NCBI RefSeq assembly: GCF_017751145.1
Contig: NZ_CP046640.1
Span: 2,026,137-2,090,136 of the forward strand
Direction of reading: 5' to 3'
Length of the DNA stretch: 64,000 nucleotides
Source: Iocasia fonsfrigidae
GTDB lineage: Bacteria > Bacillota > Halanaerobiia > Halanaerobiales > DTU029
The notes beneath the pieces are model-generated. The model saw only the letters and a list, made by a program, of their open reading frames with translations, made no database searches and was not told the origin of the DNA. Shown one piece after another: positions 1 to 64,000 of this stretch. The translations under genes and the position numbers were made by a program. The stretch's first letter is position 1; each line of letters opens with the position of its first letter.

Positions 1-471
1 TCTCTATCTGCTTATCTCCTTCATTTGTTTATGAAAGGCCCAACTGTTGCTGATATAGCAAGGGTTGAATTAAAAGAACTTACAATTAAAGGTTATAATA
101 TTGGTGTAGATGATATTATAATAATGAACATAGGCGAAAAAGAGGCCCTTGAAAAATGGCAGCAAGAAGGCCTGGGGATTAAAATCATACCTAAAGATGA
201 AAATGCCCGTACTACCCTATCAAATTTAGGTCAGAGACAAGCTATCTTACATGACCTGGCTGTTTTAATGGGGGTAAAATTAGATAAGGGCATGCAGCAA
301 TTTACCCCCTTGGCCAGACTTGATCTTAACTATGGTACTTTAAATATAATTTTTCTACCTCAGGAACCGGACTGGGAATTTATTAAACAGGCCATTGAAA
401 AGATACCTGTACTGGAAAGTTCTCAACAAAAACCATTAAAGTCTAAAATAGGACGGAAAGCAGCTGATTGA
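1..471 (+). CDS. YIEGIA-family protein, C-terminal part (cut by window start)
   Basis: The reading frame is open from the first base, so the gene begins upstream of the window. The visible 156 residues have a hydrophobic start (SLSAYLLHLF) and then a soluble domain. I assign the YIEGIA family, conserved membrane proteins of spore-forming Firmicutes with no settled function, from the C-terminal sequence and from the next gene, which looks like the small subunit named after it. The place just upstream of der/gpsA/spoIVA matches a conserved neighbourhood in spore formers. The diagnostic YIEGIA motif itself lies outside the window, so the family call rests partly on context. Confidence 0.6.
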   Translation, partial: SLSAYLLHLFMKGPTVADIARVELKELTIKGYNIGVDDIIIMNIGEKEALEKWQQEGLGIKIIPKDENARTTLSNLGQRQAILHDLAVLMGVKLDKGMQQFTPLARLDLNYGTLNIIFLPQEPDWEFIKQAIEKIPVLESSQQKPLKSKIGRKAAD

Positions 472-486
472 TTTGGAGGGTTGGAC

Positions 487-684
487 ATGGAAGTGGGAAT
501 AACCGATAAAATAGTAGCTGTTATTACCTTAAAGAATAATGATTATAAAGTTGGTGGTGCCTTACCAATATTTTATACTGATACAAAAGAGGAACTGGAA
601 GAGATAAGTGTATTACTGGCACGCATTACCCTTGGTATGGTACATGATCTGGGAAATGGGGTTAAATTGGTTATCAAACACTAA
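487..684 (+). CDS. Small capping-complex subunit for YIEGIA
   Basis: A 65-residue soluble protein starting MEVGITDKIVAVITL and ending GVKLVIKH. It resembles the short protein annotated as the capping complex subunit for YIEGIA, which is usually encoded beside the YIEGIA membrane protein. An in-frame TTG lies at 481 but touches the ribosome binding site GGAGGG (475-480) directly; the ATG at 487 leaves a 6-base spacer and is preferred. The gene begins 15 bases after the YIEGIA stop and is probably co-transcribed and co-functional with it. The biochemical role is unknown. Confidence 0.65.
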   Translation: MEVGITDKIVAVITLKNNDYKVGGALPIFYTDTKEELEEISVLLARITLGMVHDLGNGVKLVIKH

Positions 685-703
685 TTTTCAGAGGAGTGTT
701 AAA

Positions 704-1126
704 TTGTCAATAATTTTTTGTTGTCAGGAAATGAGTTTGTTGTCTTATTTTGCTGTAGAGGCTTATTTACATCAGAGCTGTAAGCCCTCATATGAAGAGA
801 TTATGACTGTAATAGAAGAGAAATATACGATAATGAATAAACCTGCTGCTGGAGAATTAATTAGGTTGACCAATAACACCTATCTGTTGGAAGTAAAAAA
901 ATACTATGAAATTGTCAGGAAGGCCCTGATTGGTTATAATAAAATATTTACTAATGACTGTAAAATTGTCTTTTTGAATTTAAATAAATATGAAAATTAT
1001 TTGATTAAGACCGGCTATTTTTTAAAGAAACTAAAATTAAATTATTTATCTAAAAAAATAATTACTTATGGTCTCAAATACTCTGCAGCTGAACTATTAA
1101 AGCAAAGCTGGAAATTAGAGACCTAA
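704..1126 (+). CDS. Divergent DUF3189-like protein
   Basis: The frame is open from 608, but the only good start is the TTG at 704, preceded by GAGGAG (691-696) with a 7-base spacer. This gives 140 residues starting MSIIFCCQE. The whole length can be laid on the next protein, a clear DUF3189 member: a beta strand plus cysteines at the N-terminus (IIFCCQ against IIIYHCYGG) and a C-terminal stretch with the same spacing of hydrophobic and Gly residues (LIKTGYFLKK against LVRIGGFMSR; IITYGLKYS against LLTVYGLQLA). It looks like a diverged tandem paralogue that lost the HCYGGAHSS signature. Function unknown; the alignment was made by eye. Confidence 0.55.
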   Translation: MSIIFCCQEMSLLSYFAVEAYLHQSCKPSYEEIMTVIEEKYTIMNKPAAGELIRLTNNTYLLEVKKYYEIVRKALIGYNKIFTNDCKIVFLNLNKYENYLIKTGYFLKKLKLNYLSKKIITYGLKYSAAELLKQSWKLET

Positions 1127-1147
1127 TATTAGTAAGTGAGTGATTAA

Positions 1148-1624
1148 ATGATTATTATCTATCATTGTTATGGAGGTGCCCATTCATCTGTTCTGAGCGC
1201 AGGAATACATACCAATAGATTGCCTGTGGACAGGGTTCCTAGCAGAAAAGAAATTCTTAAACTTCCTTATTTTGATAAAACAGAGAGTCAGGAAATTGGT
1301 ATACCATTTTATTTTGGAAAGGATGAATATAATAATAAGGTATATATTCAGGGCATGGGTAGGGCAGAAAAAATAGTGCTTAATACTTTAGATAGCTTCT
1401 TAGAAGAAAAAAAGATAAATAAAAATTTAGTATATGTTCAAAACACACTTAAAAAAGTGAATATTCTTGTCAGAATTGGTGGATTTATGTCCCGAGGGCT
1501 CGACATGGTCTTCCCTGGTAGATTGTTGACTGTTTATGGACTACAACTGGCTTATCCTAATTTTATTGGACTGGTAAGGACTGTAAAAGAGGAAATATCT
1601 ATTGCTTACAAAGATAAAATATGA
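1148..1624 (+). CDS. DUF3189 family protein
   Basis: 158 residues starting MIIIYHCYGGAHSS, the hallmark N-terminus of DUF3189, a family of uncharacterised proteins common in spore-forming Firmicutes. The HCYGGAHSS loop after a first beta strand suggests a phosphate- or nucleotide-binding turn, but that is inference. It lies 21 bases after its divergent paralogue and 27 bases before the DUF512 radical SAM gene, so the row is probably one operon running into der, plsY and gpsA. No signal peptide or membrane segment is seen. Confidence 0.8.
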   Translation: MIIIYHCYGGAHSSVLSAGIHTNRLPVDRVPSRKEILKLPYFDKTESQEIGIPFYFGKDEYNNKVYIQGMGRAEKIVLNTLDSFLEEKKINKNLVYVQNTLKKVNILVRIGGFMSRGLDMVFPGRLLTVYGLQLAYPNFIGLVRTVKEEISIAYKDKI

Positions 1625-1651
1625 TATTATTCCTTACAGGAGGTCAGTTGG

Positions 1652-2947
1652 ATGCTGGAGATAGCAGATGTAATAAAAGATAGTATTGCTGACGAAATGG
1701 GGTTAGCTAAAGGAGACCTGATTTTAGAAATAAATGGAGAATATATTAATGATTATATTGCTTATCAATATATAACAGCCGATGAAAGATTGGATATATT
1801 AGTAAAAAAGCTGAATGGTGAATACTGGGAGTTAAATATTAATAGAACTCCCGGGGAGGAACTGGGAATAATACCTTCAGGGATAATCTATGATGATTTA
1901 AAACTATGTCAGAATAATTGTCTCTTTTGTTTTGTGAAACAGCAGCCCTCCAATATGCGAGAGTCATTGATGCTTAGAGATGATGACTATCGTTTTTCCT
2001 TTTTACAGGGTAGTTTTATTACCCTGACAAATCTATCAGATGAAGAATTCGGAAGAATTATTGAACTAAAACTGAGCCCTCTAAATATATCTGTACATAC
2101 AACAAATCCCAGCTTAAGGATTGAAATGATGAAAAACCCTGCTGCCGGTAAGATAATGGAGCAGCTTAAAAAGCTGGCAGCAGCTAAGGTTGAATTTAAT
2201 ACCCAGATAGTCCTCTGTAAAGGTATAAATGATGGTCAGGAACTAGACAGAACCATTAGTGATTTGATCAGCCTTTATCCAGCTGTTAAATCAATTGGGA
2301 TTGTACCTGTTGGTTTAACAAAATACAGGGATAAGCTGAGTAAACTTCTTTCTTATGATAAGGTCGCTGCCCGAGAGGTAGTAAAACAGGTTCAGAATTG
2401 GCAGGGGTTAATTAAGAAAAGGTATTCTAGTAATTTTCTCTATTGCTCTGATGAATTATACCTTTTAAGTACTTATAAGTTACCAGTATATGATGATTAT
2501 AATGGTTTTCCACAACTGGAGAATGGTATTGGTTTAACCAGGCAATTATGGCAGAAATTTAAATCCTTAACCAGTACTTTACCTGAAAAAATATCAGACA
2601 AAAAAATAATTGGTATTATAACAGGTTTACTGGGAGCAGAGGCACTTAAACCAGTAGTTAATAGGCTTAAACAGATAAATAATTTGTCTGTAAGTTTAAT
2701 CCCTGTTAAGAATGATTATTTTGGACAAGGTGTTACAGTTACGGGCTTATTAACAGGACAGGATATAATAAAAAGATTAAAGGATATAGATATTAAAGAA
2801 ATTATTATTCCAGGTATTGCTTTAAATGAAGAGGGTTTTTTCCTGGATGATATAAGGTTAGAGGATATTAGAAAAAAATATATAGATAAAAATATTTATG
2901 TTTGTTCAAATATTGAAGAATTAGTGGAGGTGGTATCAGATGGCTAA
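1652..2947 (+). CDS. DUF512 radical SAM protein with N-terminal PDZ-like domain
   Basis: 431 residues. The N-terminus (about 1-65) looks like a PDZ-type domain (DEMGLAKGDLILEINGE). It is followed by a radical SAM-type CxxxCxxC cluster at Cys86, Cys90 and Cys93 (CQNNCLFC) for a 4Fe-4S/SAM centre, and then the DUF512 region. The substrate is unknown. Ribosome binding site AGGAGGT about 7 bases upstream of ATG 1652. Its last 8 bases overlap der, which implies translational coupling. This DUF512-der pairing is common in clostridia and relatives and is often discussed as a possible link to ribosome or RNA maturation; that link is context only. Confidence 0.85.
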   Translation: MLEIADVIKDSIADEMGLAKGDLILEINGEYINDYIAYQYITADERLDILVKKLNGEYWELNINRTPGEELGIIPSGIIYDDLKLCQNNCLFCFVKQQPSNMRESLMLRDDDYRFSFLQGSFITLTNLSDEEFGRIIELKLSPLNISVHTTNPSLRIEMMKNPAAGKIMEQLKKLAAAKVEFNTQIVLCKGINDGQELDRTISDLISLYPAVKSIGIVPVGLTKYRDKLSKLLSYDKVAAREVVKQVQNWQGLIKKRYSSNFLYCSDELYLLSTYKLPVYDDYNGFPQLENGIGLTRQLWQKFKSLTSTLPEKISDKKIIGIITGLLGAEALKPVVNRLKQINNLSVSLIPVKNDYFGQGVTVTGLLTGQDIIKRLKDIDIKEIIIPGIALNEEGFFLDDIRLEDIRKKYIDKNIYVCSNIEELVEVVSDG

Positions 2948-4256
2948 ACCAGTTGTAGCGATTGTAGGAAGACCGAATGTCGGTAAATCAACCCTCTTTA
3001 ATCGTTTGGCAGGTAATAGAATTTCTATTGTTGAAGGAGAGCCCAATATTACCCGTGATAGGGTTTATGCGGATATATCCTGGTTAAACAATGCATTTAT
3101 CATGGTCGATACAGGGGGATTAGAACCTTCAAATGATGATTTGATTAAAAACAAAATAAAATATCAGGCTGAAATTGCTATGAATGAAGCCGAGTTAATT
3201 TTATTTATAGTAGATGGTAAAAGTGGAATTACTACCATTGATCAGGAGATAGCCCAATTACTGAGAAGGACAAATAAGAAGGTTATTCTCGTGGTTAATA
3301 AGGTGGATGATTTTTCTAATGCAGAACAGTTAAAATGGGATTTTTATTCCCTGGGGTTTGATGAACCAGTATCAATTTCTGCAGAGCACGGTAAAAATAC
3401 AGGTGATCTACTGGATATTATTGTCGATAATCTACCACATATACCAAATGATAATGAGAGAGATGACCTCTTAAATATTGCAATAATTGGTAAACCTAAT
3501 GTAGGAAAATCATCCCTGGTTAATTATATTGTTGGTGATGAGAGGGTAATAGTAAGTGATATTCCCGGTACTACCAGAGATGCTATTGATACTATAGTAG
3601 AAAAAAATGGTGTCAAATATAATTTAATTGATACTGCTGGCCTCAGGCGCAAATCACGTGTTAAGGAAGCAGTTGAATACTATAGTGTCCTGCGTACTAT
3701 CAGGGCTGTTGAAAGGGCTGAGGCCTCATTAATGTTAATTGATGCCACAGAGGGTATTACTTCACAGGATAAAAAGATTGTAGGCTATGCCCATGAAAGT
3801 GGTAAAGCTATAGTGATAGGGGTAAATAAATGGGATCTTGTAGATAAAGATAATAAATTAATGGAAGATTATAGAGATGAGATTTATTACCAGTTAAAAT
3901 TCCTTAATTATGCCCCGATAACTTTTATTTCTGCCCTTACAGGTGAACGGGTAGATGAAGTGATTAAACTACTAGAATATAGTATAGACCAGAATAATAT
4001 GCGAATTAAGACAGGTGTTCTTAATGAGGTTCTGGAAGAGGCTATTTTATTAAGGGAACCACCTGCTGTAAAAGGAAGGAGATTAAAACTCTACTATGCT
4101 ACACAGGTAGGAATAAAACCCCCTACTTTTGTATTATTTGTAAACAATCCGGACTTAATGCATTTTTCATATCAAAGATATTTAGATAATACTTTAAGAA
4201 AGGCCTTTGGATTTATTGGCACATCAATTAGAATAAAATTAAAGTCAAGGAAATAG
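2940..4256 (+). CDS. der: Ribosome assembly GTPase Der (EngA)
   Basis: 438 residues with two tandem GTPase domains, the defining feature of Der, which acts in late 50S ribosomal subunit assembly. Domain 1 has the P-loop GRPNVGKST (residues 10-18), DTGG and NKVD. Domain 2 has GKPNVGKSS, DTAG and NKWD. The C-terminal KH-like domain (from about 350, VKGRRLKLYYATQ) matches the family, and total length is standard. The start overlaps the DUF512 gene by 8 bases. Next genes are plsY (10 bases on) and gpsA. Confidence 0.97.
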   Translation: MAKPVVAIVGRPNVGKSTLFNRLAGNRISIVEGEPNITRDRVYADISWLNNAFIMVDTGGLEPSNDDLIKNKIKYQAEIAMNEAELILFIVDGKSGITTIDQEIAQLLRRTNKKVILVVNKVDDFSNAEQLKWDFYSLGFDEPVSISAEHGKNTGDLLDIIVDNLPHIPNDNERDDLLNIAIIGKPNVGKSSLVNYIVGDERVIVSDIPGTTRDAIDTIVEKNGVKYNLIDTAGLRRKSRVKEAVEYYSVLRTIRAVERAEASLMLIDATEGITSQDKKIVGYAHESGKAIVIGVNKWDLVDKDNKLMEDYRDEIYYQLKFLNYAPITFISALTGERVDEVIKLLEYSIDQNNMRIKTGVLNEVLEEAILLREPPAVKGRRLKLYYATQVGIKPPTFVLFVNNPDLMHFSYQRYLDNTLRKAFGFIGTSIRIKLKSRK

Positions 4257-4266
4257 AGGTGATCTT

Positions 4267-4884
4267 TTGTTAGTCTTATTTATTATTCTCATTTGTTATC
4301 TAATAGGGGCAATACCCTTTGCCTTTATTACCACCCAGTTAATTACAGGTAAAGATGTTAGAAAATATGGTAGTGGAAATGTTGGTGCTACTAATGCATC
4401 GCGTTTATTAGGATTTAAGTTTGGTGTTTTGGTGGCATTGTTAGATATATTTAAAGGATATATAGCAGTCCTGATTGCTAATTTTTTTCTGGTTGATATG
4501 CCGATTTATTATCTCTTACTGGCTTCACTGGCTGTGATAATTGGCCATAATTGGTCTGTTTTTCTAAAGTTTTCTGGGGGAAAAGGGGTTGCTACTACTG
4601 TTGGTGTTTTGTTGAGACTGTTACCGGTAGCCTTTTTGATTTATGCCCTCATCTGGATATTTGTTATTATATTATCCAAATATGTTTCACTTGGTTCAAT
4701 AATGGCAGCAATGTCTTTACCCTTGACTTTCTTTTTCTATACAGAAGAAGCAATATATATTGTTTTTGCTATTATAATAGCCCTCTTTGTTATTGCCAGG
4801 CATTACTCCAATATTCAGAGACTACTTAAAGGGGAAGAAAGAAAAATCAATTTTTCATTGTTAGTAAACAAAGGTGATGGCTGA
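4267..4884 (+). CDS. plsY: Glycerol-3-phosphate acyltransferase PlsY
   Basis: 205-residue polytopic membrane enzyme that transfers acyl groups from acyl-phosphate to sn-glycerol 3-phosphate, the first acylation of phospholipid synthesis. Family motifs are visible: GSGNVGATNASR near residue 37, GHNWSVFLKFSGGKGVAT in the middle, and a C-terminal RHYSNIQRLLKGEE. TTG start at 4267 with GAGGTGA upstream. It overlaps gpsA by one base (TGATG), so substrate supply (GpsA makes glycerol 3-phosphate) and use are coupled. Confidence 0.95.
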   Translation: MLVLFIILICYLIGAIPFAFITTQLITGKDVRKYGSGNVGATNASRLLGFKFGVLVALLDIFKGYIAVLIANFFLVDMPIYYLLLASLAVIIGHNWSVFLKFSGGKGVATTVGVLLRLLPVAFLIYALIWIFVIILSKYVSLGSIMAAMSLPLTFFFYTEEAIYIVFAIIIALFVIARHYSNIQRLLKGEERKINFSLLVNKGDG

Positions 4885-5906
4885 TGAAGAAAATCACTAT
4901 TATAGGAGGAGGAAGCTGGGGAACAGCTATTGCCCAGCTTTTAGCAGATAATGGACACCAGGTGTTGCTTTATCTCCGTGATAAGAAACAGAAATTTAAT
5001 ATCAATCAGAGAAGGCGTAATGCAAAATATTTTCCACAGAAAGAATTGTCCAAAAATATTACTGCAACCCTGAATTTACAGGAGGCGGTAAATCTTACCG
5101 AGATAATTTTTTTTGCGGTTCCAACCTATGCAACCCGTAAAGTTGCCCAAGCCATTAGACCCTTTATAACAGATAAAAAAATAATTGTTTCAACTGCTAA
5201 AGGGATCGAAGAAGATACTTTTTTAAGGAATTCAGAGATTATAAAAGAAGTACTGGATCTGCCGGTAGTTGTACTTTCAGGTCCCACACATGCAGAAGAA
5301 GTAATTAAGGGCTTGCCGACTGCAGCAGTGGTTGCTTCCCTCTGCCAGAATAAGGCAGTTGAAGTACAGGATCTGTTAATGTCAGCAAGTTTCAGGGTAT
5401 ATACAAACCCAGACCTTGTGGGGGTAGAGTTTGCTGGTGCTATTAAAAATATTATTGCCCTGGCTGCTGGTATAGCTGATGGTCTTGCCTATGGGGATAA
5501 TACTAAGGCTGCACTGGTTACCAGGGGACTGCATGAAATGAGCCGTCTAGGATATACTATGGGGGGTAAATTACTGACCTTTGCTGGTTTAACTGGCATG
5601 GGTGATTTAGTGGTCACCTGTACCAGTATGCACAGTAGAAACAGGAGATTTGGTATTAAAATCGGGGAGGGCCTAGAACTTAGTGAAGCATACAAATCAA
5701 TCAATCAGGTTGTTGAAGGGGTCAGGACAACCAGGGCTGTCTACGAATGGTTCAAGAAACAAAAGTTTGATTTTGAAATACCGATAACAAGGGAAATATA
5801 TAATGTCTTGTTTAATAATAAAGACCCTTTACAGGCTGTTGATGACCTTATGCTGAGGGGCCCAAAACATGAAATCGAAGAAGTTGTTCAAGACTTGGAC
5901 TGGTAA
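4884..5906 (+). CDS. gpsA: NAD(P)-dependent glycerol-3-phosphate dehydrogenase
   Basis: 340 residues. It reduces dihydroxyacetone phosphate to glycerol 3-phosphate for phospholipid synthesis. An N-terminal Rossmann motif (IIGGGSWGTAIAQLL) is followed by the STAKGIE region, the LSGPTHAEEV motif and the catalytic/substrate segment EFAGAIKNIIALAAGI, then the C-terminal helical domain with GLTGMGDLVVTC. Standard length. It is the last gene before a 208-base gap and then spoIVA, the same order as in many spore formers. Confidence 0.96.
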   Translation: MKKITIIGGGSWGTAIAQLLADNGHQVLLYLRDKKQKFNINQRRRNAKYFPQKELSKNITATLNLQEAVNLTEIIFFAVPTYATRKVAQAIRPFITDKKIIVSTAKGIEEDTFLRNSEIIKEVLDLPVVVLSGPTHAEEVIKGLPTAAVVASLCQNKAVEVQDLLMSASFRVYTNPDLVGVEFAGAIKNIIALAAGIADGLAYGDNTKAALVTRGLHEMSRLGYTMGGKLLTFAGLTGMGDLVVTCTSMHSRNRRFGIKIGEGLELSEAYKSINQVVEGVRTTRAVYEWFKKQKFDFEIPITREIYNVLFNNKDPLQAVDDLMLRGPKHEIEEVVQDLDW

Positions 5907-5945
5907 AAAAAGATTCTGCTTGTTTTATTGCCGGGTCTTTTTTTT
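5907..5945 (+). terminator. Weak terminator-like hairpin after gpsA
   Basis: AAAAAGATT (5907-5915) can pair with GGTCTTTTT (5934-5942) with two wobble pairs across an 18-base loop, followed by T residues. The stem is AT-rich, so it is at best a weak Rho-independent terminator. I saw no clear sigma-E promoter for spoIVA in the rest of this 208-base gap. Confidence 0.3.
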
Positions 5946-6114
5946 TATATAATGTAATATTTTAGACTTGCCTTCATATATATATACTGATATTTATTTT
6001 TTCTAATTTGTTAATAATATTTAATTTTAAATAGATTTTATGTGGGAGGGATGAAGATAATTACGATTAAAAGACAGTCAAAGAATATTATAAAAAAAAG
6101 GGGGGAAATAAAGA

Positions 6115-7593
6115 GTGGATAAATTCAATATCTATCAAGATATTGCGGAGCGTACCAATGGTGATATATATATAGGTGTAGTGGGTCCAGTAAGGACAGG
6201 TAAATCTACTTTTATTAAACGTTTTATGGAACACCAGGTATTACCTATGATTGACGATAAATTTGTTAAAGAAAGGGCTAATGACGAATTACCGCAGAGT
6301 TCTGCTGGCAAAATGATTATGACAACAGAACCGAAATTTGTGCCAGAAGAGGCAGTAGATATTAGATTAGGGGATAAATTAAATTTTAGAGTAAGGATGA
6401 TAGACTGTGTAGGTTATACAGTCCCTGGAGCACTTGGCTATGAAGATGAAGAAGGACCTAGAATGGTCTCAACCCCCTGGTATGAACATGATATACCATT
6501 CCAGGAGGCTGCAGAGGTAGGGACTAATAAAGTGATTACTGACCACTCTACTATTGGCCTGGTAATTACAACAGATAGCAGTTTTACAGATTTGCCGAGA
6601 CATAATTTTGTGATGGCAGAGGAGAGGGTTATTAATGAATTAAAGGAAATTGGCAAACCCTTTGTCATCGCCTTAAATTCTGCTCATCCAGATGATGAAG
6701 AAACAAGACAATTAAGTGAGAAATTATCTGAAAAATATGATGTCCCTGTTTTAGCTATAAACTGTTTAAATATGAATAGAAATGATATAGATAAAATTCT
6801 TAAAACAGTCTTATACGAATTTCCAGTCCAAGAGTTATATATAGATTTACCAGTATGGACCAATGAATTACCGGCTAATAACTGGTTGAAAAAAAGTATT
6901 GATGAATCAGTTAGACTATCAATAAATAATGTGGAGAAGATAAGAGATGTTGATGAAGTAGTAAGATTATTGGCGGATAATGAATATACTCAGGAGGTAT
7001 TTCTGGAAAGGGTAAATCTAGGTGAAGGTGTTGCCAAAATATCAATAGGATTATTAGATAATCTGTTTTTTAAAATCATTAATGAACTCAGTGGTTATGA
7101 AGTTGAAGATGAACAAGAATTATTAAGCTTAATAAAAGACCTTAGTTTTGCTAAAATGAAATATGATAAAATTTCTCAGGCCTTACAGGATGTTGAAGAA
7201 AAGGGATATGGCATAGTAACACCACAACTATCAGATATGAATTTCAATGAACCAGAAATAATTAAACGGGGTAATCAATTTGGAGTTAAATTAACTGCCT
7301 GTGCCCCTTCAATCCACATGATCAGGGCTGATATACAGGCAGAAGTATCACCAGTAGTAGGTACAGAAAAACAATCGGAAGAACTAATTTTATTTTTGCA
7401 GAAGGATTTTGAAGAAAATCCGTCAGATATATGGGAAACACAATTTCTAGGAAGGTCATTACATGATATCATGAAAGAAGGAATTGCTAATAAACTCTAT
7501 CGTATGCCCGATACTGCCCAGCGTAAAATTCAGGATACCATTCAAAAGATAGTTAATGAAGGTAGTGGAGGGTTAATATGTATTATCCTTTAA
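6115..7593 (+). CDS. spoIVA: Stage IV sporulation protein A, spore coat ATPase
   Basis: 492 residues. SpoIVA polymerises on the forespore outer membrane by ATP hydrolysis and forms the base of the spore coat. The N-terminus carries a Walker A motif GPVRTGKST (residues 24-32) in a TRAFAC-like ATPase domain, and the protein ends with the conserved C-terminal tail GSGGLICIIL. Length equals the Bacillus protein (492). GTG start with a strong AGGGGGG site. It shows that the organism belongs to a sporulating lineage; a full sporulation set cannot be judged from here. A terminator follows. Confidence 0.97.
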   Translation: MDKFNIYQDIAERTNGDIYIGVVGPVRTGKSTFIKRFMEHQVLPMIDDKFVKERANDELPQSSAGKMIMTTEPKFVPEEAVDIRLGDKLNFRVRMIDCVGYTVPGALGYEDEEGPRMVSTPWYEHDIPFQEAAEVGTNKVITDHSTIGLVITTDSSFTDLPRHNFVMAEERVINELKEIGKPFVIALNSAHPDDEETRQLSEKLSEKYDVPVLAINCLNMNRNDIDKILKTVLYEFPVQELYIDLPVWTNELPANNWLKKSIDESVRLSINNVEKIRDVDEVVRLLADNEYTQEVFLERVNLGEGVAKISIGLLDNLFFKIINELSGYEVEDEQELLSLIKDLSFAKMKYDKISQALQDVEEKGYGIVTPQLSDMNFNEPEIIKRGNQFGVKLTACAPSIHMIRADIQAEVSPVVGTEKQSEELILFLQKDFEENPSDIWETQFLGRSLHDIMKEGIANKLYRMPDTAQRKIQDTIQKIVNEGSGGLICIIL

Positions 7594-7619
7594 TACCCAA
7601 AAAGATGTATTAATTACCT

Positions 7620-7654
7620 GGCTTGAGGTAAAATAACCTTGAGCCTTTTTTTTT
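7620..7654 (+). terminator. Rho-independent terminator after spoIVA
   Basis: A 10-bp stem GGCTTGAGGT/ACCTTGAGCC with two central G-T wobbles and a 6-base loop, followed by nine T residues. It separates spoIVA from the HU gene. Confidence 0.9.
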
Positions 7655-7752
7655 GCTTAAAAAAAAAGCCAATTATGCAGGAGATTAGTGATATATAGCG
7701 AATAATAAGTAATGTGTAAAGTATACAGTCAAATTAAGGAGGTGAAGGTAAT

Positions 7753-8052
7753 ATGACTAAAACTGATTTAATCGATGCTGTGGCAGAAAAAACTGGTTTA
7801 ACCAAAAAGGATTCAGGAGAAAGTGTTAATGCAGTATTTGATACTATTGTTGATTACCTTAGCAGTGAAGCCGCTAAACAGGCTGACGACCGTGATAATG
7901 TCCAGATAATTGGTTTTGGTACTTTTGAAGTGAGAGACCGTAGTTCACGAAAGGGAAGGAATCCACAGACTGGTGAGGAGATTACTATTCCCGCTAGAAC
8001 AGTACCTGTCTTCAGAGCTGGCAAATCATTTAAGGACTCTGTGGAAGGATAG
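7753..8052 (+). CDS. hup: HU family DNA-binding protein
   Basis: 99 residues. Histone-like HU dimers bend and compact DNA. The fold markers are [12 protein letters not shown] and the DNA-binding arm [13 protein letters not shown], with the family's C-terminal [11 protein letters not shown]. It is about 8-9 residues longer than the usual 90. The extra residues (around [10 protein letters not shown]) lie between helix 2 and the first beta strand. The ribosome binding site AAGGAGGTGA is close to perfect and the gene stands alone between two terminators, which fits a highly expressed monocistronic gene. Confidence 0.95.
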
Positions 8053-8076
8053 GTATTATACATAATCATCTTTTTG

Positions 8077-8108
8077 GAAAGGATTTTAAAAATCCTTTCT
8101 TTTTTTTT
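8077..8108 (+). terminator. Rho-independent terminator after HU
   Basis: An 8-bp stem GAAAGGAT/ATCCTTTC with loop TTTAAAA, followed by nine T residues. Confidence 0.9.
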
Positions 8109-8182
8109 ACTTTAATTAAATATGCTTCTTTTTCATATAGTTTTATTAGCTAACATATACTTTAGCTGGGAGGTTATAGTGT

Positions 8183-9484
8183 ATGCTATTTAAAACAAAA
8201 TCTAATAAAATTATAATTCTGGGGATAGATAAAAATTCGCAGATTCTGGCTGATTATTTAAGTAAGAAAAATGATATAATTATACTCGATAAAAATTATA
8301 GTAAATATCCAGATATTGATGTATTTTTCGATAGTTTTGATAATGGTTTAGTAGATATCTTAAAAAAACATAATATTACTGATGTTTACAGTTTTATTGC
8401 CATGACTGATAATAATGAATATAATCTCTTTGCAGCTGAACTGGCTAAAAATATGGGGGCTGATAAAACTATATGTCTTACAAGCAATAGCTGTTATTTA
8501 GAAATAAAAAGTAATATTGATTTAATAATTAATCCTTATCAAGTTATAATCGATTATTTGAGTTATCTTTTAAAGGAGACACGCTTGGTCAATATTATGA
8601 ATCTAATTCCTGGAAAGATAAATATAAGTAGCATAAAGGTTGTTAATGATGACTCTTTTTCTTATATTAGGGTTAAAGATATTGAACTGGTAGATACCTT
8701 AATTATTGCAATCAAAAGACAGGACAGGACCTTTGTTCCCCTGCCAGAAACAAAAATCTACCCTGATGACCTTATATATATATTATTTAAAAAATCAATT
8801 ATAAATAATTTGTTTGATTTATTCAACAGATATAAAAAAAAGAGAAGGCTATTTATTATTGGGGCTAATCAATTAGCTAGGTTATTGATTAAGGGCTGGA
8901 AAAAACTCTTTGAGCCAATAATAATAATTGATCCAGACCTGGCAAAATGCAATAAATTTGCTGATGAATTTGATAATATCCTTATCTTACATGGTGAGGG
9001 GACTGATACACAATTGTTGAGTGAAGAGGGTTTAAATACAAAATCAATCTTAATAAACCTTAGTGATAATGATTTTGCTAATTTATTAGGGAGTTATTCT
9101 AGCAAAAAATATGCTTGTCAAAATGTGTATACTATAATAAATAACCATAAACACTGTAAAATAGCTGAATTACTTAACTTAGAAAATACCATATCTGTAC
9201 CAGAGGTAATTAAAGATTACCTAAGTAATTTTATTAATTCTTCACAAAGGATTAATAAATATTTCCTTGGAGATGAGGTTTATACTACCGAATTAAGGAT
9301 TAATAATAAACATAATAAGAAAGTTAAAGATTACAAACTCCCTTCTGGTATCATTATTGGTCTTATAATCAGGGATAATGAATATATTATTCCTGATGGA
9401 GAATCTTTATTGAAAAAAGACGATGGATTAATTATTTTCTTTAATAAAAAAAATGAAATAAAGTTACATAATAAATTCCTTTAA
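8183..9484 (+). CDS. TrkA-like potassium uptake regulator with degenerate nucleotide sites
   Basis: 433 residues with the TrkA layout: two RCK-type Rossmann plus TrkA-C halves (about 1-215 and 220-433). TrkA gates the TrkH channel, which is encoded 760 bases downstream. The beta-strand pattern and the acidic residue ending strand 2 remain (IIILDKN; IIIIDPD). However, the glycine-rich GxGxxG loops are missing in both halves: GIDKNSQ and GANQLAR replace the usual GxGxxG. The protein may therefore respond to something other than NAD(H)/ATP, or only form the scaffold ring. ATG 8183 follows GGGAGGT. Confidence 0.8.
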   Translation: MLFKTKSNKIIILGIDKNSQILADYLSKKNDIIILDKNYSKYPDIDVFFDSFDNGLVDILKKHNITDVYSFIAMTDNNEYNLFAAELAKNMGADKTICLTSNSCYLEIKSNIDLIINPYQVIIDYLSYLLKETRLVNIMNLIPGKINISSIKVVNDDSFSYIRVKDIELVDTLIIAIKRQDRTFVPLPETKIYPDDLIYILFKKSIINNLFDLFNRYKKKRRLFIIGANQLARLLIKGWKKLFEPIIIIDPDLAKCNKFADEFDNILILHGEGTDTQLLSEEGLNTKSILINLSDNDFANLLGSYSSKKYACQNVYTIINNHKHCKIAELLNLENTISVPEVIKDYLSNFINSSQRINKYFLGDEVYTTELRINNKHNKKVKDYKLPSGIIIGLIIRDNEYIIPDGESLLKKDDGLIIFFNKKNEIKLHNKFL

Positions 9485-9518
9485 TAAAACAAATACTATT
9501 ATTAAAAGGAGTGAGCTG

Positions 9519-9680
9519 ATGAAGATTCGTAAAAAGAAAACAGATAAAAAAGAAAAAAATAAAAAGGATGGAATGGGTATTGTTTCTGATAATCCTAATG
9601 ACTTGAGTCCTGACGATATAGAAATAGGTGATGATTTAACCAGTAATGAGTTAATAAAAAAGAAAGAGAAAAAGAGCTAA
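9519..9680 (+). CDS. Small charged hypothetical protein
   Basis: A 53-residue ORF with ATG at 9519 behind AAAAGGAGTGA, 35 bases after the TrkA-like gene. It has a very basic N-terminus (MKIRKKKTDKKEKNKK), an acidic centre (DLSPDDIEIGDDL) and a basic tail (KKKEKKS). I do not recognise it. The ribosome binding site and tight placement support a real gene that could be co-transcribed with the Trk regulator. The composition suggests a disordered protein. Confidence 0.55.
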   Translation: MKIRKKKTDKKEKNKKDGMGIVSDNPNDLSPDDIEIGDDLTSNELIKKKEKKS

Positions 9681-9681
9681 G

Positions 9682-9714
9682 TAATTAAGGCCCCATGTTT
9701 TGGGGCCTTAATTA
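9682..9714. terminator. Bidirectional terminator between convergent genes
   Basis: A perfect 13-bp inverted repeat TAATTAAGGCCCC/GGGGCCTTAATTA with a 7-base loop. The AT arms provide T-rich tails on both strands. It contains the stop codon of the minus-strand OsmC-like gene. Confidence 0.85.
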
Positions 9715-10113
9715 GTTCCAATTTATCTGAAGAAGATTGTTATTACTAAGTAGTTTTAAAAAAAGATCATTATTATGTATCTCTTTTTGAAGGTCATTAA
9801 ATTCCTCTGGACTTGCACTGGAATCAAGATTGATATCAATAGAAATTTTAGGCATATTGTCTTTTGAATTAAGACTGCTGTGTATACTTATATAAAGATT
9901 AGTAATAAGCAGACAATGTTTATTGGAATAATTCTTGATAATAAGGGTAATAATTCCCGATAGTGCAGTTAGGAGATATTCATAGGGGTGAGGATATCGT
10001 TTACAGGCTTCCACATTATAAGTAAGACTTGAGTGAAGGTGTGGAAAATCAGGTATATTAATCATCATCTCCTGGCTTCCATTCCACTGGCTTTCTACAA
10101 GAATTTTTTTCAT
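9712..10113 (-). CDS. OsmC-like protein lacking the peroxidatic cysteines
   Basis: 133 residues from ATG 10113 (a GTG 6 bases upstream is also possible; the site GGAAAGGG favours the ATG). The pattern PHPYEYLLTALSGIITLIIK followed by a LYISIHSSL strand matches the OsmC/Ohr fold core, where the usual text is P.E.LLAALGGC. The family's two redox cysteines are absent (LSGIIT replaces the GGC site, and no Cys is seen in the second helix), so hydroperoxide reduction is unlikely. It sits alone on the minus strand between the two Trk genes. The role is unknown. Confidence 0.6.
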   Translation of the reverse strand: MKKILVESQWNGSQEMMINIPDFPHLHSSLTYNVEACKRYPHPYEYLLTALSGIITLIIKNYSNKHCLLITNLYISIHSSLNSKDNMPKISIDINLDSSASPEEFNDLQKEIHNNDLFLKLLSNNNLLQINWN

Positions 10114-10244
10114 TGACACACACCCTTTCCATTTATAGGATTACCCATTTTTATATAAATATATAAAAAAATATTTAACTTCTACTAATCAGGCTTTAAC
10201 ATATTTATATATTGAACACGAAGGAAATGGGGTGCATGTGTATT

Positions 10245-11678
10245 ATGAATATAAATTCTATCTTATATATTTTAGGTAGTCTTTTGATATTTGTAGCCTT
10301 ATCAATGTTACTACCAATACTAGTAGGATTTTATTATCATGAAGAAGATGCCTTTGTTTTTATTATTACCATGGGACTTACTTTTATAAGTGGTAGTATT
10401 TTAAGGAAATTTAGATTTAATAAAAATGGTCTTAAATATAAAGATGGATTTGTTATAGTTACCCTGGGATGGCTTCTTGTCTCTATATATGGAGCAATTC
10501 CATTTTTCTTGTCCGGTATACTTAAAACCCCAATAGATGCCTTCTTTGAAAGTGTTTCAGGTTTTACAACAACTGGTTCATCAGTAATTATGTCTCTGGA
10601 AAGTTTAAGTCATACAATACTCTTTTGGAGGAGTTTAACACACTGGTTGGGGGGGATGGGTATTATCGTAATGACAATGGCAGTTTTACCGCAGCTAGCC
10701 GGAAATATGCATCTTTTCAGGGCAGAGGTACCAGGACCGTTAGATAACCGTATTAAACCAAGAATTCAGGAAACAGCCAAGACATTGTGGTTTATTTATA
10801 TTCTATTAACTGCTTTAGAAATAATACTTCTTAAAGTTAATGGGCTCCCTCTTTTTGAAGCAGTAATATATTCTTTTGGAACTATTTCTTCAGGTGGTTT
10901 TTCCTCCCGGGCACTCAGTGTTCGCGCCTATAATAATATTATTTTTGAATATATAATAATTTTATTTATGTTTTTTGCTGGGACCAATTTTAATCTCATA
11001 TATAGCATTTTTAAGGGAAGGATTAATGAGATATATAATGATGAGGAGTTTAGGTTTTATCTGCTTCTCTTACTAAGTGCTATCATATTAATTACTTTTA
11101 ACCTATTTTTTAATGTTTATGGAGATATAAGCACTTCAATAAGATATGCAGGATTTCAGGTTGTATCTATTGCCAGTACTACCGGATTTGCAACAGTAGA
11201 CTATGATACCTGGCCACCTTTTAGCAGATGGATATTACTTATTTTGATGTTTATAGGTGGTAGTGCAGGTTCTACTGCTGGAGGAATAAAGGTAATAAGA
11301 ATACAGGTCTTATTTAAAAAGGGACTACAGGAATTATACAGACTTTTACATCCCCGGGCTATAAAGAAAATTAAGGTTAATAAGCAGTCTGTTTCAGAGA
11401 GAATATCAACAAGTATCCTGGGTTTTTTCTTTATGTATATAACCGTTTTTGTCCTTGCTACAATTTCATTAAGCTATTTTGGGATAGATATCTTAAGTTC
11501 TATATCAGCTGTAGCAGCAACCTTGGGCAATATAGGACCTGGCTTAGAGCTGGTAGGTCCCCTTAATTCTTTTATGCCACTACCGCAATTTGCTAAACTT
11601 ATTCTTTCCTGTTGTATGTTAATGGGTAGATTAGAGATATATACAATTCTTGTTTTTATTTTTATGGACTGGAGATAG
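10245..11678 (+). CDS. trkH: Potassium uptake protein TrkH/KtrB
   Basis: 477-residue polytopic membrane protein of the TrkH/KtrB/HKT superfamily with selectivity-filter-like repeats FTTTGSSV, ISSGGFSS, STTGFATVD and AATLGNIGPG, one per pore unit. It imports K+ (with H+ or Na+) and would partner the TrkA-like protein encoded upstream. Starts at 10227, 10236 and 10245 are all in frame; I choose ATG 10245 (GGGGTG about 10 bases upstream), because MNINSILYILGSLL aligns with the usual N-terminus. K+ uptake is central to osmoadaptation, which suits a salt-tolerant lineage. Confidence 0.93.
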   Translation: MNINSILYILGSLLIFVALSMLLPILVGFYYHEEDAFVFIITMGLTFISGSILRKFRFNKNGLKYKDGFVIVTLGWLLVSIYGAIPFFLSGILKTPIDAFFESVSGFTTTGSSVIMSLESLSHTILFWRSLTHWLGGMGIIVMTMAVLPQLAGNMHLFRAEVPGPLDNRIKPRIQETAKTLWFIYILLTALEIILLKVNGLPLFEAVIYSFGTISSGGFSSRALSVRAYNNIIFEYIIILFMFFAGTNFNLIYSIFKGRINEIYNDEEFRFYLLLLLSAIILITFNLFFNVYGDISTSIRYAGFQVVSIASTTGFATVDYDTWPPFSRWILLILMFIGGSAGSTAGGIKVIRIQVLFKKGLQELYRLLHPRAIKKIKVNKQSVSERISTSILGFFFMYITVFVLATISLSYFGIDILSSISAVAATLGNIGPGLELVGPLNSFMPLPQFAKLILSCCMLMGRLEIYTILVFIFMDWR

Positions 11679-11740
11679 CTTGAATTAGTAAAAAATTTGA
11701 TATATAATTGTTTTAAATGTTAGGATAAGGGGGTATTTTT

Positions 11741-12043
11741 TTGAGTTTATTAGATTTTTTTAGAGATTTGTTTAAAAGTAATAATAAAAGAAATTTAATG
11801 TTTATATTTATCCAGGATAATAAATGTGGCCATAAAATTAAAATTCTTTTAAGGAAAAGTTATGATATCAGCCGTGTTTATAATGATAAGTCAGTTTGTT
11901 TTCGAGTAAATAAGGGTGTAGTATGTAGTAACTGTTACCACAAAATAAATCTGAGAATTGATTTTGATAAGAGATATAATATTGTTAACCAGGAAATAGA
12001 TGGGGGAAAAGTTATTAGTGAAGAAGAATATAACAGTGAATAG
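11741..12043 (+). CDS. Small hypothetical protein with Cys pairs
   Basis: 100 residues from TTG 11741 with a GGGGG site upstream. I do not recognise a named family. Visible are an N-terminal amphipathic stretch (MSLLDFFRDLF), a CGH at about residue 35 and a CSNCYHKI at about 82, which together could bind a metal as a small zinc ribbon. It lies 62 bases after trkH and 31 bases before pgsA and probably belongs to the same transcription unit. Confidence 0.5.
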   Translation: MSLLDFFRDLFKSNNKRNLMFIFIQDNKCGHKIKILLRKSYDISRVYNDKSVCFRVNKGVVCSNCYHKINLRIDFDKRYNIVNQEIDGGKVISEEEYNSE

Positions 12044-12074
12044 ACTATAATTATGAAATGGGTGTGGTTTTATA

Positions 12075-12593
12075 ATGGGTTTACCTAATTTATTGAGTCT
12101 ACTTAGAATTCTCTTGATTCCAGTTTATCTATATTATTTTTTAGCCGGCAATTATATTACTGCTGCAATTATTTTTTCTTTTTCAGCATTAACAGATTTT
12201 CTCGATGGTTATTTTGCCAGGAAATATCAATTAACAAGTGATCTGGGCAGGATACTTGACCCAACTGCAGATAAGCTCAGTATAATCAGTATTTTAATTG
12301 CCCTGATTATTTCAGATATAATCCCACATTATATTCCGGTAATTCTTTTGATCAGGGAGTTGTTTATCTTTATAAGTTCAGGTATTACTTATTTGCTTGG
12401 CTATGATATGATTAACCCCAGTTTGCTTGGTAAAATCTCCATTTTTTTATTATATCTGGCCATTGCCTTAAGATTATTAAATGTAAAATTTATTGGTTTA
12501 TTTCTTTTTTATGTAGTCATTCCTTTAAATATAGTTTCTGGATTGGATTACATAAAAACAACTCTGAACAAACTTTCTTCCAATGTAAATTAA
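12075..12593 (+). CDS. pgsA: CDP-alcohol phosphatidyltransferase (phosphatidylglycerophosphate synthase-like)
   Basis: 172-residue membrane enzyme with the full CDP-alcohol motif DG(x2)AR(x8)G(x3)D(x3)D, seen from DGYFARKY to GRILDPTADK (residues about 44-66). N-terminal PNLLSLLRILLIP is typical of PgsA, which makes phosphatidylglycerophosphate from CDP-diacylglycerol and glycerol 3-phosphate. Length fits PgsA. A second family member lies at 27939, so the specific substrates of the two are inferred. A terminator follows. Confidence 0.85.
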   Translation: MGLPNLLSLLRILLIPVYLYYFLAGNYITAAIIFSFSALTDFLDGYFARKYQLTSDLGRILDPTADKLSIISILIALIISDIIPHYIPVILLIRELFIFISSGITYLLGYDMINPSLLGKISIFLLYLAIALRLLNVKFIGLFLFYVVIPLNIVSGLDYIKTTLNKLSSNVN

Positions 12594-12620
12594 TAAAATA
12601 CATAATAAAACATAATCACC

Positions 12621-12652
12621 AGACAGCTGATAAAGGCTGTCTTTATTTGTTT
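12621..12652 (+). terminator. Terminator after pgsA
   Basis: A 7-bp stem AGACAGC/GCTGTCT with an 8-base loop, followed by TTTATTTGTTT. Confidence 0.75.
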
Positions 12653-12768
12653 ATTCTTGAAAGAAAAAAAATTGACCTCCTGACAAAGTAAGACATTATC
12701 TACAAAGGAATAATATGGCTATTATAGAATTGTTTATATTAGAAGTCAAAAGAAGGAGGTATTTTATA

Positions 12769-14025
12769 ATGTTATTAAATACGGAATGCTGGATTAATCT
12801 TTTGAGAATATTAAAGGATTTTGGCTATGAACTAAATGGTTCTACTAATAACCTGGAAAACCAGAAATTTTTATGGGAAATAATTATTAATATAAAAGAG
12901 AATATGCAGGATGAACTAGAACAATCAATCAGGGTAAATATGCAGTTATGTTATCTCCTGGAGGAGAGTGAACAGATCAAGGATATAAATGCCCCTTTAT
13001 TTCGTCTTAATCATATCCTGGAACAGGATTTCTATAGATTTGATAATGACCCTTATAAAGGTTTAAAAAATTTTCATAAATTAATCATCTCAAGTTATGG
13101 TAATATAAATAATTTTCTTAGTGAACTAAAAATTGTTAAAGAAAATTTGTCTTTTGTTAGAAAAAGGATTGACCAGGAATTAATAGAAAAATATAATTAT
13201 TTAAAAGAAATTTCTCTGCCTTTACGTGGTTATGAAAAAATGAGAATGGCTTTACTTACAATACTAAAAAAATTTACTGAGCTTCATATTATTGTCTCTA
13301 ACCCTCAGGCCCAGGAAAAACTCAGGGAAGAGATAAATGAATTTATCAACTGTTACAAGGTCCAATATACAAAGGAACATGAATATTATCATCAAAAATT
13401 AAGTGATTTTTATGGTAATTTATATTCACTTCCAGAATATAATGCCCTTGATAATCTTTCTAATATAAGGATTATTAAGGTCGCTTACAATATGAAACCT
13501 ATTAAAAAATATATTGAAACCTTTTTCCCGGACCAATGTGAGGTAATTAACTTAAATGAAATATTGAAAAAAAAAGTAAAATGTAATTGTGGGTTTAATC
13601 TCGGAGAAAGGATTACTATTCCCTCCTTAAAGAAGATTAAACCTATGTTGAGAAAAGGTATCAAGGAATATCTCTCACAATTACAGAATAAACGGTTTAA
13701 AGGTTTATTTGAAAACTATTTAACATATAATAATAATTCATTTTTAATTGAACTATTAGAGATAAACCCTGCAAATTTAAACGGCTCAATTAATAAAATA
13801 AATAAAGAATTAATTAAAGAGATAAATGAAGCCTTGAGTAGTACTTACCCCTTAAAGGTATCCCTGGAAGAGATTGCTTCTTATCTTGATGCAAGTTATC
13901 CTGTAAATCAGCTTGATTTATTAAGAGAAGACCTGGAAAAAGGCCTGGAAATCATTATAAAGAATAAAATGGGTGGAATGGAAAACATTATTATGGATGA
14001 TATAATTATTAATTTAATAAAATAG
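12769..14025 (+). CDS. Hypothetical helical protein, 418 residues
   Basis: The frame is open from 12715, but AGAAGGAGG followed by ATG 12769 decides the start. Not recognised. The first about 270 residues are strongly helical and charged, coiled-coil-like. A short CNCGF segment near residue 300 could be half of a metal site; the C-terminal third is again helical with EINEAL and EDLEKGLEII stretches. No signal peptide or membrane segment is evident. It stands alone between the pgsA terminator and mtaD. Codon use resembles its neighbours, so there is no sign of recent transfer. Confidence 0.6.
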   Translation: MLLNTECWINLLRILKDFGYELNGSTNNLENQKFLWEIIINIKENMQDELEQSIRVNMQLCYLLEESEQIKDINAPLFRLNHILEQDFYRFDNDPYKGLKNFHKLIISSYGNINNFLSELKIVKENLSFVRKRIDQELIEKYNYLKEISLPLRGYEKMRMALLTILKKFTELHIIVSNPQAQEKLREEINEFINCYKVQYTKEHEYYHQKLSDFYGNLYSLPEYNALDNLSNIRIIKVAYNMKPIKKYIETFFPDQCEVINLNEILKKKVKCNCGFNLGERITIPSLKKIKPMLRKGIKEYLSQLQNKRFKGLFENYLTYNNNSFLIELLEINPANLNGSINKINKELIKEINEALSSTYPLKVSLEEIASYLDASYPVNQLDLLREDLEKGLEIIIKNKMGGMENIIMDDIIINLIK

Positions 14026-14090
14026 CAGGAATTCTTGCTCTTTCTGTAGAATTATTTCTTAAAAGATAGAATAAAAGGTGTTGACTGTAA

Positions 14091-15380
14091 ATGGAAATTT
14101 TAATTAAAAATATTGATGTGATTTATTCTGCTAATCAAGAGATGATCAATAACGGCTATATAATAATTAAAGATAAGTTAATTACAGAAGTTGGTTCTGG
14201 CTATCATGAGGATCAGGAACACAATAAATATGACCAGGTTATTGATGGTAGAGGGAAAATTGCTCTGCCTGGATTAGTAAACTGTCATACACATGCCGGT
14301 ATGACGTTATTACGTGGATATGCAGATGACCTCCCGTTAAATAAATGGTTAAATGATAAGATTTGGCCTTATGAAGCAGGTTTAAATTCTGATGATATTT
14401 ATTGGGGAACAATGCTAGCAATTATTGAAATGATCAGGACAGGGACAACCCTCTTTGCTGACATGTATTTTTCAATGGATTTGGTAGCAAAGGCTGTCCA
14501 GGAATCAGGCATTAGAGCTGTACTTTCAACTGGACTGATTGAAGCAAATGACGGCAGGAAAGGTCTAATAGAATCACTTGAATTTAGCCGGAAGTGGATG
14601 GGGGGAGCAGATGGCAGAATAACAACGATGTTAGGACCACATGCACCTTATACATGTTCAGAGGGATATCTGAGAGAGATTATTGATTTGTCTAATGAAC
14701 ATAATCTGCCGGTTAATATTCACCTGGCAGAAACAAAGGGGGAATATGCCGAGATAGAAAAAGAATATGGGCTATCACCTGTCAAATATTTAAACAATAT
14801 TGGCTTATTCAGTAGACCAGTAGTAGCTGCTCATTGTGTTTATCTTGATGATGAAGATATTGATATAATGGCTTCAAATCAGGTTGGTGTTGTCTATAAT
14901 CCGGCCAGTAATATGAAACTGGGTAGTGGAATTGCCCCTATCTGTAAAATGATTGACAAAGATATTAAAGTAGGTATTGGTTCTGATGGTGTCTCAAGTA
15001 ATAATAACCTTGATCTGATCGAAGAGGCTCGACTGGGTTCATATCTACAGAAGGTTGATAAACTTAATCCTACTGTAATGGATGTTCATTCTTTATTGAA
15101 AATGTTAACGCTTTCGGGGTCAAGGGTCTTACAATTAGGAGATAATTTAGGAATTATTGCTCAGGGAAATTTAGCAGATATAATCTTAGTAAATATATCT
15201 AATAACAGTTTTTATTATCCCCATCATAATAATTTATCTAATCTCTTTTACGCTGGCAGTGGTCGTGATGTCGATACAGTTATTATTAATGGTAAAATAG
15301 TTATGAATAAGAAGAATATATTAACAATTGACGTTGAAAAGATATATTATGAAGTAGAAAGAATTATTAAAGAAAAATGA
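14091..15380 (+). CDS. mtaD: 5'-methylthioadenosine/S-adenosylhomocysteine deaminase
   Basis: 429-residue amidohydrolase. Metal ligands are visible: HTHAGM (HxH), NIHLAET, AHCVYL and GSDGVSSNN, in the order used by the MtaD/SsnA subgroup. The likely reaction is deamination of methylthioadenosine or S-adenosylhomocysteine to the inosine form, a salvage step where MTA/SAH nucleosidase is absent or supplemented. A close relative that deaminates other purines or chlorinated triazines cannot be fully excluded. ATG 14091; a 63-base gap separates it from the next gene. Confidence 0.88.
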   Translation: MEILIKNIDVIYSANQEMINNGYIIIKDKLITEVGSGYHEDQEHNKYDQVIDGRGKIALPGLVNCHTHAGMTLLRGYADDLPLNKWLNDKIWPYEAGLNSDDIYWGTMLAIIEMIRTGTTLFADMYFSMDLVAKAVQESGIRAVLSTGLIEANDGRKGLIESLEFSRKWMGGADGRITTMLGPHAPYTCSEGYLREIIDLSNEHNLPVNIHLAETKGEYAEIEKEYGLSPVKYLNNIGLFSRPVVAAHCVYLDDEDIDIMASNQVGVVYNPASNMKLGSGIAPICKMIDKDIKVGIGSDGVSSNNNLDLIEEARLGSYLQKVDKLNPTVMDVHSLLKMLTLSGSRVLQLGDNLGIIAQGNLADIILVNISNNSFYYPHHNNLSNLFYAGSGRDVDTVIINGKIVMNKKNILTIDVEKIYYEVERIIKEK

Positions 15381-15443
15381 ATTAAACTTTCTGTTCTTAA
15401 ATATAATGTATTATAATAGTAACCCGGAAAGGAGAGGGAAACA

Positions 15444-16148
15444 ATGTTAAATATATATTGCTGGAAATGCGGAAGCAAGATTAATGAAGATAATATACTA
15501 GGCTTAGGGCATTTCGATCAGAATTTAGGCAAATATAAAGGAAAGGGATTTGTTGCCTTTAACTGCCCTGATTGTAAAAAAACCCGCTATCAGGTTATTG
15601 ATTCTATTTCAATTCAAAATCAAATTAAAAATAGTATAAATGAATCCTCTTCAGATTTTATTAATATAGATCAGGTTATTGATTTCTACGGTCAATTGCA
15701 GGAGATTAGCACAATAAATGCTTTTCTGGAGAAATGTGAAAGTTCTCAAAAGACCATTAGTACCGAGATTAAAAAACCGATTTTACAACCTCTTGATGTC
15801 TATAATCTCTTTTATGAATTGAATTCTGCCAATATGAAAAGACTGATGATCCTAACTATGAATAAAGACAATTATTTGATATCCTGGGAATTACTGGGTG
15901 AGGGTTTAAGTAAGCCTATCAGTTTTGATCCCAAGATAATTTTTCATACTCCATTCCTTTTAAATGATCAGGTATCAGTTATTATTGCCCAGAATACCAA
16001 TAAACACTTTACTCAACCTACTCAAAAAGATATTTTACTTACCAAGCGGCTTTTAAAGGCAGGTAAAATACTGGGGGTAGAGTTCCTTGACCATATAATT
16101 ATAGAAGAAAACGGCTATCATAGTTTTGATCAATTAAATTATATCTAA
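15444..16148 (+). CDS. Zinc-ribbon plus RadC-like (JAB/MPN) protein with lost metal site
   Basis: 234 residues. The N-terminus has two Cys pairs (CWKC at 6-9, CPDC at 41-44), a zinc ribbon. The C-terminal about 70 residues follow RadC closely: ISFDPKIIFHTP, then SVIIAQ, then DILLTKRLLKAGKILGVEF and LDHIII. The JAMM metalloprotease motif HxHPSG...S..D is replaced by QNTNKHFTQPTQKD (183-196): both histidines are gone while the final Asp stays. It is therefore probably an inactive MPN scaffold joined to a zinc ribbon. The RadC N-terminal helix-hairpin-helix region is not apparent. Function unknown; a terminator follows. Confidence 0.65.
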   Translation: MLNIYCWKCGSKINEDNILGLGHFDQNLGKYKGKGFVAFNCPDCKKTRYQVIDSISIQNQIKNSINESSSDFINIDQVIDFYGQLQEISTINAFLEKCESSQKTISTEIKKPILQPLDVYNLFYELNSANMKRLMILTMNKDNYLISWELLGEGLSKPISFDPKIIFHTPFLLNDQVSVIIAQNTNKHFTQPTQKDILLTKRLLKAGKILGVEFLDHIIIEENGYHSFDQLNYI

Positions 16149-16153
16149 AAAAA

Positions 16154-16190
16154 AACAGGCTTACCATATTGGTAGGTCTGTTCTTATTTT
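16154..16190 (+). terminator. Terminator after the RadC-like gene
   Basis: A 12-bp stem AACAGGCTTACC/GGTAGGTCTGTT with two wobbles, loop ATATT, then CTTATTTT. Confidence 0.8.
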
Positions 16191-16230
16191 CACCCTTTTT
16201 TAATATAATTTTTATTAAGGAGGGGTAGTT

Positions 16231-16911
16231 GTGAATGATAAGTCGATCAAAATATTAGTTTTATGTCTGTTAATATTTGGTTTGTTTCTTGGGGCATATG
16301 AAAGTGTCTGGCGTCAGGGGGCAAAGAAGGTTACCAGTAATGAACTTAGTCTTAACAGGGAATCCAATGAGGTTTATCTTGAAATTATCTGGGATGCCTC
16401 AGGAAGTATGTGGGGACGGGACTATGGGATTGAGAAAATTATTAAATCTAAAGAAATTTTAAAAACTTTTGCTGCTGAAATTGATCATGATATTAATCTA
16501 GGATTAAGGATTTTTGGTGCAAGAAGGGTGGGTGACCTTGAAGATTCATTCTTAGCCTTACCATTTAATAAAAATAATACAGAAGCAGTAATAAACTTTA
16601 TTGCAAATGTGAAGCCACTGGGCAAATCACCTATTGCCTATTCATTAAAAAAAGCTGTAGAGGATTTAACTGCTGTTAATGGACAAAAATACATTATGCT
16701 GGTAAGTGATGGAATAGATAATGGTGCTATTCCTCCAAAAGAAGTTGTAAAAGAACTAAAAGATAATAATATTATCTTACATGTAGTACATATTGGAGAA
16801 CTGGAAAATGATAAGATAAAAACCAGATTAAAGGAAATGGTTTCTTTGACTGGAGGCAACTATTATACCTATCATAATCACAGGGAAGTAATTCCAACTT
16901 TTAAACAATAA
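16231..16911 (+). CDS. Membrane-anchored von Willebrand factor A domain protein
   Basis: 226 residues from GTG 16231 (AAGGAGGGG upstream). An N-terminal hydrophobic helix (about 7-24) anchors or exports it; the vWA domain starts near residue 48. The MIDAS motif DASGSM, the Thr/Ser-containing GKSPIAYSL and the VSDGIDN segment are all present, so the metal-dependent adhesion site looks complete. The partner is unknown; such proteins often report on or bind envelope components. It lies before a UPF0182 membrane protein, separated by a short terminator. Confidence 0.82.
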   Translation: MNDKSIKILVLCLLIFGLFLGAYESVWRQGAKKVTSNELSLNRESNEVYLEIIWDASGSMWGRDYGIEKIIKSKEILKTFAAEIDHDINLGLRIFGARRVGDLEDSFLALPFNKNNTEAVINFIANVKPLGKSPIAYSLKKAVEDLTAVNGQKYIMLVSDGIDNGAIPPKEVVKELKDNNIILHVVHIGELENDKIKTRLKEMVSLTGGNYYTYHNHREVIPTFKQ

Positions 16912-16934
16912 GGCCGTCAGGCCCTTTTTTTTTT
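16912..16934 (+). terminator. Short terminator after the vWA gene
   Basis: GGCC-GTCA-GGCC followed by C and ten T residues. The stem is only 4 bp, but it is GC-rich and the T tract is long. Confidence 0.55.
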
Positions 16935-17006
16935 AGTAAAAAAGAGGATATTTCTTAATTTTAGGGAATAATATATATGATTAAAAAACATGGAGAGTGA
17001 TAAAAA

Positions 17007-19775
17007 ATGAGTAAAACTTTTAAAGTTTTATTAACGATAATTATTTTAGCATTATTTGCCTTAATGATACTTATTTTTTCTGGAAGTCAATTTTATACTG
17101 AATGGTTATGGTTTAAAAACCTTAATTATCAGCGAACCTTTATTACAATGTTTTTCACTAATTTCTGGTTGCGAATAATAGTAGGACTTTTATTTACTAT
17201 CTTTCTTTATATAAACCTATCTTTTACTAAAAAACCACTGCTAGAGTATTTAAGTGTTAAAGGGGATGATAACGTAGAATCCCTTTTCCGCGGCAGCAAC
17301 AATGATTTTATAGCTTGGTTAAATAAAAAACGGTTGAATTATTTATTTTTACTCAGCAGTATAATTCTCGGGTTTTTATTCAGTTCTATCAATCAGGAGC
17401 TTTGGAAAATTGTTTTAAAATATTTTAACCAAACAGAGTTTGGGATAGTCGATCCAATTTTTTCACAGGATATCAGTTTTTATGTTTTTTCACTCCCTTT
17501 TTATAATTTTTTAAAGGACATGGGGATGGTCTTAACAGTCTTAACTCTGATTACGATTGCTATAATTTATACACTGTCTGCAGGTATTAATTCATTTAAA
17601 GATGTAAAATTTAAATTAAGCAGCAGGGCCAAAACCCATATCACAGTATTAATTACCTTGTTTTTATTTTTGAAAGCCCTTAGCTATCGGCTGCGTATGT
17701 ATGATCTGCTATATTCTGCAAGAGGAGTTGTTTTTGGTGCTGGCTATACAGATGTAAATGCCAATATGCTTGGTTTAAGAGTATTAACCATTATTGCCTT
17801 TTTAACTGCAATTATCCTCTTAATCAATCTATTCAAAAAAAATTACCGGGTATTACTCTGGAGTCTAGGTCTGTGGTTAATAGCTTCGATTATTTTTGGT
17901 TCCCTCTACCCTTCTTTTATTCAACGATTTCAGGTAGAGCCAAATGAGATAGATAGGGAAAGAAAATATATTAGTTATAATATTGATATGACACTCAAGG
18001 CTTACGGTCTTAATGATATTAAAGAAGAGGAATTTAGACTTAATGATAATCTAACAAATGAAATACTGGCAGATAATGAAGAAACAGTAAATAATATTCG
18101 TCTGTTGGATCCACGGCCTTTACTGTCAACCTATAATCAATTACAGGGATTAAGACAATACTATACATTTCCTAATATAGATATAGATAGATATATGGTT
18201 GATGGTGAGTACAGACAGGTAATGTTAGCTGCCAGAGAACTGGACCAGAATAGGTTAGCAAGTCAGGCCAGGACTTGGATAAATCAAAAATTAAAATACA
18301 CCCATGGTTATGGGGTTACCATGAGTCCAGTAAATACAGTCACTAGTGATGGACTACCAACGTTTTTGATCAAAGATATTCCTCCTAAAACATTTAGTGA
18401 TATAGAGGTGGATAACCCTGCTATTTATTATGGTGAAAAAACCAATTCTGATTACATAATAGCTAATACAAAAGAAGGCGAATTTGATTACCCCCTTGGT
18501 TCTGAAAATGCCTATACAGATTATGATGGAACTGGTGGTGTACAATTAAATAATTATTTTAAAAAGGTTTTGTATGCGATTCGTTATAGTAATATAAAAT
18601 TATTATTAAATCAAGATATTACTCCAGAGAGCCGTATAATGTACTACCGTAACATTAAAACCAGGGTAAGAAAAACTGCTCCATTTTTAAGCTATGATGC
18701 TGATCCATATCTTGTTGTAAGTGAGGGTAGATTATTTTGGATCCAGGATGCCTATACTACAACTGATAGATTCCCTTATTCACAAACAAGTCGGATTGGT
18801 AACTATATTAGAAACTCTATCAAGGTTGTTATTGATACCTATAATGGTTCTATGAAATTCTATCTTATTGATGAAGATGACCCCCTGGCAGTGACCTATC
18901 AGAAAATTTTCCCCGATTTATTTGTTTCCGGAGAACAGATGCCAGATGATATCAGAGCCCATTTAAGATATCCCCAGGATTTATTCTTAATCCAAACAGA
19001 ATTATATAGTACCTATCATATGAAAAACCCTACTGTCTTTTATAACAAGGAAGACAGGTGGAATATACCTACAGAAAAATATGCTGGAAACAGTATTCAG
19101 ATGCAACCCTATTATAATATTGTGAAATTGCCTGATAATGAAAATAGCGAATTTGTCTTGATGCTTCCCTTTACCCCAATAAATAAAAATAATATGGTAG
19201 CCTGGATAGCAGCCCGTTCAGATGGAGATAAGTATGGTGAATTACTGGTTTATAGTTTTCCTAAAGATAAACTTGTTTATGGTCCTATGCAGGTTGAATC
19301 ACGAATTGACCAGAATGCCGATATATCTCAACTACTGAGCTTATGGGGACAGCGCGGCTCAAGGGTAATCAGGGGTAATCTCCTGGTAATACCTATCGGT
19401 GAAGCCATACTATATGTTGAACCAGTTTATTTGCAAGCTGAAACCAGTGAATTACCTGAACTAAAAAGGGTGGTTGTGGCCTATAAAGATAGGGTAGTTA
19501 TGAGGGAAACATTCAGGCAGGCACTTAATGTGATATTTGGTGTTGAAGAGATTGAAGAAGAAACAGAGGAAATAGAAGGTCAAAGACCAGGTATGGTTGA
19601 AATAATATCCAGTGATATACAGGAACTAAGTAGCAGGGCACTGGAGGTATATCAAGAGGCCCAACAAAGTCTTAAAGAAGGCAACTGGGCAGATTATGGT
19701 GAACAAATAGAAAGACTTAGTGAATTACTGGAGCGCTTAAATGAGATTAGTAATATGCCAGATGAAAACATGTAA
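17007..19775 (+). CDS. UPF0182 family integral membrane protein
   Basis: 922 residues, the usual size of UPF0182 (COG1615), a widespread family without assigned function. About seven membrane helices occupy the first 300 residues. A large extracytoplasmic domain follows, with family stretches such as LLDPRPLLSTYNQLQGLRQY, NVNANMLGLRV-type repeats and ARSDGDKYGELLVY. The C-terminus is acidic and coiled-coil-like (EEIEEETEEIEGQ then SLKEGNWADYGEQIERLSELL), which is also typical. ATG 17007 with GGAGAGTGA upstream. Confidence 0.9.
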   Translation: MSKTFKVLLTIIILALFALMILIFSGSQFYTEWLWFKNLNYQRTFITMFFTNFWLRIIVGLLFTIFLYINLSFTKKPLLEYLSVKGDDNVESLFRGSNNDFIAWLNKKRLNYLFLLSSIILGFLFSSINQELWKIVLKYFNQTEFGIVDPIFSQDISFYVFSLPFYNFLKDMGMVLTVLTLITIAIIYTLSAGINSFKDVKFKLSSRAKTHITVLITLFLFLKALSYRLRMYDLLYSARGVVFGAGYTDVNANMLGLRVLTIIAFLTAIILLINLFKKNYRVLLWSLGLWLIASIIFGSLYPSFIQRFQVEPNEIDRERKYISYNIDMTLKAYGLNDIKEEEFRLNDNLTNEILADNEETVNNIRLLDPRPLLSTYNQLQGLRQYYTFPNIDIDRYMVDGEYRQVMLAARELDQNRLASQARTWINQKLKYTHGYGVTMSPVNTVTSDGLPTFLIKDIPPKTFSDIEVDNPAIYYGEKTNSDYIIANTKEGEFDYPLGSENAYTDYDGTGGVQLNNYFKKVLYAIRYSNIKLLLNQDITPESRIMYYRNIKTRVRKTAPFLSYDADPYLVVSEGRLFWIQDAYTTTDRFPYSQTSRIGNYIRNSIKVVIDTYNGSMKFYLIDEDDPLAVTYQKIFPDLFVSGEQMPDDIRAHLRYPQDLFLIQTELYSTYHMKNPTVFYNKEDRWNIPTEKYAGNSIQMQPYYNIVKLPDNENSEFVLMLPFTPINKNNMVAWIAARSDGDKYGELLVYSFPKDKLVYGPMQVESRIDQNADISQLLSLWGQRGSRVIRGNLLVIPIGEAILYVEPVYLQAETSELPELKRVVVAYKDRVVMRETFRQALNVIFGVEEIEEETEEIEGQRPGMVEIISSDIQELSSRALEVYQEAQQSLKEGNWADYGEQIERLSELLERLNEISNMPDENM

Positions 19776-19819
19776 CTATAGTAATTTTTAGACTAATAAT
19801 CAAGGAAAGAAGGTGGGTT

Positions 19820-21094
19820 ATGAATAAGACAAATGCATTTAATCACTATAAATTAAATAATAGTTGTGATTTACATATCTTTAATAGCAATAAATTTAAG
19901 ACTAATCTAATCCAAATGGTTATTATCGAAAAACTAGCTGCTGAAACAGTAAGTGCTAATGCCCTGTTACCCTATGTTTTCTACAGAGGTTCAAACAAGT
20001 ACTCTACTACACGGGAGTTTAAAATTAGGTTAAATGAATTATATGGTGCTGAACTGAGTATTTCTGTCTTAAAGAGGGGAGAAAATCAATTGCTGATTTT
20101 CTCCCTGGAACTCCCCAATGAGATTTTTTTGCCTGACCAAACACCATTATTTAGGGAAGGGCTTAAACTTCTCTATGAACTGGTTTTAAATCCAGCTATG
20201 AAAGAGGAGTATATTGAACAGGAAAAGGATAATCTACAAAGAAAGATAGGTGCTTTGATTAATGATAAATATAGTTATGCTGTAGAACGATGTTATCAGG
20301 AGATGTGTGCTAATGAAACCTATGGCTTGTATAAATTAGGGAAAAAGAAAGATCTGGAAGTCATCACCAAAGAGCAATTACTTAAGCGTTACAACTCAAT
20401 AATTAATAATAGTGTGATCCTCTTTTTTGTAGTAGGTGATGTAGAGGATAACAGGGTTCTTAGTGATATAAATACTGTATTTGACTTTAAACATAAACAA
20501 TCTAAAGGGATTAATAAAACTGAGCTAATCAGTCAGGTAAGTGATGTAAAAGAGATCAAAGATAAAATGAAGGTAAAACAGGGTAAGTTAATTATGGGTT
20601 TTAGAACCGGAATTACCAGAGGGAGTAAGTCTTATTATCCACTTATTGTTTATAATGGAATTCTCGGAGCCTTCCCACATTCCAAGCTTTTTCAAAATGT
20701 AAGGGAAAGGTCCAGTCTGGCCTATTTTGCTAATTCTGGTCTTGAAACAACCAAGGGATTATTGTTAATAAGTTCAGGAATAGATTTTAATGTTTATCAA
20801 AAGGCCAGAGAAATCATTCTACAGCAGGTAGAGGAGATAAAAAAAGGTAATTTTACTGTTCAGGAATTGGACTGGGCTAAAATGTCCTTACAGAACCGTT
20901 TTAAAAATATAGCAGATAGAATAGATGGACTTGCAGGTCATTATTTACTGGGTTTAATTAATAATAACCCTGAATCAATTGATAAGTCCCTTGATTCAAT
21001 CTCAGCAGTCAAACGGGAAGATGTAATTAATATAGCGAAACAGATCAAACTAGATACAATCTATTTCCTTGACAGACAGGAAGGTGAACGGTAG
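19820..21094 (+). CDS. yfmF: M16-family peptidase-like protein YfmF (inactive subunit)
   Basis: 424 residues of the pitrilysin (M16) fold, but without the zinc motif HxxEH at the N-terminus. It therefore resembles YmfF/YfmF, the non-catalytic partner of YfmH; in Bacillus the pair is linked to elongation factor P 5-aminopentanol modification. Family text includes SSLAYFANSGLETTKGLLLISSGI in the second half. The stop overlaps the GTG start of yfmH by one base, so the two subunits are made in a coupled way. The EF-P link is taken from Bacillus and is not shown by local genes. Confidence 0.85.
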   Translation: MNKTNAFNHYKLNNSCDLHIFNSNKFKTNLIQMVIIEKLAAETVSANALLPYVFYRGSNKYSTTREFKIRLNELYGAELSISVLKRGENQLLIFSLELPNEIFLPDQTPLFREGLKLLYELVLNPAMKEEYIEQEKDNLQRKIGALINDKYSYAVERCYQEMCANETYGLYKLGKKKDLEVITKEQLLKRYNSIINNSVILFFVVGDVEDNRVLSDINTVFDFKHKQSKGINKTELISQVSDVKEIKDKMKVKQGKLIMGFRTGITRGSKSYYPLIVYNGILGAFPHSKLFQNVRERSSLAYFANSGLETTKGLLLISSGIDFNVYQKAREIILQQVEEIKKGNFTVQELDWAKMSLQNRFKNIADRIDGLAGHYLLGLINNNPESIDKSLDSISAVKREDVINIAKQIKLDTIYFLDRQEGER

Positions 21095-22368
21095 TGAATA
21101 AATTGGAGAATAAAATAATTAATGAATGTCTTTACCATGAAGTACTGGATAATGGTCTTAATGTATATCTAATGCCCAGGAAAAATTTCAATAAACAATA
21201 TGCTATTTTTGCCTGTGATTATGGTGCCAATGACACTACCCTGCTGTTGGAAGATAAAGGGGAAATGAAGTTGCCTGATGGTATAGCTCATTTTTTAGAA
21301 CATAAATTATTTGAAAATGAAGATGGGGATAGTTTTGCCAAATTTGCCAGTACCGGTGCCTCAGCCAATGCCTATACAAATTATACAACTACTGCCTATC
21401 TCTTTAGTTCTACTGATAATTTCGCAACCTCACTACTCAATCTCCTTGATTTTGTTCAAAAACCCTATTTTACTGATGAGAATGTTGAAAAAGAAAAGGG
21501 TATTATTGCTCAGGAGATATTAATGTATGAGGATGATCCGGAATATCAGGTTTATTTAAATCTCCTACAGGGATTGTATAATAATCACCCCCTTAGAAAG
21601 AATATTGCAGGTAGTATTGAAAGTATTAATAAGATTGATAAGGACAGACTTTATCTTTGTTATAACAGTTTTTATAGACCAGAGAACATGGTGCTTTTTC
21701 TTCTGGGGGATTTTGATCTTAATAAAACACTTAAATTAATAGTGGATAATCAGTCAAAGAAAATTATTGGAGAAATAAAGGGGGTTAAAAAGGTTTTTCC
21801 TGTTGAAAATGACAGCATTAATCAAAAATTAATTAAAAAGGAAATGGATGTATCAGAACCCCTCTTTAATCTTGGTTTTAAAGAAGTAAAAATTCCTGAT
21901 AACGGCTATGAATTAGTTAAACAGGAATTAGCGGTTAATATTTTAATTGACCTTTTAATTGGTAAAGGAACAAAGTTGTATCAATCCCTTTATAATGAGG
22001 GTTTAGTAGATAATCACTTTCACCAATACTATATTTTAGAAAAAGGTTATGGTTATGCCTTAATGGGCGGTAAAAGCAAAGACCCGGATAAATTATACCA
22101 GCGAATAATTAAAGATTTACCAGATAGTTTAAATAAAATTACTATCAAGGACTATCAGACTATTTATAAAAAGAATCTGGGTAATTATATAAAGAGTTTT
22201 AATTCCTTTGCCAGGACAGCTTCAGAGTTTATTAATTATATATTTAAAGGTATTAACTATTTAGACTTATTAGATATTATTAATGATATTGAATTAGATT
22301 ATGTAATTGGGTTTTATGATAGCCTTTTCAGGGAAGAAAAGGCTGTTAGATCAATTGTTGAACATTAA
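21094..22368 (+). CDS. yfmH: M16-family metallopeptidase YfmH
   Basis: 424 residues with the inverted zinc motif HFLEH in GIAHFLEHKLFE (near residue 66) and a downstream glutamate ligand region EKGIIAQEILMYEDDPEYQV. This is therefore the catalytic partner of the preceding YfmF-like protein. M16 enzymes form clam-shell chambers from active and inactive halves, which matches this gene pair. GTG start with AGGAAGGTGA upstream. No other peptide-processing gene lies nearby. Confidence 0.88.
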   Translation: MNKLENKIINECLYHEVLDNGLNVYLMPRKNFNKQYAIFACDYGANDTTLLLEDKGEMKLPDGIAHFLEHKLFENEDGDSFAKFASTGASANAYTNYTTTAYLFSSTDNFATSLLNLLDFVQKPYFTDENVEKEKGIIAQEILMYEDDPEYQVYLNLLQGLYNNHPLRKNIAGSIESINKIDKDRLYLCYNSFYRPENMVLFLLGDFDLNKTLKLIVDNQSKKIIGEIKGVKKVFPVENDSINQKLIKKEMDVSEPLFNLGFKEVKIPDNGYELVKQELAVNILIDLLIGKGTKLYQSLYNEGLVDNHFHQYYILEKGYGYALMGGKSKDPDKLYQRIIKDLPDSLNKITIKDYQTIYKKNLGNYIKSFNSFARTASEFINYIFKGINYLDLLDIINDIELDYVIGFYDSLFREEKAVRSIVEH

Positions 22369-22441
22369 TATACCTAGGCTTTGTTCTCATAACTTGCAAT
22401 AGATTTGAAAAATATATATAATAATATATAATATCACTACC

Positions 22442-22497
22442 CTGAGCCAAGTAAGCTCAGCCAATATTTGAGGAAATAAGGTTCTTCTTCGAATATT
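22442..22497 (+). promoter_or_regulatory. Structured leader upstream of the NSS transporter
   Basis: The 249-base gap holds two clear hairpins: CTGAGC/GCTCAG with a 7-base loop (22442-22460), then a continuous 13-bp stem with two G-T wobbles from 22463-22475 pairing with 22485-22497 around a 9-base loop. T-rich sequence follows (TTTTAATTTATT). A further 120 bases with a G-rich run (GGGGGTG at 22537-22543) lead to the start. This could be a riboswitch or attenuator for the sodium-dependent transporter; I cannot assign it to a named class. Confidence 0.4.
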
Positions 22498-22623
22498 TTA
22501 ATTTATTAAAACAGCTGGGAAATTCCATAGTAAATTGGGGGTGATTAAGCGAGTAGTCAGTAGGTACAGGCTTTTATAGTATTTTTGTAATGTGTATAAT
22601 TTTTAAGGAGGGAGAAATTGAGC

Positions 22624-24135
22624 ATGAAAAGAGATCGTTGGGGGAATAGGGCGGCATTTATTCTTGCTGCTGTTGGTTCTGCTGCTGGGTTAGGTAATGC
22701 ATGGCGTTTTCCGTATATTGTTTATAAATATGGTGGAGGGGCTTTTTTAATCCCATACTTTGTTGCCTTACTGACTGCAGGTATTCCACTGCTTATTATG
22801 GAGTTTTCATTGGGTCAAAAATACCAACTGGGAGCCCCGGAAGCACTGGGAAAAATACGGAAGAAATTTTCGATTATCGGCTGGTGGACAACATTAACTG
22901 CCTTTTTTATTGTAATTTATTATGCTGGTGTTATGGCTTGGATCTGGGATTATATCTGGGGTTCATTTACTGTTGCCTGGGGTAATGATGCCGGGGGGTA
23001 TTTCTATAATAATGTACTCCAACTTAGTTCAGGCCCTGGGGAACTGGGTGGTTTTAGTATACCGGTCCTGATCGGTGTTATAATTACCTGGATTGCTATT
23101 TATTTAATCTTAAGGAAAGGTACTGAAAGTGTAGGTAAGGTTGTCTGGGTTACAGTAACTCTGCCGATTGCCTTATTAATAATTCTAATGTTAAGGGCTG
23201 TAACACTTCCTGGTGCTGTACAGGGTTTGAATTATTACTTACAACCTGATTTTAGTAAACTTCTGGACCCACAGGTGTGGATTGCTGCTTACTCACAGAT
23301 ATTCTTTACCCTCAGTATAGGTATGGGAATTATGATAGCCTATGCCAGTTATATGCCTAAAGATTCGGATATTGTTAATAATGCCTTAATAACAGTATTC
23401 GCCAATTCTGGGGTGAGTTTTCTGGCTGGTTTTGGTATTTTTGGAACACTTGGTTATATGGCACAGACCCAGGGTGTTCCTATCTCTGAAGTTGCAGCCA
23501 GTGGAGTCGGTCTGGCTTTTGTTGTTTATCCTAATGCAATAAATATGCTACCAGGGGGTCCGATTGTTGCTACCATCTTTGGTCTGATCTTTTTCTTAAC
23601 ATTATTAACCCTGGGAATTGATTCAGCCTTTTCACTGGTAGAAGCAAATGTTACTGCCTTTACCGATAAGCTCCAGTTAAATAAAAGAAAAATTACTCTC
23701 TGGACAATAATAGTAATGGCGCTATTTAGCCTGATTTTTGCAAGTAAGGCTGGTTTGTACTGGCTTGATATAGTAGACTATTATATGAATAACTATGCCT
23801 TATTATTAGGGGGATTATTGGAATGTATAGCTATCGGCTGGTTCTTTAGTCCCACAAAACTTCGTGATTACTTCAATCCTATTTCTGAATATCAAGTTGG
23901 TCCATGGTGGGATTTTATGGTAAAAATACTTACACCTGCTGTCCTTCTTTACCTGGTAGCAAGTAAATTCTATGTAAACACCTTTGGCAAAGAACCATAT
24001 GGAGGATATGATAATATCTATCAATGGTTAGGTGGCTGGGGTTTATTAATTGTTATGCTAATAATTTCTGTTGTCTTTGCTAATATAAGAAGTAGGGAAA
24101 TAGATAGTCTTAATGCAGAAACCAGTAATTATTAA
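22624..24135 (+). CDS. Sodium-dependent transporter, NSS/SNF family
   Basis: 503 residues from ATG 22624 (a TTG at 22618 is closer to AAGGAGGGA and is also possible). The N-terminus has the NSS signature RWGNRAAFILAAVGSAAGLG and NAWRFPYIVYKYGGGAFLIPY (TM1-TM2 with Na+ and substrate-binding backbone), and the middle has FFTLSIGMGIMIAYASY (TM6). About 12 membrane helices. The NSS family takes up amino acids with Na+; the substrate cannot be read here. A MetS-type small subunit gene follows directly, which suggests a MetP-like amino acid (possibly methionine or alanine) importer. Confidence 0.92.
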   Translation: MKRDRWGNRAAFILAAVGSAAGLGNAWRFPYIVYKYGGGAFLIPYFVALLTAGIPLLIMEFSLGQKYQLGAPEALGKIRKKFSIIGWWTTLTAFFIVIYYAGVMAWIWDYIWGSFTVAWGNDAGGYFYNNVLQLSSGPGELGGFSIPVLIGVIITWIAIYLILRKGTESVGKVVWVTVTLPIALLIILMLRAVTLPGAVQGLNYYLQPDFSKLLDPQVWIAAYSQIFFTLSIGMGIMIAYASYMPKDSDIVNNALITVFANSGVSFLAGFGIFGTLGYMAQTQGVPISEVAASGVGLAFVVYPNAINMLPGGPIVATIFGLIFFLTLLTLGIDSAFSLVEANVTAFTDKLQLNKRKITLWTIIVMALFSLIFASKAGLYWLDIVDYYMNNYALLLGGLLECIAIGWFFSPTKLRDYFNPISEYQVGPWWDFMVKILTPAVLLYLVASKFYVNTFGKEPYGGYDNIYQWLGGWGLLIVMLIISVVFANIRSREIDSLNAETSNY

Positions 24136-24155
24136 TTGAGGAGGGATAAGATAGT

Positions 24156-24266
24156 ATGACACCATCTGCAATAATTATGTTGATTTTTGGTGTTGTTGTT
24201 CTTTATGGTGGTCTTTATATTACTGTTAATAAGGCAGTAAAGTCTTCTAAGGATAAAGATAAATAG
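24156..24266 (+). CDS. MetS-type small subunit of the NSS transporter
   Basis: A 36-residue ORF (MTPSAIIMLIFGVVVLYG start) with one membrane helix and a lysine-rich tail (KSSKDKDK). It lies 20 bases after the NSS transporter and is preceded by GAGGAGGG. It matches the architecture of MetS-family small subunits, which are required with some MetP-type NSS transporters. It is too short for common ORF cut-offs but well supported by its position and ribosome binding site. Confidence 0.8.
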   Translation: MTPSAIIMLIFGVVVLYGGLYITVNKAVKSSKDKDK

Positions 24267-24279
24267 ATAAAATATTTAA

Positions 24280-24305
24280 AAGCCCAGGCTTCAAGGTCTG
24301 GGCTT
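24280..24305 (+). terminator. Terminator-like hairpin after the NSS operon
   Basis: An 8-bp stem AAGCCCAG/CTGGGCTT with a 10-base loop. The T tract is poor (AGTGTATT), so termination strength is uncertain. Confidence 0.5.
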
Positions 24306-24405
24306 AGTGTATTAGAAGATACCATCAGAGAAATATTATTAGAGGGGTTTGTAGGTTTACTTTGATGTTTTTAATTGTGGATTTTAAGTGGAGAGAGTTG
24401 ATATT

Positions 24406-25494
24406 ATGCCAAATCTAGCAAAAGTAATTAAAAAAGCGGCAATTAATATTGGCTTTGACCTTGTTGGTATAACCTCTGCAGAACCCTTTGAGGATACTGC
24501 TAAAAGATTAAATAATAGAAAATTATCCAGTTTTATTAAGAATGACATTGAATTACTGACTAAACCTAAATTACACTTGCCTTCAGCCAGGTCTATAATT
24601 GCTGTTGCCTTATCATATGCCAGTTCACAAAAATATAATGGTGATTGTTATATTTCAATCTATGCCAGGGGCAGGGACTACCATCATGTTATGAAAAACA
24701 AATTGGAAAAACTAATGGGTTTTATCAGGGAAATTGTTCCAGGAGTAGATATGCTAACATATAGTGACACAGGACCACTACTGGATAGAATGATTGCCAG
24801 CAGAGCTGGACTAGGTTGGATCGGTAAAAATAACAATTTAATTAACCCTGTTTATGGTTCATATTTATTTTTAGGTGAAATATTAACTAATCTTGAGTTG
24901 GAGCATAATCAACCCCTAAATAATCAATGCTGTGATTGTAATCTATGTATAAAAAATTGTCCTTCATCTGCTTTAATGGAAGCATATCACCTTAAGGCTG
25001 ATAGATGTATAAGTTATTTAACACAGAAGAAGGGTATTATTCCCGAAGAAGAAAGGGAAGTAATTAATAATCACCTCTGGGGATGTGATAATTGTCAGGA
25101 TTTTTGTCCTTATAATAAAAATGTTCCTACTGACCTTCATGAAGAATTTACCCCATTATTAAAGGCGGAGCTTTCAGAGATTTTAAGAATAGATAATTTA
25201 GCTGAAAGAGACTTGTGGACTAATTCTGCCCTATACTGGCGGGGACCAAGAATACTTAAAAGAAACGCAATTATTAATATAGCTAATAATGGTGACAGGT
25301 GTTATCTCTCAGATTTAATCCAAAAAATAGATGACCCTTCACCAATAATCAGGTTCTATACTGCCTGGGCAGTGGGCAAAATTGCCAGTAAAGAATATAT
25401 TAAAACTCTGAATAACAGACTTTTAGAAGAAAAAGATAAGGATGTTAGAAAGGAATTAAAAAAAGCAATTAATCGAATAAAGAGGAGGATTTAG
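24406..25494 (+). CDS. queG: Epoxyqueuosine reductase QueG
   Basis: 362 residues from ATG 24406 (an in-frame GTG at 24388 exists, but GGAGAG at 24390-24395 favours the ATG). QueG reduces epoxyqueuosine to queuosine in the tRNA wobble base using cobalamin and two 4Fe-4S clusters. Visible are the cobalamin-domain segment YSDTGPLLDRMIASRAGLGW, two ferredoxin-like clusters CCDCNLCIKNCP and GCDNCQDFCP, and a HEAT-like C-terminus ending ELKKAINRIKRRI. It is followed after one base by the nucleoside kinase gene. A truncated relative lies at 28523. Confidence 0.92.
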   Translation: MPNLAKVIKKAAINIGFDLVGITSAEPFEDTAKRLNNRKLSSFIKNDIELLTKPKLHLPSARSIIAVALSYASSQKYNGDCYISIYARGRDYHHVMKNKLEKLMGFIREIVPGVDMLTYSDTGPLLDRMIASRAGLGWIGKNNNLINPVYGSYLFLGEILTNLELEHNQPLNNQCCDCNLCIKNCPSSALMEAYHLKADRCISYLTQKKGIIPEEEREVINNHLWGCDNCQDFCPYNKNVPTDLHEEFTPLLKAELSEILRIDNLAERDLWTNSALYWRGPRILKRNAIINIANNGDRCYLSDLIQKIDDPSPIIRFYTAWAVGKIASKEYIKTLNNRLLEEKDKDVRKELKKAINRIKRRI

Positions 25495-25495
25495 G

Positions 25496-27139
25496 ATGAT
25501 TAGTATCAATATAGGTGGACAGATCCATGAATTTAAAGAAGGCATTATTATAGAAGATATAGTAAAAAAACTATACCCTGATAATAAGATTATTGTTGCT
25601 GCTGTTGTTGATAATGAACTTTATAATTTAAACAACAGGTTAGAAAAAAATTGTTCTCTTGAATTTTTGACCATTAATGATGAGATTGGGAATAGAATAT
25701 ACCGAAGAAGTCTTTTTCTGGTCATGGCCAAGGCTATCTATGATTTGTTCCCTGAAGGAATCCTGTCAATTGAACACTCCTTAAGTAATGGGATATATTG
25801 TGAACTCCATAAGGATAGCCCCCTTACTCAAAAGAGTCTCTCTAAGATACAGAAGGGAATGAAAGAATTAATAAAAAGAAAAATACCTATTAAAAAAGTA
25901 TATTTTAAGAAAGATGAATTAATTAATGTGTTTCTTAAACAGGGATTTAGTGAAAGGGTAGAGTTAATAAAACAGATGGATACTGTTGGCTCTAATATTT
26001 ACGAATTAGATGGTTATTATAATTATTTTTTCTACAATATGATTCCACATACAGGATATTTAGACCGCTTTGAACTGCATTATAGACTTCCTGGGTTTAT
26101 TCTTTTGTATCCACAGCGGGGTAATCCTTTACATGTACCTGATTTTATAGAACAGCCTAAATTAGCCAATATTTTTCATGAATATGAAAAATGGGGTCAA
26201 ATAATAGGGGTACAAAATGTTAGTGATTTAAATAAAGTAATAGAGGAAAAAAAATATGGTGATTTAATAAGGGTAAGTGAGGCATTACATGAAAAGAAAA
26301 TTGCCAATATAGCTGACCAGATAAGCCAGGATATTGAACAAAAGCGTGTAATCTTAATTGCAGGACCATCCTCTTCTGGAAAAACTACCTTTGCCCAGAG
26401 GTTAGCGATCCATCTACGGGTTAATGGTTTAAAACCTGTGGCAATTTCAACTGATGATTATTTTATTAACCGTGAAGACACCCCAAAAGATGAGAATGGA
26501 AATTATGATTTTGAGTCTATTGAAGCAATTGACCTTGAATTATTTAATAAACAATTGCTTGAACTTATCCAGGGTAAAGAAGTAGAACTACCTATTTATA
26601 ATTTTACAACAGGTAGACGCGAATCCAGTGGTAAAAAAATGAAGATAGAGGAAAGACAACCTATTATAATTGAAGGTATTCATAGTCTAAATGATAGCTT
26701 AACAGAGTTTATTCCACAGGATGTTAAATACAAGATATATATCAGTGCCCTGACACAACTAAATATAGACCAGCATAACAGAATACCTACCACTGATACA
26801 AGGATTATAAGGAGAATAGTAAGAGATCACAAATTCCGCAACCAGACAGCAGCTATGACAATAAACTGGTGGCCTGGTGTAAGGAGAGGAGAAGAAAGGA
26901 ATATTTTTCCCTATCAGGAAAATGCAGACCTGATGTTTAATTCTGCTTTGGTTTATGAACTACCAGTTTTAAAGAAATATGCTAAACCACTACTGGAAGA
27001 GATCACAGCAGATGATAAGAGTTATTACCAAGCCAGGAGATTACTTGGTATTCTAAAATGCTTTAAAACAATGCCTGAAGGTGATATTCCTGATACCTCT
27101 ATTATCAAAGAGTTTATTGGTGGTTCTCCCTTCAATTAA
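25496..27139 (+). CDS. Nucleoside kinase (TGS-like domain plus uridine-kinase domain)
   Basis: 547 residues. The N-terminal about 60 residues form a TGS/ubiquitin-like domain. A ThrRS second-additional-domain-like part follows (about 60-240; HYRLPGFILLYPQRG), then a P-loop uridine-kinase-type domain with GPSSSGKTTFAQRL, STDDYF and GRRESSG motifs. This fused architecture occurs widely in clostridia and Thermotoga and is annotated as nucleoside kinase. The Udk-like part should phosphorylate uridine or cytidine. It ends 3 bases before a convergent gene. Confidence 0.87.
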   Translation: MISINIGGQIHEFKEGIIIEDIVKKLYPDNKIIVAAVVDNELYNLNNRLEKNCSLEFLTINDEIGNRIYRRSLFLVMAKAIYDLFPEGILSIEHSLSNGIYCELHKDSPLTQKSLSKIQKGMKELIKRKIPIKKVYFKKDELINVFLKQGFSERVELIKQMDTVGSNIYELDGYYNYFFYNMIPHTGYLDRFELHYRLPGFILLYPQRGNPLHVPDFIEQPKLANIFHEYEKWGQIIGVQNVSDLNKVIEEKKYGDLIRVSEALHEKKIANIADQISQDIEQKRVILIAGPSSSGKTTFAQRLAIHLRVNGLKPVAISTDDYFINREDTPKDENGNYDFESIEAIDLELFNKQLLELIQGKEVELPIYNFTTGRRESSGKKMKIEERQPIIIEGIHSLNDSLTEFIPQDVKYKIYISALTQLNIDQHNRIPTTDTRIIRRIVRDHKFRNQTAAMTINWWPGVRRGEERNIFPYQENADLMFNSALVYELPVLKKYAKPLLEEITADDKSYYQARRLLGILKCFKTMPEGDIPDTSIIKEFIGGSPFN

Positions 27140-27142
27140 AAC

Positions 27143-27730
27143 TTATAAAAAATTTATTTTAAAGAAATCATTGATGATCTGACAGACCCCCTGCCAGTTG
27201 TCAACCCTGTAAATACTTTTACCTTTAGTCTCTAAAAACTTATTATGGTATTTATTAATAAGTATAACTGGTATATTATTCCTGGCAAAGGCCCTGGCGT
27301 TTTCTGCATTATCTTCTACAAACAATTCTATTCCAGCGGCCAGGGCATGAGGTACTTTATCACCATTATGTATCAGCTTTGTAAAGGGTATTTGATGTTT
27401 TTTTAACCATTTTGTAGTTAAACCTTTAAATCCTTGATCCCGGGCAGTAATTAAATTCACTTCAAAGTTATAATTATATAATTTTCTTATTGTTTCCCGG
27501 GCTAATGGTACTGGTTTAACCTGACTGTATATATCTGTTAAATTTTTATCTAGAAACTTATTTATTACATCACTTGAAATATCATATGCTTGATCGAATA
27601 AATAAGAATCACTTTTTCTAACAATATCATAACCAAGAAAATTACAGATAGCATCATGCCATATATTGTCATTTTCATGTTCTTCGTCTGTAATTACCCC
27701 ATCTATATCAAATCCAATAATTTTCTTCAT
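27143..27730 (-). CDS. HAD-superfamily 5'-nucleotidase-like phosphatase (NT5C type)
   Basis: 195 residues. HAD motifs: FDIDGVITD (catalytic Asp near 8-10), LITARDQG, and a late EDNAEN acidic motif. The cap is short, as in the NT5C/YqfW group that removes the 5' phosphate from (deoxy)nucleoside monophosphates. The start ATG has AAAGGAG upstream on the minus strand. It ends 3 bases from the convergent nucleoside kinase gene, so the two nucleotide-metabolism genes share an intergenic boundary but not a promoter. Substrate inferred only. Confidence 0.78.
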   Translation of the reverse strand: MKKIIGFDIDGVITDEEHENDNIWHDAICNFLGYDIVRKSDSYLFDQAYDISSDVINKFLDKNLTDIYSQVKPVPLARETIRKLYNYNFEVNLITARDQGFKGLTTKWLKKHQIPFTKLIHNGDKVPHALAAGIELFVEDNAENARAFARNNIPVILINKYHNKFLETKGKSIYRVDNWQGVCQIINDFFKINFL

Positions 27731-27938
27731 GTTTTCACTCCTTTAAATTTCATCTCTTGAAAGTACCAAGCATTAAACAACAAGTTTAACAGATATTCAA
27801 TATTATATCAAAAAAACTCATCTTTTGAAATGAATTTAATGTAAATAGATGTTGCTTTAAAGTATGGATACCAGACTTTAGAATCTTTTTCCAAAGACAA
27901 AATACCATGGGATAAATAATACTTGAAAGGAAAAGAGT
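27731..27938. other. Intergenic region between divergent genes
   Basis: 208 bases between the divergent NT5C-like gene and the second CDP-alcohol transferase. The sequence is AT-rich. I see no hairpin, tRNA or repeat; the AGGAAAAG before 27939 serves as a weak ribosome binding site. Promoters for both genes presumably lie here but none is clear by eye. Confidence 0.5.
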
Positions 27939-28490
27939 ATGATTAAAATCATTCCAAATACATTATCTATATTTAGAATAATATTCTCAGGATTATTAAT
28001 AGTCTCTTTTCCGTATAAAACCATTTTTATTCTAATATATCTTTTATCTGGATTAACAGATGTATTAGATGGCTTTATCGCCAGGAAATATAATATAGAA
28101 ACTAAACTAGGTGCTAAACTAGATTCAATAGCTGACATTGCTTTCTATACTGTTTTATTAATAATTTTTTTCGTCTGGTTTAGAAACATTCTGATAGAAT
28201 ATAAATGGTTAATTATTATTACAATAACAATTAGAATAAGTACTATTATTATCGGGATAGTTAAGTATAAAAATATTGTTTTTATACATACTGTAGCAAA
28301 TAAAATAACTGGATTAATGATTTATTGTATTCCAATATATATATTTTTACTCAATTCCAATATACTAATATCCAATATACTAATATTAGTAACAACAATT
28401 ACTTCTATAATATCAGCTCTAGAAGAATTTTTGATTATGCTAATATTTAAAAAAGTAGAACTAAATAAAAAAGGTATTTTTTGCAAGTAA
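27939..28490 (+). CDS. CDP-alcohol phosphatidyltransferase family protein
   Basis: 183-residue membrane protein with the catalytic motif DG(x2)AR(x8)G(x3)D(x3)D (DGFIARKY through GAKLDSIAD, about 49-68). It resembles the short PgsA-like branch but has a different tail rich in Ile. The specific alcohol (glycerol 3-phosphate, inositol, serine or other) cannot be read. It is richer in A/T codons than pgsA at 12075 and lies in the accessory region, so it may be an acquired paralogue. Confidence 0.75.
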   Translation: MIKIIPNTLSIFRIIFSGLLIVSFPYKTIFILIYLLSGLTDVLDGFIARKYNIETKLGAKLDSIADIAFYTVLLIIFFVWFRNILIEYKWLIIITITIRISTIIIGIVKYKNIVFIHTVANKITGLMIYCIPIYIFLLNSNILISNILILVTTITSIISALEEFLIMLIFKKVELNKKGIFCK

Positions 28491-28522
28491 AATATAAATT
28501 CTTTATCAAGGTGGTGAATTAT

Positions 28523-29008
28523 GTGTCATTAAATGAAAGTATTAATAAATTAGCCAAACAATATGGAATATCATATTTCGGTGTTGCTGATTTATCTTAC
28601 GCCTATGACACTATTCTGGAACAAGGTGGAGCTGATATTGCAAAATATCCATATGCTATATCATTAGGTATAGCTTTAATTAATGATATTGTAGATCAGC
28701 TACCAAACCGTTCAAGAAGAGATGTTGCGGTTAACTATGAACATCATGCTTATGATATTATAAACCAGAGGTTAGATATAACAGCTTCAGTGATAAGCAG
28801 CTTTATACAGGAAAAAGGGTATAATGTATTACCTATTCCGGCATCAGAAAGGTATGATGATGAAAAAATTTGTGCATCTTTTTCACATAAATTAGGTGCC
28901 CACTTAGCTGGTTTAGGTTGGATAGAGCCAGTTCTTTATAGATTATATATTCAATCCGTTCTGCTGACTTATTTGAACTATCTATCAAATTGTAATCTGC
29001 TGCGCTAA
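28523..29008 (+). pseudogene. Truncated QueG/epoxyqueuosine-reductase-like protein
   Basis: 161 codons from GTG 28523 (AAGGTGGTGA upstream). The sequence follows the N-terminal domain of the QueG-like 4Fe-4S double-cluster family (GISYFGVADLS, SLGIALINDIVD, KLGAHLAGLGWI). Right after GLGW, where family members continue into the cofactor loop and two ferredoxin clusters, it ends in an unrelated tail (EPVLYRLYIQSV...). No Cys cluster remains. I read this as the product of a deletion or recombination, not a functional reductase. A sequencing error is possible, but I could not find the missing half downstream. Confidence 0.7.
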
Positions 29009-29239
29009 AAGGCACTATAAAGAAAGGATAAAAAAGCGAATTAATTACAGTAAAAATAATTAGGGTTTGCAGGTTTACTAAATATAATCATAAAGTTTTT
29101 AATATGAGTTAAAAAGGATTATTGCTTGGGGTTGTAGAATATAGTGATGTACAAAATTAGGCAATTATTATATGTTTTAAGGTATATAATGAATAAGAAA
29201 ATAAAGTATATTTGAGTGAACGTTGAAAGGAGATTATAT

Positions 29240-29818
29240 ATGAAGGTATTGTTATTTCTTGCTAATGGAGCAGAAATGATTGAATTAAGTGCATTTATAG
29301 ATGTTTTTGGTTGGGATAGGCATTATAATAATGGTAACATTAATATTGTTACTTGTGGCTTTTCTAAGGAAATTAAAAGCACATTTAATATTCCTATAAG
29401 AGTGGATTTGTTAATAGAAGAAGTTAAAACAGATGATTACAATGCTCTAGCAATACCGGGGGGTTTTGCAGATTATGGTTTTTACGAAGAAGCATATAAT
29501 GAAAAGTTTTTAAATTTAATAAGAGAATTCAAGAATCAGGATAAGCCTATAGCTTCAATATGTGTTGGAGCGCTTCCTATTGGTAAAAGTGGGATTTTAA
29601 AAGGGAAAAGAGGTACTACTTATCATTTGATGGGCGGGAGAAGACAAAAACAACTAGAAGAATTTAGGGTTAAAGTTGAAAATGAACCTGTTATAGTTGA
29701 AGATAATATTATAACCTCCTGGTGTCCATCGACTGCAGTAGAAGTAGCCTTAAAGCTTTTAGAAATGCTTAGAAGCAGAAATGATTCTGATAAAATAAGA
29801 GAAATAATGGGATTTTAA
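29240..29818 (+). CDS. DJ-1/PfpI family protein
   Basis: 192 residues from ATG 29240 (GAAAGGAG 8 bases upstream; an in-frame GTG at 29216 has no such site). The DJ-1/PfpI fold shows MKVLLFLANGAEMIELSAFI, IPGGFADYGF and the nucleophile elbow ICVGALPIGKSGIL with a candidate catalytic Cys. Members act as deglycases, chaperones or amidases. No clear metabolic partner lies nearby; the downstream M55-like remnant and Fe-ADH are separately placed. Confidence 0.85.
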   Translation: MKVLLFLANGAEMIELSAFIDVFGWDRHYNNGNINIVTCGFSKEIKSTFNIPIRVDLLIEEVKTDDYNALAIPGGFADYGFYEEAYNEKFLNLIREFKNQDKPIASICVGALPIGKSGILKGKRGTTYHLMGGRRQKQLEEFRVKVENEPVIVEDNIITSWCPSTAVEVALKLLEMLRSRNDSDKIREIMGF

Positions 29819-29864
29819 TTAAAGGACTATTCTATAATTCTTATTAAGAAAGGAGTTTTCAAAG

Positions 29865-30015
29865 ATACATAAACAATTAGTAATAATTTCAAATATAGAA
29901 GGGGTTTCAGGAATTTTTGAAAGAAATAAAAAATCATTACGGCACGGAAGTGAAGAATGATGTAATCCGAATTCAAAGAATAACGGATAATATATTTTTT
30001 GAAAAAATAAATTGA
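29865..30015 (+). pseudogene. Possible M55 D-aminopeptidase (DppA-like) remnant
   Basis: A ribosome-binding-like AAAGGAG is followed at 29865 by a frame that begins with ATA instead of a start codon and reads IHKQLVIISNIEGVSGIFER before stopping at 29958. IEGVSG with the preceding strand resembles the metal-binding start of DppA (xxEGxSG). Another frame continues (IRIQRITDNI) up to 30015. It looks like the end pieces of a degraded gene. This rests on a short match by eye only. Confidence 0.3.
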
Positions 30016-30031
30016 AACAGGAGGTTTTTTC

Positions 30032-31210
30032 ATGAAATTTAATTATTATATGCCAACGAAAATTTTATTTGGACCTGGAAAATTAAATGATTTAGCAGGT
30101 GAGAATCTTCCAGGTAAGAAAGCCTTAATAGTAATATCAGCAGGGACTTCTATGAAAAAATATGGTTACTTAAACCGGCTGGAAGGGATTTTAAAGAAAA
30201 AAGAAATTGAATATGTTATATTTGATAAAATATTACCAAATCCAGTTAAATCTCACATTATGGAAGGAGCAGAACTTGCCAGAAAAGAAAATTGTGATTT
30301 TGTATTTGGCCTGGGTGGTGGTAGTAGTATTGACTCAGCAAAAAGTATTGCTGTTATGGCAAAAAATCCTGGAGATTATTGGGACTATATATCTGGTGGC
30401 TCAGGTAAAGGAATGCCCTTAGAAAATGGAGCACTTCCTATTATTGCAATTACTACAACAGCTGGAACAGGTACTGAGGCCGATCCCTGGACGGTTATAA
30501 CTAAAGAAGAGACCAATGAGAAAATTGGTTTTGGTTGTGCAGATACCTTTCCAACATTGTCAGTTGTGGATCCAGAATTAATGGTGACGGTGCCTAAACA
30601 TCTGACAGCATATCAGGGTTTTGATGCACTTTTCCATGCAACAGAAGGCTATATTGCCAATATAGCAACACCAATAAGTGATGCCTATGCATTAAAAAGC
30701 ATTGAATTAATAGCAAAATATTTACCGATCTGTGTAAAAGATGGAGAAAATATTAAAGCTCGTACCCAGGTAGCTTTAGCAAATACTCTTTCCGGGTTTG
30801 TAGAATCTATATCAAGTTGTACTTCAGAGCATTCAATGGAACATGCCCTAAGTGCCTATTATTCTGAGCTTCCACATGGGGCAGGGCTTATTATGTTATC
30901 AGAATCATATTATACATATTTTGCTTCTAAAGTGTCTGATAGATTTAAAGTGATGGCAAAAGCTATGGGTGTTGATGTGGCTAATCTTTCTGAGGACGAG
31001 CGTCCTATGGCTTTTGTAAAAGCATTAATTAGACTTCAAGAGGAATGTGGTGTAAATAATCTAAAAATGTCAGACTACGGGATAAAAAGAGAAATGATTC
31101 CTACGTTTGCTGAAAATGCACACAATACAATGGGAGGCTTGTTTGACGTAGATCCTTATACTTTGACCTTTGAAGATACTATAGAGATTATGACAAATGC
31201 ATATAAGTAA
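30032..31210 (+). CDS. Iron-containing alcohol dehydrogenase
   Basis: 392 residues of the group III Fe-ADH family. The NAD-binding GGGSSIDSAK motif and the metal ligands in FDALFHATEGYI and CTSEHSMEHALSAYY...LPHGAGL (Asp, His, His, His) are intact. Likely reaction: NAD(P)H-dependent reduction of an aldehyde or ketone, with butanol/ethanol or 1,3-propanediol dehydrogenase activity as options; the substrate is not readable. AGGAGG site directly upstream. A strong hairpin follows. Confidence 0.92.
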   Translation: MKFNYYMPTKILFGPGKLNDLAGENLPGKKALIVISAGTSMKKYGYLNRLEGILKKKEIEYVIFDKILPNPVKSHIMEGAELARKENCDFVFGLGGGSSIDSAKSIAVMAKNPGDYWDYISGGSGKGMPLENGALPIIAITTTAGTGTEADPWTVITKEETNEKIGFGCADTFPTLSVVDPELMVTVPKHLTAYQGFDALFHATEGYIANIATPISDAYALKSIELIAKYLPICVKDGENIKARTQVALANTLSGFVESISSCTSEHSMEHALSAYYSELPHGAGLIMLSESYYTYFASKVSDRFKVMAKAMGVDVANLSEDERPMAFVKALIRLQEECGVNNLKMSDYGIKREMIPTFAENAHNTMGGLFDVDPYTLTFEDTIEIMTNAYK

Positions 31211-31218
31211 AATTTCAT

Positions 31219-31244
31219 AAAGGAGAGGTTTTTTCCTCTCCTTT
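31219..31244. terminator. Terminator-like hairpin after Fe-ADH
   Basis: A perfect 10-bp stem AAAGGAGAGG/CCTCTCCTTT with loop TTTTTT, located between convergent genes. Its T tail is short on + (ATGTTT) and the AAATTTTA on the other side serves the minus strand. Confidence 0.75.
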
Positions 31245-31303
31245 ATGTTTATGGACAAAAACTTAAGTGTTAAGTTGCTAACATTGATTATTAAAAATTA
31301 TTT

Positions 31304-32200
31304 TTACGTTATAGATTTAATATCATTAAAAACATTTGATATTACAGTATCTTTAGATTTAAGTATAGGTAAAAAACTTCTCCCGGTAATTGCTGCTAAA
31401 ACGATAATTCCTCCAATAAGAGCCCAGGAGCCAGGGGTTTCTCCTAAAAATAAAAATACCCAAACTGGATTTAATAATGGTTCAATTACGGGAATCAGGA
31501 TTGCATCTATGGCTGAAACATGTTTAATAGCCTTGGAATAAAGAATATATGGTAAGCCTAGTTGCAAGACTCCCAGTATTATCAAAAAAAGCCATCCTGA
31601 GCTGCCGGGTCCTGCTTGAAATATGAAGGGTATACATATAATAGAAGTTACAATATTACCCAGTAATACTGATTCCAAAGGAGAATCATTTTTTTGCATC
31701 CGCATAAACAGTGTAAAAAAAGCAAAACTAATTCCACTTGCAGCTGCAATTAAATTACCATATATATTATATAAACTCAGATTATCAAGGAAAAACAAAG
31801 CCATTCCTCCTAGTACAGTTAGGACTATTAACCAGTCACTTATCCTGGTTTTTTCTTTTAATAACCAGGGGCTGAGTAAGGTAACATAGATAGGTGCAGT
31901 AAATTGAAGTAGAATGGCATTGGCAGCTGTAGTCATTTTAGTAGCTATAACAAAAAAAATAACTGTAGCAACATAGGCCAGAGTCGCCCCTAGCTGAGGT
32001 TTAGACCAGGTGATTTTTGGTTTTTTCAAGTAAACCAAGATCACTATAGCAGATATAATACTTCTTGCACCAGCGATAGCTAAGGGATTCCAGTCTATTA
32101 GTTTAATTAACAGTCCACCCAGGCTCCAGAGGCTAGCTGTTATTATTAATAATAATATTGAAACTGATCTTTCTGTTTTGAAACTATTTATACTTGTCAT
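31304..32200 (-). CDS. EamA/DMT-family transporter
   Basis: 298 residues with ten predicted membrane helices in two EamA repeats (SLWSLGGLLIKLI in the first; VLQLGLPYILYSKAIKHVSA and VFLFLGETPGSWALIGG in the second). Drug/metabolite transporters export amino acids or small metabolites; the substrate is unknown. Convergent with Fe-ADH and divergent from the broken Gfo/Idh gene. Confidence 0.88.
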   Translation of the reverse strand: MTSINSFKTERSVSILLLIITASLWSLGGLLIKLIDWNPLAIAGARSIISAIVILVYLKKPKITWSKPQLGATLAYVATVIFFVIATKMTTAANAILLQFTAPIYVTLLSPWLLKEKTRISDWLIVLTVLGGMALFFLDNLSLYNIYGNLIAAASGISFAFFTLFMRMQKNDSPLESVLLGNIVTSIICIPFIFQAGPGSSGWLFLIILGVLQLGLPYILYSKAIKHVSAIDAILIPVIEPLLNPVWVFLFLGETPGSWALIGGIIVLAAITGRSFLPILKSKDTVISNVFNDIKSIT

Positions 32201-32488
32201 CTAAATAATCACCATTCCTTTTTAATTAAGATTAGTTACTACTCTAGTAAAGAATCAAAGTGGCACACAGTGGTGTTTCTTTTATGTAATGTAGAAATAA
32301 ATAGCATAAATCTATACCATAACTATAAATGAAATAATATAACTCTGAGTGCTATTTGACTCTTGAGTAGTATGATATAATAATAGTATAATGATTATAT
32401 TAAGGAAACACAACCTAAAAAATTGCTTTTAATCTTTGTACAGTTCGTGAATAAGCATTTTTTTAATAAATTAGTGAGGGTAATTTAT
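32201..32488. other. AT-rich intergenic region
   Basis: 288 bases between the divergent EamA gene and the Gfo/Idh remnant. It contains TATAAT-like runs near 32370-32390 (TGATATAATAATAG) that may be a promoter, but no clear -35. No RNA gene, repeat or intact ORF is seen. Confidence 0.4.
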
Positions 32489-32908
32489 ATGACATATGGT
32501 ATTGGTATTTATGGGTGTGGAGGTATAGGTAAAGTACATGCTTATTGTTATAATAATTTACGATTCTTTTATGCTCCACCTGCTTTAAAGACAGAATTAA
32601 TCGGTGTCTCTACTTCAAACCAGGAAACAGCAAATATAGCTAAAGAGACTCTAGGTTTTAGATTTGCAACTACTGATTACCGTGATTTACTTAATAGTGA
32701 TGATATCCAGATTGTACACTGCTGTACACCTAATTATCTACACAAGGATTTCTTGATAGCTATAATTAGGCATATTTATTGTGAAAAACCGATAGCTCTG
32801 AACTTAACAGAAGCAGAAGAAGTTTTAGCTGTTGCAGAGGAAGTAAACTTCACTCGAGAATGGAGTGTATATTCAACGAGTCCACGATATGATGTTAAAA
32901 TCTGTTGA
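32489..32908 (+). pseudogene. N-terminal fragment of a Gfo/Idh/MocA-family oxidoreductase
   Basis: 139 codons from ATG 32489 (GTGAGGG upstream). The NAD-binding Rossmann start (GIGIYGCGGIGKVHAYCY), VHCCTPNYLHKDF and CEKPIALNLTEAEEVL match the family, whose members have about 340 residues. After residue about 127 the frame reads unrelated sequence (VYSTSPRYDVKIC) and stops. The whole C-terminal substrate domain is missing, and TetR promoter sequence follows within 80 bases. Interpreted as a broken gene. Confidence 0.75.
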
Positions 32909-32981
32909 AATAGGAGAATGGACAGCTTGTTAGAAAAATTTTTAACTTACTTTAATTTGAGCAAGGAATTAAAAAAATCTC

Positions 32982-33030
32982 TTGACAAATAATCTATCTT
33001 GTAATATTATTTATTTAACCGGTTAGTTAA
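32982..33030 (+). promoter_or_regulatory. tetR promoter with overlapping operator
   Basis: A sigma-A type promoter: TTGACA (32982-32987), 17-base spacer, TATTAT (33005-33010). Immediately after it lies an inverted repeat TTATTTAACC/GGTTAGTTAA (33011-33030; 8 of 10 positions symmetric). It is positioned to let the TetR protein repress its own gene. Confidence 0.75.
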
Positions 33031-33051
33031 AAACGTAAGGAGTAAAAAATT

Positions 33052-33666
33052 ATGGGAAATGCAGTTGAGTCAAAACAAAAAATTTTAAATGTAGCAGAGA
33101 AACTCTTTGCTGAAAAAGGCTTTGATGGTGCTAGGGTAAGTGAAATTGCCAGTGAAGCCGGGGTAAATAAAGCCCTTATATATTACTATTTTAACAGTAA
33201 AGAAGATATTCTTGAAACATTATTTACAATTCTAATTGATGATTTTAAAAATTTAATAAAAAACAATATGATAGGAATTAATGTATTTAGTGAAGATAAT
33301 CTTGATATAGTAATGAATAGTATATTAGATTATATTTTGACCAAGAAGGATATATTACGTGTCGCTATGGTAGAATCTATGAAAGCAGTATCTGAACAAT
33401 CAATAATAATCAAAATCGGTGAAATGCTAATAAGCGCTGAAATTGAAGAGGTGAGGCAGTCTTTGCTTGAGAAAGGGATAAAATCTCCCGGTAATATTAA
33501 GGAAATACTTGTGGCAGAATTTTTCACTGGTACTTTACCTGTATTAAACTATGTTATATTTGAAGATGAGTTTACCCATCATTTTAATATGGATGAAAAG
33601 GAATACAGAGAATATTTCATTAAAGCCTTTAAGCAAACCCACTTTGCCTATCACCTGAAGAGGTAA
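33052..33666 (+). CDS. TetR/AcrR family transcriptional regulator
   Basis: 204 residues. The N-terminal TetR HTH is clear: KILNVAEKLFAEKGFDGARV, then EIASEAGVNKALIYYYFNSKEDIL (residues about 10-55). The C-terminal ligand-binding domain is helical and unassigned. It lies upstream of the RND pump operon and is preceded by an operator-like inverted repeat; two related repeats lie between it and the pump gene. Likely role: repressor of itself and the pump, released by a hydrophobic ligand. Confidence 0.92.
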   Translation: MGNAVESKQKILNVAEKLFAEKGFDGARVSEIASEAGVNKALIYYYFNSKEDILETLFTILIDDFKNLIKNNMIGINVFSEDNLDIVMNSILDYILTKKDILRVAMVESMKAVSEQSIIIKIGEMLISAEIEEVRQSLLEKGIKSPGNIKEILVAEFFTGTLPVLNYVIFEDEFTHHFNMDEKEYREYFIKAFKQTHFAYHLKR

Positions 33667-33684
33667 AGTGTTTTTTTAAATATA

Positions 33685-33705
33685 TTTAACCAAATGGTTA
33701 GTTAA
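33685..33705 (+). promoter_or_regulatory. Operator-like repeat, copy 2
   Basis: TTTAACCAAATGGTTAGTTAA: an inverted repeat centred on AACCA/TGGTT that shares GGTTAGTTAAAAA with the site in the tetR promoter (33021-33033). It lies just after the tetR stop. Confidence 0.55.
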
Positions 33706-33760
33706 AAAGGGGGGTGATAAAACTAATAGTACTAAAATAAAAGAAATTTTTTTATAAGAA

Positions 33761-33778
33761 TAACTATCTGGTTAGTTA
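33761..33778 (+). promoter_or_regulatory. Operator-like repeat, copy 3
   Basis: TAACTATCTGGTTAGTTA: TAACTA and TAGTTA are inverted arms 6 bases apart, and the GGTTAGTTAAAAA core is the same as in the other two sites. It lies about 28 bases upstream of the chosen RND start. Confidence 0.55.
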
Positions 33779-33805
33779 AAAATTAAATTGGAAGGTGGAT
33801 TGGAG

Positions 33806-36286
33806 TTGAAAGATATGAGAAAAAAACAATTAAAAGATTTTTTTGCTGATTTTGGCTTTAATATTATCATTAAGTATAAATATTTAATATTATTGCTTTT
33901 ATTCGGCTTAACAATACTGGGTTTTTTGGGAATGCAGAAACTTGAATTTGATTCATCAAATGATGCTTTTTTACCTGAAAATGACCCGGTAGTTATAAAA
34001 AACGATAAGTTTAAAGAAATTTTTGGTAATGATGAGTTTATTTTCATTCTGGTAGAGAGTGATGAAATTTTTAGTCATAATGTTTTGCAGTATATTAAAG
34101 AACTAACCGAAGACCTGGAAGATAACTTACCCTTTGTAGATGAAGTTACTTCACTAGCTAATCTGGATTATATCGAAACAGAAGGTGATAGATTAATAAT
34201 TGATGACCTGATTAAAGAAATAGTACCTACTGAGCAAGAAACACTAAATGACTTGAAAAATAAGATTTTAGCTAAAAAAACATATGTAGGTAAAATAATT
34301 ACGGAAGATTGCCAAAAAACCGGGATTATTGTTACCTTTCAGGAAATACCGGAAATGATTTATGCTCCGGTTGGTAAAAACTTTTCCCCACTGGACCAGG
34401 CCGATTATTCACCTCAAGAAGTATTGATGGATGAAAACCTGTATACTAAACATCAGCTTGGTTTAAATAAAGTGGCAGACCCTAGAAAGCTGATTGCCCC
34501 AGCTTTAAAGGTTATTTTAGCCCGGCATAGTGATAGTAAGATAAAAACAACTGCTACCGGAGTTCCTGTATTGGATTATGAGACTGATCGAATGGTCACT
34601 GAGGAAGGGACTAAATTTGGCCTGATTGCACTACTTGCTGCAACTCTATTAATGATCGTACTCTTCAGAAGCTTTAGAGCTGTTGCTGCTATTTTTCTGG
34701 TAGTTTTGTCTTCACTGGTAATCCTCTTTGGAACATTGGGTTGGCTAAAGCTTAAGCTTTCCATACTGGCCTTGATTATACCTACATTGGTTCTGGTTAT
34801 CTCGGTTAGTTATTCTATTCATGTTATTAACCATTTTTTAAATGGTCTGGAAAAGGGTTTTCGCTATAAGGCGATAAAATATGCTTACCGGGAATCGACC
34901 TGGCCTATTTTAATAACTGCTTTAACTACCACCCTTGGTTTTATTTCATTTATATTTGTACCACTGGAACCCATCAAGATAGTTGGGTTTTCCTGTGCAA
35001 TAGGGACTTTTTTAACCTATCTGATAGTGATGATTGTTGTTCCGCTAATTTTTTCTATAGGAAAGAGTAGAACTTTACCAAAAAAAGATTATAGTAAAAA
35101 AAGTGCTCAAAAAATTTTTCGGAAAGCTATGGAAAAATGGGCTGATTTTGTAGTCAGAAATATAAGAGTTACAGTAGGATTGTCAATAATTGTGATAATT
35201 TTTGTTGTTTTTTATTCTTTTAAAATGCCAATTAACAGTGATATGTTACAGGTTTTAGGTAAAGATGTGGATTTTGTTAAAAATGCTAATTATATTACAG
35301 AAAAGCTGGGAGCCCTGTATTCTTACGATGTTTTGCTGGAATTTCCAGAAGAAGGGATGGTGAAAAAAAGTGAAGTGCTTAAAGAGATAGATGGTCTAAC
35401 AGATATGATCAATCGATTTGATTCAACAGTAACCCAGACTTCAATAATTGACTTAATCAAGGAATTACATATGACCATGAATAATAACCAGGAGACTTTT
35501 TATCAAATTCCAGCTTCCAATGACCTGCTCGCTCAGTATTTATTATTATATGAGATATCAGGTGGAGAAGACCTGGAAGATCTGGTTGATTTTAATTATC
35601 AAAAAACCCATATTTCAGTACAGGTTAACGATTTTAAGAGCTCAATCCTGCAGGAATTTGAAAAAGTAATTACCTATGGTCAGCAGCATTTTCCGGCAGG
35701 GACTAAAGTAACAGTAGTGGGTGATATGCCAATTCTGCTCAAAACCTTGACAAAACTGGTCGATGGACAGAAGCTATCTATTTTTATAGCCTTAATGGTT
35801 ATTACCCTGGTAATGATAATAGTCTTGAAATCAATAAAGTTAGGACTGTTATCAATGATTCCCAATGTAATTCCAGTCCTGGTAATTACAGGATTAATGG
35901 GCTTATTACAATACTCTCTTGATTTTATTACAGTCCTGATTGCACCGATGATTATCGGTATTGCCGTTGATGACACAGTCCATTATTTCATTCACTTTAA
36001 GGAAGAGTATCTTGTGACAGGTTCTTACCATCAAGCAAATAAGGAAACCTTCCGTAAGATTGGTAAAGCTTTGATTTCAGCCTGTGTTGTTCTAATGTTA
36101 GGTTTTGCTATTTTTGTTTTATCGAAAATGGCAAGTCTGGGACATATGGCAGTTCTCTCAGCAGCAGGTATTTTCGCTGCTCTAGCAGCAGATATGCTAA
36201 TTACTCCGGCAATTGTTATGCTGGTAAAACCCTTTGGGGAAAATCTTGAAATTACAAACAGGGAGGAAGAAAATTATGAAATGTAA
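33806..36286 (+). CDS. RND/MMPL-family efflux transporter
   Basis: 826 residues from TTG 33806 (GAAGGTGG 7 bases upstream; TTG 33788 and 33800 and ATG 33815 are alternatives). Architecture: TM1 near residue 25, a large periplasmic loop (FLPENDPVV onward), a cluster of about five helices (sterol-sensing-like), then a second repeat with TM7, a second loop and the C-terminal helix set. MMPL-type text includes PTLVLVISVSYSIHVINHFLN, and the second repeat carries APMIIGIAVDDTVHYFIHF. Such pumps export hydrophobic compounds or lipids using the proton gradient. The next gene overlaps it by 11 bases. Confidence 0.9.
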   Translation: MKDMRKKQLKDFFADFGFNIIIKYKYLILLLLFGLTILGFLGMQKLEFDSSNDAFLPENDPVVIKNDKFKEIFGNDEFIFILVESDEIFSHNVLQYIKELTEDLEDNLPFVDEVTSLANLDYIETEGDRLIIDDLIKEIVPTEQETLNDLKNKILAKKTYVGKIITEDCQKTGIIVTFQEIPEMIYAPVGKNFSPLDQADYSPQEVLMDENLYTKHQLGLNKVADPRKLIAPALKVILARHSDSKIKTTATGVPVLDYETDRMVTEEGTKFGLIALLAATLLMIVLFRSFRAVAAIFLVVLSSLVILFGTLGWLKLKLSILALIIPTLVLVISVSYSIHVINHFLNGLEKGFRYKAIKYAYRESTWPILITALTTTLGFISFIFVPLEPIKIVGFSCAIGTFLTYLIVMIVVPLIFSIGKSRTLPKKDYSKKSAQKIFRKAMEKWADFVVRNIRVTVGLSIIVIIFVVFYSFKMPINSDMLQVLGKDVDFVKNANYITEKLGALYSYDVLLEFPEEGMVKKSEVLKEIDGLTDMINRFDSTVTQTSIIDLIKELHMTMNNNQETFYQIPASNDLLAQYLLLYEISGGEDLEDLVDFNYQKTHISVQVNDFKSSILQEFEKVITYGQQHFPAGTKVTVVGDMPILLKTLTKLVDGQKLSIFIALMVITLVMIIVLKSIKLGLLSMIPNVIPVLVITGLMGLLQYSLDFITVLIAPMIIGIAVDDTVHYFIHFKEEYLVTGSYHQANKETFRKIGKALISACVVLMLGFAIFVLSKMASLGHMAVLSAAGIFAALAADMLITPAIVMLVKPFGENLEITNREEENYEM

Positions 36287-37070
36287 ATCTTTAATGATCA
36301 TATTACTGGTGTCTGTAATGTTGTTACCTGTTCTGGTTCAGGCAGAGGAATTGACTGGTAGGGAGATTATTGATAAAACAAATATTATGAACTTGGTTGA
36401 TGATATGCAGGCAGAGATGGAGATGGTAATGATCAATAAAGCAGGGCAGAAAAGGGTCAGGGAACTAATGTCATATTCAAAAAAAGATAAAAGTGATGAT
36501 ATAGAAAAATCTATAATGCGTTTTCTTAGTCCGGCAGATGTTAAAGGCACAGGGTTTTTAAGTATAGACAATCCGCAAGGGGCTGATGAAAAATACCTAT
36601 ATTTACCTGCCATGGGACGGCCCCGCCGGCTATCATCAGATGAGAGAGGTGGTTCCTTTATGGGGTCTGATTTTAGTTATGAAGATATTTCAGAATCTGT
36701 TGAAGATTATATTTACACCATTATTGGTACTGAAGAAATAGATGGTCAGCAGGTTTATATTGTTGAATCTATTCCACGTACAAAAGAAATAGAGAAAGAT
36801 GTGGAATTTGCTAGAAAGATTTCCTGGGTGAGAAAAGACAATTTTGTTCTAATCAAGGCAGAATTTCATGATAAAAAGGATGAGGTATTGAAAAGGCTTA
36901 ATGTACTGGAAATAAAACAGATTACTGAAGAGGTATGGATGCCGGTTCATTTAGAGATGGAAACTTACCAGAAAGGGTCCAGGACCAGTCTAAAATATAA
37001 AGATATTAAAGTGGATACAGGGTTAACAGACGATTATTTTTCTGTTAGACAATTAACCCGTCCTCTATAA
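36276..37070 (+). CDS. LolA-like outer-membrane lipoprotein-sorting protein
   Basis: 264 residues from ATG 36276 (GGGAGGAAG upstream), overlapping the RND stop by 11 bases. A signal peptide covers residues 1-23 (cleavage near VQA-EE). The mature part follows the LolA-like family usually encoded with MMPL/RND pumps: MRFLSPADVKGTGFLSID, then KYLYLPAMGRPRRLSSDERG and SFMGSDFSYEDI. The fold is a half-barrel that carries a lipid or lipidated molecule through the periplasm. Together with the RND and beta-barrel genes it makes sense only in a diderm cell. Confidence 0.88.
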   Translation: MKCKSLMIILLVSVMLLPVLVQAEELTGREIIDKTNIMNLVDDMQAEMEMVMINKAGQKRVRELMSYSKKDKSDDIEKSIMRFLSPADVKGTGFLSIDNPQGADEKYLYLPAMGRPRRLSSDERGGSFMGSDFSYEDISESVEDYIYTIIGTEEIDGQQVYIVESIPRTKEIEKDVEFARKISWVRKDNFVLIKAEFHDKKDEVLKRLNVLEIKQITEEVWMPVHLEMETYQKGSRTSLKYKDIKVDTGLTDDYFSVRQLTRPL

Positions 37071-37085
37071 GGATGTGATCTAGTT

Positions 37086-38243
37086 TTGAAAGATAAAATA
37101 TTTTCTATTCTATTGAGCTGGCTGTTTTTTATGTTTTTTTCCTGGACTAATGTTTATGGCAGTGACCTGGAACTTAGTGGAGAATGGGTCTCGAGACTGG
37201 AAGCAGAATTCCAGGGAGAGAATGATATTATATTGTTTAATTCACTTGGTTTAGATTTAAATTATAATAGTTCTATGTCAGCTTTTAAGGCCAGTTTAGA
37301 CATTACAGACGATGATGATGATCCTAATGTTAGTTTAGAAGAGGCTTATGGAGAGTTTTATTTTCAGTCTACTGATTTAAGGATAGGTAAACAGTATATT
37401 GCCTGGGGTAAAACTGATGGTATCAATCCAACTGATAACTTTAACCCTGAAGATTTAACAGATCCCTTCAGTGAAGACAATAAATTGGCTGTAAATGCAG
37501 TTAGGGCTAAACATTATCAAGATGATTGGATATTCGATCTTATCTGGGCTCCCCTGTTTACAGCAGCTGAATTACCTAAAGCCGGTAGTCGCTGGTCTTC
37601 TTTGCCGGCAGGTCTAGAAATTGAACCACAGGAACCTGAAAATAGTCTGGAGAATTCTGAAATAGGGGTAAGGGCTTCTAAATGGGCTGGCTCAATTGAT
37701 TTTTCTTTTAGTTATTTTCGAGGCTGGAGTAAGACTCCAGCCTGGCCTGACCAGTCTATAATCGAAGACGGTCAATTAGTTTTCAAGCCTGAATATTATC
37801 AGGTTGATGTCTTTGGAACTGATTGGGCCAGAGATTTTGGTAGTTTTGTTTTCAGGGGTGAGTTAGCTTATTTTAAAACAAAAAAGGATTTTCAATTAAA
37901 AAATCCTTATTCTCAGTATGTCTTGGGGGTTGATTTTAATGCTACAGATGAATTGTATATTATTACCCAGCTGGTTGGTGAAAAAGAAGAAGGGGAAGAT
38001 AGGACTGACAACCTAACTGTATCTCTGGAGTATGAGCTTACTGAATTTAAGACTATTGAATTAAATGGAATATATAACCTGGCTGACAGAGACAGTCTGA
38101 TAAACCCCTTATTTAACTATGAAATAAGGGATGGTCTTGCAATGACACTGGGGGCCTATATATTTTCCGGGGAAGATGGGAGTTCATATGGCTGGTTTGA
38201 TGAGAAAGATTATGTATATATAGAGTTAGTAAGATCATTTTAA
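37086..38243 (+). CDS. Outer-membrane beta-barrel protein (DUF1302-like)
   Basis: 385 residues from TTG 37086. Signal peptide with cleavage near residue 25 (NVYG-S). The rest has alternating beta-strand texture with aromatic girdles (YGEFYFQS, RIGKQYIAWGKTDGINPTDNF, DFSFSYFRGW). It ends with YIELVRSF, and a C-terminal Phe on an amphipathic strand is the BAM recognition signal of outer-membrane proteins. The RIGKQ...WG...NP segment recalls DUF1302/alginate-export-type porins that pair with RND pumps and LolA-like proteins in Proteobacteria. The exact family is assigned with moderate confidence. Confidence 0.75.
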   Translation: MKDKIFSILLSWLFFMFFSWTNVYGSDLELSGEWVSRLEAEFQGENDIILFNSLGLDLNYNSSMSAFKASLDITDDDDDPNVSLEEAYGEFYFQSTDLRIGKQYIAWGKTDGINPTDNFNPEDLTDPFSEDNKLAVNAVRAKHYQDDWIFDLIWAPLFTAAELPKAGSRWSSLPAGLEIEPQEPENSLENSEIGVRASKWAGSIDFSFSYFRGWSKTPAWPDQSIIEDGQLVFKPEYYQVDVFGTDWARDFGSFVFRGELAYFKTKKDFQLKNPYSQYVLGVDFNATDELYIITQLVGEKEEGEDRTDNLTVSLEYELTEFKTIELNGIYNLADRDSLINPLFNYEIRDGLAMTLGAYIFSGEDGSSYGWFDEKDYVYIELVRSF

Positions 38244-38304
38244 AGTCTTGATAAATTGCTATACTTTTTTGTATTAGCCATAATATTAAATTATAGTGTG
38301 TTTT

Positions 38305-38334
38305 TTGTATCTGAATCACTTTATATGTTATAAT
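38305..38334 (+). promoter_or_regulatory. Promoter of nth
   Basis: TTGTAT (38305-38310), 18-base spacer, TATAAT (38329-38334), about 65 bases before the nth start. It separates nth from the RND operon. Confidence 0.5.
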
Positions 38335-38399
38335 AATTTATGGTTTTTACAATAAAAATTAGAATTTTAATCTAAAATAATTAATTAAGGAGTATAGCA

Positions 38400-39032
38400 A
38401 TGAATGTCAGAAAAGTTACTAAAATAATTATGTTAATGGAAGAGAAATGGCCGAAGCCTGTAACAGAATTAAATTACTCAAGCCCTTTTGAACTCCTGCT
38501 TGCTACGATATTGTCTGCTCAGTCAACTGATAAACAGGTAAATAAGGTAACAAAGAGACTCTTTAAAAAGTATAATCAGCCAGGGGATTTTGCGGAAATG
38601 AAAAAGGATGAACTGGCTCAGGAAATCAATAGTATTGGTTTATATCGCAATAAAAGTAAATTTATTATTGAAAGCAGCCAGCTGATCCTGAAAGACTTTA
38701 AAGGTAAGGTACCAGATACAAGAAAGGAATTAATGAGATTGCCAGGGGTTGGACGTAAAACTGCCAATGTAATCTTGGCCTCTGCCTTTCAAAAAAATGC
38801 AATTGCGGTTGATACACATGTCTTTAGGGTAGCAAACCGGTTAGGACTTGTTAAGACAGATAAAGTAGTGGAAGTTGAAAAACAATTAATGAATATAATA
38901 CCTGAAGAAAAATGGAGTGATCTGCATCACTGGTTAATATTCCTCGGCCGTAGGATTTGTAAAGCCAGAAATCCCCATTGTAACAAATGTTTTTTACAGG
39001 ACTATTGTGAGTATTATAATTCATCTAAATAA
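38400..39032 (+). CDS. nth: Endonuclease III
   Basis: 210 residues. A base-excision repair DNA glycosylase/AP lyase for oxidised pyrimidines. It has the helix-hairpin-helix LPGVGRKTANVIL with the catalytic Lys, the catalytic Asp in VDTHVFRVANRLG, and the 4Fe-4S cluster C-x6-C-x2-C-x5-C at the C-terminus (CKARNPHCNKCFLQDYC). Length is standard. AAGGAG upstream of the ATG. It heads a short group with the PHP-domain gene and the PhoH gene. Confidence 0.97.
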   Translation: MNVRKVTKIIMLMEEKWPKPVTELNYSSPFELLLATILSAQSTDKQVNKVTKRLFKKYNQPGDFAEMKKDELAQEINSIGLYRNKSKFIIESSQLILKDFKGKVPDTRKELMRLPGVGRKTANVILASAFQKNAIAVDTHVFRVANRLGLVKTDKVVEVEKQLMNIIPEEKWSDLHHWLIFLGRRICKARNPHCNKCFLQDYCEYYNSSK

Positions 39033-39046
39033 GGGGTGTTATTAGT

Positions 39047-39946
39047 ATGAAAAAAAACAAAAAAATTGATCTACATATGCACTCAATCCACAGTAGTGAT
39101 GGTGAGCTTCACCCCTGTAAATTACTAGAAATTGCCAAAGAAAATAACCTTACAGCAGTAGCCTTGACTGATCATAATACTGTAGCTGGAATAAGTGAGG
39201 CAATAGCTGCTGGAAAACACCTGGGAATCGAGGTTGTACCCGGGATAGAAATAGACAGTCAATTCAGAAAGTATTCTATCCATATTTTGGGTTATTATTT
39301 TGATATTAATGATGATAAATTAAATAATTTACTGACAGAACTAAATAGTCTTTATTATGGGTTAGCCCAGAAACGTGTAACGAAATTAACTGAACTGGGA
39401 TTTGATATTGATTACCAGCAGGTATTAGACTATGCTGTAGACCTTCCTGTTGGTGTTGTGATAGCTGAGGTATTACTAAAAAACAAGAAAAATTTTAATC
39501 ATCCACTACTAAAACCATATTTAACTGGGGAAAAAAGCAAACAGCCATATTTCAATTTTCATCTTGATTTTTTTAGTAGGGGTAAAGCAGCCTATGTTCC
39601 TTTTAAAAGTATTAGTAGTAAGCAGGTTATTAAACTCATCAAAGGATTAGGAGGAATACCTGTCCTGGCCCATCCTGGTTATTCATTTAACTATCAAAAT
39701 GAAAATGATCTGACTGCACTTAAAGAATTGATTGCTGAAGGCTTAGTTGGTATAGAGGCATACAGCAGTTATCATAAACAAAATGAGATAAATGAGTTTG
39801 AACAGATAGGTAGAGATAATAGCTTAATAATTACTGCTGGTAGTGATTTTCACGGCAAACTGAAACCTGAGATCTCTATGGGAGGAATAAAAAATAATAA
39901 TTATAGTATCTTAGAGGAATTAAAGGATTATTTGTTACATATTTGA
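39047..39946 (+). CDS. PHP-domain phosphoesterase (YciV-like)
   Basis: 299 residues. PHP metal motifs: DLHMHSIHSSDG, ALTDHNTVAG, PGIEID, LAHPGYSF and GSDFHGKLKP, all of which bind a trinuclear metal site. This matches the YciV/RNase AM type, which acts on nucleoside 3',5'-bisphosphates or trims RNA 5' ends; other PHP enzymes (such as histidinol phosphatase) have different spacing. It starts 14 bases after nth and is likely co-transcribed with it. Confidence 0.85.
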   Translation: MKKNKKIDLHMHSIHSSDGELHPCKLLEIAKENNLTAVALTDHNTVAGISEAIAAGKHLGIEVVPGIEIDSQFRKYSIHILGYYFDINDDKLNNLLTELNSLYYGLAQKRVTKLTELGFDIDYQQVLDYAVDLPVGVVIAEVLLKNKKNFNHPLLKPYLTGEKSKQPYFNFHLDFFSRGKAAYVPFKSISSKQVIKLIKGLGGIPVLAHPGYSFNYQNENDLTALKELIAEGLVGIEAYSSYHKQNEINEFEQIGRDNSLIITAGSDFHGKLKPEISMGGIKNNNYSILEELKDYLLHI

Positions 39947-40016
39947 AGGAATATGTCTTTACTTAGCGAAATATTAAATATAGAGGCTTTATAATAAAAG
40001 TAGGCAGGTGAGTTAA

Positions 40017-41327
40017 GTGAAAATATATGTGCTGGATACAAATGTACTACTTGATGACCCCAAAGCAATCTTTGCTTTTGAAGAAAATCAAATAATTTTA
40101 CCACTGGCTGTCCTGGAAGAAATTGATGACCAAAAGACCAAGACATCATCAATTGGACATAATGCCAGGGAAACTTCAAGAATATTGGATAATCTCAGAG
40201 AACAGGGAAGACTGGACTGTGGTGTAAAATTAAAAAATGGGGGTAATTTACGTATAGAGATTAATGGCAAGGATTTTGAACCTCCTGAAGGATTAAATGC
40301 AGCCAAAAAAGATAATCGGATCTTGAGTACTGCTTTTTATATTCAGAAAGAAAATCCTGATCAAAAGGTAATTCTGGTGACTAATGATATTAATTTACGT
40401 TTAATTGCAGATGCCTTTGGATTAAAAGCAGAACAATACCGCTCTAACCGCCTAAATGATGATGACATTTATACCGGAAGCCATGAGATTAAGGTTCCTG
40501 CTGAATTAATAGATCGGTTCTACCAGAATAATGCCCTGGAACTGAAGGAATTTAAAGATATTGATAAAAAAATATATCCCCAAGAGATGGTACATTTGAT
40601 TGCAGTTGATCAGAAAGGAAAATCAGCCCTTGCCAGGTTTAATGGTGAACAAATTGTACCGTTTTTATTTTCCAAGGCCAGCCCCTGGGGGATTAAACCC
40701 CGTAACAAGGAACAGAAGTTTGCCCTGGAACTCCTTTTAAATGAAGATATAAAACTGGTTACCCTTCTGGGTAAAGCAGGTACTGGCAAAACATTACTGG
40801 CTTTAGCTGTCGGCCTGTCAAAGGTTACTGATGAAGAGGCCTATAAAAGATTACTGGTAGCTAGACCAGTTATACCTATGGGGAATGATATTGGTTTTCT
40901 GCCTGGAACAAAGGAAGAGAAATTACAACCCTGGATGCAGCCAATATTTGATAACCTGGATTTTATTTTGAATCAGAGTAATGATAGTAGTTTTTCTTTT
41001 GATTACCTGGTAGAAAAGAATCTGATTCAGATAGAGGCCTTAACATATATCAGGGGTAGATCGGTTCCAAATCAATTTATTATTATAGATGAAGCCCAAA
41101 ATCTGACAGCACATGAAGTGAAGACTATTATAACCAGGGCAGGAAAGAATACCAAGATTGTTCTGACAGGTGATCCATATCAAATTGATAATCCCTATCT
41201 TGACAAACACACTAATGGCTTAACACTCCTGGCCCATAAATTCCATAATGAATCTATTGCAGGACATATTACATTGGTCAAGGGAGAACGCTCTGAACTG
41301 GCCAGAATAGCTAGTGAGCTGCTGTAA
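40017..41327 (+). CDS. PhoH family protein with N-terminal PIN domain
   Basis: 436 residues from GTG 40017. The PIN nuclease domain (about 1-140) shows YVLDTNVLLDDPKAI and later acidic ligands in VTNDINLRLIA. The PhoH ATPase domain (about 230-436) shows GKAGTGKTLLALA, IIDEAQN and TGDPYQID. PIN-PhoH fusions act as NTP-driven ribonucleases/helicases, often toxin-like when paired with an antitoxin; none is next to this gene, so a housekeeping RNA role is more likely. A terminator follows. Confidence 0.93.
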   Translation: MKIYVLDTNVLLDDPKAIFAFEENQIILPLAVLEEIDDQKTKTSSIGHNARETSRILDNLREQGRLDCGVKLKNGGNLRIEINGKDFEPPEGLNAAKKDNRILSTAFYIQKENPDQKVILVTNDINLRLIADAFGLKAEQYRSNRLNDDDIYTGSHEIKVPAELIDRFYQNNALELKEFKDIDKKIYPQEMVHLIAVDQKGKSALARFNGEQIVPFLFSKASPWGIKPRNKEQKFALELLLNEDIKLVTLLGKAGTGKTLLALAVGLSKVTDEEAYKRLLVARPVIPMGNDIGFLPGTKEEKLQPWMQPIFDNLDFILNQSNDSSFSFDYLVEKNLIQIEALTYIRGRSVPNQFIIIDEAQNLTAHEVKTIITRAGKNTKIVLTGDPYQIDNPYLDKHTNGLTLLAHKFHNESIAGHITLVKGERSELARIASELL

Positions 41328-41349
41328 TTACTGGTCAAGTTAACGGCAA

Positions 41350-41388
41350 GGCTCCCGGATTGTAAATTACAAAAAGGGAGCCCTTTTA
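41350..41388. terminator. Terminator between convergent PhoH and MerR genes
   Basis: A 7-bp stem GGCTCCC/GGGAGCC around a 19-base spacer, followed by CTTTTATT. Confidence 0.7.
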
Positions 41389-41389
41389 T

Positions 41390-41917
41390 TCAGTCATTAT
41401 TTTTAGTCCAGGGGAGTAGTCTTTTTAAGAGACTATTGTGCTGTTCTTTCTTCTGGTCTAAGCGTTTTCTGATCTCCTGAATAAGTTCCCGGTCACGTCT
41501 TTCTGATGTTATATTCAAAAGTTTAACTGCCTGCAGGTATTCCTGTTTTAGAGTATTTTGTCCTTTTTTTAGTTCCTTAATACCATCTTCAACGTCTGTA
41601 ATTCTATCCAGTAGAACTGAAACAAGGGAACTAAGCCTTTCATCGGTTTCACCAACAAGAGCAGCAGCAATATCCTGTTTGCTTTCCTCTAAATTTAATA
41701 TTTCGCGCACCTGTTTGATTGAATATTTCTGTTCATAAAGGTAAGTCCTGATTTTTTGTAGGGTAGCAATATTATTTTCTGTATATTGCCGATATCCATT
41801 ATCATTTCTTGGTATATCTAAAAAGTTTTCTAGTTCTGATTCCCAGTATCTGAGTGTTGAAGGTGCTACATTTAAAATACTGGCTGCTTCTGATGTGGTA
41901 TACCTTTCCTTATCCAT
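41390..41917 (-). CDS. MerR family DNA-binding protein with coiled coil
   Basis: 175 residues. The N-terminal MerR winged helix is clear: YTTSEAASILNVAPSTLRYW, then NGYRQYTENNIATLQKI (about 5-60). The rest is a long coiled coil (ITDVEDGIKELKKGQNTLKQEY and KRLDQKKEQHNSLLKRLLP) without an effector domain. This layout resembles RacA/DUF3967-type chromosome-associated proteins more than metal sensors. It is divergent from the SpoIID-domain gene, whose promoter region it may share. Confidence 0.8.
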   Translation of the reverse strand: MDKERYTTSEAASILNVAPSTLRYWESELENFLDIPRNDNGYRQYTENNIATLQKIRTYLYEQKYSIKQVREILNLEESKQDIAAALVGETDERLSSLVSVLLDRITDVEDGIKELKKGQNTLKQEYLQAVKLLNITSERRDRELIQEIRKRLDQKKEQHNSLLKRLLPWTKNND

Positions 41918-42104
41918 TTTATACCCCCTTCCTTAGTGAGAATAGACAAGGCAAGGTTAAAATTTACATTAGTTTAATAATTCTGGATCGAGAGAAAAAT
42001 TCCTGCATAAATAATAAAAAGATACCATTTTAAAGAAAGAGGATTATACTGTCTGACTATAGAATTAATATACTAGGTATTCTTATACAGGAGGAGACTA
42101 ATTA
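41918..42104. other. Divergent promoter region
   Basis: 187 bases between the MerR-like gene and the SpoIID gene. There is an imperfect inverted repeat GAAT...ATTC (around 42061-42082) and the SpoIID site AGGAGGAG at its end. No clear -35/-10 pair was found by eye. Confidence 0.35.
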
Positions 42105-44210
42105 ATGAATAAAAAAACATATCTAATACTTTTTGTTATAGGTGTTTTAGCAAGTATTTCTTTTTCAACAATACACTATTATGTTATTAATGCAGGTCAG
42201 GTTACCACAGAGATTCAAAAAAAAACTGGGTTTAAAGAAATAGACACAGATATTTTATTTGCTCAGGCCAGAGATGCCTACTATGCAGGAAAAATTATTA
42301 AGGCAGAAGAGCTGTATCAGGCTATTAATTTGAAGGAAAGTAATAATCTTACTGCTTTAAAGAATATTTATTTTATAAATAAGGAATTAGGTAATCTTAA
42401 GGAAAGTATAACTAGTTTAGAAAAAATAGTTAATCTCAGTGATGATAAGAAATGGAACTATAGACTTGGTTTAAGTTATTTTCAAGTAGGCAATTATGAA
42501 CAGGCTGCCGATATCTTAAATAAACTGGCCAGTGAATATCAAGAAGTCTTTTCTGAAAAAGAATTAGCAATTATTAATTATTATCTTGGTTTAATCTCAG
42601 TAAAAAATAAAGACTTGGAATTAGCGAAAGAATTTTTTGAAAAGGGGATTAATGTATCTCCTAAAACTACGATTAATTATGTAGAATTAGCTGGTATACA
42701 TAAAGAAAAGGGACAATATCATGATGCCATTACAATGTATAAAAAGGCCCTGCGTTATGATTATAGTTTGTCTTATATCTATCCAGAACTGGCTGATCTC
42801 TATGAGCAATTAAATGAAGTCAGTAACTCTTACTATTACTGGAAGCGTAGTTTATCCACTAATAATAAACCTACTCTGGCCAGTGATAAAATTGATAAAT
42901 TAGAGGAAATACATCCAGAATTAATTGAATTAGAAAAGGAAGAAAAAAACAGGACACGTACAAGTATAAACTGGTCTATTGTTGAACCCATTACTGATAC
43001 AGCAGATATTCCACTCATAAGGGTTGGTTTAATTGAAAAGGCTGAAAATATTACCTTCCAGGCTGGAACTAATTTTAAAGTATTTAATAATGATCAGGCC
43101 GTTTTTAATGGTCAGGCTAAAAAGGAATATACCCTAAAACATAAAAATGATAAATTTGAAATTTATAGTGATGGAGAGATTCTTAGTAATTTTAAGACAG
43201 ATAAATTATTGTTAAAATTAAGTGATGACCATTATACTTTTGATTTATATGACATTAGTTTTGGAAAAGGATATTTCTGGGCTGGTAATGAAGATAGACA
43301 GTATCGTGGGGAACTAGAAATTTTATCTAAAGATAATGATTTACTCACAGTAATTAATAATATTAATTTAGAGGAATATCTCTTATCAGTAGTTCCAGCA
43401 GAAATGCCTGCTAGCTGGCCTATGGAGGCTTTAAAGGCCCAGGCTATAGCAGCAAGGAGCTATGCCCTGGTTCATCTGGGCAGGCACAGTCGACAGGGAT
43501 ATGACCTCTGTGCTACTGTACACTGTGCTGCTTACAATGGTGTCAAGAGTGAGAATACTAGGACTACTGAAGCAGTCCTTACTACTAAAGGAGAGGTTAT
43601 AAACTATAATAACCGAATTGTTGACGCTGTTTTCAGTAGTAATAGTGGTGGTTATTCTGAGAGTAGTGCTGATGTCTGGGGTAACAGTTTGCCCTATCTT
43701 GAGGGGGCTAATAATATGATGGAAGAAAACTATTCATTTCCATTGGAACCCTATCAATTAGAAGAGTGGTTAATTGATAATCCTTCTTCCTTCTCCGGGG
43801 TAGCTAAATATATAGGCAGCAATGTGTACCGCTGGGTCAAATATATGCCGGTTGACTATTTTAAGGAAAGGTATAATTTAACAGAATTAATTAATATAAT
43901 TCCAGAAGGCAGAAGTATAGGAGGCAGTATACAGAGTATATTAATCATTGGAGATAATGATAAAGAAATTAGAGTAAAAAAGGACAGCATCAGGGGGAGT
44001 TTCGGTGGTTTGAAAAGCAATAGATTTTTTATTGATAAAATTTATGATGAAAATGGAGTAATTACAGCTGTTCTCTTTTTTGGTGGTGGCTGGGGGCATA
44101 ATGTAGGTATGGATCAAACTGCTGCAGCAGGTATGGCCGAGCAAAGTTATTCTTATGAAGATATTCTTAAACATTTTTATAAAAACACTAAGGTAATAAA
44201 GAAATATTAA
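42105..44210 (+). CDS. TPR-SpoIID/LytB amidase-enhancer domain protein
   Basis: 701 residues. One N-terminal membrane anchor (about 5-28), about six TPR-like helical repeats (50-260), then a SpoIID/LytB domain (about 400-700). The catalytic segment is VVPAEMPASWPMEALKAQAIAARSYA, with the Glu of the SpoIID lytic transglycosylase. CATVHCAAYNGVKSENTR and a final GWGHNVGMDQTAAAGMAEQ also match. SpoIID strips denuded peptidoglycan strands in spore formation, but LytB-type paralogues act in vegetative walls. The TPR part suggests a scaffold for partners. Which role applies is unclear. Confidence 0.87.
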   Translation: MNKKTYLILFVIGVLASISFSTIHYYVINAGQVTTEIQKKTGFKEIDTDILFAQARDAYYAGKIIKAEELYQAINLKESNNLTALKNIYFINKELGNLKESITSLEKIVNLSDDKKWNYRLGLSYFQVGNYEQAADILNKLASEYQEVFSEKELAIINYYLGLISVKNKDLELAKEFFEKGINVSPKTTINYVELAGIHKEKGQYHDAITMYKKALRYDYSLSYIYPELADLYEQLNEVSNSYYYWKRSLSTNNKPTLASDKIDKLEEIHPELIELEKEEKNRTRTSINWSIVEPITDTADIPLIRVGLIEKAENITFQAGTNFKVFNNDQAVFNGQAKKEYTLKHKNDKFEIYSDGEILSNFKTDKLLLKLSDDHYTFDLYDISFGKGYFWAGNEDRQYRGELEILSKDNDLLTVINNINLEEYLLSVVPAEMPASWPMEALKAQAIAARSYALVHLGRHSRQGYDLCATVHCAAYNGVKSENTRTTEAVLTTKGEVINYNNRIVDAVFSSNSGGYSESSADVWGNSLPYLEGANNMMEENYSFPLEPYQLEEWLIDNPSSFSGVAKYIGSNVYRWVKYMPVDYFKERYNLTELINIIPEGRSIGGSIQSILIIGDNDKEIRVKKDSIRGSFGGLKSNRFFIDKIYDENGVITAVLFFGGGWGHNVGMDQTAAAGMAEQSYSYEDILKHFYKNTKVIKKY

Positions 44211-44264
44211 TTTTACTTGCAAATTATCTTGCAGTGGTTTATAATATTAGTAAACTTAAATATT

Positions 44265-44387
44265 ATCTTCAGGGCAAGGTGAAGGATAAAACTTATCCCA
44301 ATTCCTGACCGGTGGTTATAGTCCACGAGCAGATGCTGAACTGGTGAAATTCCAGTACCGACGGTATAGTCCGGATGAAAGAAGAAT
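44265..44387 (+). promoter_or_regulatory. FMN riboswitch (RFN element)
   Basis: Conserved RFN core: ATCTTCAGGGCAAGGTGAA at the 5' side, CCGGTGGTTATAGTCCACGA, GGTGAAATTCCAGTACCGAC, GGTATAGTCCGGATGAAAGA, with the closing ATCTTC/GAAGAAT stem. It lies directly upstream of ribU. FMN binding should favour the terminator at 44394 and reduce riboflavin uptake. Confidence 0.97.
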
Positions 44388-44393
44388 ATTTTT

Positions 44394-44420
44394 ATGCCCT
44401 GGGGAACCAGGGTATTTTTT
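44394..44420 (+). terminator. Riboswitch expression-platform terminator
   Basis: ATGCCCTGG/CCAGGGTAT stem (one wobble) with tetraloop GGAA and a T tract (TTTTTT), placed between the FMN aptamer and ribU. Confidence 0.85.
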
Positions 44421-44477
44421 ATCTTTGAGCTTTAAATTATCTGCTCTGAAGAAAATTTAATTCAGGAGGAAGATAAT

Positions 44478-45035
44478 ATGGATGTAAAAAAAATTGCTAA
44501 TGTTGGAGTGTTGACTGCTTTATCATTGATCCTTATGCTGTTAATTAAAATTCCTTACCCACCAATGCCTTTTTTACTATATGATCCAGGCGATATTCCA
44601 ATTCTAATCATCGGTTTTCTTTTTGGTCCTGTTGTTGCCTTAATATCAACTTTAATAAATTCAGTTATAATGGCAGCCTTTGTAGGTGATGGAATTTATG
44701 GGGCATTGATGCACTTTTTATCTACTGGGGCATTAGTTGGAGTCGCAGCTTATATCTATCATAAAAGTCATAATAAAAAAGGTGCTGTTAAGGGGCTAAT
44801 TGCTGGCACACTAGCTATGGTAGCTATTATGGTGCCTGCCAATCTAGTTATAACACCTATCTTTATGGGGGTTGATTATAAACAGGTTTTATCTATGATC
44901 TTACCCTTTATACTACCATTTAATCTTATAAAAGCCCTGACAAATTCTATGGTAACATTTCTGGTTTATAAAAGGATTGCTGATTTTCTAAGGAGAACAG
45001 GTTTATTAAGGATTGATAATACAATTAAAGTTTAA
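44478..45035 (+). CDS. ribU: Riboflavin ECF transporter S component RibU
   Basis: 185 residues with about six membrane helices, the size and texture of ECF S components (FGPVVALISTLINSVIMAAF; FILPFNLIKALTNSMVTFLVYK). The FMN riboswitch upstream assigns riboflavin as substrate. RibU works with the shared ECF energy-coupling module (EcfA1A2T), which is not in this window. AGGAGGAAG before the ATG. Confidence 0.92.
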   Translation: MDVKKIANVGVLTALSLILMLLIKIPYPPMPFLLYDPGDIPILIIGFLFGPVVALISTLINSVIMAAFVGDGIYGALMHFLSTGALVGVAAYIYHKSHNKKGAVKGLIAGTLAMVAIMVPANLVITPIFMGVDYKQVLSMILPFILPFNLIKALTNSMVTFLVYKRIADFLRRTGLLRIDNTIKV

Positions 45036-45054
45036 TTTTTCTTAGGCAAGCATG

Positions 45055-45084
45055 AAAAAGTCCGGTGTAAAAACCGGACTTTTT
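45055..45084 (+). terminator. Terminator after ribU
   Basis: An 11-bp stem AAAAAGTCCGG/CCGGACTTTTT with an 8-base loop; the pairing T run doubles as the tail. Confidence 0.88.
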
Positions 45085-45149
45085 GTATATAATATTATAA
45101 ACTGGTAAAAATACAGAGTGTAACATATTTTGTGATGGGGGTTATAATT

Positions 45150-45974
45150 ATGGACTATAAGCTACACATTATAATGATTTTGCTTTTGATCTGCTTAATG
45201 TCTACACTTGTTCTGGCAAATACCTATACTACATATACCATAAAAAAGGGGGATACCTTATCACTTATTGCTAATAGTTTTAATATTAAAACAGAAGAAA
45301 TAATCAAAATAAACAATATAAAAAATCCAGATTTGATATTAGTGGGAGAAAAAATACGTATTCCGTCAGAAGGGATAAAATATACAGTAAAATCAGGTGA
45401 TTCACTCTGGAAAATAGCCCAATCTTTCAAAGTTAAACTCCAACAAATAATTAATCTAAACCGTATTACTAAACCAGGTATAATCTATACTGGACAGGAA
45501 TTAATCATTCCTGTTTCAAATGATAGGACAAGGTATCAACTTGCTTCACGTGCAAAGAGTATCAATTATATCTGGCCTGTACAAGGTAGGATATCCTCTG
45601 AATATGGCTGGCGGATTCACCCTATAAGGAAAAAAAGAGAATTCCATACAGGTTTAGATATAGCTGTTCCATATGGGACACCAGTTTATGCAGCTGAAGA
45701 TGGTATTGTTGAATTCAGCGGTCAGGCAGGTGGTTATGGAAAACTTGTTATTATTAGACATCTAGACAATAGCAAGACATACTATGGTCACAATCTGCTT
45801 CTTAAAGTTAATAAAGGTGATCGGGTAAAGCAGGGTAAAGTAATTGCCTTAAGTGGTAATAGTGGTACTTCTACAGGTCCACACCTCCATTTTGAAATAA
45901 GGATTAATAATAAACACTGCAATCCACTGCAATACCTCAATAAAAGATATCTTAATAATGGATTCAAAATTTGA
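45150..45974 (+). CDS. LysM-M23 peptidoglycan endopeptidase
   Basis: 274 residues from ATG 45150 (GATGGGGGT upstream; the earlier in-frame GTG 45132 lacks a site). A signal/anchor helix is followed by two LysM repeats (YTIKKGDTLSLIANSF; YTVKSGDSLWKIAQSF) and an M23 domain. The zinc motifs HTGLDIAVP and GPHLHFEIR are complete, so it should cut peptide cross-links. The position beside ribU is not functional; it fits the series of LysM hydrolases in this window. Confidence 0.92.
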   Translation: MDYKLHIIMILLLICLMSTLVLANTYTTYTIKKGDTLSLIANSFNIKTEEIIKINNIKNPDLILVGEKIRIPSEGIKYTVKSGDSLWKIAQSFKVKLQQIINLNRITKPGIIYTGQELIIPVSNDRTRYQLASRAKSINYIWPVQGRISSEYGWRIHPIRKKREFHTGLDIAVPYGTPVYAAEDGIVEFSGQAGGYGKLVIIRHLDNSKTYYGHNLLLKVNKGDRVKQGKVIALSGNSGTSTGPHLHFEIRINNKHCNPLQYLNKRYLNNGFKI

Positions 45975-45985
45975 AAGGGGTTAAG

Positions 45986-46189
45986 ATGAATACTGAAAAA
46001 AAAATAGATGAAATAATTAATTTTATTAGATTACACCCAGAGTCCACAGCCAGTCAGGCCATAATGAGACGTTTTTTAATTAATAAAAACAAATTTGAAA
46101 CCAGTACCGAGATTAGTTTTGAATTGAAAAATATCTTACAGGAAAAGGGAAATGATGAGATAGACTTTTGTTATTACCTGGTTAAATAA
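45986..46189 (+). CDS. Small hypothetical protein
   Basis: 67 residues from ATG 45986 (AAAGGGG upstream). A helical protein with a basic middle (QAIMRRFLINKNKF). Not recognised. It starts 11 bases after the LysM-M23 gene and ends 66 bases before a promoter, so it is probably the end of that transcription unit. Confidence 0.5.
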   Translation: MNTEKKIDEIINFIRLHPESTASQAIMRRFLINKNKFETSTEISFELKNILQEKGNDEIDFCYYLVK

Positions 46190-46193
46190 AAAT

Positions 46194-46222
46194 TTGACAA
46201 ATATATCTCACTCTTATAAAAT
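46194..46222 (+). promoter_or_regulatory. Promoter of the MBL/trmL pair
   Basis: TTGACA (46194-46199), 17-base spacer, TAAAAT (46217-46222). It lies 33 bases upstream of the MBL gene start. Confidence 0.65.
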
Positions 46223-46255
46223 TTCTTATATATAATAAAGAGTGGGGTTGATTTT

Positions 46256-47017
46256 TTGAAAATTACTTTTTTAGGGACAGGGACCTCACATGGGGTTCCT
46301 GTAATTGGTTGTAATTGTGATATCTGTCTGTCAGATGATCCAAAAAATAAGAGAAATCGTTCTTCTGTTTATATACAATTTGATGATTTGAACCTACTTA
46401 TTGACACACCACCTGAATTGCGCCTTGGACTACTAAAAAATAATATTTCTCAGGTTAATGCAGTATTATATACTCATCCACATGCTGACCATCTGATGGG
46501 CTTTGATGATATTCGTGCTTTAAACATGATTAATAATAAAACAATGCCCTGTTATGGCAACAATTATACTATTAAAGAAATAAAAACTGTTTTTTCTTAT
46601 ATTAATCACAATATACAGCAAGGTGGGGGTATACCTGATGTAAGGCTTATTACAATTAACTCTAATTTTTTAATTAAAGATAAAGAGGTTTATCCACTAC
46701 CAGTAAAGCATGGCAAACTGGATATCTACGGCTACAGGATTGAAAACATGGCTTATATAACTGATTGTAGTTTTATTCCAGAAGCAACCTTTAAGCAGCT
46801 TAAAGGGATTGACCTTGTCATACTGGGTGCCTTAAGATACCGACCTCATTCTACACATATGAATATTGAACAGGCAATTAAGACTATTAAAAAACTCAAT
46901 GTATCCAGAGCCTATCTGACACATCTTTCACATGAAATTGAACATAATAAGGTATCCAGAGAACTACCTGAGAATATATTTCTTGCTTATGATGGTTTAA
47001 TAGTAGAGGTTGAATAG
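46256..47017 (+). CDS. MBL-fold phosphoribosyl cyclic phosphodiesterase-like hydrolase (PhnP type)
   Basis: 253 residues from TTG 46256. The metallo-beta-lactamase motif HxHxDH is present (YTHPHADHLMGFDDI) with later His ligands (LTHLSHEIEHN). The N-terminal GTGTSHGVPVIGCNCDIC contains the extra Cys motif seen in PhnP-like members. The broader family includes cyclic phosphodiesterases; the actual substrate is unknown. It is immediately upstream of trmL. Confidence 0.82.
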   Translation: MKITFLGTGTSHGVPVIGCNCDICLSDDPKNKRNRSSVYIQFDDLNLLIDTPPELRLGLLKNNISQVNAVLYTHPHADHLMGFDDIRALNMINNKTMPCYGNNYTIKEIKTVFSYINHNIQQGGGIPDVRLITINSNFLIKDKEVYPLPVKHGKLDIYGYRIENMAYITDCSFIPEATFKQLKGIDLVILGALRYRPHSTHMNIEQAIKTIKKLNVSRAYLTHLSHEIEHNKVSRELPENIFLAYDGLIVEVE

Positions 47018-47039
47018 AGGAGGAAAGGGAGGAATAGTA

Positions 47040-47522
47040 ATGAATATTGTACTTGTAGAACCTGAAATACCACAGAATACTGGTAATATAGCCAGAACAT
47101 GTGCAGTTACTAATAGTAGTTTATATCTGGTAAAGCCCCTGGGTTTCTCAACAGAGGATAAATACCTTAAAAGGGCTGGTCTGGATTACTGGGACAAAGT
47201 AGATGTATATTACTATGATTCTATTTTTGATTTAATCGCTGATTATAATGATAGCTCCTTTTATTTTGCCAGTACCAAAGCACCTCAAAGCTATGATCAG
47301 GTTATCTATAAAAATAATGATTTTCTAGTATTTGGTAAAGAAACAGCTGGTCTACCGGAGTCTTTGTTAAAAAAATATCTTGATTATACTATTCGTATAC
47401 CGATGGGAAATGAGCTTCGTTCACTTAATCTAGCAAACTCTGTGGCTATTATATTATATGAAGGGTTGCGCCAACTCAATTTCCCATCTTTAGTAAATAA
47501 CGGTTTATTGAGAAATAATTAA
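47040..47522 (+). CDS. trmL: tRNA (cytidine(34)-2'-O)-methyltransferase TrmL
   Basis: 160 residues from ATG 47040 (AGGGAGGAAT upstream; the TTG at 47010 is a longer in-frame alternative without a usable site). The SPOUT fold is clear: MNIVLVEPEIPQNTGNIART, FGKETAGLPESLL and RIPMGNELRSLNLANSVAI (knotted SAM-binding loop). It methylates the wobble ribose of tRNA-Leu isoacceptors. Coupled to the MBL gene by close spacing. Confidence 0.94.
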   Translation: MNIVLVEPEIPQNTGNIARTCAVTNSSLYLVKPLGFSTEDKYLKRAGLDYWDKVDVYYYDSIFDLIADYNDSSFYFASTKAPQSYDQVIYKNNDFLVFGKETAGLPESLLKKYLDYTIRIPMGNELRSLNLANSVAIILYEGLRQLNFPSLVNNGLLRNN

Positions 47523-47638
47523 TGAAAATATAGGCTTTTTAAGAAATAAAATTATATAATTTTATTATATAAGGAGGACTTTTAGCTTATCATGTAGAAC
47601 TCTATTATGATTAGATTATTTATTCTGGGAGGAAAGTT

Positions 47639-48664
47639 ATGAAAAAGAGGTCATTGGTCTTTATATTACTTATATTTTTAACTTTACAATCAGCAATTTT
47701 TTTTCATGTTCATGCCTTTAAAACAGAATTAGGGGACAGGGGGACAGGGGTCAAGGAAGTACAGCAGTATTTATTTAACCTTGGTTATGATGTCAGTGTT
47801 GATGGAATATATGGAAATCAGACTAAAATTATTGTTAAGGATTTTCAGTATAATAACGGACTTAAGGTAGATGGTGTTGTCGGTGATAATACCTTTAAAT
47901 TATTAAAAGAAGTATGCAAAAATATAAACTATACAGTAAAAAAAGGTGATACTTTATCAACAATTGCTGTTAACTATAATGTATCTATAGCTGATATTAA
48001 GAGAATCAACAACTTAAAATCTGATTTAATAACTATAAATCAGGAATTAATTATTCCCAAGACCGGTATAGGTGGTGGAGATGATAATAAACTTTATTCT
48101 ACGATCTACCATGTGGTAGAACGGGGGGACAGCCTGTATACCATATCTAAAAGGTATGGTGTTGATATACAAACAATTAAATTGGCCAATAAATTAACAA
48201 CAGACCTGATAGTAATTGGCCAGACTATTGTTATACCATATAACAAAGCAAATAATAATGAACCCTTTAAATTAACAAAGGGTGCTTTAATCTGGCCTGT
48301 TTTAGGCAGAATATCTTCTGGATATGGATATAGAATTCATCCTATCAGAAAAACAAGACACTTCCATGGTGGTATTGATATAGCTATACCACTAGGCACT
48401 AAAATATATGCAGCTGCCAGTGGAAAAATAGTACAGAGTGGTTATTATAACGGCTTTGGTAAGACTATTATTATTGACCATGGTAATAATATTAGAACAC
48501 TTTATGCCCATAATTCAAGATTATTGGTAAGAACAGGTGCTAAAGTAACAGTCGGACAGGTTATTGCTCTATCTGGTAGTACCGGGACCAGTACAGGACC
48601 ACATCTTGATTTTCGAATATATAATAATGAAAAAACAGTTAATCCATTAAATTTCTTACCTTAA
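47639..48664 (+). CDS. PG-binding/LysM/M23 peptidoglycan endopeptidase
   Basis: 341 residues. Signal peptide (about 1-27), a peptidoglycan-binding-1 domain (about 32-86, GDRGTGVKEVQQYLFNLGY and DGVVGDNTFKLL), two LysM repeats (YTVKKGDTLSTIAVNY; HVVERGDSLYTISKRY), then an M23 domain with HGGIDIAIP and STGPHLDFRI. The last motif reads HLDF where most M23 enzymes have HLHF, so one zinc ligand of the HxH pair is an Asp here. That may lower or change activity. Confidence 0.88.
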   Translation: MKKRSLVFILLIFLTLQSAIFFHVHAFKTELGDRGTGVKEVQQYLFNLGYDVSVDGIYGNQTKIIVKDFQYNNGLKVDGVVGDNTFKLLKEVCKNINYTVKKGDTLSTIAVNYNVSIADIKRINNLKSDLITINQELIIPKTGIGGGDDNKLYSTIYHVVERGDSLYTISKRYGVDIQTIKLANKLTTDLIVIGQTIVIPYNKANNNEPFKLTKGALIWPVLGRISSGYGYRIHPIRKTRHFHGGIDIAIPLGTKIYAAASGKIVQSGYYNGFGKTIIIDHGNNIRTLYAHNSRLLVRTGAKVTVGQVIALSGSTGTSTGPHLDFRIYNNEKTVNPLNFLP

Positions 48665-48666
48665 AT

Positions 48667-48693
48667 AAAAAAAGAGCCGATCGGCTCTTTTTT
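48667..48693. terminator. Bidirectional terminator between M23 gene and minus-strand nrd genes
   Basis: A near-perfect palindrome: AAAAAAAGAGCC-GATC-GGCTCTTTTTT. It ends the + strand gene and the minus-strand nrd cluster. Confidence 0.9.
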
Positions 48694-48695
48694 AT

Positions 48696-48830
48696 TTAAT
48701 TATTTTGGTCTAATATTTTATCATATGTCCTACGATCCTTAAATTCTTCTTTTTTACCTTTATTCCATTGAGAAATAGGTGTCAGAAATCCAACAACTCT
48801 GGAATATATTTCACATTTTTGTCTCTGCAT
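48696..48830 (-). CDS. Detached glycyl-radical domain of anaerobic ribonucleotide reductase
   Basis: A 44-residue ORF with ATG at 48830 and a near-perfect Shine-Dalgarno (GGGAGGTGATT). Its centre, CEIYSRVVGFLTPISQWNKG followed by KKEEFKDRRTYD, matches the C-terminal glycyl-radical zone of class III NrdD (family pattern RV.G...PV..WN.GK..EF..R). Gly14 in RVVG is the expected radical Gly. The main NrdD at 49597-51636 ends before this segment, and nrdG lies between. The two pieces should join in trans, much as YfiD repairs pyruvate formate-lyase. Whether it is active is inference. Confidence 0.85.
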   Translation of the reverse strand: MQRQKCEIYSRVVGFLTPISQWNKGKKEEFKDRRTYDKILDQNN

Positions 48831-48901
48831 TATTAATCACCTCCCTATTTTTTTTAATTTTCACTTGACTTTCACTTGACATGGGACGTCTAAAATATTT
48901 T

Positions 48902-49600
48902 TTATTCTCTGATATATACCTTTTGAACATAAGGTGCTATTGTTTTTTGAAAATCCTCTAATTTATATAATGGAAAGCTTGTTATTCCCATTAATTTAGA
49001 ATTATAACATATATCAGCCTTGAAGTTTTGTATATAATATTTTTCAGCACCTTCAATTAACAGACCAATATCCTTAAAATCTTCATTTTCATGGAAACCA
49101 GGGACAACTGTTGTTCTGAACTCATAGTCAAGCCCGCTTTTTTGAATAATATTAATACTTTTTCTTATACTGCTAAGAAAATCAAACTTACTACCAGTAG
49201 TCTTAGGATACTTATCAAGTGATGACTTAATATCCATAGCAATATAATCCAATATACCTGCTTGAATTAAAGTTTCTAATATCTCTGGTTTGCTACCATT
49301 TGTATCCAGTTTTATTTTAAGCCCCAGTGTCCTTATCTCAGTGATAAATTCTTTTAAATCAGCTTGAATAGTTGGTTCACCACCAGTTATGCTGAGAGCA
49401 TCAATCAGACCCTTTCTTTTTTTAAGAAAAGACATGACTTTATTAACAGACAAATAACTTTCTTCATTACTATCAGCAGCAATTAATGATGGGTTATGAC
49501 AATAAGGGCAGCGGTAATTACATCCCTGTGTGAAGATGATAGTACTTATATAACCCGGGTAGTCAATTAAACTTGTTTTCTGTATCCCGCTGATTTTCAT
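48902..49600 (-). CDS. nrdG: Anaerobic ribonucleotide reductase activating protein NrdG
   Basis: 232 residues. A radical SAM activase with Cys27, Cys31 and Cys34 (CNYRCPYC) for the 4Fe-4S cluster. N-terminus SGIQKTSLIDYPGYISTIIF is typical of the NrdG/PflA-like group; SITGGEPT and IKLDTNGSKPE follow. It makes the glycyl radical on NrdD. It overlaps nrdD by 4 bases, and the separate glycyl-radical gene follows it by 71 bases. Confidence 0.93.
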   Translation of the reverse strand: MKISGIQKTSLIDYPGYISTIIFTQGCNYRCPYCHNPSLIAADSNEESYLSVNKVMSFLKKRKGLIDALSITGGEPTIQADLKEFITEIRTLGLKIKLDTNGSKPEILETLIQAGILDYIAMDIKSSLDKYPKTTGSKFDFLSSIRKSINIIQKSGLDYEFRTTVVPGFHENEDFKDIGLLIEGAEKYYIQNFKADICYNSKLMGITSFPLYKLEDFQKTIAPYVQKVYIRE

Positions 49601-51636
49601 ACAGAAACCCTGGTTTCTGCTTTAGAATAACCCTGTTCAGCATCACATTTTGGACAGTATTCATGTTCACCAGGCAAATAACCATGAACAGGACATATAC
49701 TAAAGGTTGGTGTAATAGTATAGTAAGGCAACTTAAAGTTTTCAGCAATTCTTTTAACTAGCAATTTAGTACTTCCAGTTGATGGCAGATGTTCTCCTAA
49801 AAAGCCGTGTAAAACAGTTCCACCAGTATATTTTGTCTGTAATTCATCCTGTAGTTCTAGGGCTGTAAAAATATCATCTGTATAAGCAACAGGTAAATGG
49901 GTAGAATTTGTATAATAAGGGTTTGCCCCTTCACTGGATACCCTATCTTCATTAGCGGCTATAATACTACTGCCGAACCTCTCTTTATCAAGTTTAGCAA
50001 ACCTATATGAAGTTCCTTCAGCAGGGGTTGCTTCTAAATTGTACATATTCCCTGTGTCTTCCTGGTAACTTACCATTCTTTCTCTCATATAGTCCATTAC
50101 CCTGGAGGCAAATTCCAGACCAGCAGTACTTCCAATATCTTTATCCATAAAATTAATCAGGGCTTCATTCATTCCATTGATACCAATTGTATTAAAATGA
50201 TTTTGCCAGTAATCACCAAAACGCTGTTTTATATCCCTTAAGTAAAATTGTGAGTATGGATACAACCCTGTTTGTGTAAATCTCTCCAGGATTTTTCTCT
50301 TTATCTCCAGGCTATCACGTGCTACATCCATTAAATGGGCTACCCTATCAATAAAATCTTTTTCACTACTAGCAAGATAGCCAATCCTGGGTAGATTTAA
50401 GGTAACAACACCAATACTCCCGGTCATTGGATTAGCACCGAAGAGACCACCACCGCGTTTTCTTAATTCACGGTTATCCAACCTTAATCGACAGCACATA
50501 GAACGGGCATCTTCAGGGCTCATGTCGGAATTAATGAAGTTTGAAAAATAGGGGATACCATATTTCGCTGTCATTTCCCAGATTGGTTCATAGAGTTCAT
50601 TATCCCAGTTAAAATCAGCTGTAATATTATAAGTTGGAATTGGAAAAGAAAACACCCTCCCTTTGGCATCACCTTCCAGCATTACTTCTGCAAAGGCCTT
50701 ATTAAGCATATCCATTTCATCCTGAAAATCTCCTAAAGTCTTATCAACAGGCTTACCTCCAATAATTGCCTGTTGATCAGCAATAGCAGGTGAGGGTTGA
50801 AGATCCATAGTTATATTGGTAAAAGGAGTTTGAAAACCAACCCTTGTCGGTACATTCATATTATATATAAATTCCTGAATACACTGCTTTACTTCATTAT
50901 AAGCTAAATTATCATAATAAATAAAAGGGGCTAGATAAGTATCAAAATTAGCAAATGCCTGGGCGCCAGCAGCTTCTCCCTGTAAGGTATAAAAGAAATT
51001 AACAATCTGTCCCAGAGCAGTCCTGAAATGGCGAGGGGGTTTACTCTCTACTTTGGTAGCCACCCCACCAAAACCGGTTAATAATAAATCATGTAAGTCC
51101 CAACCACAACAATAGACTGATAAATTACTCAGGTCATGTATGTGTAGATCCCCATTACTATGTAGATCACGTATTTCCTTTGGATATATTTTGTTTAACC
51201 AGTATTGACTAGTTATTTCAGAGGAAATATGGTTATTAAGCCCCTGTAAGGAAAAACCCATATTACTATTTTCATTTACCTTCCAGTTGCTTTTATCCAG
51301 ATAACTGCTGATTACATTCATAGCATCACTAAATAATTTTTTGGTATCCCTTAATTCTGCATGCTGTTCCCTGTATAAAATATATGCCTTGGCAATATCA
51401 GCATAGCCTTTTTCAATAAGTATCTTTTCGACTAAATCCTGTATTTGTTCAACATTTGGTATGCCACCATCTTTGTAAAATATGTTTAAATATGAGAGTA
51501 CTTCCTGGGTTATTTCTCTGCTTATTTCTTTATTATCCTGCCCAACAGCTTTTGTTGCTTTTAATACTGCATTTTCAATCTTTTTTTCATCAAAATCAAC
51601 CTTCCGACCATCACGTTTCTTAATAAATTCAATCAT
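49597..51636 (-). CDS. nrdD: Anaerobic ribonucleoside-triphosphate reductase core (NrdD, lacking the C-terminal glycyl segment)
   Basis: 679 residues. An ATP-cone (1-90, FIKKRDGRKVDFDEKKIENAV) is followed by the ten-stranded barrel with NGDLHIHDLSN, VYCCGWDL (active-site Cys), LNLPRIG and NPYYTNSTHLPV. It ends with part of the zinc site (SICPVHGYLPGEHEYCPKC) and an unusual tail KAETRVSV. The glycyl-radical segment that normally follows is missing here and is encoded separately. The promoter region carries two NrdR boxes. Confidence 0.93.
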   Translation of the reverse strand: MIEFIKKRDGRKVDFDEKKIENAVLKATKAVGQDNKEISREITQEVLSYLNIFYKDGGIPNVEQIQDLVEKILIEKGYADIAKAYILYREQHAELRDTKKLFSDAMNVISSYLDKSNWKVNENSNMGFSLQGLNNHISSEITSQYWLNKIYPKEIRDLHSNGDLHIHDLSNLSVYCCGWDLHDLLLTGFGGVATKVESKPPRHFRTALGQIVNFFYTLQGEAAGAQAFANFDTYLAPFIYYDNLAYNEVKQCIQEFIYNMNVPTRVGFQTPFTNITMDLQPSPAIADQQAIIGGKPVDKTLGDFQDEMDMLNKAFAEVMLEGDAKGRVFSFPIPTYNITADFNWDNELYEPIWEMTAKYGIPYFSNFINSDMSPEDARSMCCRLRLDNRELRKRGGGLFGANPMTGSIGVVTLNLPRIGYLASSEKDFIDRVAHLMDVARDSLEIKRKILERFTQTGLYPYSQFYLRDIKQRFGDYWQNHFNTIGINGMNEALINFMDKDIGSTAGLEFASRVMDYMRERMVSYQEDTGNMYNLEATPAEGTSYRFAKLDKERFGSSIIAANEDRVSSEGANPYYTNSTHLPVAYTDDIFTALELQDELQTKYTGGTVLHGFLGEHLPSTGSTKLLVKRIAENFKLPYYTITPTFSICPVHGYLPGEHEYCPKCDAEQGYSKAETRVSV

Positions 51637-51650
51637 AAAAAACCTCCCAA

Positions 51651-51696
51651 AACAATATATTGTGTTATTTAAAATTAATGATACTATATATTGTAT
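51651..51696 (-). promoter_or_regulatory. Pair of NrdR boxes upstream of nrdD
   Basis: Box 1 AACAATATATTGTGTT (51651-51666) and box 2 ATACTATATATTGTAT (51681-51696). The cores ACAATATATTGT and ACTATATATTGT are 31 bases apart, the spacing used by NrdR repressors (about three helical turns). It implies NrdR-controlled dNTP synthesis of the nrdD/nrdG/glycyl-domain unit. Confidence 0.85.
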
Positions 51697-51833
51697 TATT
51701 CTACTTTTTTTAAAAAAATCCTGCTTTTATAAAATTATTTTTTGTTTTAAATATGAAAAACGATGTTATTTTGATATAATACTTAATATGAGCAAATTAT
51801 AGAGGATAAGAGATTATAACAGAAGGAAGGGAT

Positions 51834-52556
51834 ATGTTAATGAAGTTGAAATATATTTTTGGGCCTGTTTTATCAAGGAGATTAGGAAATTCTCTGGGAA
51901 TAGACCTTGTTCCCTATAAAACCTGTTCACTTGACTGTATTTATTGTGAATGTGGTAAGACCAATAATCTGACAGCCCGAAGAGAGGAGTATGTACCAAC
52001 AAAGGATGTAATTAATGAATTGAATAGATATCTTATTAATAAACCGGAAATTGATTATATCACATTTTCTGGTTCAGGTGAACCCCTTTTACATAATGGA
52101 ATAAAAAGAATCATTAATTATCTTAAAGATAATTATGATTATAAAATAGCCTTATTAACAAATGGGATTCATTTTATAGACAGGAATGTAATAGAAGAAG
52201 TTGAAAGGGTGGATTTAATCATACCATCTCTTGATGGCGTAACACAGGAGACCTTTATAAAAATAAATAGACCCCTTAAAAACATTTTTATAGATGATGT
52301 CATTGATAGTTTAATTAAATTGCGCAGTAATTTTAGTAATCAGATCTGGCTAGAAATCTTTATTATTCCTGGAATAAACGATAATAATGATGAACTTGTA
52401 AAATTTAAAGAGGTAATAAAGAAGATTAAGCCTGACCGGGTACAGCTCAATAGTCTGGATAGAATCGGTACCTTGAAAAATATTAAAAAGGCTTCAGAAA
52501 AGGAATTACAGTCAATTGCAGAACTTTTTGAAGGGAAAATTGATATAATTACTTAA
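51834..52556 (+). CDS. Radical SAM protein
   Basis: 240 residues. Radical SAM cluster CSLDCIYC (CxxxCxxC) with preceding GPVLSRRLGNSLGIDLVP, then ITFSGSGEPLLHNGI and LLTNG. The short length and N-terminal GNSLGIDL text match the COG0731-type (Fe-S oxidoreductase, related to TYW1) proteins of Firmicutes, whose substrate is unknown. ATG 51834 has GGAAGGGAT upstream. The tRNA promoter begins 7 bases after its stop. Confidence 0.83.
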   Translation: MLMKLKYIFGPVLSRRLGNSLGIDLVPYKTCSLDCIYCECGKTNNLTARREEYVPTKDVINELNRYLINKPEIDYITFSGSGEPLLHNGIKRIINYLKDNYDYKIALLTNGIHFIDRNVIEEVERVDLIIPSLDGVTQETFIKINRPLKNIFIDDVIDSLIKLRSNFSNQIWLEIFIIPGINDNNDELVKFKEVIKKIKPDRVQLNSLDRIGTLKNIKKASEKELQSIAELFEGKIDIIT

Positions 52557-52562
52557 AAAGCC

Positions 52563-52591
52563 TTGACAAAAAAAAACAAAGATGGTAAGAT
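52563..52591 (+). promoter_or_regulatory. Promoter of the tRNA cluster
   Basis: TTGACA (52563-52568), 17-base spacer, TAAGAT (52586-52591). tRNA-Lys starts 22 bases later. Confidence 0.8.
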
Positions 52592-52612
52592 AGTAATCGT
52601 TGTAATAAAGCA

Positions 52613-52688
52613 GGGCCATTAGCTCAGTCGGTAGAGCACCTGACTTTTAATCAGGGTGTCGGAGGTTCGATTCCTCCATGGCTCACCA
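52613..52688 (+). tRNA. tRNA-Lys (UUU)
   Basis: 76 bases. Acceptor stem GGGCCAT/ATGGCTC (one G-T), D arm AGCTCAGTCGGTAGAGC, anticodon arm CCTGA-CTTTTAA-TCAGG with anticodon TTT, T arm GGAGGTTCGATTCCTCC and encoded CCA. Confidence 0.97.
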
Positions 52689-52697
52689 ATATAATAG

Positions 52698-52774
52698 CGC
52701 GGGGTAGAGCAGTCTGGTAGCTCGTCAGGCTCATAACCTGGAGGCCGTCGGTTCAAATCCGGCCCCCGCAACCA
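52698..52774 (+). tRNA. Initiator tRNA-Met (CAU)
   Basis: 77 bases. Anticodon loop CTCATAA (anticodon CAT). Acceptor CGCGGGG pairs with CCCCGCA so that C1 faces A72, the unpaired end that marks bacterial initiator tRNA. CCA is encoded. The next base starts a duplicated segment (see tandem repeat). Confidence 0.93.
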
Positions 52775-52875
52775 TTATTTTCTTGTATGATTTTAGTTAA
52801 ATATGGAGTGCATGTGGTGCAACCATAATGTTCTTGTATGGTTTATTTAGATACGTAGTGCCTATGGTGCAACCA
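52768..52875 (+). repeat. Imperfect tandem repeat starting in the tRNA-fMet 3' end
   Basis: Unit 1 (52768-52818, 51 bases) begins with the last seven bases of the tRNA (GCAACCA) and is followed by a related unit 2 (52819-52868, 50 bases) and the first seven bases of a third (52869-52875). Shared text includes TTCTTGTATG and TAGTG-type blocks ending in GGTGCAACCA. It looks like a duplicated tRNA-downstream segment, with tRNA 3'-end copies. Confidence 0.75.
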
Positions 52876-52879
52876 AAAC

Positions 52880-53035
52880 AGAAGTAGGATGTAGGAAGTC
52901 GGAGATAAGATTGTATGCAAATACATTTTGCACAACCTTACTTACTAACAACTTTCAAATCCTCTTCATTTTGTAATAATCTTTAGAAGTATTAGTCTTT
53001 GGTTTCTTACATTCGACCTCTGACCCCTTACTTCC
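52880..53035. repeat. MITE-like element with imperfect inverted ends
   Basis: The first 30 bases (AGAAGTAGGATGTAGGAAGT, continuing to 52909) match the reverse complement of 53006-53035 at 20 of 30 positions. There is no ORF. G/A-rich GGAAGTCGGAG-type text like this is found in dispersed repeats of some Firmicutes. It fills the gap between tRNA-fMet and tRNA-Phe. Confidence 0.4.
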
Positions 53036-53040
53036 AAAAT

Positions 53041-53116
53041 GGTGAGATAGCTCAGTTGGTAGAGCAGTGGACTGAAAATCCACGTGTCGACAGTTCGATT
53101 CTGTCTCTCACCACCA
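53041..53116 (+). tRNA. tRNA-Phe (GAA)
   Basis: 76 bases. Acceptor stem GGTGAGA/TCTCACC, D arm AGCTCAGTTGGTAGAGC, anticodon loop CTGAAAA (anticodon GAA), T arm GACAGTTCGATTCTGTC, encoded CCA. Confidence 0.97.
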
Positions 53117-53339
53117 TCTTTATTTCTAGATTAATACAGATATATATTACTTGATCATACTTAAGCCGAAAGGCTTTTTTTAAGTTTACTGTTGAAAAAA
53201 TAAAATCATAATTACTGCGTATCAACAGATTTATCGAACATGTGATTAAGACTGTGAATCGGGAGGTATTAGCAGGAAATTACAAACTTATGGAGAAAGA
53301 AGAGATAGACTATCAATCAGCTGATAAAGAAAGTACCAT
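53117..53339. other. Intergenic region after the tRNA cluster
   Basis: 223 bases holding a terminator (AAGCC-GAAA-GGCTTTTTTT, 53163-53181) and a short open frame on + (53243-53343, read from a GTG, ending DYQSADKESTI) that lacks a ribosome binding site and overlaps the end of the recombinase. No RNA gene seen. Confidence 0.5.
53163..53181 (+). terminator. Terminator of the tRNA cluster
   Basis: AAGCC-GAAA-GGCTT followed by T residues: a stable GAAA tetraloop on a 5-bp stem. Confidence 0.8.
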
Positions 53340-54260
53340 TTAGAAATCTGGCAGCTCATCAATGGCCTTTTTCTTTTCCTCTATATCTGTATGGGTATAT
53401 ATCTGGGTTGTTGATATATCAGAATGTCCCAGTAAATCTTGAACTATCTTAATATCTTTAGTCTGATAATATAAAATCGAAGCAAAGGTATGCCGTAATT
53501 TATGTGGGGTTATCTTTTTATAGTTTTTTACACCAGCCAGTTTTGCATATTTTTTTACCAGTAGTTGTATTGTCCTGACACTAATTCGTTTGCCATGACG
53601 GGAGATAAACAAGGCATTAATAGCTGTCTGGTCTTTAATTTTTATTTTATTCCTTTCAGGTAGATAATTATCTATGGCCATTATTATATCATTATGTAGG
53701 GGAAGATTTCGTTCTTTATTCCCCTTACCAAAAAATTTAATTGATTCATTTTCAAAATCGATGTTGGCCAGATTAAGGTTTACCAGTTCTGAGACCCTTA
53801 AACCAGCATAGAGGAATAATTTCACTATGGCCAGATCCCTTTTTTGATTAATGCTATTATAATTTTTTATTGCCTCAACATATTTACGAGCATCATCTAG
53901 TTTCATATAGATGGGTTCAGCCCGGGTTGCAGTCCTGCTTGATTCAATATCGACTGCCGGATTATTATCAACATACTCATATTTATGAAGAAATTTATAA
54001 AATGAACGTATTGAATATAGTTTTCTATTCCTGGTAGATGGTGTATTATTATTAAGTAGTATAATATCTCCAAGGAATTCGGAGATTTCATATTTTGATA
54101 TATCTTTTAGTAATATTTCTTTATCAAAATCCATTTTATCAAGTAAATACTTATAAAAAAGTTTTAAATCTCCAATATATTCTTTAATTGTTAATTTAGA
54201 ATATCCTTTTTCAACATGTAGATATTTTTCAAAAGCCTTAACTGCCTGTAAGTATCTCAT
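53340..54260 (-). CDS. Tyrosine recombinase (XerC/D-like)
   Basis: 306 residues. N-terminal SAM-like core-binding domain (1-100) and a catalytic domain with all six residues: Arg155 (GLRVSEL), Lys179 (GKGNKER), His253 and Arg256 (HKLRH), His279 (GHSDIS) and Tyr288 (TQIYTH). The size and even spacing resemble XerC/XerD chromosome-dimer recombinases more than large phage integrases, but it sits beside tRNA genes and an IS, so a mobile-element integrase is possible. The gene starts at ATG 54260, 69 bases from the IS end. Confidence 0.88.
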   Translation of the reverse strand: MRYLQAVKAFEKYLHVEKGYSKLTIKEYIGDLKLFYKYLLDKMDFDKEILLKDISKYEISEFLGDIILLNNNTPSTRNRKLYSIRSFYKFLHKYEYVDNNPAVDIESSRTATRAEPIYMKLDDARKYVEAIKNYNSINQKRDLAIVKLFLYAGLRVSELVNLNLANIDFENESIKFFGKGNKERNLPLHNDIIMAIDNYLPERNKIKIKDQTAINALFISRHGKRISVRTIQLLVKKYAKLAGVKNYKKITPHKLRHTFASILYYQTKDIKIVQDLLGHSDISTTQIYTHTDIEEKKKAIDELPDF

Positions 54261-54323
54261 TATCAGTCCACCTTTATTTAGTTCTTTATTATATATTCAA
54301 CAAAAAACAAATTAATCCTTTTA

Positions 54324-54346
54324 TGAACAAAATGGCTACGCCACCC
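54324..54346 (+). repeat. Direct repeat at the right (oriIS-side) end of the IS91 element
   Basis: TGAACAAAATGGCTACGCCA plus CCC, identical to 55922-55944 in the same orientation. GAAC (GTTC on the transposase strand) is the classic IS91 target tetranucleotide; the repeat places it next to the element end. Confidence 0.8.
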
Positions 54347-54615
54347 TACTGCAACTCAGAATCCCCTTCTGTTTTACGGTAGGGGTATTTAATATAAGAT
54401 GATTCAAAAACCATCTTTGTAAGACATTCAGGACATGCCACTCCAGGCATTTCCCCTTCTTTCAATTTTTGAACCATTGCAAACTCATCTACTACAAAAT
54501 CAGGTACATGATCATCCATCCCACACTTTGGACATCTATAAACATACCATTCTTCTTGGTGGTCCGGGGAATGGAATGGTAGTTCCCAGTTGTCTCGCTC
54601 TTTTTCGTCTTTCAA
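54346..54615 (-). CDS. Small zinc-ribbon protein overlapping the IS91 transposase
   Basis: 89 residues in a different frame from the transposase, overlapping its last 80 bases. TTG start at 54615 with a strong site GGGAGGAGG upstream. CPKC (about residue 30) and CPEC (about 65) form a likely zinc ribbon in an acidic protein. It ends exactly at the IS end repeat. It may be an accessory protein of the element, translated by restart inside the transposase gene. Confidence 0.65.
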   Translation of the reverse strand: MKDEKERDNWELPFHSPDHQEEWYVYRCPKCGMDDHVPDFVVDEFAMVQKLKEGEMPGVACPECLTKMVFESSYIKYPYRKTEGDSELQ

Positions 54616-55906
54616 TTCTAGGATCCTCCTCCCATGGATATCTTTTTATATGTCGTCCATTTTCATCTGTATGTTCAAAATGATAAATAAAATCATGTTT
54701 AGGACTCCATATCTCATATAATACCATCTCCGAACCACATTTCCTACATATTAATGGGTCTCTATCAAAACTTTTTATAATATTTTCTCGCCATCTCATT
54801 ACTCTTTTTTTCTTTTCTACCACTATTAGTTTTAACTGTCTTTTCTTCATGTATTTCCATAGTGATACTATCTTTTTTACTTTTTTATTAAAACCTCTAC
54901 TATATAACCCATATCTTCTTACCATCTTAAAATACTTTTTAGGTACATGCATTATCAATCTACCTATAAAGTCTAATACATCAAGCAGTAATTCTTTTCT
55001 TTTTTTCGTATTATGGTCTTCATACCAAAACCTTACCTTCTTACCATCATACTCTAGTATTCTATATTCAGCCATAGCTGGACGTGCTAGATATCTACCA
55101 ATATATCTAGTTGCACCTCTAGCATTAATTAGTCTAGATTCAGCATTTACATAAAATCCATTAGGATATTTTTGATACAGTTCTCTTACTAAATTCTGAA
55201 CCTTTAAGCCCTCTTTGAAATACTTTCGAAATATATTAAGTAATACTTTCTGCCATGACTTTCTTAAATATGGATATGAAATATATCCAATATGCTTCCA
55301 CTGCTTATATTTATCTAATGCTCCTTCTGTTAATAGAGCATGGATATGAGGATTAAACCCTACATCCCTCCCAAAAGTATGAACTACTGTTATTACTCCA
55401 ACTTGATATTCTTTTTCCTTTGATTGTTTATCATAGTAATCTTGAATTAATTCATTTACTGCATCGCACATATCTTTCAATAAATCTCTATGCCAATATA
55501 CATACCCTCTTAATTGTTCTGGTAATGTAAATACTAAATGTCTATGACTTGTATCAAGTATATTCTCTACTTGTTTCTCAACCCAATTATCTATATATTT
55601 CTTGCCACATCGTACACAAAAACGACTTTTACAGCTAAATCCAATTATATGCTCATGACCACATTCAAGACATTTATATAAAGTATATCCATTTTCAGGA
55701 TTTCCACAACCCAATGCCCTTTCAACCTGTTCAATTACATCATCTATCATATCAGCTGGAACCACTTCTGATAATCTGTTATCCTTAAAGATTTTCCAGT
55801 TATTATTATGAGTAAATATTTTTTTAATCGTATGTTGTTTTTGTATCTCTTTTCTTTTCATAATACTTATTAATTCTATTAAGTTATCCACAAACCTGCT
55901 TAACAC
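54536..55906 (-). CDS. IS91-family transposase
   Basis: 456 residues from GTG 55906 (an ATG at 55861 is an alternative). An N-terminal zinc-finger region (Cys79, Cys82, Cys92, Cys97, Cys100) precedes the HUH-type nuclease motif NPHIHAL (187-189 HIH) and the tyrosine region ARGATRYIGRYLARP (Tyr268/Tyr272). It drives rolling-circle transposition. The C-terminus holds another pair, CRKCGSE. No frameshift is seen, so the element may still be active. Confidence 0.93.
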   Translation of the reverse strand: MLSRFVDNLIELISIMKRKEIQKQHTIKKIFTHNNNWKIFKDNRLSEVVPADMIDDVIEQVERALGCGNPENGYTLYKCLECGHEHIIGFSCKSRFCVRCGKKYIDNWVEKQVENILDTSHRHLVFTLPEQLRGYVYWHRDLLKDMCDAVNELIQDYYDKQSKEKEYQVGVITVVHTFGRDVGFNPHIHALLTEGALDKYKQWKHIGYISYPYLRKSWQKVLLNIFRKYFKEGLKVQNLVRELYQKYPNGFYVNAESRLINARGATRYIGRYLARPAMAEYRILEYDGKKVRFWYEDHNTKKRKELLLDVLDFIGRLIMHVPKKYFKMVRRYGLYSRGFNKKVKKIVSLWKYMKKRQLKLIVVEKKKRVMRWRENIIKSFDRDPLICRKCGSEMVLYEIWSPKHDFIYHFEHTDENGRHIKRYPWEEDPRIERRKRARQLGTTIPFPGPPRRMVCL

Positions 55907-55921
55907 ATAATTTCCTATACC

Positions 55922-55944
55922 TGAACAAAATGGCTACGCCACCC
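55922..55944 (+). repeat. Direct repeat at the left end of the IS91 element
   Basis: Second exact copy of the 23-bp repeat. After it the sequence differs from the first copy (CAGACTTAATC versus CTACTGCAAC), so it looks like the end of an earlier, now lost, copy or a tandem insertion site. Confidence 0.75.
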
Positions 55945-56020
55945 AGACTTAATCAAAACATCAACTTTCTTAACTCAAACTATTTATTACTCATAGTTAA
56001 TCAGCAAACTATTAACCAGA

Positions 56021-56110
56021 TAAATATATTTGTCGGCCTTTAAAGTTATCCACAATTTCTAAATCACATAGTTTTCTTGGAAGTAAATATATTTGTCGAC
56101 CTTTGGAATT
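56021..56110 (+). repeat. Two direct repeats upstream of the glutaredoxin-like gene
   Basis: Copy 1 56021-56047 and copy 2 56084-56110 share 23 of 27 bases (TAAATATATTTGTCGRCCTT core), spaced 63 bases start to start. They may be regulator-binding sites or parts of a repeat family. Only two copies exist, so this is not a CRISPR array. Confidence 0.5.
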
Positions 56111-56135
56111 GTCAAAAAAGAAAGGAGAATATATC

Positions 56136-56378
56136 ATGGAAAATTTAACACTTTATTACTTTCCAAGTTGTCCATTTTGTAGAAAGGTGTTGAAATTTAT
56201 TGAAAAAAATGGTTTGAATGATAAGATTGAGTTTAAAAACACCAGGCAGGATGACAACGCAAAGAAAGAACTCCTGGAGATTGGAAGGAAAGACCAGGTT
56301 CCCTGTCTGTTTATCGATAACAAACCACTCTATGAATCTAATGATATCATCACATGGTTAAAAAGTCACTATTTATAA
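56136..56378 (+). CDS. Glutaredoxin-like protein
   Basis: 80 residues from ATG 56136 (AGAAAGGAG upstream; the longer frame start at 56103 lacks a site). Thioredoxin fold with CPFC active site (about residue 12) and a cis-Pro VPCLFI, then NKPLYESNDII, as in glutaredoxin/GST-N-like proteins. It likely acts as a small thiol redox protein. The Gly-Tyr tail of NrdH is not seen. Confidence 0.85.
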   Translation: MENLTLYYFPSCPFCRKVLKFIEKNGLNDKIEFKNTRQDDNAKKELLEIGRKDQVPCLFIDNKPLYESNDIITWLKSHYL

Positions 56379-56465
56379 AACCTGGCTTACTACTAATCCC
56401 TTTCAGGCAGGAATATCTTAAAATATACAGAAATAATAAATATACTGTGAAAAGGGAGAAATTTT

Positions 56466-57269
56466 ATGACTGGTTTAGAATTATTAAAATCAATTTATAG
56501 CTATTACAGCAATCACCCCTGTCTGATTATTATAACATCTATTATGCTTTTGTTTTTTTTCCTCGAATTTATCCTTAGCCTCAGGATTAGCCGCAGGTTA
56601 AAGCTTATGGTCAAAAAAATGGAGGAAGATAAATTAACAGAAGACAAGTTTTTATTAAATTTAATAAATGATTATAAAAGTACTGTTCATAATAAAGATT
56701 ATCAGCTAATAAATCCGGAGGCTTATGTTGATTCATTCTTGGCACGTAAAAAAAGTTGTTTATTACATAGCAAGGAGATACTTAAACAGAGTGATTATAT
56801 TTTTATTCTAACAGGGTTATTTAGTAGTTTTATAATAATTTTATTTGGAATTACCAATCTTAACCTGGAGGGGGTGACTGGTTTAAATGACCTTTTTACT
56901 AGTCTAAGCACTCTACTATTTTCTTTAAAACCAGCCTTAATAATAATGACCCTTAGTATTATTTTCGCTTTATTAAGCAATATCATACTGCGTTTCTGGA
57001 ATCTAGATTATCGATTAGATATATTTAAAAGTGTATTAATAGACTATTTATTAAATAATATTGACACAAATAATTCCTCACCTGAAAAAAACTTATTTTT
57101 AGGTTTAATTAAGGCAATTAAAAAAAACACGGTAACAATTGATGAAAGTATTAATAATAAACTAATAAAGCACCTCCAGGATATGGAAGAGAAACTTAGT
57201 ATATTCCAGCTGGAAGAAATCAAATCAGCTGCTGGAGAAGAAAAACTTGATGAAAATCCTACTTGCTAA
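56466..57269 (+). CDS. MotA/TolQ/ExbB-like membrane protein (weak)
   Basis: 267 residues with one N-terminal helix (about 20-40), a soluble middle (40-105), two more helices (about 108-130 and 155-175) and a charged C-terminus. This topology resembles proton channels MotA/ExbB/TolQ, but the family's key motif is not clearly seen. Not recognised otherwise. It overlaps the convergent rlmD gene by 11 bases. In a diderm cell such a channel could energise an outer-membrane process, which is inference. Confidence 0.45.
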   Translation: MTGLELLKSIYSYYSNHPCLIIITSIMLLFFFLEFILSLRISRRLKLMVKKMEEDKLTEDKFLLNLINDYKSTVHNKDYQLINPEAYVDSFLARKKSCLLHSKEILKQSDYIFILTGLFSSFIIILFGITNLNLEGVTGLNDLFTSLSTLLFSLKPALIIMTLSIIFALLSNIILRFWNLDYRLDIFKSVLIDYLLNNIDTNNSSPEKNLFLGLIKAIKKNTVTIDESINNKLIKHLQDMEEKLSIFQLEEIKSAAGEEKLDENPTC

Positions 57270-58614
57270 GATAGGCAACTGATTCTATATGGTTAGTATG
57301 TGGAAACATATCTACACACTTAAATCTATTAAACGTATAACCACTGTCCTGCATTATATTTAAATCCCTGACAAGTGTCCTGGGATTACAGGAAACATAA
57401 ATCAGTTCATGACAGCCATATTCTATTATTTTATTTAGGGCAGCAGGGTGTATACCTGGTCTTGGGGGGTCAACAATAATCAAATCAGGTACTTCTTTTA
57501 ATTCAAATAGTTTTTCCTGAACATCACCATTTATAAAACTGCAGTTTTTTATCTTATTAATTTTCAAATTCTCTCTAGCCATTTCAACAGCCTCTTCTAT
57601 TATTTCAATCCCTATTACTTTATTAACATCTTCAGCTATCACCTGGGAAATACTTCCTGTACCACAGTAAAGGTCAAAAACAAATTTATTTTTACCATCT
57701 CCTAAAAAATCTTTCACTACCTTATAAAGGACCTCTGCCGCATAGGTATTTGGTTGAAAAAAGGAAAATGGTTTTATTTTAAATCTCAAATTTAATAATT
57801 CCTCAAAATAAAAATCCCTACCATAATGGATTATTAGTCTATCACATTTGACTGCATCAGCATAGTCATCATTGATGGTCTGTAAAAAACCAACTAATTC
57901 CCCCTGAAGCGGCAACATTTTAAGCTCTTTACTAAGTTGACTAAAATCATGTTTGAGCTGAGAGGTGGTTATAAGATTAACCAGTATTTCACCAGTTTTT
58001 AATCCCTTTCTAATTACTAAATTACGTAGAAATCCTTGGCGGTTTTTTACATGATACCTCTTCAACTTATGTTTTCTCATATATTCAATTATTAATGACA
58101 GGATTACCCTGAAATCATTATCTACCAGAACACAACTATCTACTGTAATAACATCAAATCTTCTTCCCCTGGGGTGAAGACCAAGTTGTAATAAACCGTC
58201 TTTCTCTAAATCTCCAAAACTAAACTCCATTTTATTTCTATATTCAAAAATACGGGGACTGGGTAATAGGCCTTGAAAATTATCTATCCCTTTAGCTTTA
58301 AATAGTTTTTTCATTTGTTTCTCTTTTTCAATAAGCTGGATATCATAGGGGAGGGTCTGCTGATTACAGCCACCGCAGGATTTAAAATGATTACATTTTT
58401 CTTTAATTTCTTTACTTGATCTCTTAATCACCTCAAGTAATCTGCCTATATAATAATCTTTTTTCTTTTTGTGGATTTTAACCTTAACCTTTTGGCCGGG
58501 AAGGGCATGTTTTATCCGAATTTTTTTATTATCTAAATACCCTACACCAATCCCTGGATAATTTATCTCTTCGATATATACCTCCTGAATCGACCTTCGT
58601 TTTATACCCACCAT
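57259..58614 (-). CDS. rlmD: 23S rRNA (uracil(1939)-C5)-methyltransferase RlmD
   Basis: 451 residues. N-terminal TRAM-like RNA-binding domain (1-65), 4Fe-4S ligands CNHFKSCGGC plus the later Cys in SCVLVDN, then the methyltransferase with DLYCGTGSIS (SAM loop) and VDPPRPG, and the catalytic Cys in YVSCNPRTLVRDL. It modifies U1939 of 23S rRNA; the related RlmCD/TrmA-like paralogues cannot be fully separated by sequence alone. Convergent with the MotA-like gene. Confidence 0.9.
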   Translation of the reverse strand: MVGIKRRSIQEVYIEEINYPGIGVGYLDNKKIRIKHALPGQKVKVKIHKKKKDYYIGRLLEVIKRSSKEIKEKCNHFKSCGGCNQQTLPYDIQLIEKEKQMKKLFKAKGIDNFQGLLPSPRIFEYRNKMEFSFGDLEKDGLLQLGLHPRGRRFDVITVDSCVLVDNDFRVILSLIIEYMRKHKLKRYHVKNRQGFLRNLVIRKGLKTGEILVNLITTSQLKHDFSQLSKELKMLPLQGELVGFLQTINDDYADAVKCDRLIIHYGRDFYFEELLNLRFKIKPFSFFQPNTYAAEVLYKVVKDFLGDGKNKFVFDLYCGTGSISQVIAEDVNKVIGIEIIEEAVEMARENLKINKIKNCSFINGDVQEKLFELKEVPDLIIVDPPRPGIHPAALNKIIEYGCHELIYVSCNPRTLVRDLNIMQDSGYTFNRFKCVDMFPHTNHIESVAYLSK

Positions 58615-58830
58615 CGTATCAGATCCTTTCTATAACTTAATATCTTTAAAATGATATGTTTTATTATATATAATAATTATCTGCTAGTAAATATAATTTT
58701 CTATTTTTATAAAAATGTTTAATAAAATAAGCCTTATGTAAGATATTATAAAATAACAAAAGTTTCTTTTGTGTTATCATCATACATCCTGTATAATAAT
58801 GTCGTATCTAAATATAAGGAGGGGAAGATC

Positions 58831-59892
58831 TTGGGAAAAAGGAAATATCAGGTCTTATTTATTATTTTATTATTAATACTAGTGTTTAATGTTAATGGAC
58901 AGGCAGAAAGCTATGATAATTTAAGTATAGAAGAGGCAGGTGAGATACTTAGAACAATCTTAAATGATAGTATAACAGAGGAAGACTTAATTAACAAGTT
59001 AGCAGAACACCCTTTGGTTGAGATTATGGGGTATGTTGAAACAAGCAATGAGAATTATACCTTGTATTATGTTGAATCCGGTGACAGCTTATATAAGATT
59101 GCCAATAGGTTTGATACCACAATTGATGAACTTAAAAAGATAAATAATCTCACACATGATTATTTAATCATTGGACAGAAATTAAAAATACCTTCAGAAA
59201 AAACTTATGTTAGTTATACTGTAAAACCAGGCGATACTCTTTATCAAATTGGCAGACGATATGATATATCTGTCAAAGAAATTAAAGAACACAATAATCT
59301 TAAAAATGATTATCTTTTAATTGGACAGCAATTAACCATCCCTGTAAATGATATCGATAAAAATTATACCTATGAAGTTAGAGCAGGGGATACCCTTTAT
59401 AAAATTGCTAGAAAATTTTATACTACAATAGCCGAAATTAAGGCCATCAATAATTTGATATCTGATTATTTATTTATTGGACAAAGATTACACATTCCTG
59501 TAAGCCAACCAGATAAAGGCTATCAGAAGGTTGATGTTACAGATTATGAAAAAGAATTGCTAGCCCGAGCAGTTTATTCTGAAGCTAGAGGGGAGCCGTT
59601 TGAAGGGCAGGTTGCTATTGCAGCTGTTGTACTTAATAGAGTACTCCATCCACTATTTCCGGATACAGTTGAAAAAGTAATCTTTCAACCATGGCAGTTT
59701 ACTGCAGTTCATGATGGTCAATTCTGGTTAACACCAAATAGAGCTGCTTATAATGCAGTAGAACTGGCTCTGGAGGGATGGGACCCTAGTAATGGTGCTA
59801 TTTATTATTATAATCCTGATACTGCTTCCTCAAGATGGGTTTTTTATCGTACAGTTATTGTAAAGATAGGTGAGCATTACTTTGCTGTCTAA
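58831..59892 (+). CDS. LysM (x3) plus SleB-type cell-wall hydrolase
   Basis: 353 residues from TTG 58831 (AAGGAGGGG upstream; the frame opens earlier at 58771 without a site). A signal peptide, three LysM repeats (YVESGDSLYKIANRF, YTVKPGDTLYQIGRRY, YEVRAGDTLYKIARKF) and a SleB/CwlJ Hydrolase_2 domain: LLARAVYSEARGEPFEGQ with the catalytic Glu, then AAVVLNRVLHPLFPDTV. SleB cuts spore cortex during germination in Bacillus, but LysM-carrying relatives can work on vegetative walls. Confidence 0.9.
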   Translation: MGKRKYQVLFIILLLILVFNVNGQAESYDNLSIEEAGEILRTILNDSITEEDLINKLAEHPLVEIMGYVETSNENYTLYYVESGDSLYKIANRFDTTIDELKKINNLTHDYLIIGQKLKIPSEKTYVSYTVKPGDTLYQIGRRYDISVKEIKEHNNLKNDYLLIGQQLTIPVNDIDKNYTYEVRAGDTLYKIARKFYTTIAEIKAINNLISDYLFIGQRLHIPVSQPDKGYQKVDVTDYEKELLARAVYSEARGEPFEGQVAIAAVVLNRVLHPLFPDTVEKVIFQPWQFTAVHDGQFWLTPNRAAYNAVELALEGWDPSNGAIYYYNPDTASSRWVFYRTVIVKIGEHYFAV

Positions 59893-59928
59893 GGAATTTA
59901 GCTACTAGTTCTATAGGGAGGAATCATA

Positions 59929-61902
59929 TTGAAAAGAAAATATATTTTGCTTTTATTTATTTTTATAGTATTATCACCATTATTGTTTTTCCAGAATGCT
60001 CAAACAATTGATTATAATTATCATATAGTCAAACCCGGTGATAGTCTCTATAAAATAGCTATAGAGTATCACACAACAGTTAACATTATTCGAGAATTAA
60101 ATAATATTTATACAGATTTAATATATCCTGGACAAAGAATTAAGGTTTCCTTAAAGAATAATGATAATACTAATGATTACTATATTGTTCAAGCCGGGGA
60201 TAGTCTTTATAAAATATCACAGATGTTCAATATCTCTATAAGTACTTTAAAAAATATAAATAATCTTAGTTCAGATATTATTTATATTGGACAGAGCTTA
60301 TTAATTAGAGAGAAAGACAATTTACACAGTATAAGTGGACAGGTTAATTTTAACAATAAATCTTTAGGTACACAAGTTATATCAGAGGATCATACAGTAA
60401 TCAATGAAATACTGCCCTTAAAAATTAATCCTAATTTACCTAGATATACTGAAGATGAAATTATTGTTAAGTATAAACCGGTATCTGTTGAAGAGAATAA
60501 TCAAGAATCCACAGACAATAGTGGATTAATTACTATTAATAGTCTGGATACCAAAGAAGGTAAAATTGTTCACTATCGGGTACCAGAGGGTGAAGACATT
60601 AATGAATTTATAAGTAAATATAGAGAATTAGATAATGTTGCCTGGGTTGAACCAAACTATATCTTTTATACAACAGCAGTACCCTCTGACAGTTATTATA
60701 ATTATCAATGGGGACACATTAATGTAAATCTTGAGGCAGCCTGGGATATAGAAAAAGGGAGTGAAAATGTAACTGTAGCTGTCATTGATACAGGTGTTAT
60801 CACTACTCACCCTGATTTAACAGAAAATCTGCTTCCTGGTGTAGATTTTGTAGGTGGTAAAAAAACATATCCTATTGAAGACTATGATATAACAGATTAT
60901 GACCCTACAGATGAGACTAAATTAGTTGATGGTGGTAGTCATGGAACACATGTTGCTGGAATAATCGGTGCAGTTACTAATAATAATAAAGGTATTGCTG
61001 GTGTTAACTGGCAGGTTAGTATACTCCCGATAAGGGCTTTAACCAGAAAAGGTGGTACTAGCTGGGATATCGCTGAAGGAATTTATTATGCAATAGATAA
61101 AAATGTAGACATTATAAATTTAAGTCTAGGTAGTAATCACCAGAGCAGCCTACAACATGAAGCTGTAAAAACTGCAGTAAATAAAGGTATTACTGTTATT
61201 GCTGCTGCAGGAAATGAAAATAGTTCTGTTTATTATCCTGCCGCCTTTCCGGAAACAATAGCAGTAGGTGCTATAAATGAAAACAATCGAAAGGCCTCTT
61301 ACTCAAATTATGGCCCAGAGGTTGATCTGGTAGCACCTGGTGGTGATTATGGAAATCCAATCTATAGTACCTGGGGGTACTATAAAGAGGGTAAAACTGT
61401 AGCAAGTTATACTGGTATGATAGGTACTTCAATGGCCACACCGTATGTTAGTGGTATAGCAGCCCTTTTAAAGGCATATGGTATTAATGACCCCAATGAA
61501 ATTAAAGAACGCTTAATCAGTACAGCAAAGGACCTTGGGGAAGAAGGTAAGGATAATACCTTCGGTTATGGCCTGGTGGATGCCCATAGTGCACTGTTAG
61601 AAAAAAAAAATAACCAAGCAGTAGTTTTTACCGGGACTATTGACGGCAAAATGATAAAAACTAAAAGTGAGGTAAAAAAAATAAATTATGACAGGTCTTT
61701 TAGATTAGAAGAAGTCCAGGAAGGCAAGAACTTTGTCTTTGCCTGGCTGGATATAAATAATGATCATATAATTGATAGTGGAGATTATTTTGGTAAAACA
61801 GAAAAAGAGTTAATAGTTGATAAAGATATAAACGGCCTGAAGATTGACCTCTTTTATATTCCTGCTGGTATAGACAGTCCACTTTTTACAATTGAAAATT
61901 AA
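59929..61902 (+). CDS. LysM (x2) plus subtilisin-family (S8) serine protease
   Basis: 657 residues from TTG 59929 (AGGGAGGAA upstream). A signal/anchor (4-22), LysM repeats (about 30-74 and 84-126), a propeptide-like region (160-245), then the peptidase: Asp287 (VAVIDTGV), His338 (GSHGTHVAG), Asn429 (oxyanion hole) and Ser501 (GTSMATPYVSG). All key residues are present. A C-terminal domain of about 110 residues follows. LysM should tether the protease to peptidoglycan. Linked to the SleB-type gene by only 36 bases. Confidence 0.93.
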   Translation: MKRKYILLLFIFIVLSPLLFFQNAQTIDYNYHIVKPGDSLYKIAIEYHTTVNIIRELNNIYTDLIYPGQRIKVSLKNNDNTNDYYIVQAGDSLYKISQMFNISISTLKNINNLSSDIIYIGQSLLIREKDNLHSISGQVNFNNKSLGTQVISEDHTVINEILPLKINPNLPRYTEDEIIVKYKPVSVEENNQESTDNSGLITINSLDTKEGKIVHYRVPEGEDINEFISKYRELDNVAWVEPNYIFYTTAVPSDSYYNYQWGHINVNLEAAWDIEKGSENVTVAVIDTGVITTHPDLTENLLPGVDFVGGKKTYPIEDYDITDYDPTDETKLVDGGSHGTHVAGIIGAVTNNNKGIAGVNWQVSILPIRALTRKGGTSWDIAEGIYYAIDKNVDIINLSLGSNHQSSLQHEAVKTAVNKGITVIAAAGNENSSVYYPAAFPETIAVGAINENNRKASYSNYGPEVDLVAPGGDYGNPIYSTWGYYKEGKTVASYTGMIGTSMATPYVSGIAALLKAYGINDPNEIKERLISTAKDLGEEGKDNTFGYGLVDAHSALLEKKNNQAVVFTGTIDGKMIKTKSEVKKINYDRSFRLEEVQEGKNFVFAWLDINNDHIIDSGDYFGKTEKELIVDKDINGLKIDLFYIPAGIDSPLFTIEN

Positions 61903-61912
61903 CTTTATAAAG

Positions 61913-61942
61913 AAACAGGGAGGATATATATCCTCCCTGTTT
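61913..61942 (+). terminator. Hairpin after the LysM-protease gene
   Basis: A palindrome AAACAGGGAGGA/TCCTCCCTGTTT with a 6-base TATATA loop. It likely ends the SleB/protease unit. Confidence 0.8.
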
Positions 61943-62036
61943 AACTATTATAATTAATTATCCTGCTTTACTATCCTATAAGAGCTATGTTAAAATATTT
62001 AATAGAGCAAAACAATAGATAATAGGGGGTTTTTAT

Positions 62037-62546
62037 ATGTTAGTAGAAGTTGGGTATAATGATTATGCAGAAGAAATGTTAGATAACCTGGAAAAAGGAG
62101 GCTTTCTTATTGTTGCTAATGAAAATAAAGTTAATACAATGACAATCGGTTGGGGGAGTCTAGCTTATATCTGGGGTAAACCTGTTCTTATGGTAATGGT
62201 GCGAAAATCCCGTTACACCTTTCAGCTTATAGAAAACACTAATGAATTTTCAGTAAGTATTCCTTTTGAGGGTAAGATGAAAAAAGAATTAACATTCTGT
62301 GGAACAAAATCAGGTAAAGACTATGATAAGATAGCAGAGTGTAATCTTGAATTGTTAAAAGGTACTAAAACTAATACCCCACTAATTGCCGGTTGTCAAC
62401 TTCATTATGAGTGCCAGATCTGCTATAAACAAGAGATGGCTCCTGCAAATCTAATCAATAGTTTTCAGGATTCATGGTATGCTGATAATGATTATCATAC
62501 ACTATATTTTGCTGAAATTATCGGCAGTTATCTTGACAAGAATTAA
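62037..62546 (+). CDS. Flavin reductase family protein
   Basis: 169 residues. Flavin reductase-like split-barrel fold (FMN-binding): GGFLIVANENKVNTMTIGWG, SRYTFQLIENTNEFSVSIPF and a TFCGTKSGKDYDKIAE segment. These proteins bind FMN and act in electron transfer or flavin reduction. No partner monooxygenase lies nearby. ATG 62037, GGGGGT upstream. Confidence 0.87.
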   Translation: MLVEVGYNDYAEEMLDNLEKGGFLIVANENKVNTMTIGWGSLAYIWGKPVLMVMVRKSRYTFQLIENTNEFSVSIPFEGKMKKELTFCGTKSGKDYDKIAECNLELLKGTKTNTPLIAGCQLHYECQICYKQEMAPANLINSFQDSWYADNDYHTLYFAEIIGSYLDKN

Positions 62547-62590
62547 TATTATTTAGAATTAGTTTTTAAAATTACATCAAGGTATATTAA

Positions 62591-62630
62591 ACCTCCTATT
62601 GAAGGATAATACTGATAGGGGGTGTTTTTT
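62591..62630 (+). promoter_or_regulatory. Hairpin hiding the ribosome binding site of the DUF255 gene
   Basis: ACCTCCTAT (62591-62599) pairs with ATAGGGGGT (62615-62623) as a 9-bp stem with a 15-base loop, followed by GTTTTTTTA. The 3' arm contains the Shine-Dalgarno-like GGGGGTG (62618-62624) used by ATG 62632, and the 5' arm contains ACCTCC, an anti-Shine-Dalgarno. It can act as a terminator and can block translation start. Confidence 0.6.
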
Positions 62631-62631
62631 T

Positions 62632-64000
62632 ATGACTACAAAAACTAAAAGAAATGCAAATCACTTAATAAATGAAAAATCTCCATATTTATTACAACAT
62701 GCTTTTAATCCAGTTAATTGGTATCCCTGGAATAAAGAGGTTTTTAAAAAGGCCAAAAACAAAGATAAACCTATTTTCCTCAGTATTGGATATAGTACCT
62801 GCCACTGGTGTCATGTAATGGCCCATGAATCCTTTGAAGACTTTGAAGTAGCACGTTTAATAAATGATACATTTCTTGCTATTAAAGTTGACCGTGAAGA
62901 ACGACCAGATATTGATAATATTTATATGGATGTCTGTCAGTTAATAACCGGGAGTGGTGGCTGGCCTTTAACAATTTTTATGACAGCAGATAAAAAACCC
63001 TTTTATGCTGCTACCTACCTCCCTAAAGATAGCCATTATAATCGGATAGGACTCCTGGAATTAATACCAAAGATAAAGGAATTGTGGAAAAACAAAAAGA
63101 ATGAATTATTAAATTCAGCTGATAAAGTAAGTGGGATTTTAGTAGAAAAAAATAAAATAGGAATAAAAAAAGAACTAAATTCCAATATTCTTGCTAAAAC
63201 CTATCAAATTTTAGAGAGTCATTTTGATGAAGAATACGGTGGTATTGGAATAAAGCCTAAATTTCCAACACCTCAGCAATATTCTTATTTATTAAGATAC
63301 TGGTATAGTACAAATAAAGAAAGGGCCCTAGAAATATCAGAAAAAAGCTTGTTAGCAATGAGAGCCGGGGGGATCTATGACCACCTTGGATATGGTTTTC
63401 ATAGATATGCTACAGATAGAAAGTGGTTATTACCACACTTTGAAAAAATGCTCTATGACCAAGCTATGATTGTTTATACCCTGGTTGAATTATATCAGAT
63501 AAATAGTAGTAATATTTATGCCAGAACTATTAAGGAAATAATTGATTATTTAAAGGGTAAAATGTTAGCAGCTGAAGGTGCTTTCTATTCAGCAGAAGAT
63601 GCTGATAGTGAAGGAGAAGAGGGGAAATATTATCTGTGGTTTGAAGAAGAACTCAAGGATATTTTAGGTGAAAATTCAAGTGAATTTCTGGATATATACC
63701 AAATAAAAACTGATGGTAATTTTCATGAAGAAAGCACTGGTCTAAAAACAGGTAGAAATATTCTGCACCTGGCAAACCCGCTAACTAATGATTCTGTATT
63801 TAAGGAAATTGATAAATTTACGGAGGAAAGAGAAAAATTACTTTCCAGCAGAGAGGAAAGGGTTCCACCGGAAAAGGATGACAAAATACTAACTGACTGG
63901 AATGGGCTAATAATTGCTGCCCTGGCCAGAGCAGGTTTTGTCTTAAAGCGGGTGGAATATATCAATCTGGCAAAGGGGGCTGCTGATTTTATTTTAGAAA
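62632..64000 (+). CDS. Thioredoxin-domain DUF255 (YyaL/spermatogenesis-20-like) protein, cut by window end
   Basis: At least 456 residues, open to the end of the window. The N-terminus is the DUF255 thioredoxin domain: [36 protein letters not shown] with a CxxC, and [13 protein letters not shown]. An (alpha/alpha)6-barrel-like glycosidase-type part follows ([16 protein letters not shown]). The function of the family is not settled. ATG 62632 with the hairpin described above immediately upstream. Confidence 0.92.

Follow-up and report, generated by a model that had tools for sequence, protein, structure and literature searches.

Can the four genes that follow one another in this stretch of the Iocasia fonsfrigidae genome form a single route across an envelope with two membranes, and if so, for what cargo and in which direction? 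The window analysed here is the whole stretch of 64,000 nt (GCF_017751145.1, NZ_CP046640.1 positions 2,026,137–2,090,136, forward strand) from a genome of 3.93 Mb. An earlier note on this DNA had read the genes as an inner-membrane pump, a periplasmic carrier and an outer-membrane partner under a TetR regulator, in a diderm, spore-forming lineage. We consider it likely that the operon encodes a TetR-repressed, proton-driven trans-envelope relay for hydrophobic cargo, probably running outward; its features are collected in Table 1.

Table 1. Features of the operon and of the region before it, in window positions.
Feature	Position	Strand	Basis
Sigma-70-type promoter TTGACA-17-TATTAT before tetR	32982–33010	+	11/12 consensus matches; consensus only
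Putative TetR operator 1, GGTTAGTTAAAAA inside TTTAACCGGTTAGTTAAA, near expected transcription start	33021–33033	+	exact 13-mer
TetR-family repressor gene	33052–33666	+	204 aa; PF00440 (TetR_N) E=2.2e-18
Putative TetR operator 2	33696–33708	+	exact 13-mer GGTTAGTTAAAAA; also one of three genomic TNGTTAGTTAAAA sites
Putative TetR operator 3, just 5' of RND start codon	33770–33782	+	exact 13-mer GGTTAGTTAAAAA; also TNGTTAGTTAAAA site
MMPL/HAE3-type RND transporter gene	33788–36286	+	832 aa; PF03176 (MMPL) E=6e-26, 91 bits
LolA-like periplasmic carrier gene	36276–37070	+	264 aa with signal peptide; PF17131 E=3e-62, 209.8 bits
DUF1302-like outer-membrane beta-barrel gene	37086–38243	+	385 aa with signal peptide; PF06980 E=1e-7, 31.8 bits versus 23.2 cut-off

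Open reading frames and Pfam matches, all four above the gathering scores, placed the TetR, MMPL/RND, LolA-like and signal-peptide proteins exactly where the earlier note had put them, and the strings quoted there (MRFLSPADVKGTGFLSID, SFMGSDFSYEDI and the YIELVRSF end of the barrel protein) were all found. The 11-base overlap between the RND and LolA-like genes (36276–36286) is likewise exact, and a good ribosome site, aggaggaag, lies ahead of the carrier gene. An alternative TTG start of the RND gene at 33806, with better Shine–Dalgarno spacing, would give 826 aa. Among the NCBIfam models compared, no equivalog matched the TetR gene at its cut-off. The genome has both Omp85 and Spo0A, in keeping with a diderm, spore-forming lineage. 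Before the operon, a short ORF (32423–32908), by eye similar to the N-terminal part of a Gfo/Idh-type oxidoreductase, is probably a gene remnant.

The carrier was modelled with a LolA fold (pLDDT 92), and its solved relatives were Porphyromonas gingivalis LolA3 (PDB 9tp6; Z 30.1, rmsd 1.8 over 234 residues, 36% identity), 4z48, titled DUF1329 (Z 28.4), and 3bk5 (Z 28.3), as compared with about Z 12 for canonical LolA structures; a profile search with the carrier found the same solved relatives. Its score against the DUF1329 Pfam model was 22.8 bits, with a cut-off of 23.1. The designation 'LolA-like' stands here for a protein of the LolA3/DUF1329 type, with solved relatives at Z 28–30, rather than for a canonical lipoprotein carrier. 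Canonical LolA identity was rejected by family (PF17131, not PF03548) as well as by structure. LolA3 of P. gingivalis, which belongs to the same family as the operon's carrier, was studied as an isolated protein; it binds LolB very weakly, has no counterpart of the LolA arginine and was suggested to have a separate function, with its partner left open (PMC13103446). The conserved pump and barrel neighbours described below suggest where that separate function may lie, and LolA3-type carriers gain a concrete, testable pair of candidate partners, the RND pump on one side and the outer-membrane barrel on the other.

The earlier note had staked its reading on the third protein being a beta-barrel, and AlphaFold2, run with 49 relatives, indeed gave an N-terminal hydrophobic helix (signal peptide) followed by a closed antiparallel barrel of 18 strands, with pLDDT 91 and pTM 0.85. 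Comparison of the model with VIA-align matched it to 18-strand outer-membrane channels at Z of about 22 (MOMP Z 22.4, OprD/Occ porins about 22, AlgE at most 21.7), with 6–15% identity in the better rows, and since a profile of the barrel alignment found no match in the PDB, the barrel is placed by fold only. Its C-terminal Phe385 is invariant in all 49 barrel sequences, a terminal Phe being the usual outer-membrane assembly signal. OprD/Occ proteins are substrate-specific uptake porins, and their rank among the best structural matches would suit a route in the opposite direction, in which a hydrophobic nutrient enters by the barrel, crosses the periplasm on the carrier and is handed by the RND protein to the inner membrane; the porin likeness is, however, one of fold, at 7–15% identity.

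By sequence, the nearest solved relatives of the pump are the hopanoid transporter HpnN (PDB 5KHN, E=1e-11), with lipid cargo, Patched and MmpL5. The best NCBIfam model was HAE3 (TIGR00921, E=1.5e-54, 185 bits, under the 352-bit cut-off), and the NCBIfam model of HpnN scored far under its cut-off. HpnN functions with neither carrier nor outer-membrane partner genes (PMC6394551); for the operon's pump, such solo transport was rejected in view of the carrier and barrel genes conserved beside it. Asp728 in TM10 is invariant in 66 of 66 full-length pump relatives; the TM4 aspartate is kept in 31 of the 66, with Ser/Tyr in its place in the operon's pump. The pump would be coupled to protons through the TM10 aspartate; the replacement in TM4 counts against the proposed relay. 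Judged by its ORFs and Pfam matches, the operon encodes neither a membrane-fusion protein nor a TolC-type duct, and it therefore falls outside the tripartite HAE1 (AcrAB–TolC) type. Elsewhere in the genome, at 3.07 Mb, there is another pump, HAE1-like, together with ORFs that by eye resemble TolC.

For the analysis of synteny, an alignment of all eight carriers of this genome was too diverse to search with, and an alignment of the four closer ones, containing no pump or barrel, was therefore used to scan 84,980 genomes. This gave 80 loci in many diderm phyla, and as the query held neither pump nor barrel, their presence beside the carriers constitutes an independent result. With loci cut by contig ends left out and the window included, all three genes lay within 3.5 kb on one strand at 60 of 68 loci, in the order pump–carrier–barrel (43 loci), carrier–barrel–pump (9) or carrier–pump–barrel (8), and the other eight had one of the three genes missing within that distance. 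TetR was the next commonest neighbour family, found upstream in 35 of 62 loci. Distance matrices of carrier, pump and barrel correlated with r of 0.90–0.95 (permuted maximum 0.24), in part because of their shared species history. In the host's class the carrier is encoded in 40 of 41 genomes, and 26 of the 30 class loci (the window's included) had all three genes, two of them (L172, L173) in the window's order TetR–RND–carrier–barrel; of the other four, one has an FtsX-type permease next to the carrier and barrel genes, one shows carrier and barrel where the contig ends, and two have just carrier and pump. The co-location in relatives on which the earlier note had also made its reading depend was thus found, both across phyla and within the class, and chance juxtaposition of the three genes was rejected by the synteny. 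That the operon occurs in a diderm Firmicute is correct, although it is nothing special to that lineage: by these genome comparisons, the three-part set is widespread in two-membraned bacteria. What is defined here is a nearly uncharacterised three-gene route by which such bacteria may shift hydrophobic molecules.

The cassette most closely related to the window's was found in Halonatronum saccharophilum (L096), with a ketoacyl synthase III gene upstream and the start of a FabH gene downstream. The same neighbourhood (L096:6357-14086), in which the ketoacyl synthase III gene and a second FabH start were noted, also encodes an AHL-lactonase-like hydrolase, and in this one genome the ketoacyl synthase III/FabH neighbours may be a weak hint of lipid chemistry. 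At a Spirochaetales carrier locus (L035:3559-4722), a different protein of 387 aa, also ending in Phe, occupies the place of the DUF1302-like barrel and is perhaps a swapped outer-membrane partner.

Within the host genome itself the operon is not alone either, as eight PF17131 carriers were found, that of the window and those of seven further cassettes. Each of the eight adjoins an exporter and a barrel-type ORF, the exporter being RND in six cases and a LolCDE-like ABC transporter in two; the ABC genes beside the latter two sister carriers score under the NCBIfam cut-offs where tested. The least certain barrel is that of the L030 cassette, which ends in Leu and gave no family or profile match.

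The occurrence of the carrier is also linked with Omp85. In a sample of 61 Bacillota genomes grouped by kinship, for which the phylum name was inferred, strong carrier matches occurred in 9 of 14 Omp85-positive and 0 of 47 Omp85-negative genomes (one-sided p = 1.2e-7, uncorrected for kinship), and a barrel adjoined the carrier at 10 of 12 strong Bacillota loci outside the host's own genome. One Omp85-negative genome (G002) contained a 50-bit match, which looks like a lipoprotein and stands without pump or barrel. The assignment of inner-membrane pump, periplasmic carrier and outer-membrane partner is accordingly borne out by the protein families, the two confident models, the co-location and the finding that strong carrier matches among Bacillota were confined to genomes with Omp85. 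Three Omp85-positive Bacillota loci (L121, L122, L128) have weak LolA-like genes directly 5' of HAE1-type RND pumps.

Could the carrier nevertheless be the LolA of this organism, sorting lipoproteins with the barrel standing in for LolB? In favour of this, canonical LolA (PF03548) gave no match in the genome, with matches in six control genomes, and was likewise missing from each of the 14 genomes with Omp85 in the Bacillota sample; the two carriers beside LolCDE-like ABC genes would also suit that role, and a complete Lol system without LolB, with LolA homologues adjoining LolC/E and LolD genes, was proposed for Halanaerobiales (PMC5007114). On the other hand, beside the window's carrier there is no LolCDE ABC transporter and an RND pump in its place, P. 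gingivalis LolA3 barely binds LolB and is without the LolA arginine, and eight regulated copies fit special cargoes better than a housekeeping task. We regard lipoprotein sorting by this operon as very improbable, and the finding questions whether Halanaerobiales possess the classical lipoprotein-sorting pathway. One locus (L024:1717-7719) encodes TetR, a LolD-like ATPase, two LolC/E-like permeases, a PF17131 carrier and a barrel-type protein. This is likely what was called the Halanaerobiales Lol system (PMC5007114), and as it also encodes a barrel it could belong to the pump, carrier and barrel set as well. A broader reading, which we offer tentatively and hold to be less probable than its opposite, is that the LolA superfamily occurs in diderm Bacillota solely as LolA3-type carriers, nearly always tied to an 18-strand-type barrel that replaces LolB and loaded by either an RND or a LolCDE-like ABC transporter; they would then form a modular, LolB-free trans-envelope route, with the Halanaerobiales 'Lol system' as one version.

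With regards to regulation, no other promoter-like match on the operon strand of the region scored as well as TTGACA-17-TATTAT. The 13-mer GGTTAGTTAAAAA has three exact copies in the window, all within the operon (one downstream of the promoter, two before the RND gene), and TNGTTAGTTAAAA, a pattern that differs slightly from it, matches exactly at three places genome-wide, of which two lie in the operon. The three 13-mer sites are candidate operators for the operon's own TetR.

Among known systems, the nearest in composition is AmeABCD of Castellaniella defragrans, in which an HAE3-group RND protein, a LolA-superfamily carrier and a DUF1302 outer-membrane protein are also encoded together and for which the cargo is hydrophobic, as would be the case here. 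AmeA has 605 aa versus 385 aa for the operon's barrel, and AmeB is a full DUF1329 protein of 451 aa versus the PF17131 carrier of 264 aa (PMC6394551). AmeABCD furthermore has a fourth protein, the second periplasmic protein AmeC (YCF48-like, COG4447), with no such ORF in the operon; the AmeC family PF14870 gave no match in the genome and matches in four control genomes, and the operon was therefore filed as a three-part variant of the AmeABCD type. By analogy it would work like AmeABCD, minus AmeC. The aryl polyene system ApeL–ApeM–ApeN shares a LolA-like chaperone and an RND pump, a pair proposed to carry aryl polyene lipids outward to the outer membrane; it differs in having a LolB-like DUF3261 receptor instead of a barrel and in lying within a biosynthetic cluster (PMC8253772).

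These systems also bear on the direction of transport. In Pseudomonas putida, growth on Tween 20 requires DUF1302/DUF1329 genes, which show a correlation with an RND gene (PMC10866462); the failure of their mutants could mean uptake as readily as export. Set against the uptake route are the lowered monoterpene tolerance upon ameABCD deletion (PMC6394551), the fact that characterised RND and MmpL proteins are exporters, and TetR regulation, which is typical of efflux; we consider uptake unlikely. In the favoured outward relay, TetR bound to the three operators would, with no inducer present, silence both its own gene and the pump operon, until a hydrophobic inducer, perhaps the cargo itself, frees it from them. 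The RND pump would then lift a hydrophobic or amphiphilic, presumably lipid-like molecule from the inner membrane at the expense of the proton gradient, by way of the TM10 aspartate. The groove of the LolA3-type carrier would shield this cargo through the periplasm, and after a physical hand-over the 18-strand barrel would either release it outside or feed it into the outer membrane. That TetR senses a lipid or solvent cargo, as the earlier note had proposed, is plausible.

A more specific cargo comes into consideration through the surroundings of the sister cassettes, three of which lie within an iron/B12-uptake island (G000:C1:2700000-2786000; L139, L027, L028, L137, L029, L138) with genes for FeoB, DtxR with a FeoA domain, Fur, two TonB receptors, a BtuC/FecCD-type permease, ExbD and a flavodoxin. 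The island further contains several MsbA-like half-transporter pairs with TetR genes, and ahead of one of its cassettes stand a TetR gene and two MsbA-like half-transporters, an arrangement also seen in Prevotella. Low iron or hemin raises operons annotated as TetR, MMPL transporter, lipoprotein-sorting and hypothetical proteins 13–220-fold in P. gingivalis and P. intermedia, where they rank among the most induced (PMC10434189, PMC10470040). The P. gingivalis locus PG1178–PG1181 (TetR, MMPL transporter, outer membrane lipoprotein-sorting, hypothetical), which we liken to the operon by annotation alone, is induced by iron/hemin limitation and lies near ABC genes (PMC10434189, PMC10470040), whereas the window's copy has no adjoining iron gene. 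Iron- or heme-linked export in the manner of MmpL4/5, with a lipidic chelator or a porphyrin as cargo, is thus suggested for the sister cassettes; its extension to the window's operon is distinctly improbable, as iron-type neighbours occurred at just a few of the 80 loci elsewhere. An iron link for the window's operon was found to be unsupported by the neighbourhood of either its own copy or those 80 loci.

Two of the sister RND genes in the island are split by a frame change (L027:8953-11219 and L029:5805-8250), as a result of decay, a sequencing error or a natural split. The carrier and barrel genes of two island cassettes (L028:7645-9697 and L029:8284-10345) are nearly identical and about 29 kb apart, representing a recent duplication.
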